In this document: positions 1 through 64,000 of the stretch, one piece after another | Layout: each line of letters opens with the position of its first letter | How positions within the stretch are numbered: position 1 is the first letter of the stretch | Source of the DNA: Kribbella sindirgiensis | GTDB lineage: Bacteria > Actinomycetota > Actinomycetes > Propionibacteriales > Kribbellaceae | DNA: 64,000 bases | Assembly (NCBI RefSeq): GCF_004331435.1 | Contig: NZ_SJKA01000014.1 | Location: 62,001 to 126,000 of the forward strand | Direction of reading: 5' to 3' | Notes under the pieces: model-generated | Seen by the model: only the letters and a program-made list of their open reading frames with translations | Told to the model about the DNA's origin: nothing | Database searches by the model: none | Made by a program: the position numbers and the translations under genes

Positions 1-168
1 CGGCTGCAGCCGATCTCGGTCGCCCTGCCGCGGGTGGCCAAGACCACAGAGATCTCCCTGCAGATGAGCGCGCTGTTCCTCGCGGTTCTGATACCCGTCG
101 TGTTGTTCTTGGTGTTCCAGAAACAGTTCCTGCGCGGCGTGGGAATGGCAGGAGGAATCAAGGAGTGA
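1..168 (+). CDS. Carbohydrate ABC transporter permease, C-terminal end (partial)
   Basis: The open frame enters from the left edge and ends with TGA at 166-168, giving the last 55 residues. A hydrophobic segment (about residues 22-39) is followed by a short basic tail with QKQFLRGV and GGIKE. This tail is typical of the second, MalG-like membrane subunit of sugar ABC importers. It overlaps the next gene by GTGA, so it is probably the last transporter gene of the sugar-acid operon that follows. The family call rests on a short tail and the context. Confidence 0.75.
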   Translation, partial: RLQPISVALPRVAKTTEISLQMSALFLAVLIPVVLFLVFQKQFLRGVGMAGGIKE

Positions 169-1040
169 CTGAACTGAACGGTCGGCGGGTGCTGGTGACG
201 GGGGCCGCTGGGCGGATCGGGTTGACGACGGTCGAGCATCTGAACGCGTTGGGCGCGAAGGTGACCGCGTTGACCAACGTCGAGCACCCGGACCTGAAGG
301 CGGACCGGGTGCTGATCGGCGACACCCGGTCCGAGACCGACGTGGCCCACGCGCTCGACGGCGTGGAGTACGTCGTACACCTGGCAGCGCTCCCGCATCC
401 GTCGGCCGGTACGCCGTACGAGGTGTACTCGATCAACGTGGTGTCGACGTTCAACGTGCTGGCCCAGGCCGGTGCGCTCGGCATCGACCGCGCCGTGATC
501 GCGAGCAGCATCAACGCGACCGGCGTACCGTTCAACCCGCACGAGATCGCGCCGCCGTACTTCCCGTGGGACGAGCAGGCGCCGAACGATGTCGGCGACG
601 CCTACTCGCTGTCTAAGCAGAACGACGAGAACACCGCGCGGATGGCGTGGCGGCGGTGGGGGATCGATGTGGTGGCGTTCCGGTTCCCGCACGTGAACTC
701 GCCGGAGGTGCTGCAGGAGATGTCCGACCACGTCCGGGCGCATCCGGGCAGCGGACTGCGGGAGGGCTGGAGTTACCTGGACACCCGGGACGCGGCGTAC
801 GCCGTCGAGCTCGGGCTGACGGCTCCGCTCTCGGGCGCCCACACTTTCTTCGTCACCGCGAGTACCACCAACGCGCCGTACCCGACCGAGGACCTGCTGG
901 ACGCGTACGCGCCGGGCGTGCCGCGGTCGCGGCGGTTCGCCGGCCGCGAGGTGCCGATCGACCTGACCGCCGTACGGACCGTGCTCGGCTTCGAGGCCCG
1001 GCACGAACTCGACCTACCCACCCTCTCCCTGGAGACTTGA
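165..1040 (+). CDS. NAD-dependent epimerase/dehydratase family SDR (uronate dehydrogenase-like)
   Basis: This 291-residue extended SDR has a Rossmann GxxGxxG at residues 13-19 (TGAAGRIG), serines at 114-115 (ASSIN) and the catalytic pair Tyr147/Lys151 (YSLSK). Its length and motifs resemble uronate dehydrogenases and related sugar-acid oxidoreductases, which oxidise hexuronates to lactones with NAD. The substrate itself is not proven by sequence. The GTG start overlaps the permease stop (GTGA) and a GGAGG lies upstream. The next gene starts directly after its stop, so the two are almost certainly co-translated. Context (ABC sugar permease, ManD-like enzyme, secreted lyase) supports uronic-acid catabolism. 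Confidence 0.82.
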   Translation: MTELNGRRVLVTGAAGRIGLTTVEHLNALGAKVTALTNVEHPDLKADRVLIGDTRSETDVAHALDGVEYVVHLAALPHPSAGTPYEVYSINVVSTFNVLAQAGALGIDRAVIASSINATGVPFNPHEIAPPYFPWDEQAPNDVGDAYSLSKQNDENTARMAWRRWGIDVVAFRFPHVNSPEVLQEMSDHVRAHPGSGLREGWSYLDTRDAAYAVELGLTAPLSGAHTFFVTASTTNAPYPTEDLLDAYAPGVPRSRRFAGREVPIDLTAVRTVLGFEARHELDLPTLSLET

Positions 1041-2294
1041 ATGCCCTCGAACTTCGACCAGCCGTGGCCCGCGCGGGACGACATCCGGATCCGCGAGGTG
1101 AAGGCGATCGTCACGGCACCGCAAGGCATCCCGCTGGTGGTCGTGAAGATCGACACCACCGAGCCGGGCCTGTACGGGCTCGGATGCGCCACCTTCACGC
1201 AGCGTTGGAAGGCGGTCCAGACGTTCGTCGACGAGCACCTGTCGCGGCTGCTCGTCGGCCGCTACCCGGGTGACATCGGCGACCTCACCCGGCTGGCGTC
1301 GTACTCCGGGTACTGGCGCGGCGGACCGGTCACGAACAACGCGATCTCCGGCATCGACCAGGCGCTCTGGGACATCGCCGGCAAGCGCGCCGGTATGCCG
1401 GTGTACGAGCTGCTCGGCGGCAAGGTCCGCGCGGCCGCCGACACCTACATCCACGCCAGCGGGAAGACGATCGAGGACACGATCGACCACGCGCAGAAGC
1501 TGGTCACGCAGGGCTGGCGGCACATCCGCCTGCAGGTCTCGACACCGGGCGGCGGCGGGTACGGCGCTCCGCAGGTGCCGACGCTCTACCCGGATGCGCC
1601 GTACCGCAACGGCTGGTCGGCGCGCGACTACCTGCGGACGACGCCGGAGCTGTTTGCGGAGGCGCGACAGGCGCTACCCGACAACATCGAGCTGTTGCAC
1701 GACGTGCACTCGCGGCTGACGCCGAAGGAGGCCGTGCTGCTCGCGCGATCGCTCGAGCAGCACCGGCTGTTCTTTCTGGAGGATGTGCTCGCGCCTGAGC
1801 TGTGGGATCGGCTGCCTGAGGTACGGGCCGCCTCCCCGGTCCCGCTGGCCGTCGGCGAGCTCACGACGTCGTTCGGCGACGCGGTCCGGCTGATCCGGGA
1901 CGGCGGTGTCGACTTCATCCGCTCGCACGTCTCGGACATCGGCGGTCTCACCCCGGCCCGGAAACTGGCCGATCTCGCCGAGATCTCCGGTGTCCGGACG
2001 GCCTGGCACGGCCCCGGCGACACCTCGCCGATCGGCGCCGCGGCGAACGTCGCGCTGGACGTGACATCGGTTGCCTTCGGCATCCAAGAGGGGCACATCT
2101 ACAACGAGGCGACGTACGAGGTGTTCCCCGGAACCCTGCGGATCGAGGACGGCTGGCTGCGTCCGAACGACGCGCCCGGCTGGGGCATCGACGTCGACCT
2201 GGAGGCCGCGGCGCGTTATCCGGCGGAACTGTCCGGTCACGACGAGTGGGCAGCCGGGGTACGGCGCATCGACGGAGCGCTCGAAGCACCATGA
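1041..2294 (+). CDS. Enolase-superfamily sugar-acid dehydratase (ManD/RspA-like)
   Basis: This 417-residue protein has the mandelate racemase/enolase plan: an alpha/beta capping domain (about 15-130) and a TIM barrel. Metal ligands appear at Asp221 (LLHDVHSRL), Glu247 (FFLED) and Glu273 (AVGE). His323 sits in WHGPGDTSPIG, the arrangement seen in the D-mannonate dehydratase (ManD)/RspA subgroup. It may dehydrate D-mannonate or D-gluconate. Many ManD-group members have very low activity, so the physiological substrate is uncertain. It follows the SDR gene with no gap, consistent with consecutive steps of hexuronate breakdown. Confidence 0.85.
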   Translation: MPSNFDQPWPARDDIRIREVKAIVTAPQGIPLVVVKIDTTEPGLYGLGCATFTQRWKAVQTFVDEHLSRLLVGRYPGDIGDLTRLASYSGYWRGGPVTNNAISGIDQALWDIAGKRAGMPVYELLGGKVRAAADTYIHASGKTIEDTIDHAQKLVTQGWRHIRLQVSTPGGGGYGAPQVPTLYPDAPYRNGWSARDYLRTTPELFAEARQALPDNIELLHDVHSRLTPKEAVLLARSLEQHRLFFLEDVLAPELWDRLPEVRAASPVPLAVGELTTSFGDAVRLIRDGGVDFIRSHVSDIGGLTPARKLADLAEISGVRTAWHGPGDTSPIGAAANVALDVTSVAFGIQEGHIYNEATYEVFPGTLRIEDGWLRPNDAPGWGIDVDLEAAARYPAELSGHDEWAAGVRRIDGALEAP

Positions 2295-2362
2295 CAAGCG
2301 GGGTGACCTGGGGCGCCGGGCAGTACGATCACGGCCAGTAGGGACGAGACGGGGAGGTTGAG

Positions 2363-3628
2363 ATGAGCGATTCGGTCGAGGGACTCGCGGACCTGCGGCG
2401 TGCGGGCGCGAACCAGTACGACCTGGGCTCGTTCAACGAGGCCGTGATCATCGAGACGATCCGGCTGGCCGGCATCATCAGCCGGACCGAGATCTCCCGA
2501 CGGACCGGCCTCACCCAGCAGTCCGTGTCGCGGATCCTGCGTCTCCTTCTCCAGCAGGGGTTGCTGGTGGAGGAGGCACAGGAGCGCGCGGAGCGGCTCG
2601 GCAAGCCGCGGACGCCGGTGCGGCTGCGGTCGAACGCCGCGCACGCGGTCGGCATCCACATCGATCCCGAACTGCTCACGGTCGCCGTGGTCGACCTGGA
2701 CGGCACGATCGTGCGCCGCGAAACGGTCGACCTCGCCGACGACCTCGCGGCGGACAAGCTGATCGACCTCACCGCGGCCACGGTGAACGCGGCGCTCAGC
2801 ATCAGCCAGGTCGACCTCGCGTCGATGCTCGGCGTCGGCGTCGCCGTACCAGGCCCGATCGACGCAGACGGGACACTGCTCGCCCTGCCGCTGCAGCCGG
2901 CCTGGCGCGGGTTGAAGATCCGTCAACTGCTGCAGCAGAAGCTGAACCATCCGGTGCTGGTCGAGAAAGACGGTACGGCGGCCGCGATCGGCGAGCGGTG
3001 GATCGGCCGGTCGGCGCGGGCGCGGGACTTCGCGTACCTCTATCTCGGCACCGGCGTCGGCAGCGGCCTGATCCTGAACGGCTCGATCTACCGCGGCGGT
3101 ACGGCGAACGCGGGCGAGTTCGGGCAGATCGCCGCGCTGCGGATGGGGGAGTGGGACCCGGTCGACGGGCCCCGCATGATTCCCGAGTGCAATCCGACGG
3201 CGTCGCTGCCGGTGATCGCGGGCGAGTTCGGGTACGTCGAGACCGATCCGGCGGCGACCGACGAGGCCAAGCGGTACCGGGCGGTGTGCAAGGCAGCGGC
3301 CGACGGGGATGCGGCTGCGGTGCAGGCGGTCACGCAGGTCGCCCGGGTGATCGGGCAGGGCGCGGTGGGACTGGTGGATCTGCTCGACATCGATCTCGTG
3401 GTGCTCGGCGGGCCGGCGTACGGCAAGGAGATCTCGGAGATCCTGCTGACCGAGATCGGTCGCGCGGTGAACGCGCATCCGGTGGCGCGGGAGACCCGGC
3501 CGGTCACGGTCGAGGAGTCGATGCTGCAGACCGACGCGGCCGCTGTCGGGGCGGCGTCGACGATCTTCCACGACGCGTTCACCCCTCGGGTCTCGGGATC
3601 GAGCCAGGCCCGTAGGCTGCCCAAGTGA
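2363..3628 (+). CDS. ROK-family transcriptional regulator
   Basis: The 421-residue protein has an N-terminal winged helix (about residues 25-85, with SRTEISRRTGLTQQSVSRIL) and a C-terminal sugar-kinase-like ROK domain. GVAVPGPIDADG, the phosphate-binding DGTAAA and LGTGVGSGL are visible. The zinc motif (CGxxGCxE type) of active ROK kinases is absent: the region reads ECNPTASLPV. This favours a repressor over a kinase. ATG is preceded by GGGGAGG at 2351-2357. A sugar-acid intermediate is the likely inducer of the neighbouring catabolic genes. It overlaps the GNAT gene by GTGA. Confidence 0.9.
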   Translation: MSDSVEGLADLRRAGANQYDLGSFNEAVIIETIRLAGIISRTEISRRTGLTQQSVSRILRLLLQQGLLVEEAQERAERLGKPRTPVRLRSNAAHAVGIHIDPELLTVAVVDLDGTIVRRETVDLADDLAADKLIDLTAATVNAALSISQVDLASMLGVGVAVPGPIDADGTLLALPLQPAWRGLKIRQLLQQKLNHPVLVEKDGTAAAIGERWIGRSARARDFAYLYLGTGVGSGLILNGSIYRGGTANAGEFGQIAALRMGEWDPVDGPRMIPECNPTASLPVIAGEFGYVETDPAATDEAKRYRAVCKAAADGDAAAVQAVTQVARVIGQGAVGLVDLLDIDLVVLGGPAYGKEISEILLTEIGRAVNAHPVARETRPVTVEESMLQTDAAAVGAASTIFHDAFTPRVSGSSQARRLPK

Positions 3629-4182
3629 TCGAGCCCAGACCGCTGACGCCGGACGTCGAGATCCGGATCGCGACCCTCGCTGACGCCCCCGCCCTCGCCG
3701 ACGCACAGACCCGGAGCCGCGAACACCTGCGGCCCTGGGAGCCGGTCCGGGACGAGCGGTGGTTCACCGTCGTCGGCCAGGCCGAACGGATCACATACCA
3801 GCTCGAGCGCTACAAGAACGGCCTGGTGGTCCCGTGGGTCCTGGCCGCAAGCGACCGCATCGTCGGCCAGATCACGTTGAGCGACCTGGTCCCCGGCCCG
3901 TTCCGCAGCGCGGCCCTCGGCTACTGGCTCGCCGCCGACGCCCTGGGCCAAGGCCTCGCCACCCGCGCCGTCGAAGCAGTCGCGGCAATTGCCGACACCG
4001 ACCTGAAACTCCACCGCATAGAAGCCAGCACCCTCACCGGCAACACCGCCTCCCAACGAGTCCTCGACCGCACCGGCTTCACCCAGATCGGCATGGCCCC
4101 GACGTACCTCCACATCAACGGCCACTGGCAAGACTGCAACCTCTACCAACGCATCCTGAACAACCGCGAGCCCGGCGCTTGA
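3625..4182 (+). CDS. GNAT N-acetyltransferase, RimJ/RimL type
   Basis: The 185-residue protein has the GNAT pattern with an acetyl-CoA binding strand-loop (GYWLAADALGQGLATRAVEAV, within about 105-125) and the C-terminal RimJ-like RIEASTLTGNTASQRVLDRTGF region. It probably acetylates a protein N-terminal amine or a small amine. The substrate cannot be told. GTG overlaps the ROK stop (GTGA), so the two are translationally coupled. A perfect hairpin follows the stop. Confidence 0.88.
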   Translation: MIEPRPLTPDVEIRIATLADAPALADAQTRSREHLRPWEPVRDERWFTVVGQAERITYQLERYKNGLVVPWVLAASDRIVGQITLSDLVPGPFRSAALGYWLAADALGQGLATRAVEAVAAIADTDLKLHRIEASTLTGNTASQRVLDRTGFTQIGMAPTYLHINGHWQDCNLYQRILNNREPGA

Positions 4183-4189
4183 ACCACCC

Positions 4190-4239
4190 GTTACGTCCGA
4201 AGAACCGGTGGGACGTGTCGCCAGTTCTTCGGACGTAAC
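4190..4239. terminator. Bidirectional hairpin between convergent genes
   Basis: A perfect 16-bp inverted repeat (GTTACGTCCGAAGAAC at 4190-4205, its complement at 4224-4239) with an 18-nt loop lies between the convergent GNAT and oxidoreductase genes. There is no U-tract, which is usual for high-GC actinobacterial terminators. Confidence 0.75.
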
Positions 4240-4245
4240 TGGATC

Positions 4246-5334
4246 TCAGGCGGGCGGTAGGCCGATTCCGCGGGAGACGTCTACGTCGTCGTAGCGGCCT
4301 TCCAGGACGTCGACGAACTTGACGGGGCGTTGGAGGGTGGAGGCGATGTAGACCGCCCGCACCGTGGCCAGGGCGTCGATGGCGTCTTGGACGGTGATGG
4401 CTGGTTGGGTGCCGTTGGCGATTGCGGTCAGGATGTCGTCGTACTGCGCTTTGTGGCCGCCGGGCTCGCCCGCGTCGACGGGCTGGTCGTCGTTCGAGCC
4501 GTCGACGTTGAGCCGGCGGAGGCGGTCGTCCTCGACCTCGGCGCCGCCTTGAGTGCCGTGGACCGAGACGCGGGTGCGGCCGCCGGGGAAGGCCGCGGTG
4601 GTGGCGTGCAGGGTGCCGACGGCGCCGTTCTCGAACGTGATCGTGGCGACGACCGTGTCCTCGACCTCGATCGCGTGGTGGGCGGCCCGCAGCGCCTCGG
4701 CCTGGATGCTCACCGGGCGGCCCATGAACCACAGCATCAGGTCGACGGTGTGGACGCCCTGGTTCATCAGCGCGCCGCCGCCGTCCTGCGCCCACGTCCC
4801 GCGCCAGCCCGCCGACGCGTAGTACTCGTCGCTGCGCCACCACGCGACCGTCGCGACGGACGACGTCAGCTGCCCGAACCGGCCGGCGTCGATCGCCTGC
4901 TTGACGACCGCGCTGCCGGCGTCGAAGCGGTGCTGGCTGATCACCGACGACAGCACGCCGTGGCTCCCGGCCCGGGTGGCCGCCGCGCCGAGGCGGCGGG
5001 CCCGGATCAGGTCGACGTCGAGCGGCTTCTCGATCACGACGTGCTTCTTCTCGTTCAGCGCCTGCTCGGCCAGCGCCGCGTGCGTACCGCTCGGGGTGCA
5101 GATCGCGACGAGGGAGACGTCCGACCCACTCAGCGCCGCGGTCAGGTCGTCGAACACCTTCGGCTCCGGCCGGCCGAGCTCGACCAGCTGCGCCTGGAGT
5201 GCCTCCCGGGCCGCGGCGTCACCGTCCACCAGGGCGGTGACGATCGCGTCCGGCCGTTCCGCGATGGTCTTGGCGTGGGTGCGGCCGATGATGCCGCACC
5301 CGACGATCGCGACCTGCTGTTGTGTGTCAGCCAT
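4246..5334 (-). CDS. Gfo/Idh/MocA family oxidoreductase
   Basis: The 362-residue protein starts with a GxGxxG Rossmann motif (GCGIIG, residues 12-17), followed by the family EKP signature (EKPLDVD, residues 102-104). A conserved NQGVHTVDLMLWF near residue 190 carries the catalytic-region histidine. Members oxidise or isomerise sugars and inositols with NAD(P). The start ATG is preceded by AGGAG in the 7-nt gap after the large secreted protein's stop, so both belong to one minus-strand operon. It probably handles a sugar released by the secreted enzyme. The exact substrate is unknown. Confidence 0.88.
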   Translation of the reverse strand: MADTQQQVAIVGCGIIGRTHAKTIAERPDAIVTALVDGDAAAREALQAQLVELGRPEPKVFDDLTAALSGSDVSLVAICTPSGTHAALAEQALNEKKHVVIEKPLDVDLIRARRLGAAATRAGSHGVLSSVISQHRFDAGSAVVKQAIDAGRFGQLTSSVATVAWWRSDEYYASAGWRGTWAQDGGGALMNQGVHTVDLMLWFMGRPVSIQAEALRAAHHAIEVEDTVVATITFENGAVGTLHATTAAFPGGRTRVSVHGTQGGAEVEDDRLRRLNVDGSNDDQPVDAGEPGGHKAQYDDILTAIANGTQPAITVQDAIDALATVRAVYIASTLQRPVKFVDVLEGRYDDVDVSRGIGLPPA

Positions 5335-5341
5335 CTCGCTC

Positions 5342-8300
5342 CTACGTGAAGTTCGCGGTCAGTGCCTGGTCCGTCGAGACGGAGAAGGTGTACGACGGCA
5401 GGGTCGACACCACGGTCCCGTCTACGGTCCAGTCACGGAAAACGCTATCCGATCCTGGCGTCGCCGTCACTGTGACCTGCGCGCCGACCTCGTACGTTCC
5501 CGGCTCGGACTCGTTCCCGGCGATCGTCGCCGTACCGTTCCCGGCGGCCTCGACGCTGATCCGGCGCTGGACGACGTTGATCACCATCACGTTGTGCAAC
5601 GTCGCCGGACCGCTCAGTGTCGCGCCGTTGTAGCGGGCGAGGTTCGTCGCCTCGACGTCGCCGCTCACGACCCGCACGGTGTGCCCGTCCCCGCCGAGGT
5701 TGTCGGTGCCCAGGTTGAACGCGTCCACCTGACCGGAGTTCACCACGAGGCCGTCGTGGAACCCGTACGCGAACACGTTCAGCAGCGTCAGCCCCCGGGC
5801 CCCGTCGACGGTGACGATCTTCGCGGTCTTCCGCATGTACTTGTCGATGACGAGCTCGAAGATGCGTCCTTCGTTCATCCAGTACGGCTGCTGGTAGCCG
5901 ACCCGGGTGACCGCGTTCCCGTTCGAGAGCACGCCCTCGACGCGGCCGTCCCGTCCCGGGCCGATCGCGATCGCGTGGTCGAAGAACGCGCCCGCGATCT
6001 TGCGGACCACGACCCCGTCGCCGCTGAGGTCGATGCCGTTCCAGGCGTTCGGGAAGCCGGCGTTGATCACGTAGTTCGCACCGGCTCGCCCGCGGATCGC
6101 GTACGGATACGGTACGACGTCGTTGGCAGGGTTGTTCTCCGGATAGAACACCCGCAGACCGCGCACACCGGCCTTGCTGCCGAGGGTGATCAGTGCTGTC
6201 TCTGTGTTGCGCTCGAAGGCGTGCAGCACGGTCCCGCCGCTCGCGCCGCCCTGGTCCCGGTTCGGTACGGCGGACGCACCCCGCAGCTCGACCTTCGCCG
6301 GAACGGCCAGATGCGTACTGATCCGGTACCACCCGGCGGGCAGGTACACGATCCCGCCACCCTCGCGTCCGGCGCGATCCAGCACCTTCTGCACCGCGCG
6401 CGTCGCGTCCGCGTCCGGCAGGTAGCCGACCCCGTGCGGCGCATCCACGACGTACAGCTGCTGCACCGGTTTCGGCAGCGGTTTGTGCTGGTACGTCGGG
6501 GCGGTTCCGGACATGTGGTGGATGATCCCGCTCTGCGTGCCGGTGACCTCGGTCCCGGTGATCTTCACGTAGCCCCGCGAGTTGTTGGTGATGCCGCCCT
6601 CGACACGGCCGCCGGCGAGCGTCATGCCCCAGCGGTCGTCCATCATGTCGACGAGCAGCCCGGTCCCGACCCGGCGTACGTCGGGCTCGAGGAAGCTGCC
6701 GGTGAACTGGGCCCGCTGGCCCGCGACGACGTGGATGCCGACGGCGTAGTCGGACAGCGCGATCCGGTAGAACTGGTCCCACTCCAGGTCGCCGAGCACC
6801 AGGCCGGTGCCGTGTGCCCGGGTCCACGCGTCGAGGACGGCCCGCGCCGGCGGGTGGTAGGCGGCGGGCGCCGACGCCCAGTACGAGTTGCTGAAGGCAA
6901 CGTTCTCCCACGTGCCGACGTCGGCGCCGTTGTAGGCGCGGGCGCCTTCGAACAGCGCCGTACCGCGGACGTTGCGGATCGTCGTCGACTCGTGCACCTG
7001 ACCCGAGCTGGGGGCGTTGCCTCGATCGTTCGGCATCGTGCTGATGCCGATCCCGCGGTACGAGTTCAGCATGGTGACGTCGGAGACCGTCGCCATCATG
7101 TAGTTCTCGTTGCCGATCCAGGCACCGCCCGGGATTTCGAACGTGTAGTTGTACGGGACCGGCGTACTCGCGTTCTGGTACGGGTAGTACGTCGTCACGC
7201 CGAGAACGCCGGCGCTGCCGCCGATCCGGAACAGGCTCGGCCCGTCGTCTCCGGACGGCAGGTCGGCGATGATCACGGTTCCCAGCTTCTGGCCGTGATC
7301 ACCTCGGACGCTGCAGAACGCGTGCACCTCGATGGTGTCGGTCACCTTGTACTGCCCGGCCGGCAGCCACACCGTGCCGCCGCCCGCGTCCTGACACGCG
7401 TAGATCGCCTGCTGGATCGCCTTGGTGGAGTCCCGCCGGCCGCTGCGATCGGCGCCGAACTGCGTCGCGTCGAAGTCCGCGACCACACCGTCCTCGGTCG
7501 GGTTGCTGGTCGGCACGAGTCGCGGCGTCGGCGTCACGACCGGGGTCAGCCGCAACTGCAGCTCCTTGACGGCGAACGATTCGGCCCCGGTCATCGCGAC
7601 CCGGACGTACCGCGCGCTGACCGTCGCGAACCGCGTTCGGCTGAACTGGTTCCCGCCAGGCGCCCCGGTCCGGCCGACGCTGACGAACTTCTGACCGTCG
7701 TTCGACACCTGCACGACGTAGTCGGGGGAGTACGCCTCGGCCCATTCGACCCGCACATCGTTCACCGGACGCTGGGTTCCAAGATCGATCTGCAGCCACG
7801 AGTCCGCGCCACCGGTCCAGGCGGTCTGGTGGTTGTTGTCGTTGACCTGATCCGCGCCGGTCCCGCCGCTAGCGGTCGCCGTACCGTCGTCCGCGAAGTT
7901 GGTGTCCACGACCGACGCGGTGAACTCGTCCAGCTTGGCCTGCAACGTGGTGAGCGCGGCCTTGACCTGTACGTCGGTGACGCCCGGAGTGGACGCGATC
8001 GCCTGAGCGTTGTCGACCGCGTCCTGCAGGGTGGCCCGGCTGCCGGCCGGGTACTGCCCGTCGCGCGTCCCTTCGCGGGCGGCCTTCTCGGTGCGGGTCG
8101 CCTCACCGATCAGGTCGACGAGCCCTTCGGTGACGTCGAGCGTGGTCGCGACCTTGGCGACCCGGACCGCGGCGACCTTGAGATCGACCGCGCCGTCGCC
8201 GTTGTGGATCCGGAAGTCGCCGCCGTTCGAGCGGTTCGTCAGGACGGCGTCCGGCAGTGCGAACGTGAACGTCTTCCACGTCTTGGTGTCGCCGTACCGC

Positions 8301-9130
8301 ACGACCTCGGAATTCTTGAACTTGTCCGGGATCGTCTCGCCGGGGGAGTCGTAGTGCAGACCGAACTGGCCGCTGCCCTCGTCGAAGTAGTCGATGCTGA
8401 CCAGCACCAGACCGCGGTTGTCGTACAGGTAGGTGTCGGCGACGTTCATGTAGAAGAAGTTCGTGCCCGGCGCCGGTGCGGTGCGGTCGGTCTGCCAGTA
8501 CGCGCGACCGTCCTGGATGCCGGTCACCAGGTGCGACGCGTCGTCACCGGCCCGCGGGCTGATCCCGTTCTGGACCGGTGTCGCGCCGAGTTGCACCGAC
8601 GCTCCCGCCGTACTGATCCGCAGCCCGGCGATCGTGATGTCGGCACTGCCTCCGAACAGCCGAACGTCGGCGTCGCCGAGGCGGTTGCTGAACGCGATGT
8701 CAGTGAGCGCGAAGACGCCGGTCTTCCACTGGCCGGTGTTCGTGAGCTGGACGTCGGTGGTGTCCTGCTGCGGGTCGGCCTTGGCGTCGTACTGGAGTCC
8801 GAGCGTGCCGGTGCCGCTGTCGAGATAGGTCACCGTCACCAGGACGTCGTCGGTGCCGATCTCGTCGACGTAGTCGCTGTCGACGTCGAACTCCAGGTAG
8901 CCGGTGCCGGCGGCCTGGTTGGTCTGCCAGTACGTGCGGCCTTGCTCGGTGCCGGTCCGGAGCCCGGCCGGGTCGTCGCCGGCGGCGGGCTGCACGCCGA
9001 GCGTGGTCGGAGCGGGCCCGAGATCGGCACCGACCCCACTGGGATACATGGTGGCGGCATGCGCCGTCGGCACGGCGAGAACGCTCGTCAGCAGCACGAC
9101 GGGGAGAAGCCGCGCGAGAAGTCTGGACAT
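5342..9130 (-). CDS. Large secreted multidomain beta-helix protein (pectate-lyase-like)
   Basis: This 1262-residue protein has a Sec signal peptide (about 1-25, hydrophobic core then PTAHA). Two similar carbohydrate-binding-like modules follow (about 30-330, both with RTYWQT/RAYWQT repeats), then a FIVAR-like helical segment (about 335-410) and an F5/8 type C (discoidin, CBM32-like) domain (about 415-535). Two pectate-lyase-3-like beta-helix segments start near GVVADFDATQFGADRSG and near GVGYLPDADATRAVQ. A C-terminal InlB-type repeat begins near residue 1195. The start has GGAGGT upstream. It probably binds and degrades a plant or microbial polysaccharide outside the cell. Catalytic residues cannot be assigned by eye, so lyase versus hydrolase is open. 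Confidence 0.85.
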   Translation of the reverse strand: MSRLLARLLPVVLLTSVLAVPTAHAATMYPSGVGADLGPAPTTLGVQPAAGDDPAGLRTGTEQGRTYWQTNQAAGTGYLEFDVDSDYVDEIGTDDVLVTVTYLDSGTGTLGLQYDAKADPQQDTTDVQLTNTGQWKTGVFALTDIAFSNRLGDADVRLFGGSADITIAGLRISTAGASVQLGATPVQNGISPRAGDDASHLVTGIQDGRAYWQTDRTAPAPGTNFFYMNVADTYLYDNRGLVLVSIDYFDEGSGQFGLHYDSPGETIPDKFKNSEVVRYGDTKTWKTFTFALPDAVLTNRSNGGDFRIHNGDGAVDLKVAAVRVAKVATTLDVTEGLVDLIGEATRTEKAAREGTRDGQYPAGSRATLQDAVDNAQAIASTPGVTDVQVKAALTTLQAKLDEFTASVVDTNFADDGTATASGGTGADQVNDNNHQTAWTGGADSWLQIDLGTQRPVNDVRVEWAEAYSPDYVVQVSNDGQKFVSVGRTGAPGGNQFSRTRFATVSARYVRVAMTGAESFAVKELQLRLTPVVTPTPRLVPTSNPTEDGVVADFDATQFGADRSGRRDSTKAIQQAIYACQDAGGGTVWLPAGQYKVTDTIEVHAFCSVRGDHGQKLGTVIIADLPSGDDGPSLFRIGGSAGVLGVTTYYPYQNASTPVPYNYTFEIPGGAWIGNENYMMATVSDVTMLNSYRGIGISTMPNDRGNAPSSGQVHESTTIRNVRGTALFEGARAYNGADVGTWENVAFSNSYWASAPAAYHPPARAVLDAWTRAHGTGLVLGDLEWDQFYRIALSDYAVGIHVVAGQRAQFTGSFLEPDVRRVGTGLLVDMMDDRWGMTLAGGRVEGGITNNSRGYVKITGTEVTGTQSGIIHHMSGTAPTYQHKPLPKPVQQLYVVDAPHGVGYLPDADATRAVQKVLDRAGREGGGIVYLPAGWYRISTHLAVPAKVELRGASAVPNRDQGGASGGTVLHAFERNTETALITLGSKAGVRGLRVFYPENNPANDVVPYPYAIRGRAGANYVINAGFPNAWNGIDLSGDGVVVRKIAGAFFDHAIAIGPGRDGRVEGVLSNGNAVTRVGYQQPYWMNEGRIFELVIDKYMRKTAKIVTVDGARGLTLLNVFAYGFHDGLVVNSGQVDAFNLGTDNLGGDGHTVRVVSGDVEATNLARYNGATLSGPATLHNVMVINVVQRRISVEAAGNGTATIAGNESEPGTYEVGAQVTVTATPGSDSVFRDWTVDGTVVSTLPSYTFSVSTDQALTANFT

Positions 9131-9172
9131 GCTGAAACCTCCAGGTGGCGGACCGGAAGATCAACTGCGCGG

Positions 9173-9203
9173 ATAAGTTAAACCAAGCGTGTTACTTATT
9201 CAA
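9173..9203 (-). promoter_or_regulatory. Promoter with overlapping AT-rich inverted repeat for the secreted protein gene
   Basis: Read on the minus strand there is TTGAAT at 9203-9198, 17 bp, then TAACTT at 9180-9175, a good -35/-10 pair about 45 nt before the ATG. The same bases contain an imperfect inverted repeat with perfect ATAAGT (9173-9178) and ACTTAT (9194-9199) arms, so a repressor could sit on the promoter. The ROK regulator nearby is a candidate. It also overlaps the stop of the upstream efflux gene. Confidence 0.6.
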
Positions 9204-10561
9204 GAGTCCGGCGCCGGGGCAGGAAGAACGCCGGTGCGGCGGCCAGGACGGTGAACCCGATCGCCCATCCGAAGCTGTGCGCGTACGCCGTCGACGCGTG
9301 GTGCCCGGTGAGCTGACTCTGCAGGACGACGGCGAGGGTTGCCGCGCCGAACGCGCCGCCGAGCTGCTGCATGATCCGCGTCGTACTGCTCGCGTGCGGG
9401 ATCTGCGCCGGCTCGAGGTCGCGGAAGGCGCCGACCATCACCGCGAGATTGACCCCGCTCAACCCGGCGCCGCGAATCACCAGCGCGACCCCGAGCAGCC
9501 AGTACGACGCGCCGTCGACCGCGAACGGGATGGTCCCGAGGGTGGTGAGGACGATCCCCGCAAGGACGACCGGGCGCGGGCCGAGGCGATCCGTGAGGCC
9601 GCCGGCGGTACGGGCGAGCAGGCTGCCGATTCCCTGCGGTACGAGGAGCAGGCCGGCGGTAGTCACCGTCTCACCGCGGGCCCTGCTGGTAGAAGAGCGG
9701 GAGGAGCAGCATCGCGCCGTACAGACCGAAGCCGGTGAGGAACATCAGCGCGGTGGAGGCGGCGAACGATCTCGTGCGGAAGAGTGCGAGGTCGATGAGC
9801 GGCTCCGCGGCGCGTCGCAGTACGAAGGCTGCCAGGAGCAGTACGCCGATGGCGAGTGGTACGAGTACGGCGGGCTGACCGAAGCCGTGGTCGCTGACTT
9901 GGCTGAGGCCGTAGATGATCGCGGCGAGGGCGGGGGAGACCAGCAGCAGACCGAGGACGTCGAGACGCGCTGCCGTCGCCGGCGGGTCAGGCGTGAGGGT
10001 ACGTACCGCGAGGATGATCGCGGCGAGGCAGATCGGTGCGTTGACGTAGAAGATCCAGCGCCAGTCGAGGTGACCGACCAGAACGCCGCCGATCACCGGT
10101 CCGAGGATCGGGCCGAGTGTCGCGGGCAGCGTGACGACGGCCATCAGCCGGCCGATCCGGTCGCGGCCGGCGGCGCGCATCAGCAAGGTCTGCAGGATCG
10201 GCAGCATCAAGCCGCCGCCGATGCCCTGGAGGACGCGGAACGCGATCAGCGAGCCGATGTTCCAGGCCGCACCGCACAGCATCGATCCGGCGAGGAACAG
10301 TCCGAGCGCGACGATCCACATCCGTTTGGCGCCGAAGCGGTTCGCCGACCAGCCGGTGATCGGCACCGCCATGGCCAGCGCGAGCAGGTACGCCGTACTG
10401 ACCCATTGGACCGTGGCGACCGAGGCGTGCAGGTTGGCGCCGAGGGTGTGGAGCGCGACGGTGACGATGGTGCTGTCGAGCAGCGGGGCGAGGGCGCCGA
10501 GGACGAGCACGGCGGCGAGTTTGAGGACCGACCGGTCGAGGCGGTCCGTGGTGGTGGTCAT
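9196..10561 (-). pseudogene. DHA2-type drug-efflux MFS transporter, split by a one-base frameshift
   Basis: The first frame (10561 to 9671) encodes 296 residues of an EmrB/QacA-like transporter: DSTIVTVAL in TM1, motif C-like LGPILGPVIGGVL. It stops after LLPLFYQQGPR. The rest (to 9196) continues in the next frame. Reading back across the join gives QQ then ARGETVTTAGLLLVPQG, the expected family sequence, if one G is removed from the GGGCCC run near 9680. The total would be a normal 14-TM protein of about 454 residues. It is either a recent frameshift or a sequence error. It is divergent from the TetR gene, with operators between them. Confidence 0.85.
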
Positions 10562-10575
10562 TCGAGCGGCTCCTT

Positions 10576-10592
10576 AGAGACGTTGCGTCTCT
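10576..10592. promoter_or_regulatory. TetR operator candidate 1
   Basis: AGAGACG-TTG-CGTCTCT is a perfect 7-bp inverted repeat with a 3-bp spacer, 15 bp upstream of the efflux gene start and between it and the divergent TetR gene. The half-site AGAGAC recurs in operator 2. Confidence 0.7.
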
Positions 10593-10621
10593 TACGGTTT
10601 TCAGAGTAGGCTCGAATCGTT

Positions 10622-10640
10622 AAGAGACGCAAGGTCTCTT
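10622..10640. promoter_or_regulatory. TetR operator candidate 2
   Basis: AAGAGAC-GCAAG-GTCTCTT is a perfect 7-bp inverted repeat with a 5-bp spacer, 12 bp before the TetR start codon. It has the same half-site as operator 1; the centres are 47 bp apart. Confidence 0.7.
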
Positions 10641-10652
10641 TTTGGAGGGTGC

Positions 10653-11219
10653 ATGGAGCGGCGGCGCGGTGCGGAGCTCGAGGCGGCGCTGCTCGACGCG
10701 GCCTGGGACGAGGTCCTGGAGTCCGGGTACGCGCGGCTGACGATGGAGGCCGTCGCGGCGCGGGCGCACACCGGCAAGCAGGTGCTGTACCGGCGGTGGC
10801 GGAATCGCGCGGAGCTCGTGATCGCGGCGATGCGGTACCGCACCGGCTCGATCATCGACGACATCCCGGACACGGGCAGCCTGCGCGACGACGTACTGGA
10901 AGTGCTGCAGCGGATGACCGACCGGTTCGCGGTCATCGGGCCGGACATCTTTCACGGACTGCTCTCCGAGGCGCCGGACCTGGATCAAGAGGCGTTCACG
11001 GGGATGGCCGGCGTGATGGCGACCATCGTGAAGCAGGCGGCGGAGCGCGGTGAGATCCCGACCGCGGACGTTCCCGAACGGGTGCTCACCGCGCCCACCA
11101 ACCTGCTGCGTCACGAGATGCTGTTCACCCGCGACCCGGTGCCGGCCTCGACCCTCGTGTCGCTGGTCGACGACGTGTTCCTGCCGTTGGTCAGCGGAAC
11201 GCCGCCACGTTCCGGCTGA
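10653..11219 (+). CDS. TetR/AcrR family transcriptional regulator
   Basis: The 188-residue protein has an N-terminal TetR helix-turn-helix (about residues 25-48, LTMEAVAARAHTGKQVLYRRW) and a helical ligand-binding domain. ATG is preceded by GGAGGG. It is divergently transcribed from the efflux gene across 91 bp carrying two matching palindromes, the classic arrangement of a repressor controlling itself and a pump. Its 3' end overlaps the convergent NmrA-like gene by 29 bp. Confidence 0.92.
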   Translation: MERRRGAELEAALLDAAWDEVLESGYARLTMEAVAARAHTGKQVLYRRWRNRAELVIAAMRYRTGSIIDDIPDTGSLRDDVLEVLQRMTDRFAVIGPDIFHGLLSEAPDLDQEAFTGMAGVMATIVKQAAERGEIPTADVPERVLTAPTNLLRHEMLFTRDPVPASTLVSLVDDVFLPLVSGTPPRSG

Positions 11220-12000
11220 CCCAGTCCGCGAACGCGCGCGGCGGGCGGCCCAGTACGTTCTCGACGTCGGGACTGACCTGCTGCTCGGCCGGGGACGGCG
11301 TACCGAGGACGTCGAGGGTGGCCTCGACGACAGGTGCCGGCATGAAGGTGAGCATGTTGGCGCGCGCCTGGTCGCGGGTGAGCTCAGTGAAGTCGATCGG
11401 CTCGCCGATGGCCTGCTCGATGACTGCGGCCTGCTGACGCGGGGAGATCGGCTCGGGACCGGTGAGGGTGTAGATCGCGCCGTTGTGGCTGCTGTCCCGC
11501 AGAGCGGCGGCGGCTACCTCGGCGATGTCCTGCGGGTCGACGGCGGGGAGGGCGACGTCGGCGAACGGGGCGGCGAGGGCGCGCTGGGTGCGGACCGGAT
11601 CCGCCCAGGCGAACGCGTTGCTGGCGAAGTTGCCGGGGCGCAGGATCGTCCAGTCGAGGCCCGATCCGGTCACCGCGTCCTCGTGGATCGAGGGGTGGCG
11701 CTTGGTGCCGACGCCCTGGGACGACAGCAGGACCACCCGCGGTACGCCGGCGTCGCGGATCACGTCGACGACGTCCTGGAGGTTGCCGTTGGCAAGGAAG
11801 TCGGCGGAGGTGAGGAGGAAGACGGCCTTCGCGCCGTCCAGTGCGGGCTTCAGGGAAGCGGGATTGGTGAGGTCGGCCTGGTGGCCGGCGCCGTGGTTCT
11901 CGAGGTGGCGCGAGACGGGGACGACGTCCTCGCCGGCGGCGGTCAGGGTCTGGACGAGGGGGCGGCCTACGTTGCCGGTTGCTCCGGTGATCACGATCAT
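11191..12000 (-). CDS. NmrA-like atypical SDR, NAD(P)H-binding
   Basis: The 269-residue protein opens with a GxxGxxG motif (ITGATGNVGRP, residues 4-14). It has the NmrA/quinone-oxidoreductase-like pattern (LLSSQGV, LDWTILRPGNF) and lacks a standard YxxxK. Family members are NADPH sensors or reductases of quinones and other electrophiles. It is divergent from the HxlR regulator 56 bp away, a frequent pairing for redox or electrophile response. Its end overlaps the TetR gene by 29 bp. Confidence 0.85.
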   Translation of the reverse strand: MIVITGATGNVGRPLVQTLTAAGEDVVPVSRHLENHGAGHQADLTNPASLKPALDGAKAVFLLTSADFLANGNLQDVVDVIRDAGVPRVVLLSSQGVGTKRHPSIHEDAVTGSGLDWTILRPGNFASNAFAWADPVRTQRALAAPFADVALPAVDPQDIAEVAAAALRDSSHNGAIYTLTGPEPISPRQQAAVIEQAIGEPIDFTELTRDQARANMLTFMPAPVVEATLDVLGTPSPAEQQVSPDVENVLGRPPRAFADWVSRNVAAFR

Positions 12001-12022
12001 GGCGACGACGCTACTGGCGGCG

Positions 12023-12048
12023 GGATAGTAGGTACCTAGAGGATAGTA
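12023..12048. promoter_or_regulatory. Operator candidate between NmrA-like and HxlR genes
   Basis: GGATAGTA is repeated directly at 12023-12030 and 12041-12048, flanking the perfect palindrome TAGGTACCTA (12029-12038). The second copy contains TAGTAT, a -10 placed 7 nt before the HxlR GTG. An HxlR dimer bound here would block both promoters. Confidence 0.55.
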
Positions 12049-12056
12049 TTGGGTTT

Positions 12057-12440
12057 GTGAAGGAGACCACAGAGATTGATCCCGCCCAGGCCTGTCCGAT
12101 CGCGCCGGTCGTCGACCTGGTCTTCAGTCGGTGGACGACGCCGATCCTGTGGACGCTGAACGAGTACGGGCGCCAGCGGTTCGTCGAGCTGCAGCGCCGG
12201 ATCGGGACGATCACGCCGAAGGTCCTCACCCAGCGCCTCCGCCAGCTCGAACGCGACGGCCTGGTCACCCGCACGTACCACGCGGAGGTCCCGCCTCGCG
12301 TCGAGTACGACATCAGCCCCCTCGGCCGCAGCCTCGCGCCACTCTTCCACTCCCTCGCCGAATGGTCCCCCAACCTCACCAAGGTGCAGGCGGCCCGCGA
12401 GCACTTCGACGCGACCGAACCCGCCCACCGCCGCCCCTGA
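12057..12440 (+). CDS. HxlR-family winged-helix regulator
   Basis: The 127-residue protein matches HxlR/DUF24 regulators: conserved Cys near residue 13 (ACPIAPVVDLV), RWTTPILWTL, then ITPKVLTQRLRQLERDGLV recognition helices and a wing with PPRVEYDIS. HxlR proteins commonly sense electrophiles or quinones through the N-terminal cysteine. GTG lies 7 nt after TAGTAT with no Shine-Dalgarno, suggesting a leaderless transcript. It likely controls the divergent NmrA-like reductase. Confidence 0.9.
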   Translation: MKETTEIDPAQACPIAPVVDLVFSRWTTPILWTLNEYGRQRFVELQRRIGTITPKVLTQRLRQLERDGLVTRTYHAEVPPRVEYDISPLGRSLAPLFHSLAEWSPNLTKVQAAREHFDATEPAHRRP

Positions 12441-12480
12441 CCCCGCGCAGGGCCACGACACAGGTCGCACTTGGTATTCC

Positions 12481-12784
12481 GGCTCTCCTGTCCGCTGTGT
12501 GGGTGGTGATCACCCGGTCTGGGATCTGGGAACAGGCAATGGTGGGTAGGCACCTGGTATTGCCTGTCCCCAGTCACCATTGCCTGTTCCCGGTACGCCG
12601 GTGCGTGTCCTCGGTTGCCGGGATTCGCCCCTGGACCGGGCAGCAGAGCAAACGCACACCTGCCACCCACGACTTCCCCGGCGCACGACTTCCCGAGGGG
12701 TACGGAGCTCCCCAAACCGGTTTGGGGCGGATCACCTGCTGTTTTCGGGGTGTGGGGCTCCCCGAACTGGTTTGGGGAGCCCCG
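12481..12784 (+). repeat. Structured intergenic repeat, copy A
   Basis: This segment between the 3' ends of convergent genes resembles copy B (41322-41762, inverted). It starts with GGCTCTCCTGTCC. A perfect 17-bp inverted repeat follows (GGGAACAGGCAATGGTG at 12528-12544 with its complement at 12575-12591). It ends with two 18-bp palindromic units CCCC-N10-GGGG at 12710-12727 (perfect) and 12760-12777, the latter inside a 14-bp hairpin with one G-U pair (12754-12783). No convincing coding frame spans it. Function unknown. Confidence 0.8.
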
Positions 12785-12801
12785 AGCAGGGACGGGGTTT
12801 G

Positions 12802-12839
12802 CGGGGGGGCGGGGGGGAAACGGGGCGGGCGGGCGGGGG
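12802..12839 (+). other. G-quadruplex-like G-rich tract
   Basis: Six runs of three to seven G separated by one to four bases occur in 38 bp just after repeat copy A. This satisfies a canonical G4 motif on the plus strand. The rest of 12840-13076 shows no gene or clear element. Confidence 0.55.
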
Positions 12840-13076
12840 TACCGGCGGATCGACAGGTAGAGCACCGGCGAGACGCCGTACGCGCGGGCGCGATCACGCT
12901 CAGGTGCACTACCCATCCACTCGACACGTACTGTCGAAAACGCACACTCAGGCGCCCGGGGCCGGGCCGACCACCCACATATCGGTCACAAGAGCCGGTC
13001 TTTCCTGTCCACAACCCCCGGAAGGTGTCGCCTCCCGCGGCAGTCGGCTGACCGGAGAACGTCCAACGCTGCGTTG

Positions 13077-13484
13077 TCAGGCGACGCCGACGAGGGTTCG
13101 GGTGTGGAGGGTTTCGAGGAGATCGAGGAAGTGGGTGGTGGCGTCGGCCAGAGGGAGGAGGCCGGCTTCGTGGTGGCGCCAACCGAACTCGAGTTCGCCG
13201 TCGACGGTGCGCTCGGCCAGCGGTACGGCGTACCGGCTGAGGGTGACGCGGGTGGGGCCGGTCTGCGGGTGGTGGTCGCCGCAGCCGCACTCGGCGGGGA
13301 TCGTGATCGCGGTCAGCGCGTCGGGGGAGTAGCTACGCAGCCGCAGTGTCGTGCCGCGGGCGGTGAACTGGACGATCGTGGCGTCGGGCAGCTGGACGAG
13401 CAGCTCGACCGGTACGGCGTACGAACCGGGAAGGAGCCGGAGACCACGAGATGCGAGCAGATCGGCGAGAGCCGGGAGATTCAT
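13077..13484 (-). CDS. Hypothetical protein downstream of a polycysteine leader
   Basis: I do not recognise this 135-residue protein. It has no signal peptide or membrane segment. It contains a CGC followed by DHH (residues about 69-74, AECGCGDHHPQTG) and a later RHH, which could bind metal. It looks like a genuine gene: ATG preceded by AGGA at good spacing, and actinobacterial codon use. 78 nt upstream on the same strand is a short frame with five consecutive Cys codons followed by a hairpin, suggesting control by cysteine supply. That makes a role in sulfur metabolism plausible but unproven. Confidence 0.7.
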   Translation of the reverse strand: MNLPALADLLASRGLRLLPGSYAVPVELLVQLPDATIVQFTARGTTLRLRSYSPDALTAITIPAECGCGDHHPQTGPTRVTLSRYAVPLAERTVDGELEFGWRHHEAGLLPLADATTHFLDLLETLHTRTLVGVA

Positions 13485-13541
13485 GCGAATTCCTGTGAGT
13501 GCTGTGTCGGCGGGCGGGCCACGGAAAGGTCAGGGCCTCGT

Positions 13542-13559
13542 GCGCCGGAGAGTCGGCGC
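13542..13559 (-). promoter_or_regulatory. Possible attenuator hairpin after polycysteine leader
   Basis: A perfect 6-bp GC stem (GCGCCG with CGGCGC, 6-nt loop) begins 3 nt beyond the leader peptide stop codon and lies upstream of the 135-residue gene. Ribosome position on the Cys codons could influence its folding. Confidence 0.4.
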
Positions 13560-13562
13560 GCG

Positions 13563-13607
13563 TCAGCGACAACAGCAACAACACAGCATCTGCATGCCGA
13601 CGATCAT
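13563..13607 (-). CDS. Polycysteine leader peptide (MIVGMQMLCCCCCR)
   Basis: Read on the minus strand, ATG at 13607 (or in-frame ATGs at 13595 and 13589) leads to five Cys codons (TGT TGT TGC TGT TGT), Arg and TGA. Short polycysteine upstream frames are known in mycobacteria as cysteine-responsive attenuators. The placement 78 nt ahead of a same-strand gene, with a hairpin next to the stop, fits that model. Too short to test by composition; the Cys run is the evidence. Confidence 0.6.
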   Translation of the reverse strand: MIVGMQMLCCCCCR

Positions 13608-13718
13608 GACAGCACCCCGGGTCTACCGCCAAACACCGTCCGCGATCTGGGACGACTGTCCGTGATGTGTCAGCAAGGGACTGGAGTCTCCGGTTGCCGG
13701 AGGGTCCATGATGCGGGT

Positions 13719-14696
13719 GTGTCTATCGATGTCGAAGCCCGAGGCGGCCAGCACTGCGAGACGACTGCGCTCGGCGTGCTACTCCGGCACCAGGGCGTGG
13801 ATCTGTCCGAGGCCATGCTTTTCGGGCTCGGCGCCGGTCTGTCCTTCATCTACTGGGACAGCAAGAGCGTCGGCTTTCCCTTCCTCGGGGGACGGGTGAA
13901 GCCGTTCGAGCTCACCAGGAACCTGGCGCGGACCCTCAAGCTGGAGCTGCTGGTCCAAGAGACGACCTCGCCGCGGAAGGCCTGGGCGAACGTCGCGGCC
14001 TCGATCGACGCCGGTCAACCGGTCGGTCTGCAGCTCGACAGCTACTACCTGGAGTCCTTCAGCTCGAAGGTGCACTTCGGTGGTCATGTCGTGGCGATGC
14101 ATGGGTACGACGACCAGAACGCGTACCTGTTGGACACCGACCAGCAAGGCGGAGCGGTATCGACCAGCCGCACCAGTCTCGCGGAAGCCAGGGCGGCGCG
14201 CGGACCGATGACCGCCAAGCACCGGTCCTTCACACTGTCTGCTCCCAGGGAGCCGTCGGTGCAGATCGTTCCTGCGATCACGGCGTGCGCCGACGCGTTT
14301 CTGCACCCGCCGATTGCGAACCTAGGTCACCGCGGGATCGAGAAGGCCGGCAAGCTTGTACGCATCTGGCTCGAGCGGACTGATGACCCGGCGCGGGATC
14401 TGCCACAGGCTGCGCTCTTGATGGAGAAGGCGGGCACAGGCGGGGCTCTGTTCCGGAACCTCTACCGCGACTTTCTCGGCGAGTGCACCGAACTGCTCGA
14501 CAGCGCCGACCTGCGCACCGGACACCGGCTGTACGGCGAAGCGGCCGCGTTGTGGACCGAGGTCGCAGGGTTGATCGCCACGGCCGGCGAGTCACTCGAT
14601 CCCCAGTACCTGGTGAAGGCGGGCTCGATTCTCGCGGACCTGTCCAGGATCGAGCGAGACGCGATGCAGTCGCTCAGTCGCCTCAGCACCACCTAG
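13719..14696 (+). CDS. BtrH N-terminal domain / DUF4872-like protein
   Basis: About 325 residues. The start HCETTALGVLLRHQGVDLSEAMLFGLG is the hallmark of BtrH-like, papain-fold (C39-like) proteins, with Cys near residue 13 and a later GGHVVAMHGYDD supplying the histidine. The second half is the helical DUF4872-like part. BtrH itself transfers an acyl group in butirosin synthesis. Here no aminoglycoside genes are nearby, so the role is unknown. GTG 13719 follows GGAGGG; an in-frame ATG at 13665 is an alternative. Its stop shares CTAG with the convergent TPR gene. Confidence 0.75.
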   Translation: MSIDVEARGGQHCETTALGVLLRHQGVDLSEAMLFGLGAGLSFIYWDSKSVGFPFLGGRVKPFELTRNLARTLKLELLVQETTSPRKAWANVAASIDAGQPVGLQLDSYYLESFSSKVHFGGHVVAMHGYDDQNAYLLDTDQQGGAVSTSRTSLAEARAARGPMTAKHRSFTLSAPREPSVQIVPAITACADAFLHPPIANLGHRGIEKAGKLVRIWLERTDDPARDLPQAALLMEKAGTGGALFRNLYRDFLGECTELLDSADLRTGHRLYGEAAALWTEVAGLIATAGESLDPQYLVKAGSILADLSRIERDAMQSLSRLSTT

Positions 14697-15754
14697 GACG
14701 CTCGCAGTTCGGCCATCCGTTGTTCGGCTTCCTCGACCAGGACGGGGAGGTCGGTGTGGTCCAGCGTGTACTGGTACCAGTGGAGCGCGGTCTGCTTGTC
14801 GCCCACCCAGTAGGCCAGCTCGCCGAGATGGGCGGCCGCCAGCGGATGAGCCGCGTAGCCTGCCTCGATGTACTGACGGAACCACCGCGTCGCCTCCGGC
14901 AGATCGCGCCGATCCTTGGCCCGCAGCCCGAGCTCGAAGATCGCGTCCTGGTGCTGCTCGGAGAGCTTGTACTCGGCCAGCTTCGAGTAGTCGCCCTGCA
15001 ACGTGCCGAGGAGCATCTCGGCCTGGGTCTGCACGTCCGGCTCCGAGCCTTCGGCCAGTCCCAGCAGGAGCCGCGCACTGAAACGGCCTTCGGCGGTGCG
15101 GGCCTCCTGGCAGGCCTTGGCGGCTGTCGCGGTGTCGCCTTGCTTGATGAGCGTCTCTGCGATCCCGAGCCAGGCCGCGGCCAGGTACGTCGGATGCCCG
15201 AGGCGGACGACCTGCCAGGCTGCTCGAACGGCGGCGTCGGAGTCGCCGTTGGCATGGTGCACGGCGTAGAGCGTCAGGGCCGCCAGGGATCGGCTCCGTG
15301 CATCGAGCGACTCGACCAGGTGCGGGAGGACGTCGGCGCGGAGTTCTGGGTGATCGGGCCAGATCAGGTCGTCGGTGAGACGAGTGGTCAGGTCATCCGT
15401 GAAGTTGATCTGGTCCAGGACGGTGATGAGCTCGGTGGACGCGCGGTACCAGGCGCCGGCGAGAGCAGGTGCTTCGAGTTCGCGGGCGGCTAGGAGGCCG
15501 GCGAGGAGGGCTGCTCGGTCGGTCAGATGCGGCTCGGTCTCGTAGGAGACGGCTGCGCGGAAGCATTCCCAGGCCTCGGTCGGTTCGTCGAGGGCGAGGT
15601 AGCCCCAGCCGACGAGGAGCGCGATCCGCTGTCCGTCCGGCACCTGATCTGCGAGCGCCGTACGGCATGTCTCCACGGCGTCGGCGGCGGCCGGGTCTCG
15701 TCGTACGGCGAGGTTCGCGGCCGCCAGCGCGGCTAGTTCGAGGTCGGTGGGCAC
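14693..15754 (-). CDS. Tetratricopeptide-repeat protein
   Basis: The 353-residue, all-helical protein has several TPR-like units (for example LLVGWGYLALDEPTEAWECFRAA and YWVGDKQTALHWYQYTLDH). There is no signal peptide or membrane segment, so it is a cytoplasmic scaffold or adaptor. It follows sepH by 27 nt on the same strand and is probably co-transcribed with it. A link with cell division is possible but only by position. The stop overlaps the convergent BtrH-like gene by CTAG. Confidence 0.8.
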   Translation of the reverse strand: MPTDLELAALAAANLAVRRDPAAADAVETCRTALADQVPDGQRIALLVGWGYLALDEPTEAWECFRAAVSYETEPHLTDRAALLAGLLAARELEAPALAGAWYRASTELITVLDQINFTDDLTTRLTDDLIWPDHPELRADVLPHLVESLDARSRSLAALTLYAVHHANGDSDAAVRAAWQVVRLGHPTYLAAAWLGIAETLIKQGDTATAAKACQEARTAEGRFSARLLLGLAEGSEPDVQTQAEMLLGTLQGDYSKLAEYKLSEQHQDAIFELGLRAKDRRDLPEATRWFRQYIEAGYAAHPLAAAHLGELAYWVGDKQTALHWYQYTLDHTDLPVLVEEAEQRMAELRAS

Positions 15755-15781
15755 GGTCCGTGAAACTACGGGACCGCGGGT

Positions 15782-17107
15782 TCAGTCGGCCTTCTTGCCG
15801 AACATGATTTCGTCCCAGCTGGGGACGCTGGCGCGCTTGCCTCGGCGGGCAGGCTTCTTCTTGGGCTCGGCCGAGGTGTCGTCGGTTGCGGGCTCGGCGT
15901 TGTCGGGCTGGGCCGGCTGTGCGCTCGCTGCCGGGGGCTGCTCGGGAGTCTTCGGTTCGGGAGAGGAGCTGGGTGCCGGGTCCGGGCGGCGAGGCTCCGA
16001 CGTACGGGCTGCTGGACGGGGCGCTGGTTCCGTGCGCTCCGGGCGAGCAGGCTCAGGGCGGTCCTCCGGCGCGGCGGGGGAGGCGAAGGCGGCTGGGTCG
16101 GCGGGGCGTTCGACGGCGCGGACCGCGGGGCGTGGCGCCGGGGGCTGGTCGACCGGTACGTCGATCAGCGTCGGCTCCTCGTCCGGGTTCGGCACCGAGT
16201 GCACCCGCCGCGGACCCCGGTCGGTTTCACGCGAACTCTCCCGCGCAACCTCACGCGGGTACTCCCGTCCACCATCGCGGGATTCCAGGCCGAACTCTCG
16301 GCCGTCGCCGTCCGTGTCACGCCCGCCGCCGCGGGGGGCAGGGTGGTTTCGGCGGCGGAGGCCGACGGTGTCCTCGAAGCCGGCTTCGTAGCTGTCGGCG
16401 CCGTGGTCGGGTGCGATCAGCGGGTCGATGTCAGCGACCGCCGCGAGCCGCCGCTCACCAGGCTGCGGCTGGACCGGGGTGGTCGTCGTCACCTGTGCCT
16501 GCTCGCCGACGAGCCACCGCGCCTCGTCGTCGTCGGGCACCGCGTACCGCCCTGGGGCGTCGTACGCGAACATCGCGATCTTCTCGTCCTTCTGCTCCGC
16601 CCCGGTATCGGCACTGTCCTCGGACTCGACGAAGTACGAGACCCGGACCGCCCAGCGGCCGTCCTCGCGGCGCCACGCGTCCCACTCGGCCGAGGCCGGG
16701 TCGACCTGCCGGGTCCGCAGCCGGTCGGTGACCCACGCGCCGAGGTTCCGCGTGGGTGCGTCACCGCCACCGCGACGACGGACGGAGGCACGCTGCGCGA
16801 GGCTGGCGATGTGGTCCCGCTCGGCCAGCACCGGACCGGCGAACGCCATGACGCGTTCCATCGGCATCTGGGCGACGGCAGCGACTGCCTCGGGACTTTC
16901 GCCGGCGCGGATACGAGCCTGGATGTCTCGTGGGCGCAGCGCGCTCTCCATTTGAATCTCCAGCTGGCCGAGTCGGGCACGGTCGCCGCGGAGGGCCGCA
17001 CGCAACCGGTCGTCGACCGGTACGGCGAACTCCTCACCCGTCTCTGCCATGGCCACGATGAGCTGTTTCCCATCCTGGCTCAGACCGACGAGTCTCGCCT
17101 CGCGCAT
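15782..17107 (-). CDS. sepH: Septation protein SepH
   Basis: The 441-residue protein has the conserved N-terminal DUF3071 domain (about 1-180: MREARLVGLSQDGKQLIV, then RPRDIQARIRAGESPEAVA, a helix-turn-helix-like stretch, and WRREDGRWAV). A long Pro/Ala/Arg/Glu-rich disordered tail ends in a conserved basic cluster (KKKPARRGKRASVPSWDEIMFG). In Streptomyces SepH binds FtsZ and helps assemble division septa. The domain order and C-terminal motif match. It lies downstream of pepN and upstream of the TPR gene. Confidence 0.92.
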   Translation of the reverse strand: MREARLVGLSQDGKQLIVAMAETGEEFAVPVDDRLRAALRGDRARLGQLEIQMESALRPRDIQARIRAGESPEAVAAVAQMPMERVMAFAGPVLAERDHIASLAQRASVRRRGGGDAPTRNLGAWVTDRLRTRQVDPASAEWDAWRREDGRWAVRVSYFVESEDSADTGAEQKDEKIAMFAYDAPGRYAVPDDDEARWLVGEQAQVTTTTPVQPQPGERRLAAVADIDPLIAPDHGADSYEAGFEDTVGLRRRNHPAPRGGGRDTDGDGREFGLESRDGGREYPREVARESSRETDRGPRRVHSVPNPDEEPTLIDVPVDQPPAPRPAVRAVERPADPAAFASPAAPEDRPEPARPERTEPAPRPAARTSEPRRPDPAPSSSPEPKTPEQPPAASAQPAQPDNAEPATDDTSAEPKKKPARRGKRASVPSWDEIMFGKKAD

Positions 17108-17230
17108 TGACCTTGTTCTCCTGTGCGGTTCTAGACAGTCTCTCCCGGACGCTGAGCCTGACCAAGACCGGCGCGCCGTGCCGTGCGGTCATTGTGGAGG
17201 TTACGTCACGAATACCCATCTTGCCTGGTC

Positions 17231-17281
17231 ATCAGGGTCCTCCTGATCACACCAGTCACAGTAGTCACAACACGGTGTGAC
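17231..17281. terminator. Two small hairpins between pepN and sepH
   Basis: ATCAGG-GTCCT-CCTGAT (17231-17247) and GTCACA-ACACGG-TGTGAC (17264-17281) are perfect 6-bp inverted repeats in the 204-bp gap. They probably end pepN transcription; the remaining gap likely holds the sepH promoter, which I could not place with confidence. Confidence 0.45.
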
Positions 17282-17311
17282 CGCTAACCATCCGTCAGCT
17301 CTACAGCTCGT

Positions 17312-19762
17312 TCAGAACGCCGAACGCACCGCAAGCGCACGCTTCAGGTCGTCCGCGCGGTCCCCGACGGCCCGCCGGATCGCGGCCGCCACGGACTCGT
17401 CGGCGATCAGGTCCGCGGCCCGGTCGACCACCCGCTGCTCGACCGCGTACCGGGGGAACGCACCTTGCGCGCTGGTCCCCACGACCCAGCCGGAGCGGAG
17501 CTTCTCGGTGCCGGGGATCTCGGCGAAGAACCGGTCGACGTACGACGCGGTGAGCTCGGCCTGGGTCGGGTGCCAGAACCCTTCGCACGCGGCGTAGAGC
17601 TCGTAGTTCGCGATGTCGGCGTCGGTGGTGATCTGCGTCCACGCCCGCTCCTTCGCGGCCGCCGTCGGCAACGCGGCCCGGCACCGCGTGGCGTGCACGA
17701 TGCCCTCGGACGAGGAGTCCCGTGCGAGCTCGGCGTCGATCTCGGCCTCGCCGATGGCGCCGAGACGGGCGAGCTGCAGCGTCACGATCCAGCGCAGGTC
17801 GGCGTCCATCGTGACGCCTTCGGGTACGCCGTCGCCCGCGAGCCAGCCCTGCAACCGGGCGGTGTCGTCGCTGAACCGCGCCAACCCGCGGGCCACCGAC
17901 AGCTGCACGCTGCTTCCGGCCTCGACGGTCTCCAGCCGCGCACTCAGTACGTCGGCCAGTTGCCCGCGGTACGGCTCGTACGGCAGGTAGACGCCGAGCA
18001 GGTGGGTGTTCGCCCAGTTGAGCAGCGTCCCGACCGCGATGTCGCTGGTCTCGGTGGGGAGCATCCCGAGGACGACGTCGAACCCGGTTCTCGGGTCGAG
18101 CTCCGCGTCGGCGACGGCGTCCCGCACGCTGTTCAGAATGACGGCCCGCGTCACACCGTCCTCGATCTTCGGCAGCAACGCCGCCAGGTTCTCCAGGCTC
18201 ACGGAGTCGAGCCGGATCTTCGCCCAGCTGTCGTCACCCGCGTCCGGAATCACGACCGCGAGCGACGGGTCGAGGTCGACGTCCACCTCGTCGGCGTCGA
18301 TCAGTACGTCGACCGCCGTACGCCGGCCCTCGGAGTCGTACCCGCCGACCGTCAGCTTGTGCGGCCGGGCCGCCGGGTAGGCCTCGGGCGCCTTCCGGTG
18401 CAGCGTGAATCCGGTGGCTGTGCGGGACACGCTGATCGTGTCGAGGCCGGGTGTGCGCAGCCAGGCCTGCGCCCAGTCGTCCAGACCGACCGCGCCGGCG
18501 TCGGTCCACTTCGCGACCAGGTCGGCGAACGTCGCGTTGCCGAACTCGTTGGCGGCGATGTGCGCGTTCACGCCGGCCAGGAACACGTCGTCACCGAGGT
18601 ACGCCGCGAGTTGCTTGAGGACCGCGGCGCCCTTCGCGTACGAGATCCCGTCGAAGTCGTCGAGCGAGGCGAGCGCGTCCTTGACCGCGTCGGCGGCGAC
18701 CGGGTGGGTCGAGGACCGCTGGTCGGCCTGCAGACCCCACCACTTGCGCATGTAGGCGAAGTCGATCCAGTTGTCGGAGTACCGGGTCGCCTCGGTCGAC
18801 ACCCGGTGCGCCATGTACTCGGCGAACGACTCGTTCAGCCAGAGGTCGTTCCACCACTTCATCGTCACGGTGTCGCCGAACCACTGGTGCGCCATCTCGT
18901 GCACGATGGTCCGCGCGCGCTGGCTGCGCTCGCCGTCGGTGACCGCGGAGCGGAACACCATCTGGTCCCGGAACGTGACGCAGCCCGGGTTCTCCATCGC
19001 GCCGGCGTTGAACTCGGGGACGAACGCCTGGTGGTAGTCGCCGAACGGGTACCGGTACCCGAACATCCGGTGGTACGCGTCGAAGGACCGCTTGGTGACC
19101 TCGAAGATGTCCGCGGCCTCCCGCTCGAGCGCGTCCTTCAGCGACTGCCGCGAGACGACGCTGAGCGCGATGCCGTCGTGCGCGTCGGTGATCTGGTGGT
19201 ACGGCCCGGCGACCACGGTGACGAAGTACGTCGACAGCGGCTTGGTCTCGGCCAACTCCCAGCGACCGGGGGAGACCTGCGTCGCGGCGCCGTTGCCGAG
19301 CACGAGCCATTCCTCCGGAGCGGTGACCTTGAAGCGGTACGGCGCCTTGAGGTCCGGCTGGTCGAAGCACGCGAAGATCCGCGGGCCGGCGTCGAGGAAG
19401 GACATCGCGTACGTGTAGGCGAGCCCGTCGGCGGCGTCGACCGCGCGGTGCAGTCCCTCGCCGTCGTGCGAGTACAGCATCGAGGCGACCACGACGAGTT
19501 CGTTCTCGGGCTGCAGGCCGGTCAGCTCGAGCCGCCCGTCGTTCAGTCCGGCGACGTCGACCGACGTACCGTTGAGCGTCACGGAGATCAGCTCGTCGGG
19601 TTTCACGTCGACCCAGGTCGAAGGACTGGACGCCTTGAACCTGATCGTGGTGGCGGACCCGAACGTCCGCTCGCCCTGGGTGAGGTCGAGGTCGACGTCG
19701 TACGACTGGACGGAGAGCGCGGCGGCCCGAGTGCGGGCGCCGTCGACGGTGAGACTCGGCAT
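17312..19762 (-). CDS. pepN: Aminopeptidase N (M1 metallopeptidase)
   Basis: 816 residues from the ATG at 19762. The M1 exopeptidase motif GAMEN is at about 254-258. The zinc site HEMAH is at about 288-292 with the third ligand Glu near 311 (NESFAEYM), followed by the helical ERAP1-like C-terminal domain. It removes N-terminal residues from peptides in the cytoplasm. Length fits actinobacterial PepN. The ATG lies 7 nt after TACAGT with no Shine-Dalgarno, so I prefer it over the GTG three codons upstream. Confidence 0.95.
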   Translation of the reverse strand: MPSLTVDGARTRAAALSVQSYDVDLDLTQGERTFGSATTIRFKASSPSTWVDVKPDELISVTLNGTSVDVAGLNDGRLELTGLQPENELVVVASMLYSHDGEGLHRAVDAADGLAYTYAMSFLDAGPRIFACFDQPDLKAPYRFKVTAPEEWLVLGNGAATQVSPGRWELAETKPLSTYFVTVVAGPYHQITDAHDGIALSVVSRQSLKDALEREAADIFEVTKRSFDAYHRMFGYRYPFGDYHQAFVPEFNAGAMENPGCVTFRDQMVFRSAVTDGERSQRARTIVHEMAHQWFGDTVTMKWWNDLWLNESFAEYMAHRVSTEATRYSDNWIDFAYMRKWWGLQADQRSSTHPVAADAVKDALASLDDFDGISYAKGAAVLKQLAAYLGDDVFLAGVNAHIAANEFGNATFADLVAKWTDAGAVGLDDWAQAWLRTPGLDTISVSRTATGFTLHRKAPEAYPAARPHKLTVGGYDSEGRRTAVDVLIDADEVDVDLDPSLAVVIPDAGDDSWAKIRLDSVSLENLAALLPKIEDGVTRAVILNSVRDAVADAELDPRTGFDVVLGMLPTETSDIAVGTLLNWANTHLLGVYLPYEPYRGQLADVLSARLETVEAGSSVQLSVARGLARFSDDTARLQGWLAGDGVPEGVTMDADLRWIVTLQLARLGAIGEAEIDAELARDSSSEGIVHATRCRAALPTAAAKERAWTQITTDADIANYELYAACEGFWHPTQAELTASYVDRFFAEIPGTEKLRSGWVVGTSAQGAFPRYAVEQRVVDRAADLIADESVAAAIRRAVGDRADDLKRALAVRSAF

Positions 19763-19796
19763 GAGGGCCACTGTATGCCGAGACTAGTCTGAGCAC

Positions 19797-20741
19797 ATGA
19801 GCGATATGGAGTACCGGCAACTGGGCGACTCTGGGCTGACTGTCAGCGTCGTGGGGCTGGGGTGCAACAACTTCGGGCGGCGGCTCGATGCGGGCCGGAC
19901 GGACGCGGTGGTGAACGCCGCGGTCGACGCGGGGATCACGTTGTTCGACACCGCGGACATCTACCGCGGCGAGCACGGGTTCAGCGAGGAACTGCTCGGC
20001 AAGGCGCTCGGCGCGCGCCGCGACGAGGTCGTGATCGCGACCAAGTTCGGCGGTGACCTGGGCGGTGTCAACGGGCCCGACTGGGGCGTCCGCGGCTCCC
20101 GCCGGTACATCCGCAAGGCGGTCGAGTCGAGTCTGCAGCGGCTCGGCACCGACTGGATCGATCTCTACCAGCTGCACTTCCCGGACCCGGTGACGCCGAT
20201 CGAGGAGACCCTCGCGGCGCTGTCCGAACTGGTTGCCGAGGGCAAGGTCAGGTACATCGGCAGCTCGCAGTTCGCGGCCTGGCAGGTGGTCGACGCCGAC
20301 TGGACCGCCCGGTCGAACGGTCTGGAGCACTTCATCAGTGCCCAGAACCAGTACTCGCTGCTCGAGCGCGACGTCGAGGACGAGCTGGCCCCGGCCTGCG
20401 AGCATCTCGGCCTCGGGATCCTGCCGTTCTTCCCGCTCGCGTCCGGTCTGCTCTCCGGCAAGTACCAGCGCGGTACGGCGGCGCCCGACGGCTCCCGGCT
20501 CGCGACCCAGCCCGAGCGGCTGGCGCGCGCCGACTTCGACAAGATCGAGGCGCTCGAGACGTTTGCGGCCGAACGGAACCTGTCGATGATCGACGTCGCG
20601 ATCGGCGGCCTCGCCGCGCAGCCCGCGGTCGCCTCGGTGATCGCCGGCGCCACCACACCCGAGCAGATCACGCAGAACGTCGCCGCCGGCCGCTGGGACC
20701 CGACCGCCGCCGACCTGGCCGCCCTGGACGAGCTCACGTGA
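19797..20741 (+). CDS. Aldo/keto reductase
   Basis: The 314-residue TIM-barrel protein has the AKR features: GCNNFGR near the start, DTADIYRGEHGFSEELLGKAL with the catalytic Asp/Tyr, Lys in ATKFGG, and LYQLHFPDP. It probably reduces aldehydes or ketones with NADPH; the substrate is unknown. ATG lies 6 nt after TAGTCT (19785-19790), so the transcript is probably leaderless. It overlaps yaaA by GTGA and is divergent from pepN. Confidence 0.93.
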   Translation: MSDMEYRQLGDSGLTVSVVGLGCNNFGRRLDAGRTDAVVNAAVDAGITLFDTADIYRGEHGFSEELLGKALGARRDEVVIATKFGGDLGGVNGPDWGVRGSRRYIRKAVESSLQRLGTDWIDLYQLHFPDPVTPIEETLAALSELVAEGKVRYIGSSQFAAWQVVDADWTARSNGLEHFISAQNQYSLLERDVEDELAPACEHLGLGILPFFPLASGLLSGKYQRGTAAPDGSRLATQPERLARADFDKIEALETFAAERNLSMIDVAIGGLAAQPAVASVIAGATTPEQITQNVAAGRWDPTAADLAALDELT

Positions 20742-21499
20742 CCCTGATTCTCCTGCCGCCGTCCGAAGGCAAGACCGGGCGGTCGCGTGGTCGTGCCGTC
20801 GACCTCGGCACGTTGTCGTTCCCGGAGCTGAACCCGGTCCGCGAGGAGGTGCTCGAGACGCTGGCGAAGGTCTCCGCCTCCGCGGACGCGCACGACGTAC
20901 TGGAGGTCGGGGCTTCGCTGCGCGACGAGGTCGAGCGGAACACCAGATGGCGCACCGAACCGTCCGTGCCGGTCTCCGAGCTGTACTCAGGTGTCCTGTA
21001 CGACGCCCTCGGCTACTCCACGCTCTCCGCCGGTACGAAGCGCCGCGCCGCGAACCGCCTCCTCGTCATCTCCGCGGTCTGGGGCGCGCTGCGTCCCGCC
21101 GACCGCGTCCCGCCGTACCGGCTGTCGATGGGTACGACGCTGCCGGGCCACGGACCGCTGGCGTCGGTCTGGCGCGACCCGCTGAACGCCGCACTGGCCG
21201 GCGTCGACGGCGTGATCGTCGACTGCCGCTCCTCGATGTACGTCGCTGCGTGGCGCCCGTCCGGCGACCAGGCGGACAAGTGGGTATCGGTGAACGTCGT
21301 CCGCGAACGCACCGGCGTCCGCTCGGTCGTCTCACACATGGCCAAGCACACCCGCGGCCTGGTAGCCCGCCACCTCCTCGAGTCCGGCAAGGACCCCGGC
21401 ACGCCGAAGTCGCTCCACAAACTGATCAGCGACCGCTGGAACGCCGAACTCGACCGCGCAGCGTCCGGCTGGACCCTGACCGTGGTGGAGAAGGACTAG
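20738..21499 (+). CDS. yaaA: Peroxide stress protein YaaA family (DUF328)
   Basis: The 253-residue protein begins with the family signature LILLPPSEGKT and contains LYSGVLYDALGY, ISAVWGALRP, YRLSMG and the C-terminal GKDPGTPKSLHKLI region. YaaA family members bind DNA and limit iron-driven oxidative damage in E. coli. The actinobacterial role is inferred. It starts with GTG overlapping the aldo/keto reductase stop, so the two are co-translated, consistent with a stress role. The stop shares CTAG with the convergent acetamidase gene. Confidence 0.9.
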   Translation: MTLILLPPSEGKTGRSRGRAVDLGTLSFPELNPVREEVLETLAKVSASADAHDVLEVGASLRDEVERNTRWRTEPSVPVSELYSGVLYDALGYSTLSAGTKRRAANRLLVISAVWGALRPADRVPPYRLSMGTTLPGHGPLASVWRDPLNAALAGVDGVIVDCRSSMYVAAWRPSGDQADKWVSVNVVRERTGVRSVVSHMAKHTRGLVARHLLESGKDPGTPKSLHKLISDRWNAELDRAASGWTLTVVEKD

Positions 21500-22812
21500 G
21501 CGAAGTCGGCCTTGCGGATTACTCCGTGGACGCCTGTCGTGCGGTCGACGACCTGGGAGACCTCGAAGTCGGCGGCCGCTGACAGGTACGCGTACGCGAC
21601 GGCCCGGTCCAGGCCCTGGTCGGTCTCGAGGAAGTCGAGCGCGTTGACGACGGCGCGCCGCATCGCGATGTCCAGGTCGTTGCCCTGTCCGTTCTGGCTG
21701 CCGTCGGGGTCGGACAGGCCGATCGGCACCCAGGCGTCCGGCGTCTCCGCGAACGGGTAGCCGAACGCGACCGACGGTGCGTCACCCGACCCCTTCTTGC
21801 AGACGGTCAGCCGGAAGGTGGCCCGCAGCGATCCCTCCAGGGCGGTCAGCGCGACCTCGCCGTTGCCCATCGCGAAGTGCGGATCGCCGGCATGGAACAG
21901 CGCGCCGTCGGCGAACACCGGCAGATAGAACGTGGACCGCTCACCGAGCAGGTTGATGTCGATGTTGCCGCCGCCGAGGGTCGGCGGGATCGAGTTCAGC
22001 TCGGGCGCGGTCGGTGCGGACGCCTCGGCGAACGCGACGCCCATCAGCCCCATGAACGGGTTGAGCGGGAACGTCACGTTGCCGCCGGCCATGACACCTC
22101 GCCGGCCGCGGATCGGCGTGAACACCGAGACGTTGCCGTACCGCTCCGGATCGCCGGTCGCTCGGCCGTCCGTCGCGACCGGCGGCATGATCTCCTCGAT
22201 CGTGATCCCGGCCGGTACGCCGCCGCCCGCGAGCCGGGGGAGTGCGCCCTTGCCGTGGCGGCTCGACACCACGCCGTACGGCACGCGCGGGAGCATCGAC
22301 AGCATCTCGACCTTGAGGACGTCGCCCGGTGCGGCACCGGTGACGAAGATCGGGCCGGTGACGACGTGCGGGCCGTCGACGTCGAAGTTCCGCGCCGTAC
22401 GGTCGTAGTCGTGCGCGATGGCGACCGCGTCGTCCAGCACCGATGTCCTGCGGACGCCGTGCCCGGCGAAGTACCCGACCGGGTCGCGTCCTTGGTCTTC
22501 GAGGATGCCCTCGTGCGAGACGGTGTCGACGGTGACCGTCTCCCCGGACCGCATGCGCAGTACGGGGTCGCTGCCGATCGACGGCACGTAACCCCAGCGG
22601 ACCTGGTCCGGCGTCGATCGCAGGTAGTGACGCCCGTGGATCGGGCCCTTGCCCGGTTGCAGCACTTCCCGGGGTACGACGGCACTCGCCGTACCGGCGG
22701 TCAGACCGGTGGTGGCGGCCGCACCGCCGAGAGCCGCGGTGGCCCGGAGGAAGTCGCGGCGGCCGAGACCTGAGCGCAGCAGGGACGCGGCGTACTCACC
22801 GAAGGTTGCCAT
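21496..22812 (-). CDS. Tat-exported acetamidase/formamidase-like protein
   Basis: 438 residues. A twin-arginine signal (RRDFLRATAALGG from residue 18, hydrophobic stretch, then TASAV) precedes an acetamidase/formamidase fold (TVDTVSHEG, HVVTGPIFVTGAAPGD, FALGN-like HFAMGNGEVA). It would act outside the cytoplasm, probably hydrolysing short amides; whether it is an active amidase is unproven. I place the start at 22812 because GAGGAG (22824-22819) has 6-nt spacing to it. A minus-strand TATACA near 22864-22859 may be its -10. Confidence 0.85.
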   Translation of the reverse strand: MATFGEYAASLLRSGLGRRDFLRATAALGGAAATTGLTAGTASAVVPREVLQPGKGPIHGRHYLRSTPDQVRWGYVPSIGSDPVLRMRSGETVTVDTVSHEGILEDQGRDPVGYFAGHGVRRTSVLDDAVAIAHDYDRTARNFDVDGPHVVTGPIFVTGAAPGDVLKVEMLSMLPRVPYGVVSSRHGKGALPRLAGGGVPAGITIEEIMPPVATDGRATGDPERYGNVSVFTPIRGRRGVMAGGNVTFPLNPFMGLMGVAFAEASAPTAPELNSIPPTLGGGNIDINLLGERSTFYLPVFADGALFHAGDPHFAMGNGEVALTALEGSLRATFRLTVCKKGSGDAPSVAFGYPFAETPDAWVPIGLSDPDGSQNGQGNDLDIAMRRAVVNALDFLETDQGLDRAVAYAYLSAAADFEVSQVVDRTTGVHGVIRKADFA

Positions 22813-23025
22813 CGGCATCTCCTCACTCGCCTCACTGGCTTAACTGGATGGTGTCGCCTGTATACCGTTCCGGCGTTTCGGTGCCGTGAAGCCGCGTGAA
22901 CGCGGTATGACAGTGACGTTCATACGGCCTTCATCGCGCGGTGGTTTCTTACCGCCTGTGATCGGGGAAGGCTGTAGGGCAGCAACGTCAGGGGGGATCC
23001 GCCCTAACCCTCGGAGGCCTGACCG

Positions 23026-23655
23026 ATGCGACGTACGACTGCTCTAGTGACAACCGTGGCGGCGGCAGCGACCGCGTGGACGCTGAGTGCCGGACCGGCG
23101 CTGGCGTACCCGCCGACACCGCCGTCGGCGAGCACGGCCGCGACCCAGCTGGCGAGCCTGACCGTGAAGACGGAAGGTTCGAGCGACGGCTACAGCCGGG
23201 ACAAGTTCCCGCACTGGATCAACCAGTCCGGGACCTGCGACACCCGCGAAGAGGTGCTGAAGCGCGACGGCTCCGGCGTGACCGTGGACAGCAGCTGCCA
23301 GCCGACCGCCGGCCGTTGGTACAGCGTGTACGACTCGACCTGGGTGAACGACTCCTCGGACGTCGACATCGACCACATCGTGCCGTTGTCGGAGGCCTGG
23401 AAGTCCGGCGCGAGCGGATGGACCCAGGCGAAGCGTCAGGAGTTCGCGAACAACCTGACCATCGCGCAGCTGATCGCGGTGACGGCGTCGAGCAACCGCT
23501 CGAAGGGTGACAAGGACCCGTCGGAGTGGAAGCCGCCGAACACCTCGGTGCACTGTATCTACGCCCGCGAGTGGATCTGGGTGAAGTACACGTACAAGCT
23601 GTCGCTGCAGTCCGCGGAGAAGACTGCACTGACGCAGATGCTCGGGACCTGTTAG
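23026..23655 (+). CDS. Secreted HNH-type nuclease (DUF1524-like)
   Basis: 209 residues with a Sec signal peptide cleaved near ALA27. The catalytic core DIDHIVPLSEAW (Asp116, His117), Asn near 157 (SSNRSKGDKDP) and EW form a His-Me finger/HNH site. Four cysteines (71, 91, 177, 209) could make two disulfides, as expected outside the cell. GGAGG precedes the ATG. It probably degrades extracellular DNA for nutrition or competition. Its stop overlaps the convergent regulator by 4 bp. Confidence 0.9.
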   Translation: MRRTTALVTTVAAAATAWTLSAGPALAYPPTPPSASTAATQLASLTVKTEGSSDGYSRDKFPHWINQSGTCDTREEVLKRDGSGVTVDSSCQPTAGRWYSVYDSTWVNDSSDVDIDHIVPLSEAWKSGASGWTQAKRQEFANNLTIAQLIAVTASSNRSKGDKDPSEWKPPNTSVHCIYAREWIWVKYTYKLSLQSAEKTALTQMLGTC

Positions 23656-24599
23656 TCCTCGAGCAGGTGGCGGCGCTGGGCGTGGATGCCGGCCTGGAAC
23701 CGGGTCCGGGCGCCCAGCGTCTCCATCAGCTCGGCCACCCGGCGGCCGACGGTCCGGCTGCTCAACGCGAGTTGCCGCGCGATCGCGTCGTCCTTGAACC
23801 CGGCCGCGAGCAGCGTCATCAGCCGCGCGTCCGTCGGGTCGGCCTTGGCGGCCGGAACCACCGGCACCGCCTGGTCCCACAGCAGCCAGAACATCTCGAT
23901 CAACGCGTCCAGCAGCGCGCACGGGTGCACGACGAGCGCGCTGTCGACCAACTGGTCCACCGACAGCGGCAGGAGCGCGATCTTGCCGTCGAACACGGCC
24001 AGTTTCATCGGCACCTGCGGATGGACCCGTGACGTCTCACCGGCGTCGGCCGCGCTGTACGCCTCGTCGACGCCGCCGGGGATGTCGAGCGAGTCGGGGG
24101 AGTAGATGCCGTGGACGACGACCCCGTCGCCGAGCAGTCCACGCACGGTGCTGTCCGATTCGGCGGCCTGCGCGGCGTACGGCGGCCGGTCGAGGACGAG
24201 GAGCTGGTGATCGGTCCCGTTCAGCAGCTGGGCGAACCGGGCGGCGATCGCCTCCTGGCCGACGATGACCTCGACCAGGTTCTCGGGCCGGTACTGCTCC
24301 TGCGTGCTCAGCTCGGACAGCAGCACCCGGGCCTCGGCGCGCACCCGGTCGAGCTCGGCACGGCGTACGGCGACCAGTGCGTCGACCGCGACGTCGGGAC
24401 GGGTCGGGAGCAGGCGCACCGGGTCGTCGGAGGTGCTGGTCAGCAGACCGAGCTTCTCGAGCCGGCCGACCGTCGCGACGACCTCCTGCTCGTCACGGCC
24501 GAGGCGGTCGGCGAGTTCGCGGACGCCGCAGCCCGGCGCCGACAGCAGCGCGCGGTAGGCCTCCTCATCGGACGGCTCCACCCCAACCGACTCCAGCAT
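23652..24599 (-). CDS. TrmB-like/LuxR-type transcriptional regulator
   Basis: The 315-residue protein has an N-terminal winged helix of TrmB type (GCGVRELADRLGRDEQEVVATVGRLEKLGLL), a middle domain similar to TrmB effector regions, and a C-terminal LuxR-like helix-turn-helix (LMTLLAAGFKDDAIARQLALSSRTVGRRV). ATG lies 6 nt after TAGCCT on the minus strand, so it is likely leaderless. The regulated genes are unknown. Confidence 0.85.
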   Translation of the reverse strand: MLESVGVEPSDEEAYRALLSAPGCGVRELADRLGRDEQEVVATVGRLEKLGLLTSTSDDPVRLLPTRPDVAVDALVAVRRAELDRVRAEARVLLSELSTQEQYRPENLVEVIVGQEAIAARFAQLLNGTDHQLLVLDRPPYAAQAAESDSTVRGLLGDGVVVHGIYSPDSLDIPGGVDEAYSAADAGETSRVHPQVPMKLAVFDGKIALLPLSVDQLVDSALVVHPCALLDALIEMFWLLWDQAVPVVPAAKADPTDARLMTLLAAGFKDDAIARQLALSSRTVGRRVAELMETLGARTRFQAGIHAQRRHLLED

Positions 24600-24692
24600 C
24601 CGATCAGGCTATCTCGTCGGTTGGACCGACTCGACCGGTTTGGCTGGTTCGCACCATGTCCGGCATACGTCAACACCCCGTCAGGTGCGGGG

Positions 24693-24708
24693 ACCCCTCA
24701 AGTGGGGT
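24693..24708. terminator. Small hairpin upstream of the regulator and after the DUF389 gene
   Basis: ACCCC-TCAAGT-GGGGT is a 5-bp perfect stem in the 156-bp gap. It could end the DUF389 transcript, which runs leftward into it. Nothing else is evident in the gap. Confidence 0.35.
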
Positions 24709-24755
24709 ATGTCTGACTGAGCCGGGCGCGCGCGGATCGGACAGGGGACGTCTGG

Positions 24756-25709
24756 TCAAGCCTCAACGCGCGCGCCCGTCCTTCGCTTCACCTTCAGGTA
24801 ACTGCGCCAGATCACCCGCTGCAGCAGCAGGGTGACCACCCCGGCGGCGGTCATCCCGGCGAGGTTGATGCCGAGCTGCGCCGCGGACCCGCCGATCTGA
24901 TGTGGCGCCCACAGCGCGACGGACAGCGCCAGGTCGCCGGCGGCGGGAACCGTCGTGACCGAGATGAACACGCCGACCAGCGCGTTGCCGCGGCCGGCCG
25001 TCTGCGACAGGACACCGGCACATCCTGCGAGTACGGCGACGACCGCGGACCACTTGTCCGGTCGCCAGATGAAACCGGTCAGCGGCCGCGCCGCCGTGAC
25101 GTCATTGACGTCCACCCAGCCGACCGCACGAGCCAGCAACGCTGCCACCGCCGTCAGCGCGATCGCCAGCGCGAACCCCTTCACGAGCAGTGCCAGCGAC
25201 CTCTGCGTGAGGCCGCCCTTGCGCAGGAAGAGGCCGACCGCCAGCGCGGCGACGACGCCGAACTCCGGGCCGACCACCATCGCGCCGACGACCAGGATCG
25301 CGGAGTCGGTGATCACGGCAACCGACGCGATCATCGTCGCCAGCGTCAGGAAGACGTAGTACACCCACGACCCGCCGGCCTCGTTGTACGCCTGGTCCAC
25401 GACGGCGTCCCAGATGACCGCGTCGTCGGGTGCGCCGGGCGCCGCCTTCTCCGCGGCCTGGGCGTTCCGCGACGGGGCCGCGTCCACGGAGGCCAGCGCG
25501 ACGGCGCCGTCGTCGTACAGGTCCTGCTTCTTGAGCCAGCTGAGGATGTCCGAGGTGGCCTCGCGGGTCACGTCGCACTCGATGACATCGCCTTCGGGAC
25601 GGCGGGCAGCGCCGGGCAGCCGGACGATGCTGGTGACTCGAGGGTCGGCTACGAGCGTGTTCAGGACGCGCTCACTGCGGTCCGATGGGACGATGAGTCG
25701 AAGGTGCAT
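24756..25709 (-). CDS. DUF389 domain membrane protein
   Basis: About 317 residues. The N-terminal ferredoxin-like part starts MHLRLIVPSDRSERVLNTL. Six or so membrane segments follow, with IASVAVITDSAILVVGAMVV, the DUF389 hallmark. Function of the family is unknown. ATG 25709 (MHLRL) gives the usual family start; ATG 25721 is four codons upstream and cannot be excluded. It is divergent from the amino-acid permease with only about 30-40 bp between starts. Confidence 0.85.
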   Translation of the reverse strand: MHLRLIVPSDRSERVLNTLVADPRVTSIVRLPGAARRPEGDVIECDVTREATSDILSWLKKQDLYDDGAVALASVDAAPSRNAQAAEKAAPGAPDDAVIWDAVVDQAYNEAGGSWVYYVFLTLATMIASVAVITDSAILVVGAMVVGPEFGVVAALAVGLFLRKGGLTQRSLALLVKGFALAIALTAVAALLARAVGWVDVNDVTAARPLTGFIWRPDKWSAVVAVLAGCAGVLSQTAGRGNALVGVFISVTTVPAAGDLALSVALWAPHQIGGSAAQLGINLAGMTAAGVVTLLLQRVIWRSYLKVKRRTGARVEA

Positions 25710-25749
25710 CACGGCCCACATGCTGTCAGACAGACTCCGGGGAGCCTTC

Positions 25750-27159
25750 ATGAGTGATTCCGCCGCAGTAGCGCAAACAAGTGAGCGTCCTGAGCTGAAG
25801 CGGGTCATGGGGCCCGGTCTGCTCCTGCTGTTCGTCGTCGGGGACATCCTCGGGACCGGGGTGTACGCGCTGACCGGAAAGGTCGCCGGTGAGGTCGGCG
25901 GTGCGGTCTGGCTCCCGTTCCTGTGCGCGTTCGTGGTCGCCCTGCTGACCGCGACCAGTTACCTCGAGCTCGTCACGAAGTACCCGAAGGCCGGTGGCGC
26001 CGCGGTCTACACGCACAAGGCGTTCGGGATCCACTTCCTCACCTTCCTGCTCACGTTCGCGGTGATGTGCTCCGGCCTGACGTCGGCGTCGAGCGCGTCG
26101 AAGGCGTTCGCGGCGAACTTCTTCTCCGCCGCGCACATCGATCCCGACCGCGGCGCGCTGCTGATGATCACCGCGCTCGCGTTCATGACCCTGATCGCGC
26201 TGGTGAACCTGCGTGGCGTCGGCGAGAGCGTGAAGGCGAACGTCGTGCTCACCTGCGTCGAGCTCAGCGGCCTGCTGATCGTGATCGCGATCGGCGCCTG
26301 GGCGCTGATCGGCGGCGACGGCGACACCTCGCGGCTGACCGAGTTCCACACCCCCGAGGGCGATTCGGCCTTCGGCGCGGTGACGGCCGCGACCGCGCTG
26401 GCGTTCTTCGCGATGGTCGGGTTCGAGGACTCGGTGAACATGGCGGAGGAGACCAAGGACCCGGTGCGGATCTTCCCGAAGATCATGCTGATCGGGCTGT
26501 GCATCACCGGCGTCATCTACGTGCTGGTCGCGATCTCCGCGGTCGCGCTGGTCTCACCGGACGAGCTGAACAAGGGCGCGACGCCGCTGCTCAAGGTCGT
26601 CCAGGCCGGCGCACCAGGGTTCCCGCTCGAACTGTTCGCGTGGATCACGATGTTCGCGGTCGCGAACTCGGCGCTGATCAACATGCTGATGGCCAGCCGC
26701 CTGCTGTACGGCATGTCGCACGAGCAGGTGCTGCCCGGTCCGCTCGGCCGCGTGCTGCGCAAGCGCCGTACGCCGTGGATCGCGATCCTGTTCACGACAC
26801 TGCTCGCGTTCATCCTGATCGGGTACGCCGATCTCGCGGCGCTCGGCGGTACGACGGCGTTCCTGCTGCTGTGCGTGTTCGCGATCGTGAACGTCGCGGT
26901 GCTGGTCCTGCGGCGGGACCGGGTCGAGCACAAGCACTTCCACGCGCCGACCGCGCTGCCGGTGCTGGGCGTCGTCCTGTGCGTGTACCTGGCGAGCCCG
27001 TTGTCCGGGCGGGCGTCGGCGGACTACAAGATCGCCGGCTGGCTGATGCTCGTCGGCGTCGGGCTGTGGATCATCACCTGGCTGCTGAACAAGTACGTGT
27101 TCAACCGGCACCCCGACTTCGACCCGTCGCACCTCGACCCGCAGGGTCCGGTGAACTGA
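25750..27159 (+). CDS. APC-family amino acid permease
   Basis: The 469-residue protein has about 12 membrane segments. TM1 contains GDILGTGVYALTG, the APC consensus, and TM6 contains AFFAMVGFEDSVNMAEETKDP, typical of cationic or broad amino-acid transporters. The ATG has GGGGAG upstream. Substrate cannot be told. Its last 59 bp overlap the end of the convergent MFS gene, one of the longest 3' overlaps here. Confidence 0.92.
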   Translation: MSDSAAVAQTSERPELKRVMGPGLLLLFVVGDILGTGVYALTGKVAGEVGGAVWLPFLCAFVVALLTATSYLELVTKYPKAGGAAVYTHKAFGIHFLTFLLTFAVMCSGLTSASSASKAFAANFFSAAHIDPDRGALLMITALAFMTLIALVNLRGVGESVKANVVLTCVELSGLLIVIAIGAWALIGGDGDTSRLTEFHTPEGDSAFGAVTAATALAFFAMVGFEDSVNMAEETKDPVRIFPKIMLIGLCITGVIYVLVAISAVALVSPDELNKGATPLLKVVQAGAPGFPLELFAWITMFAVANSALINMLMASRLLYGMSHEQVLPGPLGRVLRKRRTPWIAILFTTLLAFILIGYADLAALGGTTAFLLLCVFAIVNVAVLVLRRDRVEHKHFHAPTALPVLGVVLCVYLASPLSGRASADYKIAGWLMLVGVGLWIITWLLNKYVFNRHPDFDPSHLDPQGPVN

Positions 27160-28300
27160 CCGGGAGCAGAGCGGCGAGCAGTACGGTCGCGAGGGCCGCG
27201 GCTCCGGTGCCGACGGCGATCCAGCCGAGTGCGGAGTACCCCGCGCCGGCGTCGATCGCGAGGCCACCGAGCCACGGCCCGGCCGTGATCCCGACGTTGA
27301 ACGCGGAGAAGTTCGTCGCGGTCGCGAGCGTCGGCGCGTCCCCGGCCAGGCTGAACACGCGGGCGTTGAGGGCTGGGTTCGCGGCAAAGCCGAAGCCGCC
27401 GAGCAGGGCGATCACGGCGATCGCGACCACCGGGAGGCCTGCCGTCAGTGCAAGTGCGGCGGACAGGACGACCAGCCCGGTGATGCTGATGAACAACGTG
27501 TGGAACGGCAGCGCGTCGGCGAATCGGCCGCCGATCGTGATCCCGATGAAGGACCCGAGACCGTAGAGGGCGAGGACGGCGGGGACCGCTCCGGACGAGA
27601 GCCCGGCAGTTTGGGTCAGCAGCGGGGCCAGGTAGCTGAAGACGACCAGGATCGTGGCGGTGACCAGGGCTGTGGTGGCGAAGGCCAGCCACAGTCTTGT
27701 GCTGCGGAGAGCCTGGAACTCGTCTGCGAGCCGCGGTGTGCTCGCGGCGTCGGGCCGGTCCGACGGCACGGTCGCGACGACGCCGGCCATCGCGAGCACG
27801 CACAGGCCGGCGACGGTCCAGAACGCCGACTGCCAGCCGAGGTGCTGACCCAGGACGGTGCCGAGCGGGAGACCCACGATGGTCGCGATCGTGAGGCCGC
27901 CGGTCACGACGCTCATCGCCCGCCCGCGGCGATTGGCCGGTACGAGAACTACCACGGTCGCCGCGGCCACCGACCAGAACCCGGAGTACACGAACGCGCC
28001 GACGATCCGCGTCGCGAGCAGTACGGCGTAGCTCGACGTCAGGGCGCCCGCGACATGGGTGAGGGCGAAGATCGCGAGGAAGACGAGCAGCGCCGTACGC
28101 CGGGACCAGGTGAGCGTGACGACCGCGAGGACCGGGGCGCCGACGAGCATGCCGACCGCGAACGCGGAGATCAGCAGCCCCGCCTGGGGGATCGAGACGT
28201 GCAGATCGGTCGCGAGTTCCGGAAGCAGTCCGGCGAGCATCAGTTCGGACGTGCCCTGCGCGAAGATGCTCAGCCCGAGGACATAGACAGCTATCGGCAT
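27101..28300 (-). CDS. MFS transporter, Cmx/CmrA-like (DHA1 efflux)
   Basis: The 399-residue, 12-TM protein starts MPIAVYVLGLSIFAQGTSE and continues with SIPQAGLLISAFAVGMLVGAP, closely resembling the Cmx/CmrA chloramphenicol-efflux group of actinobacteria. Export of chloramphenicol or a related compound is possible but untested. GAGGGGG lies before the ATG. It is convergent with the APC permease. Confidence 0.88.
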   Translation of the reverse strand: MPIAVYVLGLSIFAQGTSELMLAGLLPELATDLHVSIPQAGLLISAFAVGMLVGAPVLAVVTLTWSRRTALLVFLAIFALTHVAGALTSSYAVLLATRIVGAFVYSGFWSVAAATVVVLVPANRRGRAMSVVTGGLTIATIVGLPLGTVLGQHLGWQSAFWTVAGLCVLAMAGVVATVPSDRPDAASTPRLADEFQALRSTRLWLAFATTALVTATILVVFSYLAPLLTQTAGLSSGAVPAVLALYGLGSFIGITIGGRFADALPFHTLFISITGLVVLSAALALTAGLPVVAIAVIALLGGFGFAANPALNARVFSLAGDAPTLATATNFSAFNVGITAGPWLGGLAIDAGAGYSALGWIAVGTGAAALATVLLAALLPVSSPDPAGRGATGRSRGAG

Positions 28301-28410
28301 CGTTCCCCCTCACCTCGACGAATGCCACTCCCAGTGTCTCAGGGATCACTGTGCGCTGTCGCCGCGCCTGTCACAGGCTGAGATTTGCGCCGATACGGCA
28401 TCGTTGGGGT

Positions 28411-29019
28411 ATGAGCTTCCAGACTCCGGCCAAGCGCACCGGGCGGGCGGTGGACACCGCCCGGATCGGCAGTGGGCTGAAGCTGCTCGTCGTGCTGGTG
28501 GGGCTGATGTGGCTCAGCGAGGTCATCGACACCGTGACGAACGGCGCGCTGGACCAGTACGGGATCATCTCCCGCGAGCCGCGCGGCCTGATCGGGATCC
28601 TGACCGCGCCGTTCCTGCATCTCGGGTTCGGTCACCTGGTCTCGAACACGCTGCCGCTGGTCACGCTCGGCGCCCTGATCGCGGTCAGCGGCGCGGCCCG
28701 GCTGTTCGCGGTGACCGCGATCGTGACGGTGATCGGCGGGTTCGGGACCTGGCTGATCTCACCGCCGAACACGATCACGATCGGCGCCAGCGGGCTCGTC
28801 TTCGGGTACGCGTCGTACCTGATTCTCCGCGGGCTGTTCAACCGCCGGCTCGGTCAGGTGCTGCTCGGGATCATCGTCGTGATGGTCTGGGGCAGCGCAC
28901 TGTTCAGCGGGCTGCTTCCCCAGGACGGGATCTCCTGGCAGGGTCACCTGTTCGGCGGTATCGCCGGTGCGCTCGCTGCCTGGGTCCTGGCCGACGACAA
29001 GCAGCGACGCGTCAAGTGA
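28411..29019 (+). CDS. Rhomboid-family intramembrane serine protease
   Basis: 202 residues with about six membrane segments. The catalytic dyad appears as Ser127 in GASG (ITIGASGLVFGY) and His179 in WQGHLFGGIAGAL. The HLGFGHLVSN stretch near residue 70 is also conserved. It cleaves membrane proteins within the bilayer; substrates are unknown. No Shine-Dalgarno is evident before the ATG. It overlaps the convergent dehydratase by 8 bp. Confidence 0.92.
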   Translation: MSFQTPAKRTGRAVDTARIGSGLKLLVVLVGLMWLSEVIDTVTNGALDQYGIISREPRGLIGILTAPFLHLGFGHLVSNTLPLVTLGALIAVSGAARLFAVTAIVTVIGGFGTWLISPPNTITIGASGLVFGYASYLILRGLFNRRLGQVLLGIIVVMVWGSALFSGLLPQDGISWQGHLFGGIAGALAAWVLADDKQRRVK

Positions 29020-29932
29020 GTGTGGCGGGGTCGGTGTTCGCCCCGCAGACGACCACGACCACCCGCTCGCCCGCGGCCGGCCGGTAGGCGCCGGACGCAA
29101 GGGCCGCCCAGGCGACTGCTCCTCCGTGCTCGGTTGCCAGGTGGTAGTCGCGCCAGAGCTGCTTGCGGGCGGCAACGATCGCGTCGTCGTCGACGAGGAC
29201 GGACTGCACGTGGTGCTCCTGGACCGCGTCGAAGGCGAGGGTGCCCAGGCGGCGTGCGCCCAGCGAGTCGGCTGCTACGCCGCCTACCGGGCCGTCTGTC
29301 GGTGCTCCGTCTTGGAGGGCCCGGTGCATGGTGGGTGCCTGTGACGGCTCGACGCCGACGACCTGCGCGTTGTCGCCGATGGCGGTCGCGATGCCGCCGA
29401 TCAGGCCGCCGCCGCCGACCGCGACGAGGACCGTGTCGAACCTGCCGGCCTGTTCCAGCAGTTCGAGCCCGACCGTGCCCTGCCCGGCGACGACCTCTGG
29501 CTGGTCGTAGGCGTGCACCAGCAACGCACCCGTCTCGTCCCGCGCCGCGAGCGCCGCCTGGTACGCCTCGGCGTACTCCGATCCGACCTGCACGATGTCG
29601 GCGTCGAGGGTGCGGAGCTTTCCGAGCTTGGCGGCCGGGGTCGTCTCGGGGACGAAGATCCGGGCCGGTACGCCGAGTTCGCGCGCCGCGTATGCCGCCG
29701 CCAGCCCGTGGTTGCCACCGGACGCGGCGACGATGCCCTGCCCGGTCAGCTCACCGCTGTCCTTCGCGGTCAGCAACCGGTTGAACGCTCCGCGCGGCTT
29801 GAACGAGCCGGTGTGCTGCAGCAGTTCCAGCTTGAACGTGAGCCCCGGCGCCACCTCGATCACCGGCGTACGGCGTACCCGCCCGGCGATCCGTTCCGCG
29901 GCCTGCTGCACGTCGTCGAGGCTTACCGTCAT
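29012..29932 (-). CDS. Threonine/serine dehydratase-like PLP enzyme
   Basis: The 306-residue fold-type II PLP enzyme has the Schiff-base lysine in GSFKPRGAFN (about residue 45), the substrate loop ASGGNHG and the phosphate-binding VGGGGLIGG. It probably deaminates threonine or serine to the 2-oxo acid. No ACT domain is present, so it is likely catabolic or racemase-like rather than the isoleucine-pathway enzyme. It is divergent from the propionyl-CoA synthetase, which could use the propionate made from threonine-derived 2-oxobutyrate. Confidence 0.88.
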   Translation of the reverse strand: MTVSLDDVQQAAERIAGRVRRTPVIEVAPGLTFKLELLQHTGSFKPRGAFNRLLTAKDSGELTGQGIVAASGGNHGLAAAYAARELGVPARIFVPETTPAAKLGKLRTLDADIVQVGSEYAEAYQAALAARDETGALLVHAYDQPEVVAGQGTVGLELLEQAGRFDTVLVAVGGGGLIGGIATAIGDNAQVVGVEPSQAPTMHRALQDGAPTDGPVGGVAADSLGARRLGTLAFDAVQEHHVQSVLVDDDAIVAARKQLWRDYHLATEHGGAVAWAALASGAYRPAAGERVVVVVCGANTDPATLT

Positions 29933-29981
29933 GCTCCAACCCTGCCACGATGGGGAACAGCCGACGGATGGAGGCCAGGGT

Positions 29982-31868
29982 ATGGGCAGGTACGAGGAGA
30001 GCTACCGGCGGAGCCTGGGCGACCCGCACGGGTTCTGGCTCGAGGCGGCCGAGGCGATCTTCTGGACGAGACCGCCGACCCAGGCGCTGGACGCGACCGG
30101 TGCGCCGATCTTCCACTGGTTCCCCGACGGCGTGCTGAACACGTCGTACAACGCGCTCGACCGGCACGTCGAGGCAGGTGACGGCGGCCGTACGGCGCTG
30201 ATCTACGACTCCCCGGTCACCGGAACGGGCCGCACCTACACCTACGCCCAGCTCCGCGACGAGGTGGCGCAGTTCGCCGGCGCACTGGCCTCCCTCGGCG
30301 TCGGCAAAGGTGACCGCGTCATCGTCTACATGCCGATGATCCCGGAAGCCGTCGTCGCCATGCTCGCGTGCGCCCGCCTCGGCGCGATCCACTCGGTCGT
30401 CTTCGGCGGCTTCGCCCCGCGCGAGCTCGCCGCCCGCATCGAGGACGCCGGCCCGAAGGTGATCGTCGCCGCGTCGTGCGGGATCGAGCCGGCTCGCGTG
30501 GTCGAGTACAAGCCGATCATCGACGAGGCGCTGACGATCTCGTCGCACCAGCCCGAGCACACGATCGTGTTCCAGCGCGAGCAGGCCCGGGCTGAACTGG
30601 GCGAACGGGACCTCGACTGGACGGCGCTGACCGCGAAGGCGCAGCCGGCCGGGCCGGTACAGGTCGCGGCGACCGACCCGCTCTACATCCTCTACACCTC
30701 CGGCACGACGGGACGTCCGAAGGGTGTCGTCCGCGACAACGGCGGCCACGCGGTCGCGCTCGCCTGGACGATGCGCAACGTGTACGACATCGGGCCGGGT
30801 GACGTGTGGTGGACGGCGTCCGATGTCGGCTGGGTCGTCGGCCACTCGTACATCGTGTACGCGCCGCTCCTGGCCGGGGCGACCACGGTCCTGTACGAGG
30901 GCAAGCCGGTCGGGACGCCGGACGCGGGCGCGTTCTGGCGGGTGATCTCCGAGCACGGCGTGAAGGCGCTGTTCACGGCGCCGACCGCGATCCGCGCGAT
31001 CAAGAAGGTGGATCCCGGGGCGGCGGAGCTGGCGAAGCACCCGCTGGACATGTTCCGGACGCTGTTCCTGGCGGGGGAGCGGCTCGACCCGGAGACGTAC
31101 CACTGGGCGCACGAGCATCTCGGCGTACCGGTGGTCGACCACTGGTGGCAGACCGAGACCGGCTGGCCGATCGCTGCGAACCCGCGCGGGCTCGAGCCGC
31201 TGCCCACCAAGCCGGGCTCGGCGACCGTGCCGATGCCGGGCTGGGACGTGCGGATCCTCGACCCGAACGGCAAGGAACTGCTGCCGCACGAGGAGGGCGC
31301 GATCGCGATCAGGCTGCCGCTGCCGCCGGGCGCGCTGCCGACGCTGTGGGGCGACGACCAGCGCTACATCGACAGCTATCTCCAGGAGTACGACGGCTAC
31401 TACCTGACCGGCGACGGCGGGTTCATCGACGACGACGGCTACATCTTCGTGATGGGCCGCACCGACGACGTCATCAACGTCGCCGGGCACCGCTTGTCGA
31501 CGGGCTCGATCGAGGCGGTCGTCGCGGCGAACCCGGCGGTCGCGGAGTGTGCGGTGATCGGCGTGCACGACCCGCTCAAGGGGCAGTTGCCGCGGGCCTT
31601 CGTCGTCCTCAAGGCGGGCGCGACGGTGCCGGACGACGTACTGCGGGACGAGTTGGTGGCCGCCGTACGACGCGAGATCGGGCCGGTCGCCGCGTTCCGG
31701 GACGTGTCGGTGGTCGACGCACTGCCCAAGACCCGGTCCGGGAAGATCCTGCGCCGGACGATGCGCGGGATCGCCGACGGCCGCGACGAACAGGTCCCGT
31801 CGACCATCGAGGACCCCGCCGTCCTGGACGCGCTACGTCCGGTCCTGCGCGGCGGCCAGGAAGGTTAG
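29982..31868 (+). CDS. prpE: Propionyl-CoA synthetase (acyl-CoA synthetase)
   Basis: The 628-residue adenylate-forming enzyme has YTSGTTGRPKG (about 238-248), WWQTETGWPI and the C-terminal catalytic Lys near 588 (KTRSGKILRR). The early FHWFPDGVLNTSYNALDRH stretch and absence of an acetyl-CoA-synthetase N-terminal extension favour propionate as substrate: propionate + ATP + CoA to propionyl-CoA. Acetate cannot be excluded. GGAGG precedes the ATG. The end overlaps the convergent hydrolase by 36 bp. Confidence 0.88.
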   Translation: MGRYEESYRRSLGDPHGFWLEAAEAIFWTRPPTQALDATGAPIFHWFPDGVLNTSYNALDRHVEAGDGGRTALIYDSPVTGTGRTYTYAQLRDEVAQFAGALASLGVGKGDRVIVYMPMIPEAVVAMLACARLGAIHSVVFGGFAPRELAARIEDAGPKVIVAASCGIEPARVVEYKPIIDEALTISSHQPEHTIVFQREQARAELGERDLDWTALTAKAQPAGPVQVAATDPLYILYTSGTTGRPKGVVRDNGGHAVALAWTMRNVYDIGPGDVWWTASDVGWVVGHSYIVYAPLLAGATTVLYEGKPVGTPDAGAFWRVISEHGVKALFTAPTAIRAIKKVDPGAAELAKHPLDMFRTLFLAGERLDPETYHWAHEHLGVPVVDHWWQTETGWPIAANPRGLEPLPTKPGSATVPMPGWDVRILDPNGKELLPHEEGAIAIRLPLPPGALPTLWGDDQRYIDSYLQEYDGYYLTGDGGFIDDDGYIFVMGRTDDVINVAGHRLSTGSIEAVVAANPAVAECAVIGVHDPLKGQLPRAFVVLKAGATVPDDVLRDELVAAVRREIGPVAAFRDVSVVDALPKTRSGKILRRTMRGIADGRDEQVPSTIEDPAVLDALRPVLRGGQEG

Positions 31869-32615
31869 GACCGCCAGGCTTGCGACCGACCGGAACTCGT
31901 GGAAATAGGCGTGCCGGGCGCCGGTGACGAGTTCGGCGCGGGCCCCGGGGATCCGGTCGGCGAGCAGTTGCGCGTTCGCGACCGGACTGAAGATGTCGTC
32001 GGTGCCGTGCAGGATCAGCGTCGGCGCGGCAATGGTCGGCAGGCCGTCCCACGCGTCATGCCGGTTACTGGCCACCAGATGCCTGCCTTTGGCGTACGAC
32101 GGCATGGACCCGTCACCGAGCACGTAGTACGGACCGGGGTTCTCAGCGAGCCACGCCGGGGTGTACATGAGTTCGAGCAGCACGCGATCGCTTCGCTCCG
32201 GATCGGCCAGCGCCTTGCGGATCTCCTGGCTGCGCTCGTACCCGTGCGCCGCGCCGGGCGAGGTGCAGCCCAGGACCAGGGCGTTGACCCGCTCGGGATG
32301 CTTGATCGCCAGCCATTGCGCGACCCGCCCACCCATGGACGTCCCGTACACGTGCGCGCTGTCCAGGCCGAGATCGTCGAGCACCGCGACCACGTCGTCC
32401 GCGAACCCGGGCGTGCTGTAGACCTCGTCCGGCTTGTCGCTCTCGCCGGTTCCACGCCAGTCCAAAGTGATGGTTCGGTAGTGCGCTTCGAAATCCGCCC
32501 GGATCGGATCCCACCACGTGTGGTTGTTGGACTGCCCGGCGAGCAGGACAAGTGGTTGCCCGGTGCCCCGAACCTGGTACGCGATCCTCGTCCCGTCAAC
32601 GGTCGTTGCGTGCAC
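31833..32615 (-). CDS. Alpha/beta hydrolase
   Basis: The 260-residue alpha/beta hydrolase has the nucleophile elbow GTSMGG (about residue 92), oxyanion region LAGQSNNHTWW, an acidic residue in LILHGTDDIF and a catalytic His in GARHAYFHE. The substrate is unknown; esters or lactones are typical. The start is GTG; a 17-bp gap separates it from the divergent NAD-binding protein. Confidence 0.88.
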   Translation of the reverse strand: MHATTVDGTRIAYQVRGTGQPLVLLAGQSNNHTWWDPIRADFEAHYRTITLDWRGTGESDKPDEVYSTPGFADDVVAVLDDLGLDSAHVYGTSMGGRVAQWLAIKHPERVNALVLGCTSPGAAHGYERSQEIRKALADPERSDRVLLELMYTPAWLAENPGPYYVLGDGSMPSYAKGRHLVASNRHDAWDGLPTIAAPTLILHGTDDIFSPVANAQLLADRIPGARAELVTGARHAYFHEFRSVASLAVLTFLAAAQDRT

Positions 32616-32632
32616 AGAGATAGTCTGCGGGT
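32616..32632. promoter_or_regulatory. Very compact divergent promoter
   Basis: The 17-bp gap between two divergent start codons contains TAGTCT (32621-32626) exactly 6 nt before the rightward ATG, inside the near-palindrome AGATAGTCT. There is no room for a leader on either transcript. Confidence 0.6.
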
Positions 32633-33283
32633 ATGCGAGTCGTGATTGCGGGTGGACACGGGCAGATCGCGTTGCGGCTGACGCGGTTGCTGAGCGCCGA
32701 CGGGCATCAGGTGGTCGGAGTCGTGCGGAACCCGGACCACGAGGCCGACATCGCCGCGGCCGGCGGGCAGGCCGCCGTACTCGACCTCGAGCAGGCCGAC
32801 GCCGGCGCCGTGGCCGAGGTACTGACGGGCGCGGACGTGGCGATCTTCGCGGCGGGCGCCGGTCCGGGCAGCGGGAAAGCGCGCAAGGACACGGTCGACC
32901 GCGGTGCGGCCGCGCTGTTCGCGGACGCTGCCGAGCAGGCCGGCGTACGGCGGCACATCCAGGTCGGCTCGATCAACGCGGAACTCGCCCCGTCGCTGAC
33001 CGACGACGAGACGTTCACGGTCTACCTCCGGGCCAAGTGGGCTGCCGAGGAGGACCTGCGCGCCAGGGACCTGGACTGGACCGTCCTGCGGCCCGGCAGC
33101 TTGACCGACGACCCCGGGACCGGCACGGTGTACCTCGCCGCCAAGACCGGTCGCGGCCGGATCACCCGCGACGACGTCGCGCTGGTACTGGCGGGCCTCT
33201 GTGACACCCCGGCCGCGATCGGCCGGACGCTCGAGCTGATCGGCGGGGACACCCCCGTCGCCGAGGCGCTTGAGAACCTCTGA
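32633..33283 (+). CDS. NAD(P)-binding atypical SDR
   Basis: The 216-residue single Rossmann-domain protein has GGHGQIA (residues 7-13), VVGVVRNPDHEADI and LDWTVLRPGSLTDDPG, typical of NAD(P)H-binding atypical SDRs related to biliverdin reductase B and NmrA. No YxxxK pair is evident. It may be a reductase or a redox sensor. ATG follows TAGTCT by 6 nt, indicating a leaderless transcript. Confidence 0.85.
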   Translation: MRVVIAGGHGQIALRLTRLLSADGHQVVGVVRNPDHEADIAAAGGQAAVLDLEQADAGAVAEVLTGADVAIFAAGAGPGSGKARKDTVDRGAAALFADAAEQAGVRRHIQVGSINAELAPSLTDDETFTVYLRAKWAAEEDLRARDLDWTVLRPGSLTDDPGTGTVYLAAKTGRGRITRDDVALVLAGLCDTPAAIGRTLELIGGDTPVAEALENL

Positions 33284-33324
33284 CCCCCTATGGCGTTGCC
33301 ACAAGCAACAGAATGTGACGGGAC

Positions 33325-33756
33325 ATGGCTGACACACTCCGGCAGGTAACTTTCGAGCGGCTCGCGAACAGCAGCTACGAGGTGCGGAACGCCCGCGGCG
33401 GGAGCATCACGGTCGGCTCGGGCGGTGCGGACACCGACTTCACGCCGGTCGAGCTGCTGCTGGCCGCGATCGGGACCTGCTCGGCGATCGATGTCGACAT
33501 CGTGGTCAGCCGGCGGGCCGAGCCGACCGAGTTCAGCGCGGTGGTCCGCGGCGACAAGATCCGGGACGCCGAGGAAGGCAACCGGATGGAGAACCTCGCC
33601 GTCGAGTTCACCATCAACTTCCCCGAGGGCGAGGACGGCGACAAGGCCCGCGAGGCGCTGCCGCGCGCCGTGAAGATGTCGCACGACCGCCTCTGCACGG
33701 TCAGTCGCACCGTCGAGCTCGGCACGCCGGTCACCACGACGGTCAACGACGCCTGA
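33325..33756 (+). CDS. OsmC-family peroxiredoxin-like protein
   Basis: The 143-residue protein has the two redox cysteines of the OsmC/Ohr family, Cys52 (IGTCSAID) and Cys124 (HDRLCTVS). The fold pattern ending VELGTPVTTTV also fits. OsmC/Ohr proteins reduce organic hydroperoxides using thiols. It sits 41 bp after the atypical SDR on the same strand and is convergent with the RmlD-like gene (4-bp gap). Confidence 0.9.
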   Translation: MADTLRQVTFERLANSSYEVRNARGGSITVGSGGADTDFTPVELLLAAIGTCSAIDVDIVVSRRAEPTEFSAVVRGDKIRDAEEGNRMENLAVEFTINFPEGEDGDKAREALPRAVKMSHDRLCTVSRTVELGTPVTTTVNDA

Positions 33757-33760
33757 GCAG

Positions 33761-34537
33761 TCAGGGGAGTAGGAACTCGCTTGCCGGCCGAAGCCGGGTC
33801 TTCAGGGCTTCCTGAGTACGGCTGCAGTCGAGACGGATGTCCGACGGCGTACCTGGCGTGAACGGCAGCGCCTGTGGGTCGAGACCGTCGCGAACGGCGA
33901 TCAGTCGGCCGAGGTCGAGTCGGCTGAGCGCTTCGGGGCCGGCCACGTGGGTGACGCCGATGACGTCTGACATGAGGAGCTCGAGCAGGGCCGTCGCGAG
34001 GTCGTTGACGTGGACCGGGCAGCGGATGTTGTGGGTGTAGAACGCACCGGGTTCGCCGGCCGCGAGCCGTCGTACGCGCCGTTCCTCCTCCGAGTGACCG
34101 TCCGATCCGACGATCAGCGAGGTCCGCGCGATGATCGCCTCCGGTGTGATGGCGCGGATCGCCGTCTCGGCCGCCGCCTTCGCCGCGCCGTACGCCGTGA
34201 TCGGGCAGGGTGACTCGTGCTCGGCGTACGGCGTTTCCCGAGGCCCGAAGACCGCATCGCTCGACACGAAGACGAGCCTCACGCCCTCGGCCGCCAGCGC
34301 GACGTTGACAGCGCCGTCCGCGGTGGTCGCCCAGTCGTCCTGCCGGTAGGCGGTGTGGATGATCCCGTCCGGGCGGACGCTGCGGATCACGTCGCGGACG
34401 GCGTCGCGTCGCCGTACGTCGAGTTGCACCCCACCCGGCATCTCTTGCGAGTGGTACGTCGGGACCACCTCGTGGGTGCCCGTGCGCAGGAGTTCACGCC
34501 CCAGGAGACCAGCGGCCCCAGTGACGAGCAACCTCAC
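33761..34537 (-). CDS. RmlD-like NAD(P)-dependent sugar reductase SDR
   Basis: The 258-residue extended SDR has GAAGLLG (about 7-13), VFVSSDAVFGP, YGAAKAAAE with the catalytic Tyr/Lys, and CPVHVNDLA. This pattern is close to dTDP-4-dehydrorhamnose reductase. No other dTDP-rhamnose genes are nearby, so the substrate is uncertain. The GTG overlaps the upstream gene's stop (GTGA). Confidence 0.82.
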   Translation of the reverse strand: MRLLVTGAAGLLGRELLRTGTHEVVPTYHSQEMPGGVQLDVRRRDAVRDVIRSVRPDGIIHTAYRQDDWATTADGAVNVALAAEGVRLVFVSSDAVFGPRETPYAEHESPCPITAYGAAKAAAETAIRAITPEAIIARTSLIVGSDGHSEEERRVRRLAAGEPGAFYTHNIRCPVHVNDLATALLELLMSDVIGVTHVAGPEALSRLDLGRLIAVRDGLDPQALPFTPGTPSDIRLDCSRTQEALKTRLRPASEFLLP

Positions 34538-35373
34538 GCGACCAGCTTATGACGCTCCAGCCGCCAGCCGGCAGTCCGCGTGGCGCGCTTCACTTCGGCG
34601 ACCGTCCGCACCTTCCGCGGCGTCATCCAGGACTGCGACGGCTTGTGGATCATCCATCCGTCGCCGATGGTCAGCGCCGCGTGCTGGACCAGCCGCGCGG
34701 CGTCACGCCAGACGAAGACAGTGCCCGGTACGTCGTCTTTGCCGCCGCGGTCGGTGTGGTTCGCCAACCATTCCTCGAAGGGCTCGCGCACCATCCACAC
34801 CGACTCGGCGCCGTCGACGCCGCAGCCCGCCATCACGGTGCCGAAGCAGTTCGGCCCGCTGCCGTCCGGAAACGTGCCGGCCAACTCGCGCACGCGGGGC
34901 AGCGCCGCGGGCCAGGACCTGACCTCGGCATGCCGGCTCGGCCCCAGATCCTGGCTCACGACGTCAGGCAGCACGCGCGCCGGCTCGCGCAGGAGCGACT
35001 TCCACCAGACGAACCGATACCCGTCCGCCTGCTGCCACACCTCCGCCCCGACGATCCGCGACCACTTCCGCACCGTCGGAACCGCCCCACGGTCGTAGCC
35101 GACCTGCGCCCGCACCAGCGCCGCCCGCGCCGCCTTCGGCAAGGCGTCGTACGCCTCCTGGCGCAGCCAAGCAGTCCGAGCGGCCTTGGGGTCGACGGCG
35201 TACGTCCGGTAGGTGTCGCGATCCTCCCGGCTCGGCTCGCGGTCTTCCGTCGTCAGCTTCCAGGCGCTCGCCTGCTTCCTCGTGACGAAGAACGGCTGCT
35301 CGTCCGGCGCGAGCCAGTCGACCCATCGCTCCAGCAGGTCAGGCGTGACGTCGATCCCCAGCACCTTGAGCAC
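34534..35373 (-). CDS. Hypothetical protein with NlpC/P60-like C-terminal Cys/His pattern
   Basis: I do not recognise this 279-residue cytoplasmic-looking protein. The first 150 residues are rich in Trp, Arg and Lys. The second half has GPNCFGTVMAGCG, then LVQHAALTIGDGWMIHKPSQSW, a Cys...His order and spacing reminiscent of NlpC/P60 or CHAP-type cysteine hydrolases. No signal peptide is present. It starts with GTG 18 nt after the Lrp gene and overlaps the RmlD-like gene by GTGA, so the three may form one unit. Confidence 0.6.
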   Translation of the reverse strand: MLKVLGIDVTPDLLERWVDWLAPDEQPFFVTRKQASAWKLTTEDREPSREDRDTYRTYAVDPKAARTAWLRQEAYDALPKAARAALVRAQVGYDRGAVPTVRKWSRIVGAEVWQQADGYRFVWWKSLLREPARVLPDVVSQDLGPSRHAEVRSWPAALPRVRELAGTFPDGSGPNCFGTVMAGCGVDGAESVWMVREPFEEWLANHTDRGGKDDVPGTVFVWRDAARLVQHAALTIGDGWMIHKPSQSWMTPRKVRTVAEVKRATRTAGWRLERHKLVA

Positions 35374-35391
35374 CGGGTAACGCTCTCATCC

Positions 35392-35853
35392 TCACGCCTG
35401 ATCGGTCACTGGCTTTTGCGGGCCGCGATAGCGCTGGGTCTGTGAGTAGACGAGGTTCGTGGTCGTGCTGCCGAAGTCGGTCAGCTCGTTCACGAGTTCC
35501 TCGAGGTGCGGCATCGACGCGGCGGCGACCTTCAGCGTGTAGCAGTCGTCGCCGGTGGTGCGCAGGCACTCCAGGATCTCGCGCCGCTCGGCGAGCAGGC
35601 GGTGCAGCGGCTCGTGCTTGTTGCCCGGGTACTTCAGCCGGACGACGGCCAGCACCGGGTAGCCGACCTTCGTCAGGTCGACCTCGGCGCGGTACCCGGT
35701 GATCACGCCGATCGACTCCAGCCGGCGCACCCGCTCGGTGGTCGCCGAGGCGCTCAGGTTGACCCGCTTGCCGAGTTGCGTCAGGGACATCCGGGCGTCG
35801 TCCTGCAGTTCGCTGAGGATCGCCCAGTCGGTCGGATCGAGACTCTCGGTCAT
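35392..35853 (-). CDS. Lrp/AsnC-family transcriptional regulator
   Basis: 153 residues: an N-terminal helix-turn-helix (LDPTDWAILSELQDDARMSLTQLGKRV within about 5-40) and a RAM ligand domain (VLAVVRLKYPGN to ELTDFGSTTTNLV). Such regulators usually sense amino acids. The ATG at 35853 lies 6 nt after TAGATT on the minus strand, so I prefer it to the GTG two codons upstream. It is divergent from the LLM oxidoreductase. Confidence 0.92.
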   Translation of the reverse strand: MTESLDPTDWAILSELQDDARMSLTQLGKRVNLSASATTERVRRLESIGVITGYRAEVDLTKVGYPVLAVVRLKYPGNKHEPLHRLLAERREILECLRTTGDDCYTLKVAAASMPHLEELVNELTDFGSTTTNLVYSQTQRYRGPQKPVTDQA

Positions 35854-35859
35854 ACGCAC

Positions 35860-35940
35860 AATCTACCGTCGATTCCCCGGCGAACGACGACGTACGCCGG
35901 GAGGAATGTCTTCAGAAGTGCGTCGCCGCCTGGATAGCCT
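35860..35940. promoter_or_regulatory. Divergent leaderless promoters, Lrp and LLM genes
   Basis: TAGATT (minus, 35865-35860) lies 6 nt before the Lrp ATG and TAGCCT (plus, 35935-35940) lies 6 nt before the LLM GTG. Both fit actinobacterial -10 boxes placed for leaderless mRNA. No -35 is clear. Confidence 0.6.
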
Positions 35941-35946
35941 GAGGGC

Positions 35947-36798
35947 GTGGAACTTGGAGTGAATGTGCCGAACTTCGGCCCGGGAACGAACCCGGCGCGG
36001 CTGCGGGACTGGGCGCGCGTCGTCGAGGGACTCGGGTACGACCTGCTGATGGTGTCGGACCATGTGGTGATCACGCCGGATGTCGCGGAGCAGTACCCCG
36101 CGCCGTTCTACGAACCGTTCACCACGCTGAGCTGGCTGGCCGGGATCACCGAGCGGGTCCGGCTGGGCACGACCGTGCTGATCGCGCCGTACCGGCATCC
36201 GTTGCTGGTGGCAAGGATGGCGGCGAACCTGGACGCGCTGAGCGGCGGGCGGCTGGTGCTCGGCGTCGGGGTCGGCTGGGCGCGGCAGGAGTTCGAGGCG
36301 CTCGGCGCGGAGCATGCGCGCCGCGGCCGGGACACGGACGAGCTGCTTGCCGAGCTGCGGCGCGTCTGGGCCGACAAGGCGGACTACGGCGACGCAGCGG
36401 TCCCGATCTGGGTCGGCGGTTCGAGTACGGCGGGGTTGCGCCGGACCGTCCGGTACGGCGACGCGTGGCACCCGCTCCGGCAAACGATCGAGCAGCTCCG
36501 GTCGGGGCTCGATCGGCTGCGGACGGTCGCGGCGGAGGAGGACCGGCCGCTGCCAGGGTTCGCGCCGCGGATCCTGCTCCGGCTGACGGACGAGCCCTTG
36601 CCCGACGACGATCGGGTGGCGGGGGAGGGGTCGATCGACCAGGTGATGCGAGACCTCGCGGTACTGCGGGAACTCGGCGCGCAGAGCGTCGTACTCGATC
36701 CGTTCGTCGGCGATCCTGACGAGACCGAACGGCCCGAGACGGCCTGGCAGGCGCTGGCGACGATCGCCGCGCGACGAACTGGACTGGAGACCACGTGA
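35947..36798 (+). CDS. F420-dependent LLM-class oxidoreductase
   Basis: The 283-residue TIM-barrel protein shows LLM/luciferase-like features: GVNVPNFGPGT, VSDHVVITPD, RVRLGTTVLIAPYRHP, LDALSGGRLVLGVGVGWARQEFEALG and IWVGGSS. It matches the TIGR03619-type F420 group, an actinobacterial signature. Substrate unknown. GTG is leaderless (TAGCCT, 6 nt). It overlaps the deaminase by GTGA. Confidence 0.9.
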   Translation: MELGVNVPNFGPGTNPARLRDWARVVEGLGYDLLMVSDHVVITPDVAEQYPAPFYEPFTTLSWLAGITERVRLGTTVLIAPYRHPLLVARMAANLDALSGGRLVLGVGVGWARQEFEALGAEHARRGRDTDELLAELRRVWADKADYGDAAVPIWVGGSSTAGLRRTVRYGDAWHPLRQTIEQLRSGLDRLRTVAAEEDRPLPGFAPRILLRLTDEPLPDDDRVAGEGSIDQVMRDLAVLRELGAQSVVLDPFVGDPDETERPETAWQALATIAARRTGLETT

Positions 36799-37229
36799 CA
36801 CCTGTGACACCTGAGGCAGAAGGATTCCTGCGCCGTGCGATCGCGCTCGCCGCGGAGGCACGCAGCGGCGGGAACCCGCCGTTCGGCTCGCTGCTGGTCG
36901 GCCCGGACGGCGCCGTGCTGATCGAGGAGCGGAACACCACGCTCACCGAAGGGAACATCAGCTTCCACCCGGAGCTGAAGCTCGCGGTCTGGGCCGCCCA
37001 GCACCTCGCGCCCGAGGTCGCGGCCGGCACCACCATGTACACGAGCTGCCAGCCGTGCGGGATGTGCTCGGGAGCGCTCGCGAGATCCGGCCTCGGCAAG
37101 GTCGTGTTCGCGCTGTCGGGTGAACAGCTCGACGGACTCAAGCCGGCCGGCGGCTTCCCCGAGGTACCGCTGGAAGGCCCGGCGCTGTACGACGAGGCGC
37201 GCGTGCCGGTCGACGGGTACTACAGCTGA
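36795..37229 (+). CDS. Nucleoside/base deaminase (CDA fold)
   Basis: The 144-residue protein carries the zinc deaminase motifs His58-Pro-Glu60 (HPE instead of the common HAE) and PCGMC (Cys88, Cys91). Family members deaminate cytosine, guanine or adenosine. The Pro in the first motif and the short length point to a guanine- or creatinine-like small-molecule deaminase rather than TadA, but this is uncertain. It is co-translated with the F420 enzyme (GTGA) and followed by a strong terminator. Confidence 0.85.
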   Translation: MTPVTPEAEGFLRRAIALAAEARSGGNPPFGSLLVGPDGAVLIEERNTTLTEGNISFHPELKLAVWAAQHLAPEVAAGTTMYTSCQPCGMCSGALARSGLGKVVFALSGEQLDGLKPAGGFPEVPLEGPALYDEARVPVDGYYS

Positions 37230-37230
37230 G

Positions 37231-37260
37231 GTGTGGGGTCCCGTCGCCGGGACCCCACAC
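37231..37260. terminator. Strong bidirectional terminator hairpin
   Basis: A perfect 13-bp stem (GTGTGGGGTCCCG with its complement) closes a TCGC tetraloop. It lies between the convergent deaminase (stop 2 nt before) and LppU-like gene (stop 4 nt after). No U-tract. Confidence 0.88.
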
Positions 37261-37263
37261 TCG

Positions 37264-38220
37264 CTACTTCACCGGGGTGAGGCAGAGCGTGTACTTCGTC
37301 GAACCGCTCTGGTAGACGTACGACGCCTCGGCGTTCTCGCCGCACTGGCTGTCGTCGGTCGAGTCGTCGATCTTGTCGACGATCTTGTACTCGGCCTCCG
37401 AGGACCCGCAGTCGACGACCTTCACGTCCGGATTGACCGACGTGCCCTGGTTGACGACGCACGCGCCGATCTTGGCCTTCGACTCGGTCGAGTTCAGGTT
37501 CGCGAACACGATCACGCCGATCAGCGCGATCGGCAGCAGCAGACCGAGGATCGCCGGCCGCTGGAACAGTGGCTTGCCCGGGTCCATCGGGCGGCCCGGA
37601 CCCGGCGTGGGCTCGGGCAGACCCTTGAACTTCTGCATCGGGCCGATGTTCATCAGCATCGTGATCGGGTTGATGATCGACGAACCGATACCCCACCAGC
37701 CCTGCCAGAGGCTCTTCGCGGTCATGTCGCGCACCGACGCGACCCCGCAGGTCCGGCAGAACGGCCCCTGCAGCTTCAGGAACCGCATGATGATGATCAG
37801 GCCCTGGTGACCGCGCACGGTGGCCTCGGTCGCCGGGTAGCCGCCGCAGAAGCGGCAGGCCATCTGACCCTGGGGTGCATGCCCCTGCTGGGGGAACGAC
37901 TGGTCCTGCTGGTACTGCTGCTGACCCTGGTACTGCTGGCCCGGGTACTGGCCCTGCGGCGGGTACTGCTGACCGCCGTCCTGCGGGAACGTCTGGCCGG
38001 CCTGCTGACCGCCGTACGGCTGCTGGTACTGACCCGGCTGCCCCGCGTACTGCTGCTGACCGGGCTGACCATGCTGGGGCTGACCCGGCTGCTGGTACTG
38101 ATCCGGCTGCTGGGGCTGGCCCGGCTGGCTGTACTGCGGGAACTGCTGCTGTGGCGGACCGTAGCCGTCCGGCTGACCTGAGTACGGGTTCTGCGGCGGC
38201 TGGGGAGGGGATGTGGTCAC
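37264..38220 (-). CDS. LppU/SCO3897-family membrane protein with Q-rich N-terminus
   Basis: About 318 residues. A long Gln/Pro/Gly/Tyr-rich disordered region (about 1-125) is followed by a two-part zinc-ribbon-like CRFCG...CRTCG segment. One membrane helix follows (PAILGLLLPIALIGVIVFANL), then an extracellular LppU-like domain with paired Cys (GACVV, VVDCGS, SQCGE, YTLCL). I take GTG 38220 because AGGA precedes it at good spacing; an in-frame ATG lies 17 codons upstream (38271). The role is unknown; the layout suggests a surface or cell-envelope sensor or anchor. Confidence 0.8.
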   Translation of the reverse strand: MTTSPPQPPQNPYSGQPDGYGPPQQQFPQYSQPGQPQQPDQYQQPGQPQHGQPGQQQYAGQPGQYQQPYGGQQAGQTFPQDGGQQYPPQGQYPGQQYQGQQQYQQDQSFPQQGHAPQGQMACRFCGGYPATEATVRGHQGLIIIMRFLKLQGPFCRTCGVASVRDMTAKSLWQGWWGIGSSIINPITMLMNIGPMQKFKGLPEPTPGPGRPMDPGKPLFQRPAILGLLLPIALIGVIVFANLNSTESKAKIGACVVNQGTSVNPDVKVVDCGSSEAEYKIVDKIDDSTDDSQCGENAEASYVYQSGSTKYTLCLTPVK

Positions 38221-38277
38221 GGATGGTTCCTGAGGCTGATTGAGGGGCGGTGTCGGGACACGATGAACCATGGCACC

Positions 38278-39237
38278 TTACTCATCCCGGTGGTCCACCG
38301 CGGCATAGCGCTGCGTCAATTCCCGGCCAAGACGCGCCAGCTCCGCCTGCACCGACGGCGGATCCACGACCTCGATCGACCCGCCCCAACCGGCCAGATG
38401 CTGCGCGATCATCAACGGCGTCGGCGCGGTCACCTTGAGCCGGACCCGGTCGCCGTCGGTCCCGTCGACCTCGCAGTTGCGGCCGAGCCGGTCCCGCATC
38501 ACCCACACGAACCGTTCGTCCATCAGGACAGTTGCCGTCAGCCCCGATCGGCGTTCCTCCATCCGTTCGACGATCTCCGCCCACGCCGACGACAGCTCGA
38601 ACCCGTCCGGCCGCTCGAAGGTCTCGCCGGTCGCCTCGGTGTCGACGACCCGGTCGATCCGGAACGTCCGCTGCCCCTTCTCCGTCCACGCGATCAGGTA
38701 CCAGACATCGTCCTTGTCCACGAGACCGAGCGGATCCACCACCCGCTCCGACGTCTCCCGGCCGCGTCCCGAGTACACCAGCCGGACCCGCTCCCGCCGT
38801 ACGACGGAGTCCTGCAGGCGACGTACCAGCTCCGGGCGTTCCTTCACGTGCTCGCCCCAGCGGGCCGGGTCGATCACGACCGCCTCGGCCGCGGCCTGCG
38901 CGTGTTCGCGGAAGGTGCCCGGCAGTGCCTGGACCAGCTTGCGCAAGGCCGCCTTCGCGTCCGGCGCGATCGATGCCGCGGGCCCGACCAGCAGGAACAA
39001 CGCCTGCGCCTCGGTCGCCGTCAGGCCACTCAGATCGGTCCGGGCACCGCCGACCAGCTGCCAGCCGCCGTTGCGACCTGGCTGCGGATAGACCGGGATG
39101 CCGGCCGTCGACAGTGCCTCCAGGTCCCGGCGCGCGGTCGCCACCGAGATCTCCAGCTCCGCCGCGACGTCGGCCGCGGTCACCCGGCCCCGGGCCTGCA
39201 TCAGCAACAGCACCGCCACCAACCGATCCGCGCGCAT
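38278..39237 (-). CDS. WYL-domain helix-turn-helix regulator (YafY type)
   Basis: 319 residues: an N-terminal DeoR-like winged helix (ADRLVAVLLLMQARGRVTAADVAAEL) and a WYL domain with DDVWYLIAWTEKGQRTFRIDRV, then the C-terminal WCX extension. WYL regulators usually bind nucleic-acid or nucleotide ligands. The ATG at 39237 gives the usual family N-terminus. A second WYL regulator is divergently transcribed 93 bp away. Confidence 0.9.
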   Translation of the reverse strand: MRADRLVAVLLLMQARGRVTAADVAAELEISVATARRDLEALSTAGIPVYPQPGRNGGWQLVGGARTDLSGLTATEAQALFLLVGPAASIAPDAKAALRKLVQALPGTFREHAQAAAEAVVIDPARWGEHVKERPELVRRLQDSVVRRERVRLVYSGRGRETSERVVDPLGLVDKDDVWYLIAWTEKGQRTFRIDRVVDTEATGETFERPDGFELSSAWAEIVERMEERRSGLTATVLMDERFVWVMRDRLGRNCEVDGTDGDRVRLKVTAPTPLMIAQHLAGWGGSIEVVDPPSVQAELARLGRELTQRYAAVDHRDE

Positions 39238-39330
39238 GCCCCCGATCGTCGCAGACAAACCGCTCACCGTCTGAGCAGTTAAAACGGGCTACCCTCAGAT
39301 CCGGACGGACTTCTTCCGGAATGGTGACTG

Positions 39331-40308
39331 ATGGCGTACGACGTGAGCCCGACGGCGCGGACCTTGATGGTCCTGGAGCTGATCCAGAACAGCCCCGGGA
39401 TCACCGCGGAGCAACTGGGGGACAAGCTCGGCGTCTCCGAGCGCGCGGCTCGCCGGTACGTCGCGATCCTGCGCGAGGCCGACATCCCGATCGAGTCGGT
39501 GCGTGGGCCCTACGGCGGCTACCGGGTCGGACGCGGTCTGCGGCTGCCGCCGCTGATGTTCAGCCCGACCGAGGCGCTCGGCCTGTTGATGGCGGTGCTC
39601 GAGGGACCGCGCGGCGCCGCGGATCCGGTCGAGGACGCCCTTGGGAAGATCGTCCGGGTGCTGCCCGAGGCCGTCGCCCGGTCGACCGACGCGATCCGCC
39701 GGGTCCCCGCGCGCGGCCCCGATCCCGGGGCCCGGACCCCGGATCCCGAGATCACCGCCGCCCTCGTGTCGCACAGCGCGGACGCGCGGCGCGTGACGAT
39801 CGGGTACCGGCGGCACCAGGACGAGTGGTCGATGGACGTCGACCCGTGGGCGGTCGTCGTACGCCGGGGTCGCTGGTACCTGCTGTGCTGGTCGCACGCC
39901 AAGGACGCCCGGCGCGTGCTGCGCGTCGACAAGATCACCAAGGTCGAGGCGCAACCGGCGTCGTTCGAGCCACCGGCCGATCTCGATCCGCTGGCCGCCG
40001 TGGAGGAACACCTCGCGCTCGGCTGGCGGTACCCGATCGAGGTCGAGATCGACGCACCTCTGGCGGATGCGGCCTGCTGGATCCCGCGCAGTATGGGTCG
40101 TCTGGATCCCATCGACGACAACCGCACCCGGCTCCTGGCCAGCACCGACGAGCCCGACTGGTACGCGTCCCACCTCGCCGAGATCCGCGCCCCGTTCCGC
40201 ATCATCGGCGGCCCCGAACTGCTGGCCGCCGCCCAGTTCCTCGCACGACGCCTACTGGCCGCGAGCACAGAGCCGCTCGACGATCCCAGCACCGACCTGC
40301 CCGGCTGA
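39331..40308 (+). CDS. WYL-domain helix-turn-helix regulator (second, divergent)
   Basis: 325 residues with an N-terminal helix-turn-helix (GITAEQLGDKLGVSERAARRYVAILREADIPIE) and a WYL domain (RGRWYLLCWSHAKDARRVLRVDKI). It differs clearly from its divergent neighbour, so it is not a simple recent duplicate. A TACCCT at 39291-39296 could be its -10. Its stop overlaps the next ATG (TGATG), so it is co-translated with an alpha/beta hydrolase. Confidence 0.9.
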   Translation: MAYDVSPTARTLMVLELIQNSPGITAEQLGDKLGVSERAARRYVAILREADIPIESVRGPYGGYRVGRGLRLPPLMFSPTEALGLLMAVLEGPRGAADPVEDALGKIVRVLPEAVARSTDAIRRVPARGPDPGARTPDPEITAALVSHSADARRVTIGYRRHQDEWSMDVDPWAVVVRRGRWYLLCWSHAKDARRVLRVDKITKVEAQPASFEPPADLDPLAAVEEHLALGWRYPIEVEIDAPLADAACWIPRSMGRLDPIDDNRTRLLASTDEPDWYASHLAEIRAPFRIIGGPELLAAAQFLARRLLAASTEPLDDPSTDLPG

Positions 40309-41012
40309 TGCTCATCTGGGGATCCGGCGACCGCGTGGCGCTCCTCGTCCACGGCATGCGCGGCGCCGCCTCGCAGTACCACGCGGTCGGCCCCGCGCTG
40401 GCGGCTCGCGGCTACCGGGCGGTCGCGATCGACCTGCCCGGTCACGGCGACGCTCCACGTGCCCCTGACGCGACGATGGAGCTGTTCGTCGACGCCGTAC
40501 TCGCGGCCGTCGATACCCCGCCTGCGCTCGCGATCGGCCACTCACTCGGCGCGATCGTGCTGTCCCACGCGCTGCCTCGCCTCCGGGCCAGTCGCGTCGT
40601 GTACGTCGACGTACCCTTCTCCGGCCCGTCCACCGACCCACCGGCACCGGCCGCGGAACTGCGCGAACGCTTCACGACCTCCCGCGCCGCACGCACAGTG
40701 GAGCGGCTGGCTCCCCGGCCCGGTTGGTCCGCTGAAGACTGCCGGGTCGAGGCGGAGGCGGCTGCTCGGTTCGACGTCGAGACGGCCGTCGCGCTTGAGC
40801 GTTCGTACATCGGACAATCGGTCGAAAGGCCGGCGGTGCCGTCGCTGGTGGTTCGGGCCGACCCGAGCCGCTACGTCTCGCCGGAGCGGGCGCGGGAGCT
40901 GGAAGAGATGGGATTCTGGGTCCGGACGGTGCCGGGTGCGGGGCATTCGGTGTGGTACGGACACCTCGACGAGTTCATGGGAGTGCTGGACGAGTGGCTG
41001 GAAGCGACCTGA
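40308..41012 (+). CDS. Alpha/beta hydrolase
   Basis: The 234-residue hydrolase has an oxyanion region LLVHGMRGAASQY, nucleophile elbow GHSLGA (about residue 80), and a C-terminal His in GAGHSVWYGH. A DPSRYVS loop may carry the acid. Substrate unknown. It starts within the WYL regulator's stop (TGATG) and overlaps the DUF1905 gene, suggesting the three are one operon and the hydrolase is the regulated enzyme. Confidence 0.88.
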   Translation: MLIWGSGDRVALLVHGMRGAASQYHAVGPALAARGYRAVAIDLPGHGDAPRAPDATMELFVDAVLAAVDTPPALAIGHSLGAIVLSHALPRLRASRVVYVDVPFSGPSTDPPAPAAELRERFTTSRAARTVERLAPRPGWSAEDCRVEAEAAARFDVETAVALERSYIGQSVERPAVPSLVVRADPSRYVSPERARELEEMGFWVRTVPGAGHSVWYGHLDEFMGVLDEWLEAT

Positions 41013-41299
41013 ACGACATCGAGTTCGCCGGCGAGATCTGGTACTGGCGCGGGCCGGCGCCGTGGTACTTCATCACTGTCCCGGACGAGGAGAGCGCCTA
41101 CTTCGAGGCGGAGTCGAACTTCGTCACGTACGGGTGGGGAATGATCCCGGTGACCGCCGAGATCGGCGCGAGCGTCTGGGACACGTCGATGTTCCCCAAG
41201 GACGGGCGGTACATCCTGCCGGTGAAGGCCGCCGTACGGCGGGCGGAGGATCTCGACGACGGCGACGTACCGACCGTTCGGCTGCGGTTGCGAAGCTGA
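40994..41299 (+). CDS. DUF1905 domain protein
   Basis: This 101-residue protein is a small beta-barrel: EFAGEIWYWRGPAPWYFITVPDEES at the start and GWGMIPVTAEIGASVWDTSMFPKDGRYILPVKAAVRRAE, the DUF1905 consensus. Function unknown. I chose the GTG at 40994 inside the end of the hydrolase gene because GGGAG lies upstream and it gives the usual family length. Confidence 0.8.
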   Translation: MAGSDLNDIEFAGEIWYWRGPAPWYFITVPDEESAYFEAESNFVTYGWGMIPVTAEIGASVWDTSMFPKDGRYILPVKAAVRRAEDLDDGDVPTVRLRLRS

Positions 41300-41321
41300 C
41301 CCGTACCGCGTGGTCGCTCTC

Positions 41322-41762
41322 GCTCCCCAAACCAGTTCGGGGACCATCTCGTCCGGGATCGGGGAGCCCTGCACCCCGGATACGGGAGGTGATCCTCCCC
41401 GAACCGGTTTGGGGCCCCGCGGCCCTTGGGAAGTGGTGGGTGGGACGTGGGGGTTCGCTCGGCTGCCCGGTCCCGGGGCGGACCCGAAGAGCGGGGATAC
41501 AAAGTTGCATATCGCGACGGTTTCGTTCCCACCAAGACAGCTCACGCGGGCCGACGACGCAGCCCGCTGCCGGGGCACCCTTCGCACGAGAAGGCCGCCG
41601 GACCCGTTCTATCCCGCTGGTGACCGACCGCCAGACCGATGGTGGGGGGTGGGGACAGGCAATGGTGACCGGGGACGGGCAATATCAGGTGCCCACTCAC
41701 CATTGCCTGTCTCACGACCCCGGATCGGGCTGGTCATCACCCACACATCGGACAGGAGAGCC
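41322..41762 (-). repeat. Structured intergenic repeat, copy B (inverted relative to copy A)
   Basis: Reverse-complemented, this segment resembles 12481-12784. It has the GGCTCTCCTGTCC start and a 15-bp perfect inverted repeat (arms 41654-41668 and 41697-41711, core CAGGCAATGGTGA). Two 18-bp units CCCC-N10-GGGG lie at 41397-41414 and 41325-41342. Copy B carries about 140 bp between these parts that copy A lacks. It lies between the DUF1905 and cysteine-hydrolase genes. No coding frame is convincing. Confidence 0.8.
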
Positions 41763-41822
41763 CTCAAAGACTGTCGGCGGTCGGGTCTAGCGTTCGCCGT
41801 ACACGTTTGGAGAGGAGCCGAG

Positions 41823-42374
41823 ATGTCCACGTTGTCCGATCGGCCGCACACGGCCGTGCTCGTGATCGACGTCCAGAACGGTGTCGTGGGGGAGGCGTAC
41901 GAGCGCGATCGCGTCGTCGCCAACATCAGCACCCTCGTCGGCAAGGCCCGCGCCGGGGGAGTCCCGGTCGTCTGGGTCCAGCACTCCAGCGAGCACCTCG
42001 TGAAGGACAGCGCCGAGTGGCAACTCGTGCCCGAGCTGTCCCGGGAGGGCTCGGAGTCGCTCGTCCACAAGACGTACGCCGACAGCTTCGAAGCGACCGA
42101 CCTGGAAGACGTCCTCGCCCGCGCCGGCATCGGCCACCTGATCGTCAGCGGCGCGCAGACCGACGAGTGCATCCGCTCGACGATCCACGGCGCGATGGTC
42201 CGCGGGTACGACGTGACCCTGGTCGCCGACGCCCACACCACCGAGGACCTGACCGAATGGGGCGCGCCGACGCCCGACAAGGTCATCGCCCACACCAACC
42301 TCTACTGGGAGAACCACCGAGCGCCGGGCCGCACCGCCACCGTCCAGAAGACCGATGAGATGACCTTCGGCTAG
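41823..42374 (+). CDS. Isochorismatase-like cysteine hydrolase
   Basis: The 183-residue protein has the isochorismatase/nicotinamidase fold: Asp in LVIDVQNGVV (about residue 16), Lys in VHKTYADSF, and GAQTDECIRST with the nucleophilic Cys near 118. Members hydrolyse amides such as nicotinamide or N-carbamoyl compounds. Substrate unknown. GGAG precedes the ATG; TAGCGT at 41788-41793 may be the -10. The ZTP riboswitch begins 13 bp after its stop. Confidence 0.9.
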   Translation: MSTLSDRPHTAVLVIDVQNGVVGEAYERDRVVANISTLVGKARAGGVPVVWVQHSSEHLVKDSAEWQLVPELSREGSESLVHKTYADSFEATDLEDVLARAGIGHLIVSGAQTDECIRSTIHGAMVRGYDVTLVADAHTTEDLTEWGAPTPDKVIAHTNLYWENHRAPGRTATVQKTDEMTFG

Positions 42375-42387
42375 CCGTTAAGGTGGC

Positions 42388-42458
42388 CGTACACGACTGG
42401 CGAGGGTGGGCCGGACCACCGGGGAGTGACGTGACAGGCATCGACCGCCTGGGTGCCT
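42388..42458 (+). ncRNA. ZTP (pfl) riboswitch
   Basis: The segment contains the ZTP core GACTGGCGA, a GGTGG/CCACC hairpin (42405-42420), ACCACCGGGGAGTGAC and CCGCCTGGG. P1 pairs CGT-A-CAC (42388-42394) with GTGACG (42426-42431). GGCG (42399-42402) pairs with CGCC (42446-42449) as the expected pseudoknot. P3 is AGGCA/TGCCT (42436-42440 with 42454-42458). The ligand of this class is ZMP/ZTP, a signal of low 10-formyl-tetrahydrofolate. It precedes the metallophosphoesterase gene by 27 nt. Confidence 0.92.
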
Positions 42459-42477
42459 AAGGCAACGACATCGAGGA

Positions 42478-42486
42478 GTCACGTCA
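42478..42486 (+). promoter_or_regulatory. Start-codon masking segment of the ZTP switch
   Basis: GTCACGTCA (42478-42486, including the A of the ATG and the end of the Shine-Dalgarno) is perfectly complementary to TGACGTGAC (42427-42435). That overlaps the 3' strand of riboswitch P1. The two pairings exclude each other, so ligand binding would free the start codon. TGCC (42454-42457) can also pair with GGCA at 42461-42464 instead of P3. Confidence 0.65.
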
Positions 42487-43361
42487 TGGTCCGGATCCTG
42501 CACCTGTCCGACACCCACGTGAGCCGCACCGGCCCGGACGAGGACGGAGTCGACGGAGTCAGCGCGCTCCGCGGTCTGCTGCACGACGTACGGCGGGTTC
42601 CAGACCTGGATCTGGTGGTGGTCAGTGGCGATATCGCGGACGACGGCTCGGCCGCAGGCTGTACGACGGTCCGCGACCTGGTCGGCCAGTTCGCCGCAGA
42701 GCGCGGCATCCCGCACGTGTACTGCACCGGCAACCACGATCGCCGCGAAGGCTTCACGGCCGCACTCGGCCACGGTCATCTCGGTCCGGACGGCGCACCG
42801 ATCGGCCGGGCCGCAGGCCTCGACGGCGTGATCGCGGCCGTCAGCTCGGTCGCCGGGCTGCGCGTGATCACCCTCGACAGCCTCGTCCCAGGCGAGACGT
42901 ACGGCGTACTCGGCCCCGACCAGCTGGACTGGCTAGCAGCCGAGCTGAGCACACCTGCACCGGCCGGGTCGATCGTCGTACTTCACCATCCACCGGTGTG
43001 GACGGACGCTGTGCCCTATCAGCGGTCCGCAGTACTTCAGGAGCCTGAGGCCCTAGGCGCTGTCCTGGCCGACACCGACGTGCAGGCAGTCCTGTGCGGA
43101 CACCTACATCACCAACTGACCGCCCAACTGGCGAACAAACCGGTCTGGGTAACGCCAGGCGTCATCACCCGAATCGACCTCACCGCGCCGAGTGCGCTGG
43201 TCCGCGGTGTGCTCGGCGCGGGCGCAACGATCGTCGAGCTCGGCAGAGCGTTCGGCCCGATGTTCCACACCGTGCACGCCCGCGATCCCCGGACCGGCAC
43301 GGAAGTCTACGTCTACGACCCGCAGACCGGCTCGGACACAACCGAGGAGGTCAGCGCCTGA
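42486..43361 (+). CDS. Metallophosphoesterase (calcineurin-like, CpdA-type)
   Basis: The 291-residue enzyme has the complete dimetal phosphoesterase motif set: DTH (residues 9-11, LSDTH), GDIADDG, GNHDRR, a VVLHHPP histidine and GHLHH. It resembles CpdA/3',5'-cyclic-nucleotide or related phosphodiesterases. ATG has GAGGAG at 7-nt spacing. Control by a ZTP riboswitch suggests a role in purine or one-carbon metabolism, for example on ZMP/ZTP-related nucleotides; this is inference. Its end overlaps a HAD gene relic. Confidence 0.92.
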   Translation: MVRILHLSDTHVSRTGPDEDGVDGVSALRGLLHDVRRVPDLDLVVVSGDIADDGSAAGCTTVRDLVGQFAAERGIPHVYCTGNHDRREGFTAALGHGHLGPDGAPIGRAAGLDGVIAAVSSVAGLRVITLDSLVPGETYGVLGPDQLDWLAAELSTPAPAGSIVVLHHPPVWTDAVPYQRSAVLQEPEALGAVLADTDVQAVLCGHLHHQLTAQLANKPVWVTPGVITRIDLTAPSALVRGVLGAGATIVELGRAFGPMFHTVHARDPRTGTEVYVYDPQTGSDTTEEVSA

Positions 43362-43440
43362 GAACCTGCAGGACCTGAGTCAGCTCCCGCACCCGCGGTA
43401 CGTCGGCGTCCGGGTGCCGTCGAGGTCGAACAGGATGGTT
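43348..43440 (-). pseudogene. HAD hydrolase relic (motif I joined to a C-terminal tail)
   Basis: On the minus strand just after the next gene's stop, the frame reads TILFDLDGT, an exact HAD motif I, then soon stops. A shift of frame gives HPDADVPRVRELTQVLQV ending in TGA at 43350-43348, looking like the normal C-terminus of such a protein. The middle is gone. The tail overlaps the metallophosphoesterase end as intact convergent genes do here. It looks like an internal-deletion scar. Confidence 0.5.
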
Positions 43441-44082
43441 TCAGGATCCGAGCCATGCTTCGAAGGCTGGCAGGATTGCGCGGAGGTCTGGGCCGGTGTG
43501 GTTGGTGTGGGCGAGGGCTCGGGCCTTTTGGGTTGCGTTGAAGCCGATGGCCAGGCCGACTTCGGCGAACAGCGGGAGGTCCGAGAGGCTGTCTCCGATG
43601 GCGGCGCAGCCTGAGAGTGTCAGACCGTGGTTGTTCGCGAAGTCGCGGGCGAAGTCTCGCTTCTTGAACTCGTCGCTGCCGGTCAGTGAGATGCCGGTGT
43701 AGATCCCGTCCCGCACCTCCAGCGTCGGTCCGGACGCCTCGACGAAGCCGAATCGCGAGCACAAGAACTCACCGACCGGTCGCCACGCGAGAGTTGCCAG
43801 CGCCGGCACGACCTCGTGCGCATGGCACCACTCGACGACCTCGGCGATTCCGTCGACCAGCGGAATGTCCTCGAGCCATTCCCGGATCTGCGCCTCGCTG
43901 GTGCCGGCCCAGCCGCGTGCGTCGAGTTCCTCGACCGACCGTGGGTCCATCAGGCCGGCGTCCCAGGCCGCTTCCGCCTCGGCGACCGCCTCCTGGTGGC
44001 CGAGGTACCCACCCAGGTACACCGCCGACGAGATCCCGGGCACCAAGGTGCCGTCGACGTCGAAGAACGCAACAGCACGCAT
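43441..44082 (-). CDS. HAD-IB family phosphatase (SerB-like)
   Basis: The 213-residue HAD hydrolase has motif I DVDGTLVPG (Asp8, Asp10), Lys in FKKRDFA and motif IV GDSLSDLPLF. A helical cap lies between motifs I and II. The PSP/HAD-IB subgroup dephosphorylates serine phosphate, phospholipids or similar. The substrate is unknown. I start at ATG 44082, preceded by GAGAGGA, because upstream residues are not HAD-like. Confidence 0.88.
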   Translation of the reverse strand: MRAVAFFDVDGTLVPGISSAVYLGGYLGHQEAVAEAEAAWDAGLMDPRSVEELDARGWAGTSEAQIREWLEDIPLVDGIAEVVEWCHAHEVVPALATLAWRPVGEFLCSRFGFVEASGPTLEVRDGIYTGISLTGSDEFKKRDFARDFANNHGLTLSGCAAIGDSLSDLPLFAEVGLAIGFNATQKARALAHTNHTGPDLRAILPAFEAWLGS

Positions 44083-44119
44083 CCCACAGATCCTCTCGTC
44101 CGGACCGCGCGATCGTACG

Positions 44120-44998
44120 TCACCGCCCCGCGGACTCCTGTCGCGCGGACTCCTGGAGGGCGCTGACCAGGGCGGCGATCGGCGGTGGGTCGGGCGGTTC
44201 GCCGTACGTCGCGGCGTACACGTGGCGTAGGGAACCGGGCAGTTCGCTCGCGGTGATGCCTGCGACGTGGTGGGTGCGCAGCGCAAGGCCCGGCATCGTC
44301 GTCACGCCGAGGCCGGCCGCGACAAGCGCCTGCATCACGACCATGTCGTCGGAGGTGTAGCCGATCCGTGGTGCGTAGCCCTCGGCAGCGCACAGCGCGA
44401 TCAGGTGGCTGCGGCACCGATCGCACCCGGCGATCCAGGTCGCGTCGCGCAGGCCGGCCAGCGTGGACGGTCCGTTCGACAGCACGTACAGCGGATCGTC
44501 GACGAGATGGTGCAGCCGTACGCCGGCCGGCTCGGGCGCGGTCTCGTCGTACCGGAAGACGATCGCCACGTCGACCTTCCCGGTGCGGAGCAGCTCGAAC
44601 GCTTCGGGTGGATGGGTGTCGACCAGGTTGACCTCCAGCCCGGGATGCTTCGCGGCCAGCTGGGCGAGGGCGGCCGGAACGAGTGCTCCGATCGCCGACG
44701 AGAAACCGGCCAAACGGATCCGGCCCGCGCTCAGACCGACGTGCGCCGCCAACTCGGCATCGACGGCGTCGATCCGGCCGATGATCTCGGCGGCGCGGTC
44801 CGCGAGGAGCCGCCCGGCCTCGGTCAACCGGATGCCGCGCCCGACGCGCTGCAGCAGTTGCGCGCCGGTCTCGGCTTCCAGGCGCGCGAGGTGGTGCGTG
44901 ACGGACGGCTGGGAGTAGTGCAACTCGCGCGCGGCCGCGGTCACCGAGCCGTGGCGTGCGACCGCGTCGATCACGCGCAACCTCGTGACATCGAGCAT
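44120..44998 (-). CDS. LysR-family transcriptional regulator
   Basis: 292 residues: N-terminal LysR winged helix (RLRVIDAVARHGSVTAAARELHYSQPSVTHHLARLE) and a periplasmic-binding-like effector domain. GCDRCRSH in the effector domain carries two close cysteines that could respond to thiols or oxidation. It is divergent from a cysteine-dioxygenase-like gene, which is its most likely target. Confidence 0.92.
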   Translation of the reverse strand: MLDVTRLRVIDAVARHGSVTAAARELHYSQPSVTHHLARLEAETGAQLLQRVGRGIRLTEAGRLLADRAAEIIGRIDAVDAELAAHVGLSAGRIRLAGFSSAIGALVPAALAQLAAKHPGLEVNLVDTHPPEAFELLRTGKVDVAIVFRYDETAPEPAGVRLHHLVDDPLYVLSNGPSTLAGLRDATWIAGCDRCRSHLIALCAAEGYAPRIGYTSDDMVVMQALVAAGLGVTTMPGLALRTHHVAGITASELPGSLRHVYAATYGEPPDPPPIAALVSALQESARQESAGR

Positions 44999-45072
44999 GT
45001 ATCAATTCCATCTATGGGTGAGGACGAAACTTGGCATTAGACGTTATGGGTTGGCCGGAGCAGGCTCAAGAC

Positions 45073-45582
45073 ATGACCACAACAGCGATCACCACCAGCG
45101 AGCTCACCGACCTGATCAGCGGCATTCGGGGGGCCCTCGAGGAGCACGCCGACTGGACCACAACGGCGCAGCATGTCGGGGCCCGGCTGCGCGAGAACTT
45201 CCCGCGCCCCGACGTACTGACCGCCGAACAGCGCCTCGGATCGCCTGACGGCTACCAGAGCCACACCTTGCACGTCGAGCCGGACGGTTCGTTCTCGATC
45301 ATCGCGGTGGTGTGGCGGCCGGGGCAGCTGACGCGGATTCACGATCACGTGACCTGGTGCGTGGTCGGCGTACTCCAGGGCGTCGAGCACGAGGAACTGT
45401 TCGACGCCGACCTGCGGCGGATCGGCGCGAGTGACAACCACGTCGGCGAGGTGAGCGCGTTCGCGCCGCCGGGCGACATCCACCGGGTCCACAACACCTT
45501 CGCCGAGACCGCGATCTCGCTGCACATCTACGGCACCGACGTGACCCGGATCGGCTCGAGCGTCCGGCGGTTCTACGACTGA
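45073..45582 (+). CDS. Cysteine dioxygenase-type cupin
   Basis: The 169-residue cupin has iron ligands His90, His92 (IHDHVTW) and His140 (GDIHRVHN), matching cysteine dioxygenase-type thiol dioxygenases. The enzyme would oxidise cysteine or a related thiol to the sulfinate. ATG 45073 (MTTTAITTSEL) is preferred; an in-frame ATG at 45031 would add 14 residues. It pairs with the divergent LysR gene. Confidence 0.88.
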   Translation: MTTTAITTSELTDLISGIRGALEEHADWTTTAQHVGARLRENFPRPDVLTAEQRLGSPDGYQSHTLHVEPDGSFSIIAVVWRPGQLTRIHDHVTWCVVGVLQGVEHEELFDADLRRIGASDNHVGEVSAFAPPGDIHRVHNTFAETAISLHIYGTDVTRIGSSVRRFYD

Positions 45583-45599
45583 CGCCCGAGCCGCATCGG

Positions 45600-46553
45600 T
45601 CAGTCGACGACCGCGTCCAGGACGGCGAGTTCCTCGGCCGACAGCGTGAGCTCGCCGGCGCGCAGGTTCTCCTCCAGGTGGCGCGCGCTCGACGTACCCG
45701 GGATCGCGAGCACGTGCTCCCCGCGGCTCAGCGTCCACGCCAACCGGACCTGCGCAACCGTGGCCCCGTGGCGATCCGCGATCTCCTGCACCGGCGCCGA
45801 ATCAGGCACCCCGCCGGCCTCCCGTGACTCCGCGGTGAGCGTGAAGAACGGGATGAACGCGATCCCCAGCTCACCGCACAGCTGCAAGATCTCGTCATTC
45901 ACTCGCCCGAACCCCACGCTGTACCGGTTCTGCACCGCGACGACCGGCGCGATCTCCCGCGCCTCGTGCAGCTGCGCGACCCGCACGTTCGAGACACCCA
46001 GGTGCCGGATCATGCCCTTCGCCTGCAGCTCGGCCAGGACACCGAAGTGCTCCGCGATCGAGTCCAGGCCCATCTGCCGCAGATACACGAGGTCCAGCGA
46101 GTCCACGCCGAGGGCGCGGAGGTCGCTCTCGACGAGGTCCCGCAACTCGTCCGGCCGCGCCAGCCCGTGATCGGTCGGGCCGACCTTCGTCGCGAGCACG
46201 AACTCCTCCGGGTACGGCGCCAGCGCGCGACGGATCACGTCGTTCGCCCACCCCAGGCTCTCGAACCGGGTCTCGCCGGCCAGCCCGTGGCTCGGGTAGA
46301 ACGCCGCGGTGTCGATGTGATTCACCCCGAGCTCGAGGACCCGTCGCAGCAGCGCGATCGCCCGGTCCTGCACGTCGGCGCCGCCGGCCCCGTCGGCCCC
46401 GGCGTCACTGCCGCCGCCCGCGAGCCGCTTCGCGCCGAACCCGATCCGCCGGACCGCGACCTCTCCGAGTGTCCAGAATTCGCCGGACTTGCTTTCTGCA
46501 ATTCCCGGTGATAAGTTAATTGTTAGGGACGCATTCTCCTGTGAATTCTGCAT
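45600..46553 (-). CDS. Aldo/keto reductase
   Basis: 317 residues, AKR fold: VRRIGFGAKRL, HIDTAAFYPSHG, LATKVGPTD, LVYLRQMGLDS, IRHLGVSN and AIPGTSSARHLEEN. An N-terminal leader of about 25 residues is unusually AT-rich in codons (Asn, Ile, Leu TTA) and precedes the usual start of the fold. ATG 46553 lies 6 nt after TATCCT on the minus strand, which supports it. Substrate unknown; divergent from a phosphotransferase. Confidence 0.85.
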   Translation of the reverse strand: MQNSQENASLTINLSPGIAESKSGEFWTLGEVAVRRIGFGAKRLAGGGSDAGADGAGGADVQDRAIALLRRVLELGVNHIDTAAFYPSHGLAGETRFESLGWANDVIRRALAPYPEEFVLATKVGPTDHGLARPDELRDLVESDLRALGVDSLDLVYLRQMGLDSIAEHFGVLAELQAKGMIRHLGVSNVRVAQLHEAREIAPVVAVQNRYSVGFGRVNDEILQLCGELGIAFIPFFTLTAESREAGGVPDSAPVQEIADRHGATVAQVRLAWTLSRGEHVLAIPGTSSARHLEENLRAGELTLSAEELAVLDAVVD

Positions 46554-46625
46554 TCGGCCAGGATAAATCCTTCCAAGTAATTCGTCCACCCTTTCCCGCA
46601 TATTTCTTGCGCTACTCTCGTGCGC

Positions 46626-47456
46626 GTGGGACTCACCGGACGACAGCAACAACTCCTCGACGACTGGCTACCGTCCGCCGTGATCGTGCGTGACCACAGC
46701 TGGGGCCTGATCGGGACGTTGGTCCTGGAGCTCGAGCATCACGGAGTGCGCTACATCGCGAAGGCCGGCGACGAGGCCGACCACCATCTCGCCCGCGAGA
46801 TCCGTGCCCACCGCAACTGGTTGCGGCCGTGGACCGAGCGGGGGAGCGCCCCCGAAATGGTCCACGCGGACGAGGACGCGAAGCTGCTGCTGACCCGTTT
46901 CCTACCCGGTGAGCTCGTCGAAGGAACGCCCTACGAATGGGCGCTCGACACTTATCACCAGGCCGGCGAACTGCTCGCGACATTTCACCGGCAATCCGCC
47001 GTACCGGACGACACCTACGAATCCCGTGAGAACCAGCGCACGCTCGCGATACTCGACAGGCCGCACCGGATCGCGCTTGAGCTGGCCGACCTTCTCCGGG
47101 CAACGATCGAGGCGTGGCCGACCCCGCCCGCGACGCTCGTGCCGACCCACGGCGACTGGCAGCCCCGCAACTGGCTCATCGACAATGGCACTGTCCGCGT
47201 CATCGACTTCGGCCGCGCGGACCTGCGCCCGGCGTACACCGACCTCGTTCGTCTCGCCGCGCAGCAGTTCCGCACTCAGCCGAGTCTGGAGCCGGCGTTC
47301 ATCACCGGCTACGGCTCGGACCCGCGCGACCCGGCGGCCTGGCAGCGCGCCCGGCTGCGGGAGGCGATCAGCACGGCGGTGTGGGCGCACCAGGTCGGCG
47401 ACGAGTCCTTCGAGCAGCAAGGACATCGAATGATCGCCGAGGCCTTACTCAAGTAG
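46626..47456 (+). CDS. Phosphotransferase family protein (APH fold)
   Basis: The 276-residue kinase-like protein has the catalytic loop THGDWQPRNWL (Asp near 176) and metal-binding VIDFGRADLRP. Members phosphorylate aminoglycosides, choline or other small alcohols. The substrate is unknown. GTG 46626 is 7 nt after TACTCT (46613-46618), so the transcript is likely leaderless and I prefer it to the GTG two codons upstream. Its end overlaps the Nudix gene by 12 bp. Confidence 0.87.
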   Translation: MGLTGRQQQLLDDWLPSAVIVRDHSWGLIGTLVLELEHHGVRYIAKAGDEADHHLAREIRAHRNWLRPWTERGSAPEMVHADEDAKLLLTRFLPGELVEGTPYEWALDTYHQAGELLATFHRQSAVPDDTYESRENQRTLAILDRPHRIALELADLLRATIEAWPTPPATLVPTHGDWQPRNWLIDNGTVRVIDFGRADLRPAYTDLVRLAAQQFRTQPSLEPAFITGYGSDPRDPAAWQRARLREAISTAVWAHQVGDESFEQQGHRMIAEALLK

Positions 47457-47909
47457 GCGTGTCAAACGTCCGCGCAGCTCGGGCGGGTAGATCCCGAATC
47501 GCTCCAGGTCCGCCGCGTCGGCCCACCGCAGTTCGAAATGATTCGTCGCACAATGCTCCACCGCTTCGTCACCTGACAGTCGCGGTACGCCGTTCACGTC
47601 GCTGACCAGGAAGTAGTACGCGGGCCGCCCGTTGTGCGTGCCGGTCCACAGCAACCGGTCCAGCGTGCCGGTCAGCGTCGTCTCCTCCTCGAGCTCACGC
47701 AGCGCAGCACCCGCCGCCGACTCACCCGCCTCCACATGCCCACCGGGAAGTACGGCGTACCGATGCCCCTCACACCGAGGCCCCGGTACGTCGCCGTACT
47801 CGCACATCACGCACTCCGCGGCCGCCCCCTGCCGCAGGTACCGCTTCACCACCAAAACCGTGCCCGCCTCAACCACAACCGCCGCCCCACGCGGAATCCT
47901 CGCACTCAT
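47445..47909 (-). CDS. Nudix hydrolase with CxxC...CxxH insert
   Basis: 154 residues with a Nudix box from Gly57 (GGHVEAGES, RELEEETTL) in which the usual final Gly is Thr. Before the box lies Cys33-x2-Cys36-x9-Cys46-x2-His49, a zinc-knuckle-like arrangement not part of the standard fold. It likely hydrolyses a nucleotide-derived diphosphate; the insert may bind zinc. It is convergent with the phosphotransferase. Confidence 0.87.
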   Translation of the reverse strand: MSARIPRGAAVVVEAGTVLVVKRYLRQGAAAECVMCEYGDVPGPRCEGHRYAVLPGGHVEAGESAAGAALRELEEETTLTGTLDRLLWTGTHNGRPAYYFLVSDVNGVPRLSGDEAVEHCATNHFELRWADAADLERFGIYPPELRGRLTRLLE

Positions 47910-48013
47910 GTCAACGCAGTCTGCCCGCCACCACCGACAGGAATTCGGTCGCCGGAGTGGCTGCTTCGTGATGGGGTCGGGGGTGTTGCTGCCGATTGTG
48001 GAAGGATTTGTTG

Positions 48014-48409
48014 ATGCCCAGTGCGCAGATCGAGGTTCGTCGTGAGTACTCCGAGACCGACGAGGCCGGACTGATCGAGGCGGTGCACGGTGCGCTCGTC
48101 ACCGCGTTCCAGATCCCGCCGCAGGACAAGGATGTGCGTCTGGTCGTCCATGCCCCGCATCGGTTCGCATGCTCGCCGCGGCTGACCACGCCCGAGTTCT
48201 TCACCCTCGTCACCGTCGACTGCTTCGCCGGCCGCTCGGTCGACGCCAAGCGCAAGCTCTACACCGAGATCGTCGGCAACCTGAAGCCCTTCGGCATCCC
48301 CGCGGACCACGTCACGATCCTCGTCCGGGACCACCCCACCTCGAACTGGGGGATCCGCGGCGGCCAGGCCGCGTGCGACCTGGACCTCGGCTTCAACGTC
48401 AACGTCTGA
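48014..48409 (+). CDS. Tautomerase-superfamily protein
   Basis: The 131-residue protein begins Met-Pro, the catalytic N-terminal proline of tautomerases. It continues with a two-part beta-alpha-beta layout (VRREYSETDEAGLIEAVHGAL, TLVTVDCFAGRSVDAKRKLYTEIV) and ends near WGIRGGQAACDLDLGF. It may act on an enol/keto or unsaturated acid. AAGGA precedes the ATG at good spacing. The next gene starts 1 nt after its stop. Confidence 0.87.
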   Translation: MPSAQIEVRREYSETDEAGLIEAVHGALVTAFQIPPQDKDVRLVVHAPHRFACSPRLTTPEFFTLVTVDCFAGRSVDAKRKLYTEIVGNLKPFGIPADHVTILVRDHPTSNWGIRGGQAACDLDLGFNVNV

Positions 48410-48410
48410 C

Positions 48411-48890
48411 GTGTCACTCCGCTCGGCCCGGCACCTGACGTCGGTCTTCCTCGTGCGCGAGGGAAGCGTGCTGCTCCTCTACCGCCGCGGATCCCGCGCG
48501 ATCGCCGACTCCTGGGTCGGCATCGGCGGTCACCTCGAGCCACACGAGCTCACCGACCCGACAGCGGCCGCGCTCCGCGAGCTGGACGAGGAGGTCGGTG
48601 TCACGGCCGACCAACTCACCGACCTCGCGCTGCGGTACGTCGCCGTACGCGACACCGGCGAAGAGGTGCGTACGACGTACTACTTCACCGCAAACCTCAC
48701 GGTGCCTGGGCCGACGGACTGCACCGAGGGCGACCTCCGGTGGTTCGATCTGTCAATGGACCCGGCGACGCTCGACATGCCGCCGACCGCGCGGATCGCG
48801 TTCGCGCACTGGCTCACCGCCGGCCGGTTCGACGAGCGGCTTCGATTCATCATGGTCGGCGCCGACGGGCGTGAGACGGGGCCGTTCTGA
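48411..48890 (+). CDS. Nudix hydrolase (MutT-like)
   Basis: 159 residues with a Nudix box GGHLEPHE, RELDEEVGV; two extra residues occur between the first Glu and the REL part compared with the classic spacing. N-terminal VFLVREGSVLLLYRRGS is typical. It probably hydrolyses an NDP-linked substrate. It is co-translated with the tautomerase (1-nt gap) and the DUF3626 gene (TGATG). Confidence 0.88.
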   Translation: MSLRSARHLTSVFLVREGSVLLLYRRGSRAIADSWVGIGGHLEPHELTDPTAAALRELDEEVGVTADQLTDLALRYVAVRDTGEEVRTTYYFTANLTVPGPTDCTEGDLRWFDLSMDPATLDMPPTARIAFAHWLTAGRFDERLRFIMVGADGRETGPF

Positions 48891-49630
48891 TGCTCACGAT
48901 GCAGTTCCATCCCAATTGGCCGCATGGCGCGCGGACGGTGATCGAGTCGATCGCCGCGGACGGGACCTACCGGTCGCAGTTCGCGACGGGGATCTCCAAC
49001 GGCGGGCTGACGGCGTTCCGCGGGGGAGACCGGTGGGAGTGGGAGAGCCGGTTGTTCTCCGGGCGGTACGACGACCGACCGGAGCTGGATCGGCCCGTGT
49101 ACGGGGTGTGGAACCGGCGGCGTGATGCGTACGGCGGCGCGATCCGCTTCGGGTCGTCGTACTTGCGGCTGAAACCCGGCACGATCGAGCGCGCGACGTT
49201 CTGCTACCCGGACTCCGCGCGCTCCCCGGCCGACTTCGGCGACCGCGACGTCCTGCCGCGACTGTGCCAACTGGCCGATGCGGCACGCCTCGACGACCTG
49301 GACGATTACGTCGAGGCACAGGTGCACGGCGCGGTCCGTCTCGCGATCGACGTCGAGGCGGTGGTCCTCGACCCGTCGTTCATCGGTACGCCGGTGGAGG
49401 ACGCCGCCCGCGAGCTCGGCTGCCCGATCGAGTACCACCCCGGGTTCCGCGCCGACCCGGCCGCCTTCGATCCGTCGTACCGCGGCGCGGAGATCGTCGA
49501 CCTCGCCCGCACGCTCGGCCCGGAACTCACCCCTGACCTGCTCGGCCAAGCCGTCCGCGACCATCCGGCGCAGTCGATCAAGTACGTCTGGCACTACCTC
49601 GCGCGCTACGGCCGTCAGCTGACCAGCTGA
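48890..49630 (+). CDS. DUF3626 domain protein
   Basis: 246 residues with HPNWPHG, TYRSQFATGISNGGLTAFRGGDRWEWESRLF, RPVYGVWN and FGSSYLRLKP, matching the DUF3626 family as I know it. Function unknown. RSQFATGISNG and the later arrangement loosely recall ADP-ribosyltransferase-like folds, but this is weak. It ends the tautomerase-Nudix operon and overlaps the convergent sigma factor gene by 16 bp. Confidence 0.78.
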   Translation: MLTMQFHPNWPHGARTVIESIAADGTYRSQFATGISNGGLTAFRGGDRWEWESRLFSGRYDDRPELDRPVYGVWNRRRDAYGGAIRFGSSYLRLKPGTIERATFCYPDSARSPADFGDRDVLPRLCQLADAARLDDLDDYVEAQVHGAVRLAIDVEAVVLDPSFIGTPVEDAARELGCPIEYHPGFRADPAAFDPSYRGAEIVDLARTLGPELTPDLLGQAVRDHPAQSIKYVWHYLARYGRQLTS

Positions 49631-50841
49631 TCGCGGCGGCGGCTCAGGTACGCGACCTCGGCTGTGTTCTCGGCCAGCTCGATCGCGGCGTCGTACGCGG
49701 CCCGTGACTCCTGGCTGCGGCCCAGCCGTCGCAGCAGGTCGGCGCGCGCAGCGTGGTACGCGTGGTACCCGGACAGCTTGTCGCTCAGCCGGTCGATCGT
49801 CGCCAGCGCAACCTCCGGACCGTCGAGCTCGGCGACCGCGATCGCGCGGTTCAGCGCGACGATCGGTGAGCGATCGACGCGGACGAGCTGGTCGTAGAGC
49901 GCGACGACCTGTGACCAGTCGGTGTCCGCCGCGTCGCGGGCCGAGGTGTGGACGGCGTTGATCGCCGCGAGGATCTGATAGCGGCCCGGTGGCTGCCGGG
50001 TCGCGAGGCGTTCGCGGACGAGACGGTGGCCTTCGGCAACCAACGCCGTGTCCCAGGCACCGCGGTCCTGGTCGCGCAGCGCGATCAGTTCGCCGGTCGC
50101 CGACACGCGTGCGGTACGCCGCGCATCGATGAGGAGCATGAGCGCGAGCAGACCCGCGACCTCGCCGTCCTCGGGCAGCAGCACCCGGATCAGCCGGGTG
50201 AGCCGAATCGCCTCGGCGGTCAACTCGTGACGGACCGGGTCCGTGTCCGGGCCGGTCGCCAGATACCCCTCGTTGAAGACGAGGAACAGCACCGCGAGTA
50301 CGCCGGACACGCGTCCCGGAAGGTCCTCCGCGGACGGCACCCGGTACGGGATCCGGGCCGCCTTGATCTTCGCCTTCGCGCGCGTGATCCGCTGGCCCAT
50401 CGCGGTCTCCTGGACCAGGAACCCGCGGGCGATCTCCGGCACGGTCAGGCCGCCGATCATCCGGAGCGTCAGCGCCACGCGCGTCTCCATCGCGAGCGCC
50501 GGATGACAGCAGGTGAAGATCAGCCGGAGCCGCTCGTCGTCGATCACACCGAGGGGCTCGGGCGGTTCGCCGTACGACATCTGAGCCTCCTTCTGCTTGT
50601 CGTCACGTTTGCTCTCGCGCCGGATCCGGTCGATCGCCCGGCGGTTGGCGGTGGTGGTCAGCCAGGCGCCGGGGTTGGGCGGTACGCCGTCGGCGGGCCA
50701 ACGCTCGACCGCCGCCGCGAACGCCTCGGCGGCCGCCTCCTCGGCAATGTCGAGGTCACCGAACCGCCTGGTCAGCGAGGCGACCACCCGCGCCCATTCC
50801 TCGTGGTGGACCCGGGTGATCGCTTCGTCGACGTCGCTCAC
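49615..50841 (-). CDS. ECF sigma factor with long C-terminal TPR-like extension (ECF42 type)
   Basis: 408 residues: region 2 (EEWARVVASLTRRFGDLDIAEEAAAEAFAAA), region 4 (LTLRMIGGLTVPEIARGFLVQETAMGQRITRAK), then a long helical extension (FNEGYLATG, DRSPIVALNRAIAVAEL, LLRRLGRSQESRAAYDAAI). This layout and the adjacent DGPF/YCII gene define the ECF42 group, in which the extension is needed for activity instead of an anti-sigma factor. GTG overlaps the YCII stop (GTGA). Confidence 0.92.
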   Translation of the reverse strand: MSDVDEAITRVHHEEWARVVASLTRRFGDLDIAEEAAAEAFAAAVERWPADGVPPNPGAWLTTTANRRAIDRIRRESKRDDKQKEAQMSYGEPPEPLGVIDDERLRLIFTCCHPALAMETRVALTLRMIGGLTVPEIARGFLVQETAMGQRITRAKAKIKAARIPYRVPSAEDLPGRVSGVLAVLFLVFNEGYLATGPDTDPVRHELTAEAIRLTRLIRVLLPEDGEVAGLLALMLLIDARRTARVSATGELIALRDQDRGAWDTALVAEGHRLVRERLATRQPPGRYQILAAINAVHTSARDAADTDWSQVVALYDQLVRVDRSPIVALNRAIAVAELDGPEVALATIDRLSDKLSGYHAYHAARADLLRRLGRSQESRAAYDAAIELAENTAEVAYLSRRRDQLVS

Positions 50842-51164
50842 AGGAACGGCCGCACCTCGAGCCGGCGGTTGCACGCCTTCGACGCCGCGGCGGCGAGCTT
50901 CAGCGCCACGTCCAGATCCGGCGCCTCGAACACCCAGAACCCGGCCATGTGCTCCTTCGACTCCAGGTACGGCCCGTCGGTGAAGATCGGCTCGCCGTCC
51001 CCCCGGGCGTCGATCACCGTCGCGTCGCTCGGCGCACTCAACCCACCCGCGAACACCCAGTGCCCGCCCGCCATCAACTGCTCGTTGAAGGCATCGATCG
51101 CCGCCATCTCCTCCGCGGTCGCCGACCCCGTCCGATGGTCAATCACAGAAATCAGATACTGCAT
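50838..51164 (-). CDS. YCII-related DGPF-domain protein
   Basis: The 108-residue protein has the DGPF-type motif (FTDGPYLESKEHMAGF). It starts MQYLISVID, the usual family N-terminus, which sets the start at 51164 with GGAG upstream. The function is unknown, but it is the conserved partner of ECF42 sigma factors and lies first in this two-gene operon. The 89-bp gap upstream shows no clear ECF promoter. Confidence 0.9.
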   Translation of the reverse strand: MQYLISVIDHRTGSATAEEMAAIDAFNEQLMAGGHWVFAGGLSAPSDATVIDARGDGEPIFTDGPYLESKEHMAGFWVFEAPDLDVALKLAAAASKACNRRLEVRPFL

Positions 51165-51253
51165 CACGATCTCCAGTCCACTCAGCTCAACCCTGCCTAC
51201 ACCCACCCAACGAACCCACCCCCGCCATTCCTACACACCCAGCGGACTTTCTG

Positions 51254-52774
51254 TCACAGGGGATGCAGGTGGATGTTGGCGTAGGTCGGGGGTGTGCGGG
51301 TCAGGTCGAGGGCTTCGCCGGTTGCGGAGATGTACAGGTCGGGGCGGTGGCGGCGTAGGCGGACTGTTCCGCCGTGCCAGTGGTCGAAGAGGTGTACGCC
51401 GTTCTCCTTGCGCAACCGGGCCGTGGCGGCGCGGACGCCGTACACGCGGACCGCGTAGTCCCGGTTCCACGGCCCGTCCGCGGCGGCCGGCGCCGGGGCC
51501 GGTACGTCGTTGCGATAGCGAACGCCTCCGTCGTCCTCGAGGTACGCCGGGTGTCCAGCGTCGTCGAGGTCGCGGAACCTGAATCGCTCGTGCTCGACCA
51601 TGAACTCGAGAGGACCGAGGAACCGCACCGGATGCCGGGTCTCGCCCCGGACCAGGAAGCCTCGGTCTCCCTCCACCGCGAATGTGACCTGGTCGGACCC
51701 GCTCCCGCTGTAGTTGCCCGCCAGACCGGCCAACGGTCCAGCAGCTACCTCTGGGGGAGGAGTGACCTTTCGCGCAGGTCGGTGCGGGACCACCTCGCGG
51801 AAAATCTCCGCGGCGAGCTCCCACTGGAACGGGTGCGTGGTCGAGTTGGTCAGTACGACGACGCCGATCGAAGCGTCCGGCGCCCAGTAGATGTCCGACA
51901 GGAACCCGAACCCGCCACCACCATGCCCGCGCACGGGCACACCGTGCGCCTGAGTGACCGCGAGACCGAGCCCATATCCGCGGTCCTCGCCCGGCACCTT
52001 GTGCATCTCGGCAAGCAGCGCACCACTGCCCAACTGGAACTGGATGAATCGGCAGGCGTCGTTGACACTCGTGTACAGCCCGCCCGCGGCAACCATCGGG
52101 ACCCGCACCGGGATGTGCGCGTGGCCCGACGCGTGACCGATCGCACGGTCCTTCTCACGCCGGATCTCCGCTGCGTTGAACGTCGTACGCCGCAAGCCCA
52201 GTGGCTCGAGCACCGTCCGGCGTACGAAGCGGTCGAACGGCACTCCGCTGCGCCGCTCGAGAATGTATCCGGCGAGGTCGATCCCCAGATTCGAGTACTG
52301 GAAGTGGTGGCCGACGGGGAACCGCAGCCAGGTGTCGGCGATGCTGCGGCAATGGGCGCCGAACGACTCCCGGCCGACGGCGTAGTTCGATCCGACGGGC
52401 GCCTCGTGGGTGAATCCAGCAGTGTGATTGAGGAGATGCCGCAGCGTGATCAGACGCTCGGGTCGAGCGTCGAAGGAACTGTTGAGACGCATCTCCGGCA
52501 GGTACTCGACGATCGGAACGTCCAGGTCCACCAGCCCGTCCCGGACCGCGAGGAGAACCGCCGTCGCGGTGTACATCTTCGAACACGACTGGACGCCGAA
52601 CATCGTCTCCGCGGTCACCGGCGCACCGCCGCCGGCCCGCGTACTCCCGAACCCGGCTGACCACAGCATCGAACTCGCGTCACAGATCCCGACGGCGATC
52701 CCCGGAACCTGATGCTGCGTCAACAACCCGTCCACACGTCGCTGCAGCCCAGCGATGACCCGCTTGTTCAGCAC
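51254..52774 (-). CDS. Serine hydrolase, class C beta-lactamase/S12 family
   Basis: 506 residues. The S12 catalytic motifs are Ser63-x-x-Lys66 (SCSK), YSN (FQYSNLGID, about 160) and HGG (GHGGGGFG, about 283). A C-terminal lipocalin-like or beta domain follows (from about 345). No signal peptide is visible, so it is probably cytoplasmic; it may act as an esterase or D-amino-acid peptidase rather than a beta-lactamase. The start is GTG at 52774. Confidence 0.87.
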   Translation of the reverse strand: MLNKRVIAGLQRRVDGLLTQHQVPGIAVGICDASSMLWSAGFGSTRAGGGAPVTAETMFGVQSCSKMYTATAVLLAVRDGLVDLDVPIVEYLPEMRLNSSFDARPERLITLRHLLNHTAGFTHEAPVGSNYAVGRESFGAHCRSIADTWLRFPVGHHFQYSNLGIDLAGYILERRSGVPFDRFVRRTVLEPLGLRRTTFNAAEIRREKDRAIGHASGHAHIPVRVPMVAAGGLYTSVNDACRFIQFQLGSGALLAEMHKVPGEDRGYGLGLAVTQAHGVPVRGHGGGGFGFLSDIYWAPDASIGVVVLTNSTTHPFQWELAAEIFREVVPHRPARKVTPPPEVAAGPLAGLAGNYSGSGSDQVTFAVEGDRGFLVRGETRHPVRFLGPLEFMVEHERFRFRDLDDAGHPAYLEDDGGVRYRNDVPAPAPAAADGPWNRDYAVRVYGVRAATARLRKENGVHLFDHWHGGTVRLRRHRPDLYISATGEALDLTRTPPTYANIHLHPL

Positions 52775-52801
52775 AGAACGTTTCTACAGCAGGTTGCCGG
52801 T

Positions 52802-54535
52802 CTACGAGTTGTGCCAGGTGTGCCAGAGACGGCCGTAGACGTGGTTCGCGTGGACGAGTTCGTCGTGGGTGCCGAGCTCTACGAGTTCGCCGGCCTCCAT
52901 GACGGCGATTCGGTCGGCGTCATGTGCTGTCTGGAGCCGGTGGGCGATGGCGATGACGGTGCGGCCCTGGAGGACAGCGGCCAGGGACTGCTCGGTACGG
53001 CGTGCCGTCTTCGGATCGAGGAGGGCGGTCGCTTCGTCGAGGATCAGGGTGTGCGGGTCGGCGAGGACGACGCGGGCGAGCGAGAGTTGCTGGGCGCCGG
53101 CATCGTCGAGGTCTTCGCCTAGGTCAGTGTCCAACCCGTCCGGCAGGTCCTCCCACCACGTGGCTCCGACCGCGGCAAGCGCCGCGCGCAGTTCGTCGTC
53201 CGTCGCGTCCGGTTTCGCGATCAGCAGGTTGTCCCGCACAGTGTCGTGGAAGACGTGATGGTCCTGGGTGATCAGTACGACGTGTTCGCGGAGCTGGTCA
53301 GGCGGCAGGTCCGCAACCGGCGTACCGCCGATGGTCACCGACCCGGTGTGCGGGCGGTCGAGACCGGCGAGCAGCCGCGCGAGGGTCGACTTCCCGGCTC
53401 CGGAGGTGCCGACGACGGCCAAGCGTTCGCCAGGCTGCACGACGAGGTCGATTCCCCGAAGTACGTCGCGAGCCCCCGTGTAGCTGTAGTGCGCGTTGTC
53501 CACCCGGATACGGTCGCCGTCAGCGCTCCCGGTGGGCTCGGACTCGGTCGTGGGCACATCCGCCAGCCCTTCGACACGCGCGTACGACGCACCGGCGCCT
53601 TGGAGCTGTTCGATCCAGAGCATCAGGGTGTCGAGGGGCCCGACGAGCTGGCGAAGGTAGACCGTGGCCGTCACCACGACCCCGAGGCTGACCAGATCAT
53701 TGGCGTACAAGGCACCGCCGATCAAAAGAACTCCCACCACCGGGAGCGCCAGCGACACCTCCGCCCACGGAAACAGCACAGTCCGCAACCACAGAGCGCT
53801 CAGCCGCGCGGACCGGGCTCGAGTAACGGCCGCTTCGGTCACCTCGGAACGGCGCCGTTCCAGTCCGAGAAGTTCGACCGTACGGGCGCCTTTGGCCGTG
53901 CTGGCGACGACGTCGGCCATGTCCGCACCGGTTGCGGCAACCGCGAGGTACGCCGGCCGCGCACGTCGTACGTACCAGCGCACCGCCGCGGCGACGCCGA
54001 GCAGAGACACCAGCCCGCACAGCCCGAGCCAGAGGTCCAAGACGAGCACCGCGACGATCAGGAACAGGGCGTGGACCAGCGCCACCAGCACCTCAGGCAC
54101 AGCCGATCGCAGAGTGAACGCCACCACCGACGCATCGGTGCTTCCGCGAGCGATCAGGTCGCCGGCCGGAAGGTGGTCCGCGACCCGTGGAGGCAGCGCC
54201 AGAGTCCGCCGCAAGAACCGCTCCCGAACACGCGCCGCCGTACGCTCCCCGAACCGGTAGCCGATCTTGAGCGCCCACCACGCCAGCACCGTCTGCACGA
54301 CGGTGAACACGAGTGCGCCGAAGGCCAGCCGGTCGACGGTGCTGAGCACGTCCCCGGAGCCCGATTGGATCGTGTCGATGATGCGGCCGAGCAGCCACGG
54401 ACCGATCAGACCAGCCGCGGAGGCAAGGCCGTTGACCAGGACGAGGCCGACCACGGTACGTCGTTCCGCTCGGAGATCACGTCGCGCCGCGGCCCGGACC
54501 TCGGCGGGGCCGGCCACCGGCAACTGACTACTCAC
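52802..54535 (-). CDS. ABC exporter half with intact Walker motifs, degenerate signature
   Basis: 577 residues: a six-TM exporter domain (about 25-310) and an ATPase domain. Walker A GTSGAGKST, Q-loop LITQDHHVF, Walker B LILDEATALLD and H-loop IAHRLQT are intact. The LSGGQ signature is replaced by LDDAG (EDLDDAGAQQLSLARV). This complements its partner. GTG 54535 overlaps the partner's stop by 8 bp, so both are made together as a heterodimer. Substrate unknown. Confidence 0.92.
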   Translation of the reverse strand: MSSQLPVAGPAEVRAAARRDLRAERRTVVGLVLVNGLASAAGLIGPWLLGRIIDTIQSGSGDVLSTVDRLAFGALVFTVVQTVLAWWALKIGYRFGERTAARVRERFLRRTLALPPRVADHLPAGDLIARGSTDASVVAFTLRSAVPEVLVALVHALFLIVAVLVLDLWLGLCGLVSLLGVAAAVRWYVRRARPAYLAVAATGADMADVVASTAKGARTVELLGLERRRSEVTEAAVTRARSARLSALWLRTVLFPWAEVSLALPVVGVLLIGGALYANDLVSLGVVVTATVYLRQLVGPLDTLMLWIEQLQGAGASYARVEGLADVPTTESEPTGSADGDRIRVDNAHYSYTGARDVLRGIDLVVQPGERLAVVGTSGAGKSTLARLLAGLDRPHTGSVTIGGTPVADLPPDQLREHVVLITQDHHVFHDTVRDNLLIAKPDATDDELRAALAAVGATWWEDLPDGLDTDLGEDLDDAGAQQLSLARVVLADPHTLILDEATALLDPKTARRTEQSLAAVLQGRTVIAIAHRLQTAHDADRIAVMEAGELVELGTHDELVHANHVYGRLWHTWHNS

Positions 54536-56282
54536 CGATCGTCCTGGAGACGAGGTCGCGGTAGTACGCATCGCCGCGCAGCAGGTCCGCGTGCGTCCCG
54601 ACCGCCGACGTCTTGCCGTCGACCAGTACGACGACCTCGTCGGCGCGATCGAGCACCAGCGGGGACGACGTCGTGATCACCGTTGTCGTGTCGCGCCGGG
54701 CTGCGCGGATCCGGTCGATCATGGCCGCCTCGGTGTTCGCGTCGACGGCCGACGTCGGTTCGACCGCGAGCAGAACGTCCGGCGCGGCATACACGGCGCG
54801 GGCGAGCCGGATCCGCTGCCGCTGCCCACCCGACAGATCGCTCCCGCCGGCGGCGATCGTCGCGTCCAGACCACCGGGCAGCGCCTCCACGACGTCCTCG
54901 GCCACAGCGACGCGGAGAGCCGCGCGGATCCGGTCGTCGTCAGGCTCGACCCGGCCCGCGACAACGTCCCGAACCGTACCGGCGAACACCTCGGCATCGT
55001 TGTCGGCAACAACCAACCGGCGCCGGAACTCGTCCCGCGCGACACCGCCGATCGGCACACCGGCCCAGCTCACGTTCGCGTCGACGTCGAGCTGACCCAG
55101 CCGCTCGATCACCGTCCTCGTGTCCGCCGGCCGAGCGGCGACCAAGGCGGTCAACACGCCCGGACGAACGATCACGCCCGAGGCAGGGTCGGCCAGGGGG
55201 CCGCAGCCGTCCGGGACGGCCCCGTCGTTGTGCGGGGCAACCGGCAGGTTCAGGAGGTCGATGATGCGTCGCCCGGCCACGCGAGCGCGGGCAATGTCGC
55301 CGCCACCCTCGATGAACGCGGACACCGGGACGACGAGCACGGCGACGTACCCGTAGACGGCGACGACATCGCCGATCGTGATGGATCCGGTGGCAGCCAT
55401 GCGCGCCGACAACCACACGACCGCGGCCAGGAACAGCGCCGGCAGACCCGTCGACAACGCGCCGACCCAGCTGGCCGGTCCGGCGACGCGATAGCCGTGT
55501 CCCACCAGCCCGTGCGACTGCTGCTCGTACCGCTCCGCGACGAACGCCTTCCCACCGAGTCCGTTCAGCACACGAAGCCCCGCCAACACATCGACGAGGC
55601 GGGTCGTCAACCGTCCCTGGTGCACGCGGTACTCGCCGCCAGTGCGTTCGATGCGCTGCAAGAACGGTCCGACCGCGACAGCGAGCAGCGGAACGCCGGC
55701 GAGCACCACCGCGGCCAGCAGCGGGGAAGTGGTGAACAGTACGACGGCAATTGCGGCGTACGCGACGACCGCGCCGACGCCAGGGCCGGCGACGGTCAGC
55801 GCCATTGCGACTGTGTACACGTCGGCGATGCCGACCGTTACGACCTCTCCCGTGCTGACGCGCCCCGGCAACGAGGCGCCCAAGCGGGAGGTGTGTTCGA
55901 CCGCCGCGCGGACTGCGCGGAAGGATGCGTCCATCCGGACCTTGGTCATCGTTCGGTGCCGAGCGATACCCACCAGCGCATTCAGGACGGTGACGACCAG
56001 CAGTACCACTGCCCACCTGATCAGGGCACTGGTGTCGCCTGCCACAAGTCCTTCGTCAACTGCGCGGGACAGCACCCACGGAGGTACTGCGAGGCCCACC
56101 ATCCAGCAGGTGCCGAGCACTCCGCCCCACGCGACGCGCCGCGACTGGGACCGCGCGAGCCAGAAGAGGAAGCGGAACGGTCCGGCCAGATCGTTGGCGG
56201 TTGCCGGGTTCCCCGTCTCGCTGGTCCGGTCCAGCCACTCGCGGACCCGCGCCGTACGTCGCCGGACTCCGTCGCGCGTCAT
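54528..56282 (-). CDS. ABC exporter half with intact signature, degenerate Walker motifs
   Basis: 584 residues: a six-TM domain (about 40-325) and an ATPase domain with a perfect signature LSGGQRQR. Walker A is lost (ALVAARPADTRTV), Walker B reads LLAVEPTSAVD (catalytic Asp replaced by Val) and the H-loop His is Ser (TTSSPL). In the heterodimer its signature faces the partner's intact Walker A, leaving one active and one degenerate site, as in TAP-like and TM287/288-like exporters. The operator-like repeat lies 15 bp upstream. Confidence 0.92.
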   Translation of the reverse strand: MTRDGVRRRTARVREWLDRTSETGNPATANDLAGPFRFLFWLARSQSRRVAWGGVLGTCWMVGLAVPPWVLSRAVDEGLVAGDTSALIRWAVVLLVVTVLNALVGIARHRTMTKVRMDASFRAVRAAVEHTSRLGASLPGRVSTGEVVTVGIADVYTVAMALTVAGPGVGAVVAYAAIAVVLFTTSPLLAAVVLAGVPLLAVAVGPFLQRIERTGGEYRVHQGRLTTRLVDVLAGLRVLNGLGGKAFVAERYEQQSHGLVGHGYRVAGPASWVGALSTGLPALFLAAVVWLSARMAATGSITIGDVVAVYGYVAVLVVPVSAFIEGGGDIARARVAGRRIIDLLNLPVAPHNDGAVPDGCGPLADPASGVIVRPGVLTALVAARPADTRTVIERLGQLDVDANVSWAGVPIGGVARDEFRRRLVVADNDAEVFAGTVRDVVAGRVEPDDDRIRAALRVAVAEDVVEALPGGLDATIAAGGSDLSGGQRQRIRLARAVYAAPDVLLAVEPTSAVDANTEAAMIDRIRAARRDTTTVITTSSPLVLDRADEVVVLVDGKTSAVGTHADLLRGDAYYRDLVSRTIGE

Positions 56283-56297
56283 CCGGTCACCCTATCG

Positions 56298-56323
56298 CCC
56301 CTTGTGATCGTCTTCACAAGGGG
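56298..56323. promoter_or_regulatory. Perfect 10-bp inverted repeat operator
   Basis: CCCCTTGTGA-TCGTCT-TCACAAGGGG lies between the divergent ABC exporter operon and the HIT gene. It is placed to control both; the HIT -10 (TATCCT) begins 7 bp later. The cognate regulator is not evident in the neighbourhood. Confidence 0.72.
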
Positions 56324-56342
56324 GAGTCGCTATCCTCGCACG

Positions 56343-56678
56343 GTGCAATACAGCGGCGACGACTTCTACTGCGACGTGGCGATTCCGGACCCGAGCCGCC
56401 TCGATGTCGTGCACGAGGACGAATTGGTGCTGGCGTTTCACCACACCCGGCCGTACTGGACGCACCACATCGTCGTCGTGCCGAAACAGCACATCGCGTC
56501 GTTCACCACGGTGAGTTCGGCCGACGAGCACGTCGTACGCCGGTTGTTCGCGGTCGTGCAGGCGATCGCGGCAGAGACCGAGCGAACCACCGGGGCGGCC
56601 GCGGTGCTGACCAATCTCGGCGAGTACCAGGACTCCAAGCACCTGCACATTCACGTACACAGCGGCCCCGAGCGCTGA
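56343..56678 (+). CDS. HIT-family nucleotide-binding protein
   Basis: The 111-residue protein has the HIT signature His100-x-His102-x-His104 (HLHIHVH) and THHIVVVPKQHI. It probably hydrolyses nucleotide phosphoramidates or dinucleotides. GTG is 6 nt after TATCCT (56331-56336), so the mRNA is likely leaderless. It may share an operator with the divergent ABC exporter. Confidence 0.92.
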   Translation: MQYSGDDFYCDVAIPDPSRLDVVHEDELVLAFHHTRPYWTHHIVVVPKQHIASFTTVSSADEHVVRRLFAVVQAIAAETERTTGAAAVLTNLGEYQDSKHLHIHVHSGPER

Positions 56679-56683
56679 GCGGT

Positions 56684-57406
56684 TCAGCGGCGGGACGCGA
56701 CGATGTGCAGGAACAGCGGGATCCGGTACCACTTGTTCGCGGGGTCATCGGAGCTGTATTCCCGGAGACGCTCGATCACCAGGCCCGCGTCGGCGAGGGC
56801 GTCGGTGTAGGTCTGCAGCGGCCGGTGAATTCCGTGGTACGTCATCGACAGACCGTCTCGCGTGCGCGTGGTGGTGTAATGCCTGGCTTCGGTGTACGAA
56901 TCCGGAACGACGTACGGCGGATTCGTGCCTTGATCGAAATCGCCCGCGGAATTGAGCGGGTGCACGATCGCGATCACCAATGTCCCGCCGACGGTGAGAA
57001 TGCGCCCGACATCCGCGATCGCCGGTACGACGTCGTCGATGTCGTGCAAACACATGAACGCGACCGCACAGTCGGCGACCGCGTCCGGCAGCGGGAGGTT
57101 CACCGCATCGGCGACAACCGCCGGTACGGGTACCTCGGGGTGTTTCGCTGCCGACCGAATCATGGTCGGCGACCGATCGATCGCGAGGACGCGATGTCCT
57201 CCTGCCCGCAGTTCACGACTGACCCGGCCCTCACCCGCGCCGACGTCCACGGTGAGCCGGCCCGGCGGCGGGATCAACGGGAGGAAGGCGTGCTTGTGGG
57301 TGCTGTAGCTGTCGAGCCCTCGTCTGGTCCACTCGATCCAGGCCCCGGCGTTGGCATCCCAGCCGTCAGCCAAAGGTGAGTTCTCCGGCCGCCCCTCGGA
57401 TCGCAT
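56684..57406 (-). CDS. Class I SAM-dependent methyltransferase
   Basis: 240 residues with motif I VDVGAGEGRVS, post-I AIDRSPTM and motif IV-like ADCAVAFMCLHDI, then GTLVIAIVHPLN. It methylates an unknown small molecule. It is convergent with the HIT gene (5-bp gap). A 9-bp palindromic element and a MITE-like repeat lie just upstream of its start. Confidence 0.87.
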   Translation of the reverse strand: MRSEGRPENSPLADGWDANAGAWIEWTRRGLDSYSTHKHAFLPLIPPPGRLTVDVGAGEGRVSRELRAGGHRVLAIDRSPTMIRSAAKHPEVPVPAVVADAVNLPLPDAVADCAVAFMCLHDIDDVVPAIADVGRILTVGGTLVIAIVHPLNSAGDFDQGTNPPYVVPDSYTEARHYTTTRTRDGLSMTYHGIHRPLQTYTDALADAGLVIERLREYSSDDPANKWYRIPLFLHIVASRR

Positions 57407-57421
57407 TGCGGCAGCCTAGTG

Positions 57422-57440
57422 TCCTGAGTCGGACTCAGGA
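57422..57440. promoter_or_regulatory. Palindromic element upstream of the methyltransferase
   Basis: TCCTGAGTC-G-GACTCAGGA is a perfect 9-bp inverted repeat 15 bp upstream of the minus-strand methyltransferase start. It could be an operator or part of the nested left end of the adjacent MITE-like element. Confidence 0.45.
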
Positions 57441-57442
57441 AA

Positions 57443-57735
57443 CTAGTATCCCGCACCGCAAGTTCGCGTCATCAGTCAATCCCGATGCACTCGCGGCTCG
57501 ACCGGCGCGGCCCGCAGTCCCCGACCGGCACGTTCGGTCCGCAGACCTCCCCAAAGCCCCGTCGCGTCGCGGCGCGGCGCTTCTTTGTGCACGGCTCGAC
57601 CACGGAATCGGCCGGGATTTGGTTGGTGGGTGCACAAAGATGCCGTCGGCGCTGCTGGGGAATGTGCTGCGGGCCCGCCGTGATGACGTCTTCGGGCCTG
57701 GACTTATGTCGCGAACTTCGGGCGCAGGACACTAG
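57443..57735. mobile_element. MITE-like element, 293 bp, no transposase
   Basis: The two ends are imperfect inverted repeats (about 28 of the first 35 bases match) beginning CTAGTATCCCGC at the left and, read inward, CTAGTGTCCTGCGCC at the right; both share AAGTTCGCG. CTAG at each end fits a TA-containing target site. Inside, TCTTTGTGCAC (57582-57592) and its complement (57630-57640) form an 11-bp inverted repeat. A second outer CTAGTGTCCTG at 57416-57426 matches the right end exactly, suggesting a nested or shifted left end. No coding frame is apparent. Confidence 0.6.
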
Positions 57736-57785
57736 CTGCCCAAATCGTGATGCGTGGGCGAGCTGTTCCGAATACGGTCAGCGTT

Positions 57786-58559
57786 GTGTCCGAGTCGCGA
57801 GTGTCCGAGGTCGTCAGGCAGAACAGCGAGTACTGGGAGCGGCTGGCGCCACACCGTCACGGTGAACCGGTCGAGTTCTTCTCGAGCGGTGGCAGTGCGC
57901 TGACGGACGACGAGCTTGCGGCCATCGGTGATGTCCGCGGCCGCCGCGTACTGCAGCTGGCGTGTTCGGTTGGTGATGAGGCGTTGACGTTCGCACGGCT
58001 CGGCGCAGAGGTCACCGCCGTCGATATCGCGCCGTCGCATCTGGCCACCGGCCGAGCGAAGGCTGAGGCGCTGGGGGTCGATGTCACGTTCGTCCTGCAG
58101 GACATGATGACGCTGGATGCGGAGCTCACCGGATTCGACGTCATCTACATTTCGTGGGGCGGCCTGTGCTGGGTTCCCGACCTCACCGATTGGACGCGCA
58201 CGGTCGCCTCTCGCCTCAACGCCGGCGGTGTCCTGGTGATCAGCGAGCATCATCCGCTGTGGGAGATTCTGACGGTCCGCGGAGACAATGCGTTGTCCGT
58301 CAGCGGCGACTATTTCGGCACCGACCGCGTCGGGTACGACGACCCGCTGAAAGCCCCGGAAATCACCCGAACAATAGGTGCGCCGGATGTTCCGCACCGC
58401 AGTTTCGTCTGGGGCATCGGCAGCGTCGTCACCGCGGTCGTCACCACCGGGCTGACCGTACGCGCTCTGCAAGAATTTCCGATCGAGGAGATGTACCCGG
58501 GCCTGGGGGAGCAGGCCATGAGCATCCCCGCCACCTACCTCCTCACAGCGGGCCGCTGA
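57786..58559 (+). CDS. Class I SAM-dependent methyltransferase
   Basis: 257 residues with motif I VLQLACSVGDEALTFARLGAEVTAVD and motif IV FDVIYISWGGLCWVPDL. The LACS in motif I replaces the common LGCG, as in a subgroup of ubiE-like enzymes. GTG is 7 nt after TACGGT (57773-57778), consistent with a leaderless transcript. Substrate unknown. Confidence 0.85.
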   Translation: MSESRVSEVVRQNSEYWERLAPHRHGEPVEFFSSGGSALTDDELAAIGDVRGRRVLQLACSVGDEALTFARLGAEVTAVDIAPSHLATGRAKAEALGVDVTFVLQDMMTLDAELTGFDVIYISWGGLCWVPDLTDWTRTVASRLNAGGVLVISEHHPLWEILTVRGDNALSVSGDYFGTDRVGYDDPLKAPEITRTIGAPDVPHRSFVWGIGSVVTAVVTTGLTVRALQEFPIEEMYPGLGEQAMSIPATYLLTAGR

Positions 58560-58562
58560 GCC

Positions 58563-58764
58563 GTGCATGACCTCCGAGGAGGCCGGCAGACGAGCGGTCC
58601 CGAGCGCCGCGGCTCCCACCTACTCCGCCCGGTCGGCCCGTGGACGCCCGCCGTACACGAGTACTTGCAGCACCTCGAATGGCTTTCACGGAGCACCCCG
58701 CGTGGTCGGCGTCGAGGGTGATTACCCCGGCTCTGTACCGAGTGTTGTAGCAGAGGCCGTGTAG
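58563..58764 (+). pseudogene. Truncated, frameshifted phosphotransferase (APH) relic
   Basis: From GTG 58563 the frame reads LRGGRQTSGP then LLRPVGPWTPAVHEYLQHLE, which is the N-terminal region of an APH-family phosphotransferase. The matching sequence then continues in another frame as NGFHGAPRVVGVEGD before ending. The catalytic part is missing and the convergent kinase gene begins at 58722. It is a decayed gene, perhaps cut by the insertion or rearrangement that left the neighbouring kinase pair. Confidence 0.7.
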
Positions 58765-59648
58765 CGGGCGATCACGTCGACGCAGCGTCGGAACTGCGCG
58801 GGTGTGGCCGGGTTTCTCCAGCCGAGTTTTTCCAGTGCCCAGTCGATGGCGTACGCCGCGGTCCAGCCCGCCTCGGCCGATTCGGGATCGGCGATCCGCG
58901 CGTAGCCCCGGCGTACGAGATCCAGCCGGTCCTGCAACACCTCGTCGGCGTCGAGTTCCCATTGCGCGAAGTCGTACGCGGGCGACGTACGTCCGGCGAA
59001 CTCCCAGTCGATGATGCCGGCGACGGTGCCGTTGTGGATCAGAAGGTTCTTCGGGCAGAAGTCGCCATGAACGAGCGTCGTCGGGGGAGCGGCGCGGGTC
59101 GTGATCTCTTCGCGCAGGTAGTCGGCCCCACGTTCGACGACCGCGGCTGCCGCCGGGTTGAGTCTCTCGCTGACGATGCCTGCCACTCGGGTGACTTCGC
59201 GCTCTTCGGGCAGCCGCAGTTCGTGGCGGATGCCGCGCTGGTCGTCCGGGACCACACTGTGCACGCGGGCCAGAATCTCGCCGGCGTCCTGGACTGCCCG
59301 CTCGAGGTCAGCGGCAGACAGATCGCCGGCGAGTTCGTCGAGGGAACGGCCCGGCAGGAACTGCTGGACCGAGAAGGACAACAGTTCGCCGTCGTGGTCC
59401 AGGTGCTCGAGGCCGAGTACCTCTGCGGTCGGCACGCCCACAGCGCGCGCCTCCGTCATCAGGTACGCCTCGTCGATGAACCACGGCACCTCCTGCCGCG
59501 CGATCCGGACGATGACCGCCGCATCACCGGCAAGTTCGACGCGGTACGTCTCGTTCATCCCGCCGCCGGCGAGCGGAACGAGACCCTCGACGTCGCGACC
59601 GCAGACAGACCGCACCACCGAGTCGATGAGCGAGCGAGGCGTCGTCAC
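58722..59648 (-). CDS. Phosphotransferase family protein (APH fold)
   Basis: 308 residues: LAGGGMNETYRVEL nucleotide loop, catalytic loop LVHGDFCPKNLLI and metal-binding GIIDWEFAGRTSPAYDFA. It phosphorylates an unknown small molecule, possibly an aminoglycoside or sugar. GTG overlaps the upstream kinase stop (GTGA), so the two kinases are co-translated. Confidence 0.87.
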   Translation of the reverse strand: MTTPRSLIDSVVRSVCGRDVEGLVPLAGGGMNETYRVELAGDAAVIVRIARQEVPWFIDEAYLMTEARAVGVPTAEVLGLEHLDHDGELLSFSVQQFLPGRSLDELAGDLSAADLERAVQDAGEILARVHSVVPDDQRGIRHELRLPEEREVTRVAGIVSERLNPAAAAVVERGADYLREEITTRAAPPTTLVHGDFCPKNLLIHNGTVAGIIDWEFAGRTSPAYDFAQWELDADEVLQDRLDLVRRGYARIADPESAEAGWTAAYAIDWALEKLGWRNPATPAQFRRCVDVIARYTASATTLGTEPG

Positions 59649-60568
59649 CCCACCAGCCTCACGAGTTCCGGAAGCCGGGCGAACAGCTCGGGGAGGCCGC
59701 GTACGCCGTTGCCTGCCGACTCCTGTGACAGCGCGAGATCGGGGCCGCTGTTCGTCTCGGCGCCCGTGAGGCAGCGCAGGACGTTCCATCTGGTGTGCCC
59801 CAGCCAGCCGCCGATCATGAAGGCGAACCAGCTCGGTCCCGGAGGCGGCAACGCTCCGCCCGCGGCGACGTACCCGTCGAGGACTGCGCGGAAAATGGCA
59901 GGCTCGATGGAGTCGAGGCCTGGTCCTTTCGCGATGCTGAGCGCGGTCGACCCGAGCTCACCGGACAGGTCGAGCATCCCTGAGAGCTCCCAGTCGAGCA
60001 CTACCGGCCGGCCGTCTCGCGCGAGCAGGTTCCACGGCTGGATGTCCTTGTGGGTCAGTACGACGGGGCCCGGTCGTTCGCAGGTGTCGACGAACTGGGC
60101 AATCGCGAGGAACGTCTCGACCTGGGAGGCGAGCTCGTCGGCCCAGGGCTGTCCGGTCGCCACCGCGTGTTCCGCGAGCTCTGGCCAGTCATGTGACGCC
60201 GGTTCCTCGGTCGGCTCGTGCGGCCAGTCGACGTCGAGTGCGTGAATGCGTGCAAGGATCTCGCCGATCTCGAACGCGTAGGCGTTCGATACCGGTGCCT
60301 CGGGCACCTTTTCTCCCTCGGCCCAGCGGTGGACGAGCATGGTGTCGCTCGCGGAGATCGGCTCCGGCATCGGTACGCCGGCAGCGAAGGCCGCCTGCTC
60401 GAACCGGAACACGTCCTCGACGTGGTACGTCGACCGACGGTCGACGACGTTCAGTTCCTTGACCGCGAACGACCCTTGGTCGGTGTCGAGGCGGTACATC
60501 CGGTTGGCGAACCCGCCGTGGACGCGGATCATCGGCCTGACCGGCGTACCGAGCTGCGAAAGGTTCAC
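59645..60568 (-). CDS. Phosphotransferase family protein (APH fold)
   Basis: 307 residues: HGGFANRMYRLDTD near the N-terminus, Lys in FAVKELN, catalytic loop LTHKDIQPWNLL (Lys in place of the common Gly before Asp) and LDWELSGMLDLSGELG. The altered loop suggests a different substrate from the downstream kinase. GTG 60568 lies 7 nt after TAGATT on the minus strand, so I prefer it to the ATG 12 codons upstream. Confidence 0.85.
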   Translation of the reverse strand: MNLSQLGTPVRPMIRVHGGFANRMYRLDTDQGSFAVKELNVVDRRSTYHVEDVFRFEQAAFAAGVPMPEPISASDTMLVHRWAEGEKVPEAPVSNAYAFEIGEILARIHALDVDWPHEPTEEPASHDWPELAEHAVATGQPWADELASQVETFLAIAQFVDTCERPGPVVLTHKDIQPWNLLARDGRPVVLDWELSGMLDLSGELGSTALSIAKGPGLDSIEPAIFRAVLDGYVAAGGALPPPGPSWFAFMIGGWLGHTRWNVLRCLTGAETNSGPDLALSQESAGNGVRGLPELFARLPELVRLVG

Positions 60569-60651
60569 CCCCCGCAATCTAGGCCGCACGAGCCGTCGAC
60601 GCATCGTAATTAGCCGGTCTGGGTGCCGGGGGAGCGGTTAGGGTCTGCTTC

Positions 60652-61395
60652 GTGGCGATGTCAGACGACGCACAGACGAGCCAGGCGTGGCTGGAACTCG
60701 CTCCGGACTACGAGCGGGCGCGGTCCAGGGAGGATTCACTGGATCGCCTTGTCGAGTGGCCCGCGCAGCGAGACGTTCTAGGTGATGTCACCGGACGGTC
60801 GGTGCTGGACCTCGGGTGCGGCAACGGCGGCAAGCTCGCCGAGCTGGCCGAAGCCGGCGCGACCGGGTCCGTAGGAATCGATGTCAGCGGCAACTTCCTC
60901 AGCCCTGCGCCGCCCGGAGTGGAATTCATCCGCGGCGATCTCTCCGGGCTGGATTCGCTGCCGGAACTCGCCGGCCGCACGTTCGACCGGATCCTGTTCC
61001 TGCAGTCTTTCGGCTACGCGAAAGATCCGGTCCGCACTCTGCGGGCTGCGCGCGCGATGCTGGCCGACGACGGATTCATCGTGCTGACGAAAACGCAACC
61101 GATCCGGTACGCCGTTGAACGGGCCGAACAGAATGGGACGTCGTTGGGGGAGGAGTACTTCTCGGCCGAGCCGTTCTCGTACGTTACCGGCTGGAACGAG
61201 AACATCAGCCTCACCAAACGTTCGTACACGATTTCCGACCTGATCAACGTGTTCAGCGCGGCCGGACTGTGGATCGAGACCGCGATCGAGCCGCAACTGT
61301 CCGAGGACGCCCGGCGCCGCTACCCGCACAAGCAGGCGTGGATGAACAAATACCTCGGAATCCTGATCTTCAAGCTCCGGCCGGGTCAACCATGA
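60652..61395 (+). CDS. Class I SAM-dependent methyltransferase
   Basis: 247 residues with motif I VLDLGCGNGGKLAELAE and post-I VGIDVSGNFLS, then DRILFLQSFGYAKDP and DDGFIVLTKTQP. Substrate unknown. GTG is 7 nt after TAGGGT (60639-60644); an ATG two codons later is an alternative. It overlaps the P-loop kinase gene by ATGA. Confidence 0.87.
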   Translation: MAMSDDAQTSQAWLELAPDYERARSREDSLDRLVEWPAQRDVLGDVTGRSVLDLGCGNGGKLAELAEAGATGSVGIDVSGNFLSPAPPGVEFIRGDLSGLDSLPELAGRTFDRILFLQSFGYAKDPVRTLRAARAMLADDGFIVLTKTQPIRYAVERAEQNGTSLGEEYFSAEPFSYVTGWNENISLTKRSYTISDLINVFSAAGLWIETAIEPQLSEDARRRYPHKQAWMNKYLGILIFKLRPGQP

Positions 61396-61976
61396 GGCTG
61401 CTTCTGATCATTGGACCACCGGCTGTAGGTAAGATGACGGTGGGCCGGGAAATCGCCGCGCAGAGCAATTTCAGATTGTTTCACAATCACCACACCATCG
61501 AGCCGCTGGTCGAGGCCTTCGGCTACGGCACGCCGCCGTTCAATGTCCTGAACGTCGAATTCCGCCGGCGTGTGATCGAGGAAGCCGCCCGCAACGATCT
61601 GGATTTGATCTTCACGTTCGTCTGGGACCTGCGGAACCCAGCTGACACCGCCTACGTCGAGGACCTGGTCACGCCGTACGAGGCAGCCGGTGGCGAGGTC
61701 TGCGTGCTGGAGCTCGCCGCCGACCTGAAAACGCGTCTCGTACGCAACCGCGGCGAAACCCGGCTCGCCGCCAAACCGAGCAAACGAAACATCGAATGGT
61801 CCGACAACAACGTCCGGGGCCTGGAAATCCACCAACTGAACACCGACCCAGCCGGCTCCACGCCGACTCCAGCCGACGACTTCCTCACCAGACACCGGCA
61901 TCTTCGCCTCGAAACTCAACACCTGACAGCAGCCGAAGTCGCCCGAATTACCTTGAACTGGCTGACCGGACAATAG
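61392..61976 (+). CDS. P-loop kinase-like ATPase
   Basis: 194 residues starting at the P-loop: Walker A GPPAVGKMT (Gly8-Thr16), with Met where Ser/Thr is usual directly after Lys, as in a known shikimate/gluconate-kinase-like group. NHHTIEPLVEAF, FTFVWDL and an LVRNRGETR lid follow. It probably phosphorylates a small molecule. It is co-translated with the methyltransferase (ATGA), suggesting a joint modification pathway. Confidence 0.83.
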   Translation: MRLLLIIGPPAVGKMTVGREIAAQSNFRLFHNHHTIEPLVEAFGYGTPPFNVLNVEFRRRVIEEAARNDLDLIFTFVWDLRNPADTAYVEDLVTPYEAAGGEVCVLELAADLKTRLVRNRGETRLAAKPSKRNIEWSDNNVRGLEIHQLNTDPAGSTPTPADDFLTRHRHLRLETQHLTAAEVARITLNWLTGQ

Positions 61977-62082
61977 GGGAGTGCTAGCACTGGCCACGCT
62001 GCGAAAACCATTGGTGCCCGGCTCGCTCTACTGATGGACTAGCGCCCCACCCGTGAACTGCCGCGTGACGGAGGTAGTGGTT

Positions 62083-62859
62083 GTGACGGACTATGACGTG
62101 CTTGCCGAGGTGTACGAATGGCTCATCTCAGATGCAAAGTTGCCTCCGGCCGAATTCGCTGCGTCGTTCGACGACGTTCTCAGTCTCCTGCCGCCGAACG
62201 CTCACGTCCTCGACTGTTCGTGCGGAACCGGGCAGTTGGCGGTTGGCCTCGCCGGTCGTGGCCTGCGGGTTGTCGCAACTGACGCCAGCGAAGCGATGGT
62301 TCGTCGGACTGCAGAGCTGTCTGAGGAGTTCGGTGCATCCGTCCAGGCCGTGCGGGCGAACTGGGAAGAATTGCCCGACCATTTCGAGGACGACACGTTC
62401 GACATGGTGTTCTGCGTCGGCAACTCGCTGCACCACGCCGCGGGCGCGACAGGCCGGGCTGCCGCTCTGGAGTCGATGTCACGCCTTCTGCGCCCTGGCG
62501 GGCGTTTGGTACTCACATCCCGCACGTGGGAACTCGTGAGGGCCAGAGGTTCCCGGCTCGACATCCGCGACCGACTCGTCCGCCGAAACGGTCGCGATGC
62601 CCTAGTGATCTACCGCTGGGAGATCGCGCCCCAGTGGGAGGACGAGCACCACATCGAGATCGCGATCGCGCAAGTCGATGCGACCGGTTCGGTTCGTGTC
62701 CGCTCAGAACTGCTGTCCTGCTGGCCCTACCGCCACGACCAACTCGAAGCCGAACTGCACCAGGCCGGACTCCGGACGGAAATGAGCACGTTCGATCTCG
62801 AGGCCGAGAACTACATGGTGGTCGCGAGCAAGGCACAAACACCGGTTCGTCCGACCTGA
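62083..62859 (+). CDS. Class I SAM-dependent methyltransferase
   Basis: 258 residues: DYDVLAEVYEWLISD, motif I VLDCSCGTGQLAVGLAGRGLRVVATD, motif IV FDMVFCVGNSLHHAAG and LLRPGGRLVLTSRTWE. Similar to glycine/sarcosine-type small-molecule methyltransferases. I start at GTG 62083 because GGAGG (62070-62074) is 8 nt upstream; GTG 62053 would add 10 residues. Its codon use is slightly less GC-biased than average. Confidence 0.85.
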   Translation: MTDYDVLAEVYEWLISDAKLPPAEFAASFDDVLSLLPPNAHVLDCSCGTGQLAVGLAGRGLRVVATDASEAMVRRTAELSEEFGASVQAVRANWEELPDHFEDDTFDMVFCVGNSLHHAAGATGRAAALESMSRLLRPGGRLVLTSRTWELVRARGSRLDIRDRLVRRNGRDALVIYRWEIAPQWEDEHHIEIAIAQVDATGSVRVRSELLSCWPYRHDQLEAELHQAGLRTEMSTFDLEAENYMVVASKAQTPVRPT

Positions 62860-63015
62860 GTGTCCGTAGGGTGCCCGCTGACCGGGTGGGGGAGCCGGGC
62901 GGGTGCTGCGGGCGCCTCGCGGGGCCGCCTGCCGGATCCGCCCCACGTCTGTTGCGTGGTCAGCGAGGCTTCGGAAGACTGCCGTTGATCAATGGCCGGA
63001 CCGACGGAGGACAGC

Positions 63016-63933
63016 GTGGCCAAGTTGTCTGATGAGCTGCTGGGGTGGGTTTCACAGGTGGCCGGCGGCCGGCTCGAAGACGTTGAGTCCCTGCATTTGG
63101 AGGCGGGTCGTGATTCTGGCTCGTTTCACCTTCGGATGGCTGGCGGCGGTTTCACCGATCTTGTTCTGAAGGTGCCGGTCCCTGAGTGGATCGGGCCGCG
63201 CATGGTAGCGACAAACGCACGAGCCTTGGAGCTGGCGGCTGAATTCGGTCTGTCGGCGCCGCGCCTGGTGGCCGCCGATCTTGACGGGCATGCCCTTGGA
63301 ACCGTGGCGACATTGGAGACCTGGCTGCCTGGCAGCAGTGCACTACCACCGGTCGTATCGGAGACCCGGCTACGGAACGCGGGTGCAGCTCTGGCCAAGG
63401 TCCACGCCATTCCAGGTCCAGGCCATAAGCATCTTCGGATCCGGCCGCGACCGGTCGCCGACGATGACTACGCAGCTGACCGGCGCGAAGGCCGGATGCC
63501 GACCACGCAGCTGCTGCAACACGCCGATGAGACAACCAGGAAGCACGGAGTTCCCACCGGAGACCAAGTGTTCCTCCATGGCGACGCCTGGCCCGGAAAC
63601 ATGCTGTTCGAGGGCGAAACCTGTACAGCACTCATCGACTGGAAGACAGCCGGCGTCGGTGATCCAGGTGTGGATCTGTGCGGGTTTCGACTGCAGATGG
63701 CAATCCAGTACGGGCCGGAGGCACCTGACGAAGTGCTGAACGGCTGGCAAGAGCAGGCCGGCCGTGAAGCCAGATCGGTTGCCTATTGGGATGCCATCGC
63801 CGCACTGAACACACCTACCGAGTTGAAAGGGTTTCCCGGCTTCACCACCGACGGAAGGCGGCTCGACACTGCGGCAGTAACACAACGACGCGACGCATTC
63901 CTGCGTACGGCACTGGACGGACTCACAACCTGA
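63016..63933 (+). CDS. Phosphotransferase family protein (APH fold)
   Basis: 305 residues: DSGSFHLRMAGGGF, LVLKVPVPEW lysine strand, catalytic loop FLHGDAWPGNML and metal-binding ALIDWKTAGVGDPGVDLCGFR. Substrate unknown. GTG 63016 is preceded by GGAGG with 5-nt spacing; an ATG at 62992 without a Shine-Dalgarno is the alternative. It is the last gene in the window; 63934-64000 shows only an AT-rich stretch with ATAA-TGTCCG-TTAT. Confidence 0.87.
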   Translation: MAKLSDELLGWVSQVAGGRLEDVESLHLEAGRDSGSFHLRMAGGGFTDLVLKVPVPEWIGPRMVATNARALELAAEFGLSAPRLVAADLDGHALGTVATLETWLPGSSALPPVVSETRLRNAGAALAKVHAIPGPGHKHLRIRPRPVADDDYAADRREGRMPTTQLLQHADETTRKHGVPTGDQVFLHGDAWPGNMLFEGETCTALIDWKTAGVGDPGVDLCGFRLQMAIQYGPEAPDEVLNGWQEQAGREARSVAYWDAIAALNTPTELKGFPGFTTDGRRLDTAAVTQRRDAFLRTALDGLTT

Positions 63934-64000
63934 CGCCACACCATGCTACGCAGACTACTAGTTGACATAATGTCCGTTATCGGCGCTTCAAGAGTGCGAG

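Follow-up and report, generated by a model that had tools for sequence, protein, structure and literature searches.

A ZTP riboswitch with an unusual yet conserved metallophosphoesterase target in Kribbella and other genera

The aptamer, its probable promoter and the downstream enzyme

The DNA analysed here, a 64-kb stretch of Kribbella sindirgiensis (the window), carries a single Rfam match above threshold: the ZMP-ZTP riboswitch aptamer (pfl RNA motif, RF01750) at 42383-42461 on the forward strand (cmscan, 44.5 bits against a gathering score of 39, E 5.2e-4, model positions 1-86). This covariance match bears out the initial annotation, which had recognized a ZTP riboswitch from the letters alone, and the core elements lie where they had been placed: the pseudoknot strand GGCG at 42399-42402 with its partner CGCC at 42446-42449 (Rfam match and pair listing), the P2 hairpin at 42405-42420 (42405-42409 paired with 42416-42420; pair listing) and the P3 hairpin at 42436-42458 (42436-42440 paired with 42454-42458; pair listing and leader comparison), all on the forward strand. 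All listed P2 and P3 pairs of the window leader are standard. Conservation was followed in 28 leaders, namely those of the 27 enzymes that have the switch by motif among the 82 distinct enzymes left after removal of identical proteins, and that of Micromonospora yasonensis (L122), where the motif is present without an Rfam match over threshold and the gene is split in the assembly. Counted from the inside outwards, P3 pairs 1, 2, 4 and 5 are present in 28/28 leaders and pair 3 in 27. The sequence core, pseudoknot, P2, P3 and 5' leader position are those of the known riboswitch class, whereas the target is a metallophosphoesterase gene (42486-43361, forward strand), preceded by the Shine-Dalgarno (SD) sequence GAGGAG at 42473-42478, 7 nt before the ATG. 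P1 may also differ from the known class and comprise only 3 bp, provided that transcription starts at the first nucleotide of the aptamer.

The motif TANNNT lies exactly 11 nt before ACTGGC in 26/28 leaders, and 12 and 13 nt before it in the other two. In the window this -10-like box is TAAGGT (42379-42384, forward strand), the probable promoter of the cassette. With a 6-base spacer, the predicted +1 would be the A of ACACGACTGG, here 42391, and the 5' end of the transcript would coincide with the first aptamer nucleotide or lie beside it. No promoter was detected in 42300-42600 with a strict sigma-70 consensus, and the window leader is accordingly without a good -35 box. By reading of the Rfam alignment, P1 has six standard pairs and one bulge; however, three of these pairs use 42388-42390, upstream of the predicted start. 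If +1 is near 42391, P1 would therefore consist of three pairs only, CAC at 42392-42394 (forward strand) with GUG at 42426-42428. CAC is found in 28/28 leaders and GUG in the 23 leaders that were folded with the aptamer enforced. Among orthologues without the switch, L070, L094, L095, L103 and L111 have, by eye, a TANNNT-like box within a few bases of the start codon on its 5' side, an arrangement that would suit leaderless mRNAs.

The downstream gene had been called a metallophosphoesterase, and its 291-residue product does match the calcineurin-like family (PF00149, 1.7e-17). Its AlphaFold model (pLDDT 94.8) has as best PDB fold match the class III phosphodiesterase-like protein Rv0805 (3ib7; 35% identity, Foldseek E 7.5e-26). 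Class III phosphodiesterases are described by the motif D-Xn-GD-Xn-GNH[E/D]-Xn-H-Xn-GHxH (PMC4222275), which here corresponds to D9, G48-D49, G82-N83-H84-D85, H168 and G205-H206-x-H208, invariant in 62 aligned enzymes, as are the metal-site residues D9, D49, N83, H84, H168, H206 and H208. On its modelled structure the enzyme is a distant, class III-type relative of Rv0805 and a predicted binuclear metallophosphoesterase. It has its fold and metal-site motifs in common with Rv0805 and with the class III enzymes CpdA and SpdA, but scores far under the NCBIfam equivalog cut-offs of the latter two: 73.1 bits against 225 for CpdA (3',5'-cAMP phosphodiesterase, NF008359) and 65.2 bits against 400 for SpdA (2',3'-cNMP phosphodiesterase, NF050112). 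For Rv0805 itself, activity on 2',3'-cyclic nucleotides is described as exceeding that on the 3',5'-cyclic ones about 150-fold (PMC4222275). Since the same source holds that class III substrates are unpredictable by simple sequence inspection (PMC4222275), no firm substrate is given here. Tentatively, the enzyme could be a phosphodiesterase of nucleotides or cyclic nucleotides with a part in purine recycling; some other substrate outside the roles named here is possible, if doubtful. Hydrolysis of Z-nucleotides appears unlikely as its role, and pterin or folate-linked phosphates are decidedly improbable substrates.

Distribution and history of the switch and its enzyme

ZTP switches customarily precede purine, folate or one-carbon genes, although this is not a defining property of the aptamer; the class was reportedly validated by Kim et al. 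in 2015. The K. sindirgiensis genome (8.9 Mb) contains three more RF01750 matches over threshold, at folD (L001), a purH-like AICAR formyltransferase gene (L002) and glyA (L003), names that come from a reading of the translations. These three sister switches keep the usual company, whereas the window's target does not, and of the four switches the window's scores lowest with Rfam. ZTP switches are present in each of the 38 searched genomes of the genus, with 121 matches as the sum of per-genome counts. For 53 of the 121 loci the target was assigned by best tblastn match within the fetched locus, giving 21 purH-like, 20 folD, 6 glyA and 5 folP-like genes and the window's own; seven further phosphoesterase switches in the genus were recognized from co-located enzyme and switch matches. 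Thus, the phosphoesterase is the odd one out among assigned targets. The folP-like (dihydropteroate synthase-like) genes, at L014, L021, L047, L054 and L059, are an observation apart: folP is outside the five commonest ZTP-motif targets named in 2010 (PMC2864571). A ZTP/pfl riboswitch with a phosphoesterase target was not found in the searchable literature, a search outside which the gene lists of the class-validating study fall; papers on ZTP riboswitches and phosphodiesterases included none on such a link, judged by title, and none was found on 'ZTP riboswitch' in Actinobacteria.

The suspicion that a phosphoesterase is an unusual target for this class proved correct, and the link is conserved. 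The enzyme occurs in 8/38 Kribbella genomes at E 1e-30 or better, and all eight have an RF01750 match upstream, 23-36 bases from the matched protein start; its nearest named orthologues are from Kribbella species. A scan of named genomes covered 51 loci, comprising 4 Kribbella loci already counted, 32 that were scanned with Rfam and 15 weak relatives that were left out. The switch is over threshold at 12 of the 32 scanned orthologues, distributed over Actinopolymorpha (1), Micromonospora (3), Actinoplanes (3), Actinocatenispora (1) and Catellatospora (4). It was also detected by Rfam at 3/20 loci from the order, one of which (L076) shares its genus group with a locus that encodes the same protein sequence as a locus of Nocardioides lianchengensis. 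Among the Micromonosporaceae, the family of Micromonospora, 37/354 genomes have the enzyme at E 1e-80 or better; 30 of these 37 loci were scanned with Rfam and 16 have the switch. The named, order and Micromonosporaceae sets overlap. Six further class-level loci, from a search of 394 genomes, have no switch, and the orthologues in Mumia, five named Nocardioides, Jiangella, Phytomonospora, Streptomyces and Asanoa show neither an Rfam match over threshold nor the motif. At L073, a Guanidine-III riboswitch (RF01763, 52.7 bits; 1398-1462, minus strand) lies just 3' of a phosphoesterase orthologue without the ZTP switch, on the same strand.

In a tree of 69 enzymes, one branch (support 82/98) sets apart 48 rows that include all 27 switch-bearing enzymes. 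The switch label changes 8 times on this tree, versus 21.7 times in shuffles, and starred branches force at least three changes; with many of its deep forks open, the tree neither shows nor requires a single origin. L075, from the genus group of Actinopolymorpha pittospori, falls among Micromonosporaceae, and the Kribbella-genus members L040, L041 and L099 lie outside the window's enzyme clade, placements that suggest transfer.

Clustering of open frames revealed no conserved neighbour gene at the 27 switch-bearing loci: the only clusters present in more than three of them are the enzyme frame itself and antisense frames that overlap it. Because flank length varied, from about 1.5 kb in some loci to as much as 4 kb in named ones, and less near contig ends, more distant neighbours may have escaped notice. 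Two empty sites were identified. In genome G474, the sequences that flank the Micromonospora sp. MP36 locus (89% identical) abut directly, and the 1034 bases that hold switch and gene (L100 3844-4877) are missing. Within the genus, G023 matches the window up to 42368 and, after 14 bases, again from 44145, so that switch, enzyme and the next stretch are absent at this site. With empty sites and no conserved neighbour, the unit behaves as a self-contained cassette, and switch and enzyme have apparently been gained and lost together. An operon-based guess at function was dropped, since many Kribbella genomes have the upstream isochorismatase-type gene but not the enzyme next to it. Window positions 41320-41790 hold an intergenic copy of a dispersed repeat that includes an inverted repeat (CCCCAAACCAGTTCGGGG ... 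CCCCGAACCGGTTTGGGG); the dispersed repeat has 59 matching pieces in the K. sindirgiensis genome at E 1e-5, this copy included, and more in other genomes of the genus.

Expression platforms of the phosphoesterase leaders

P3 is reportedly the part of the aptamer that is rearranged by the expression platform in the ZTP class. In the 28 leaders, the segment running from the P3 3' arm as far as the start codon was folded and compared with linker shuffles. At least three SD bases are paired in 26/28 leaders and at least two P3 bases are used in 24/28; linker shuffles give such an SD/P3 overlap in 18.6 leaders on average and in 24 at maximum. As the shuffles come close, the plain overlap count was rejected as strong evidence, and energies, pair variation and a comparison with purH leaders were used instead. 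The SD hairpin reaches -11 kcal/mol or lower in 17/28 leaders, all 17 of which use at least two P3 3' bases, and one of its internal pairs is G-C in seven leaders, A-U in seven and G-U in two; L162 and L126 are among the leaders with strong SD hairpins. Folding energies have z of -1.5 or lower in 13/28 leaders, beating the shuffles by up to 5.3 standard deviations (L162), and are worse than the shuffle mean in 8/28, up to z +2.7 (L114). When the aptamer is enforced, SD accessibility goes up by at least 0.2 in only 12 of 23 leaders.

The same platform was seen at other Kribbella ZTP switches. In each of the 13 folded purH-like leaders an SD hairpin (-13.3 to -15.7 kcal/mol) begins in the P3 3' arm, and in all three folP-like leaders the hairpin begins at or in that arm; the three glyA leaders have no SD hairpin from the P3 3' arm, and the two folD leaders gave weak folds (-7.3 and -9.6 kcal/mol). 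Many phosphoesterase leaders share the platform of the purH-like ones, the SD-pairing strand starting in the P3 3' arm, but it is missing in the window, where a helix private to this leader covers the AUG. Only one of six SD bases is paired in the window leader, without overlap with P3, and within its clade the level of -11 kcal/mol is attained by L092 alone (z -0.68). In this clade the P3 3' arm could also pair with a GGCA just downstream, with variants in four relatives (by eye). The corresponding mini-hairpin of the window, UGCC-UAA-GGCA at 42454-42464 (forward strand), is a possible alternative in the platform fold, weak at 4 bp, that would unpair and so compete with P3.

The private helix joins the anti-start strand TGACGTGAC (42427-42435, forward strand) to GTCACGTCA (42478-42486) in nine Watson-Crick pairs, the perfect complementarity that had been reported for this leader, with a duplex energy of -16.8 kcal/mol (37 C, default parameters). 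Among 5000 dinucleotide shuffles of the post-aptamer tail, a match of at least 9 bp arose anywhere in the aptamer in 17 and between GGGGAG and P3 in 3. About 0.18 such 9-bp matches are expected by chance over 28 leaders, and for the window leader a chance origin of the complement is unlikely. As a conserved start-codon switch the pairing failed the survey of other genomes: it is found in 1/28 leaders and in none of the 27 relatives, where the longest uninterrupted pairing there spans 2-5 bases, or up to 7 with G-U pairs. A few relatives have interrupted duplexes of nearly the window's energy (L101 and L149, both -15.2 kcal/mol; L162, -14.9); comparable pairing energy is therefore not unique to the window, and some relatives may have a looser version of the start-codon pairing.

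The 9-bp helix is present in the free minimum-energy fold of the window leader. With P1 (3 bp), P2 and P3 enforced and the pseudoknot strands free, seven of its nine pairs stay in transcripts ending at 42488 and 42505, though not in one ending at 42520. Enforcing the aptamer raises the mean unpaired probability of the AUG from 0.43 to 0.69, from 0.03 to 0.64 and from 0.20 to 0.55 for ends at 42488, 42505 and 42520, respectively, and barely moves that of the SD, from 0.61 to 0.63, 0.61 and 0.66. A fold begun three bases further upstream gives a smaller AUG change (0.31 to 0.37). The in silico direction fits an ON switch, the size of the modelled effect depending on assumptions. The P1 3' strand had been thought to share five of its six bases with the helix; with a 3-bp P1 it would place two of three inside it.

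These results bear on the mechanism first proposed for the window, in which the 9-bp helix (42427-42435/42478-42486) would be the OFF state, and the ligand would favour P1, break the helix and free the AUG. The rarity of the complement in shuffles (17/5000 and 3/5000), the helix in the free fold, the gain in AUG accessibility and the missing SD hairpin speak for this mechanism, yet it is on balance doubtful: the helix is absent in 27/27 relatives, including four at 74-76% protein identity, and with a 3-bp P1 seven of nine pairs persist at two of three transcript lengths while the SD is equally open. It would also leave P3 intact, whereas published models of the class, so far as described in PMC13273304, have the downstream platform rearrange the aptamer. 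What holds of the proposal is the in silico rise in AUG accessibility. The helix is thus one possible local solution of the window genome, and may have replaced the missing SD hairpin there.

The position of the SD outside any strong hairpin, together with the lowest Rfam score among the four switches of the genome, could alternatively mean that the window leader no longer switches, a conserved aptamer with a decayed platform now allowing constitutive translation. This is improbable given that the aptamer core, pseudoknot, P3 and -10 spacing are all intact and that a helix over the start codon exists. Control of termination before the gene by ligand binding is very improbable: 42300-42600 has no terminator-like site, and the aptamer match is separated from the start codon by only 24 bases, the SD among them. 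The window switch is probably a translational ON switch, a direction in line with published work on the ZTP class, in which expression rises with ligand (PMC2864571; PMC7337938).

Proposed mechanism and meaning for the ZTP response

Overall, the locus is rather confidently interpreted as a true ZTP riboswitch acting as a translational ON switch for a metallophosphoesterase, with a P3/SD platform in much of the family. ZMP/ZTP, the presumed ligand, would accumulate on shortage of 10-formyl-tetrahydrofolate or on a block at AICAR formylation and would switch on translation of the binuclear metallophosphoesterase. In much of the family the OFF state would most likely be a hairpin that pairs the SD with a strand including P3 3' bases; ligand binding would hold P3 and the pseudoknot and so free the ribosome-binding site. 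This is a standard aptamer with a conserved, unusual target gene, and not a system of a new kind.

To our knowledge, little has been established about ZTP removal in bacteria. A more far-reaching proposal makes Z-nucleotides (ZTP, ZMP or a cyclic form) the substrates that the enzyme hydrolyses, in which case a promoter, a ZTP sensor and an enzyme that removes ZTP would travel together between actinomycetes. It is a long shot; if true, such a Z-nucleotide hydrolase cassette would be able to shut off the alarmone by itself. Genes under ZTP switches are those that respond to a shortage of 10-formyl-folate, and a phosphoesterase kept under such a switch in several genera points to an enzymatic step of the folate-stress response that was not found described. 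It offers a way to approach the possible clearance of ZMP/ZTP, or of the purine and folate intermediates accumulating alongside. The switch ties the phosphoesterase to the folate/purine-stress (ZTP) response and makes a step of that response testable.
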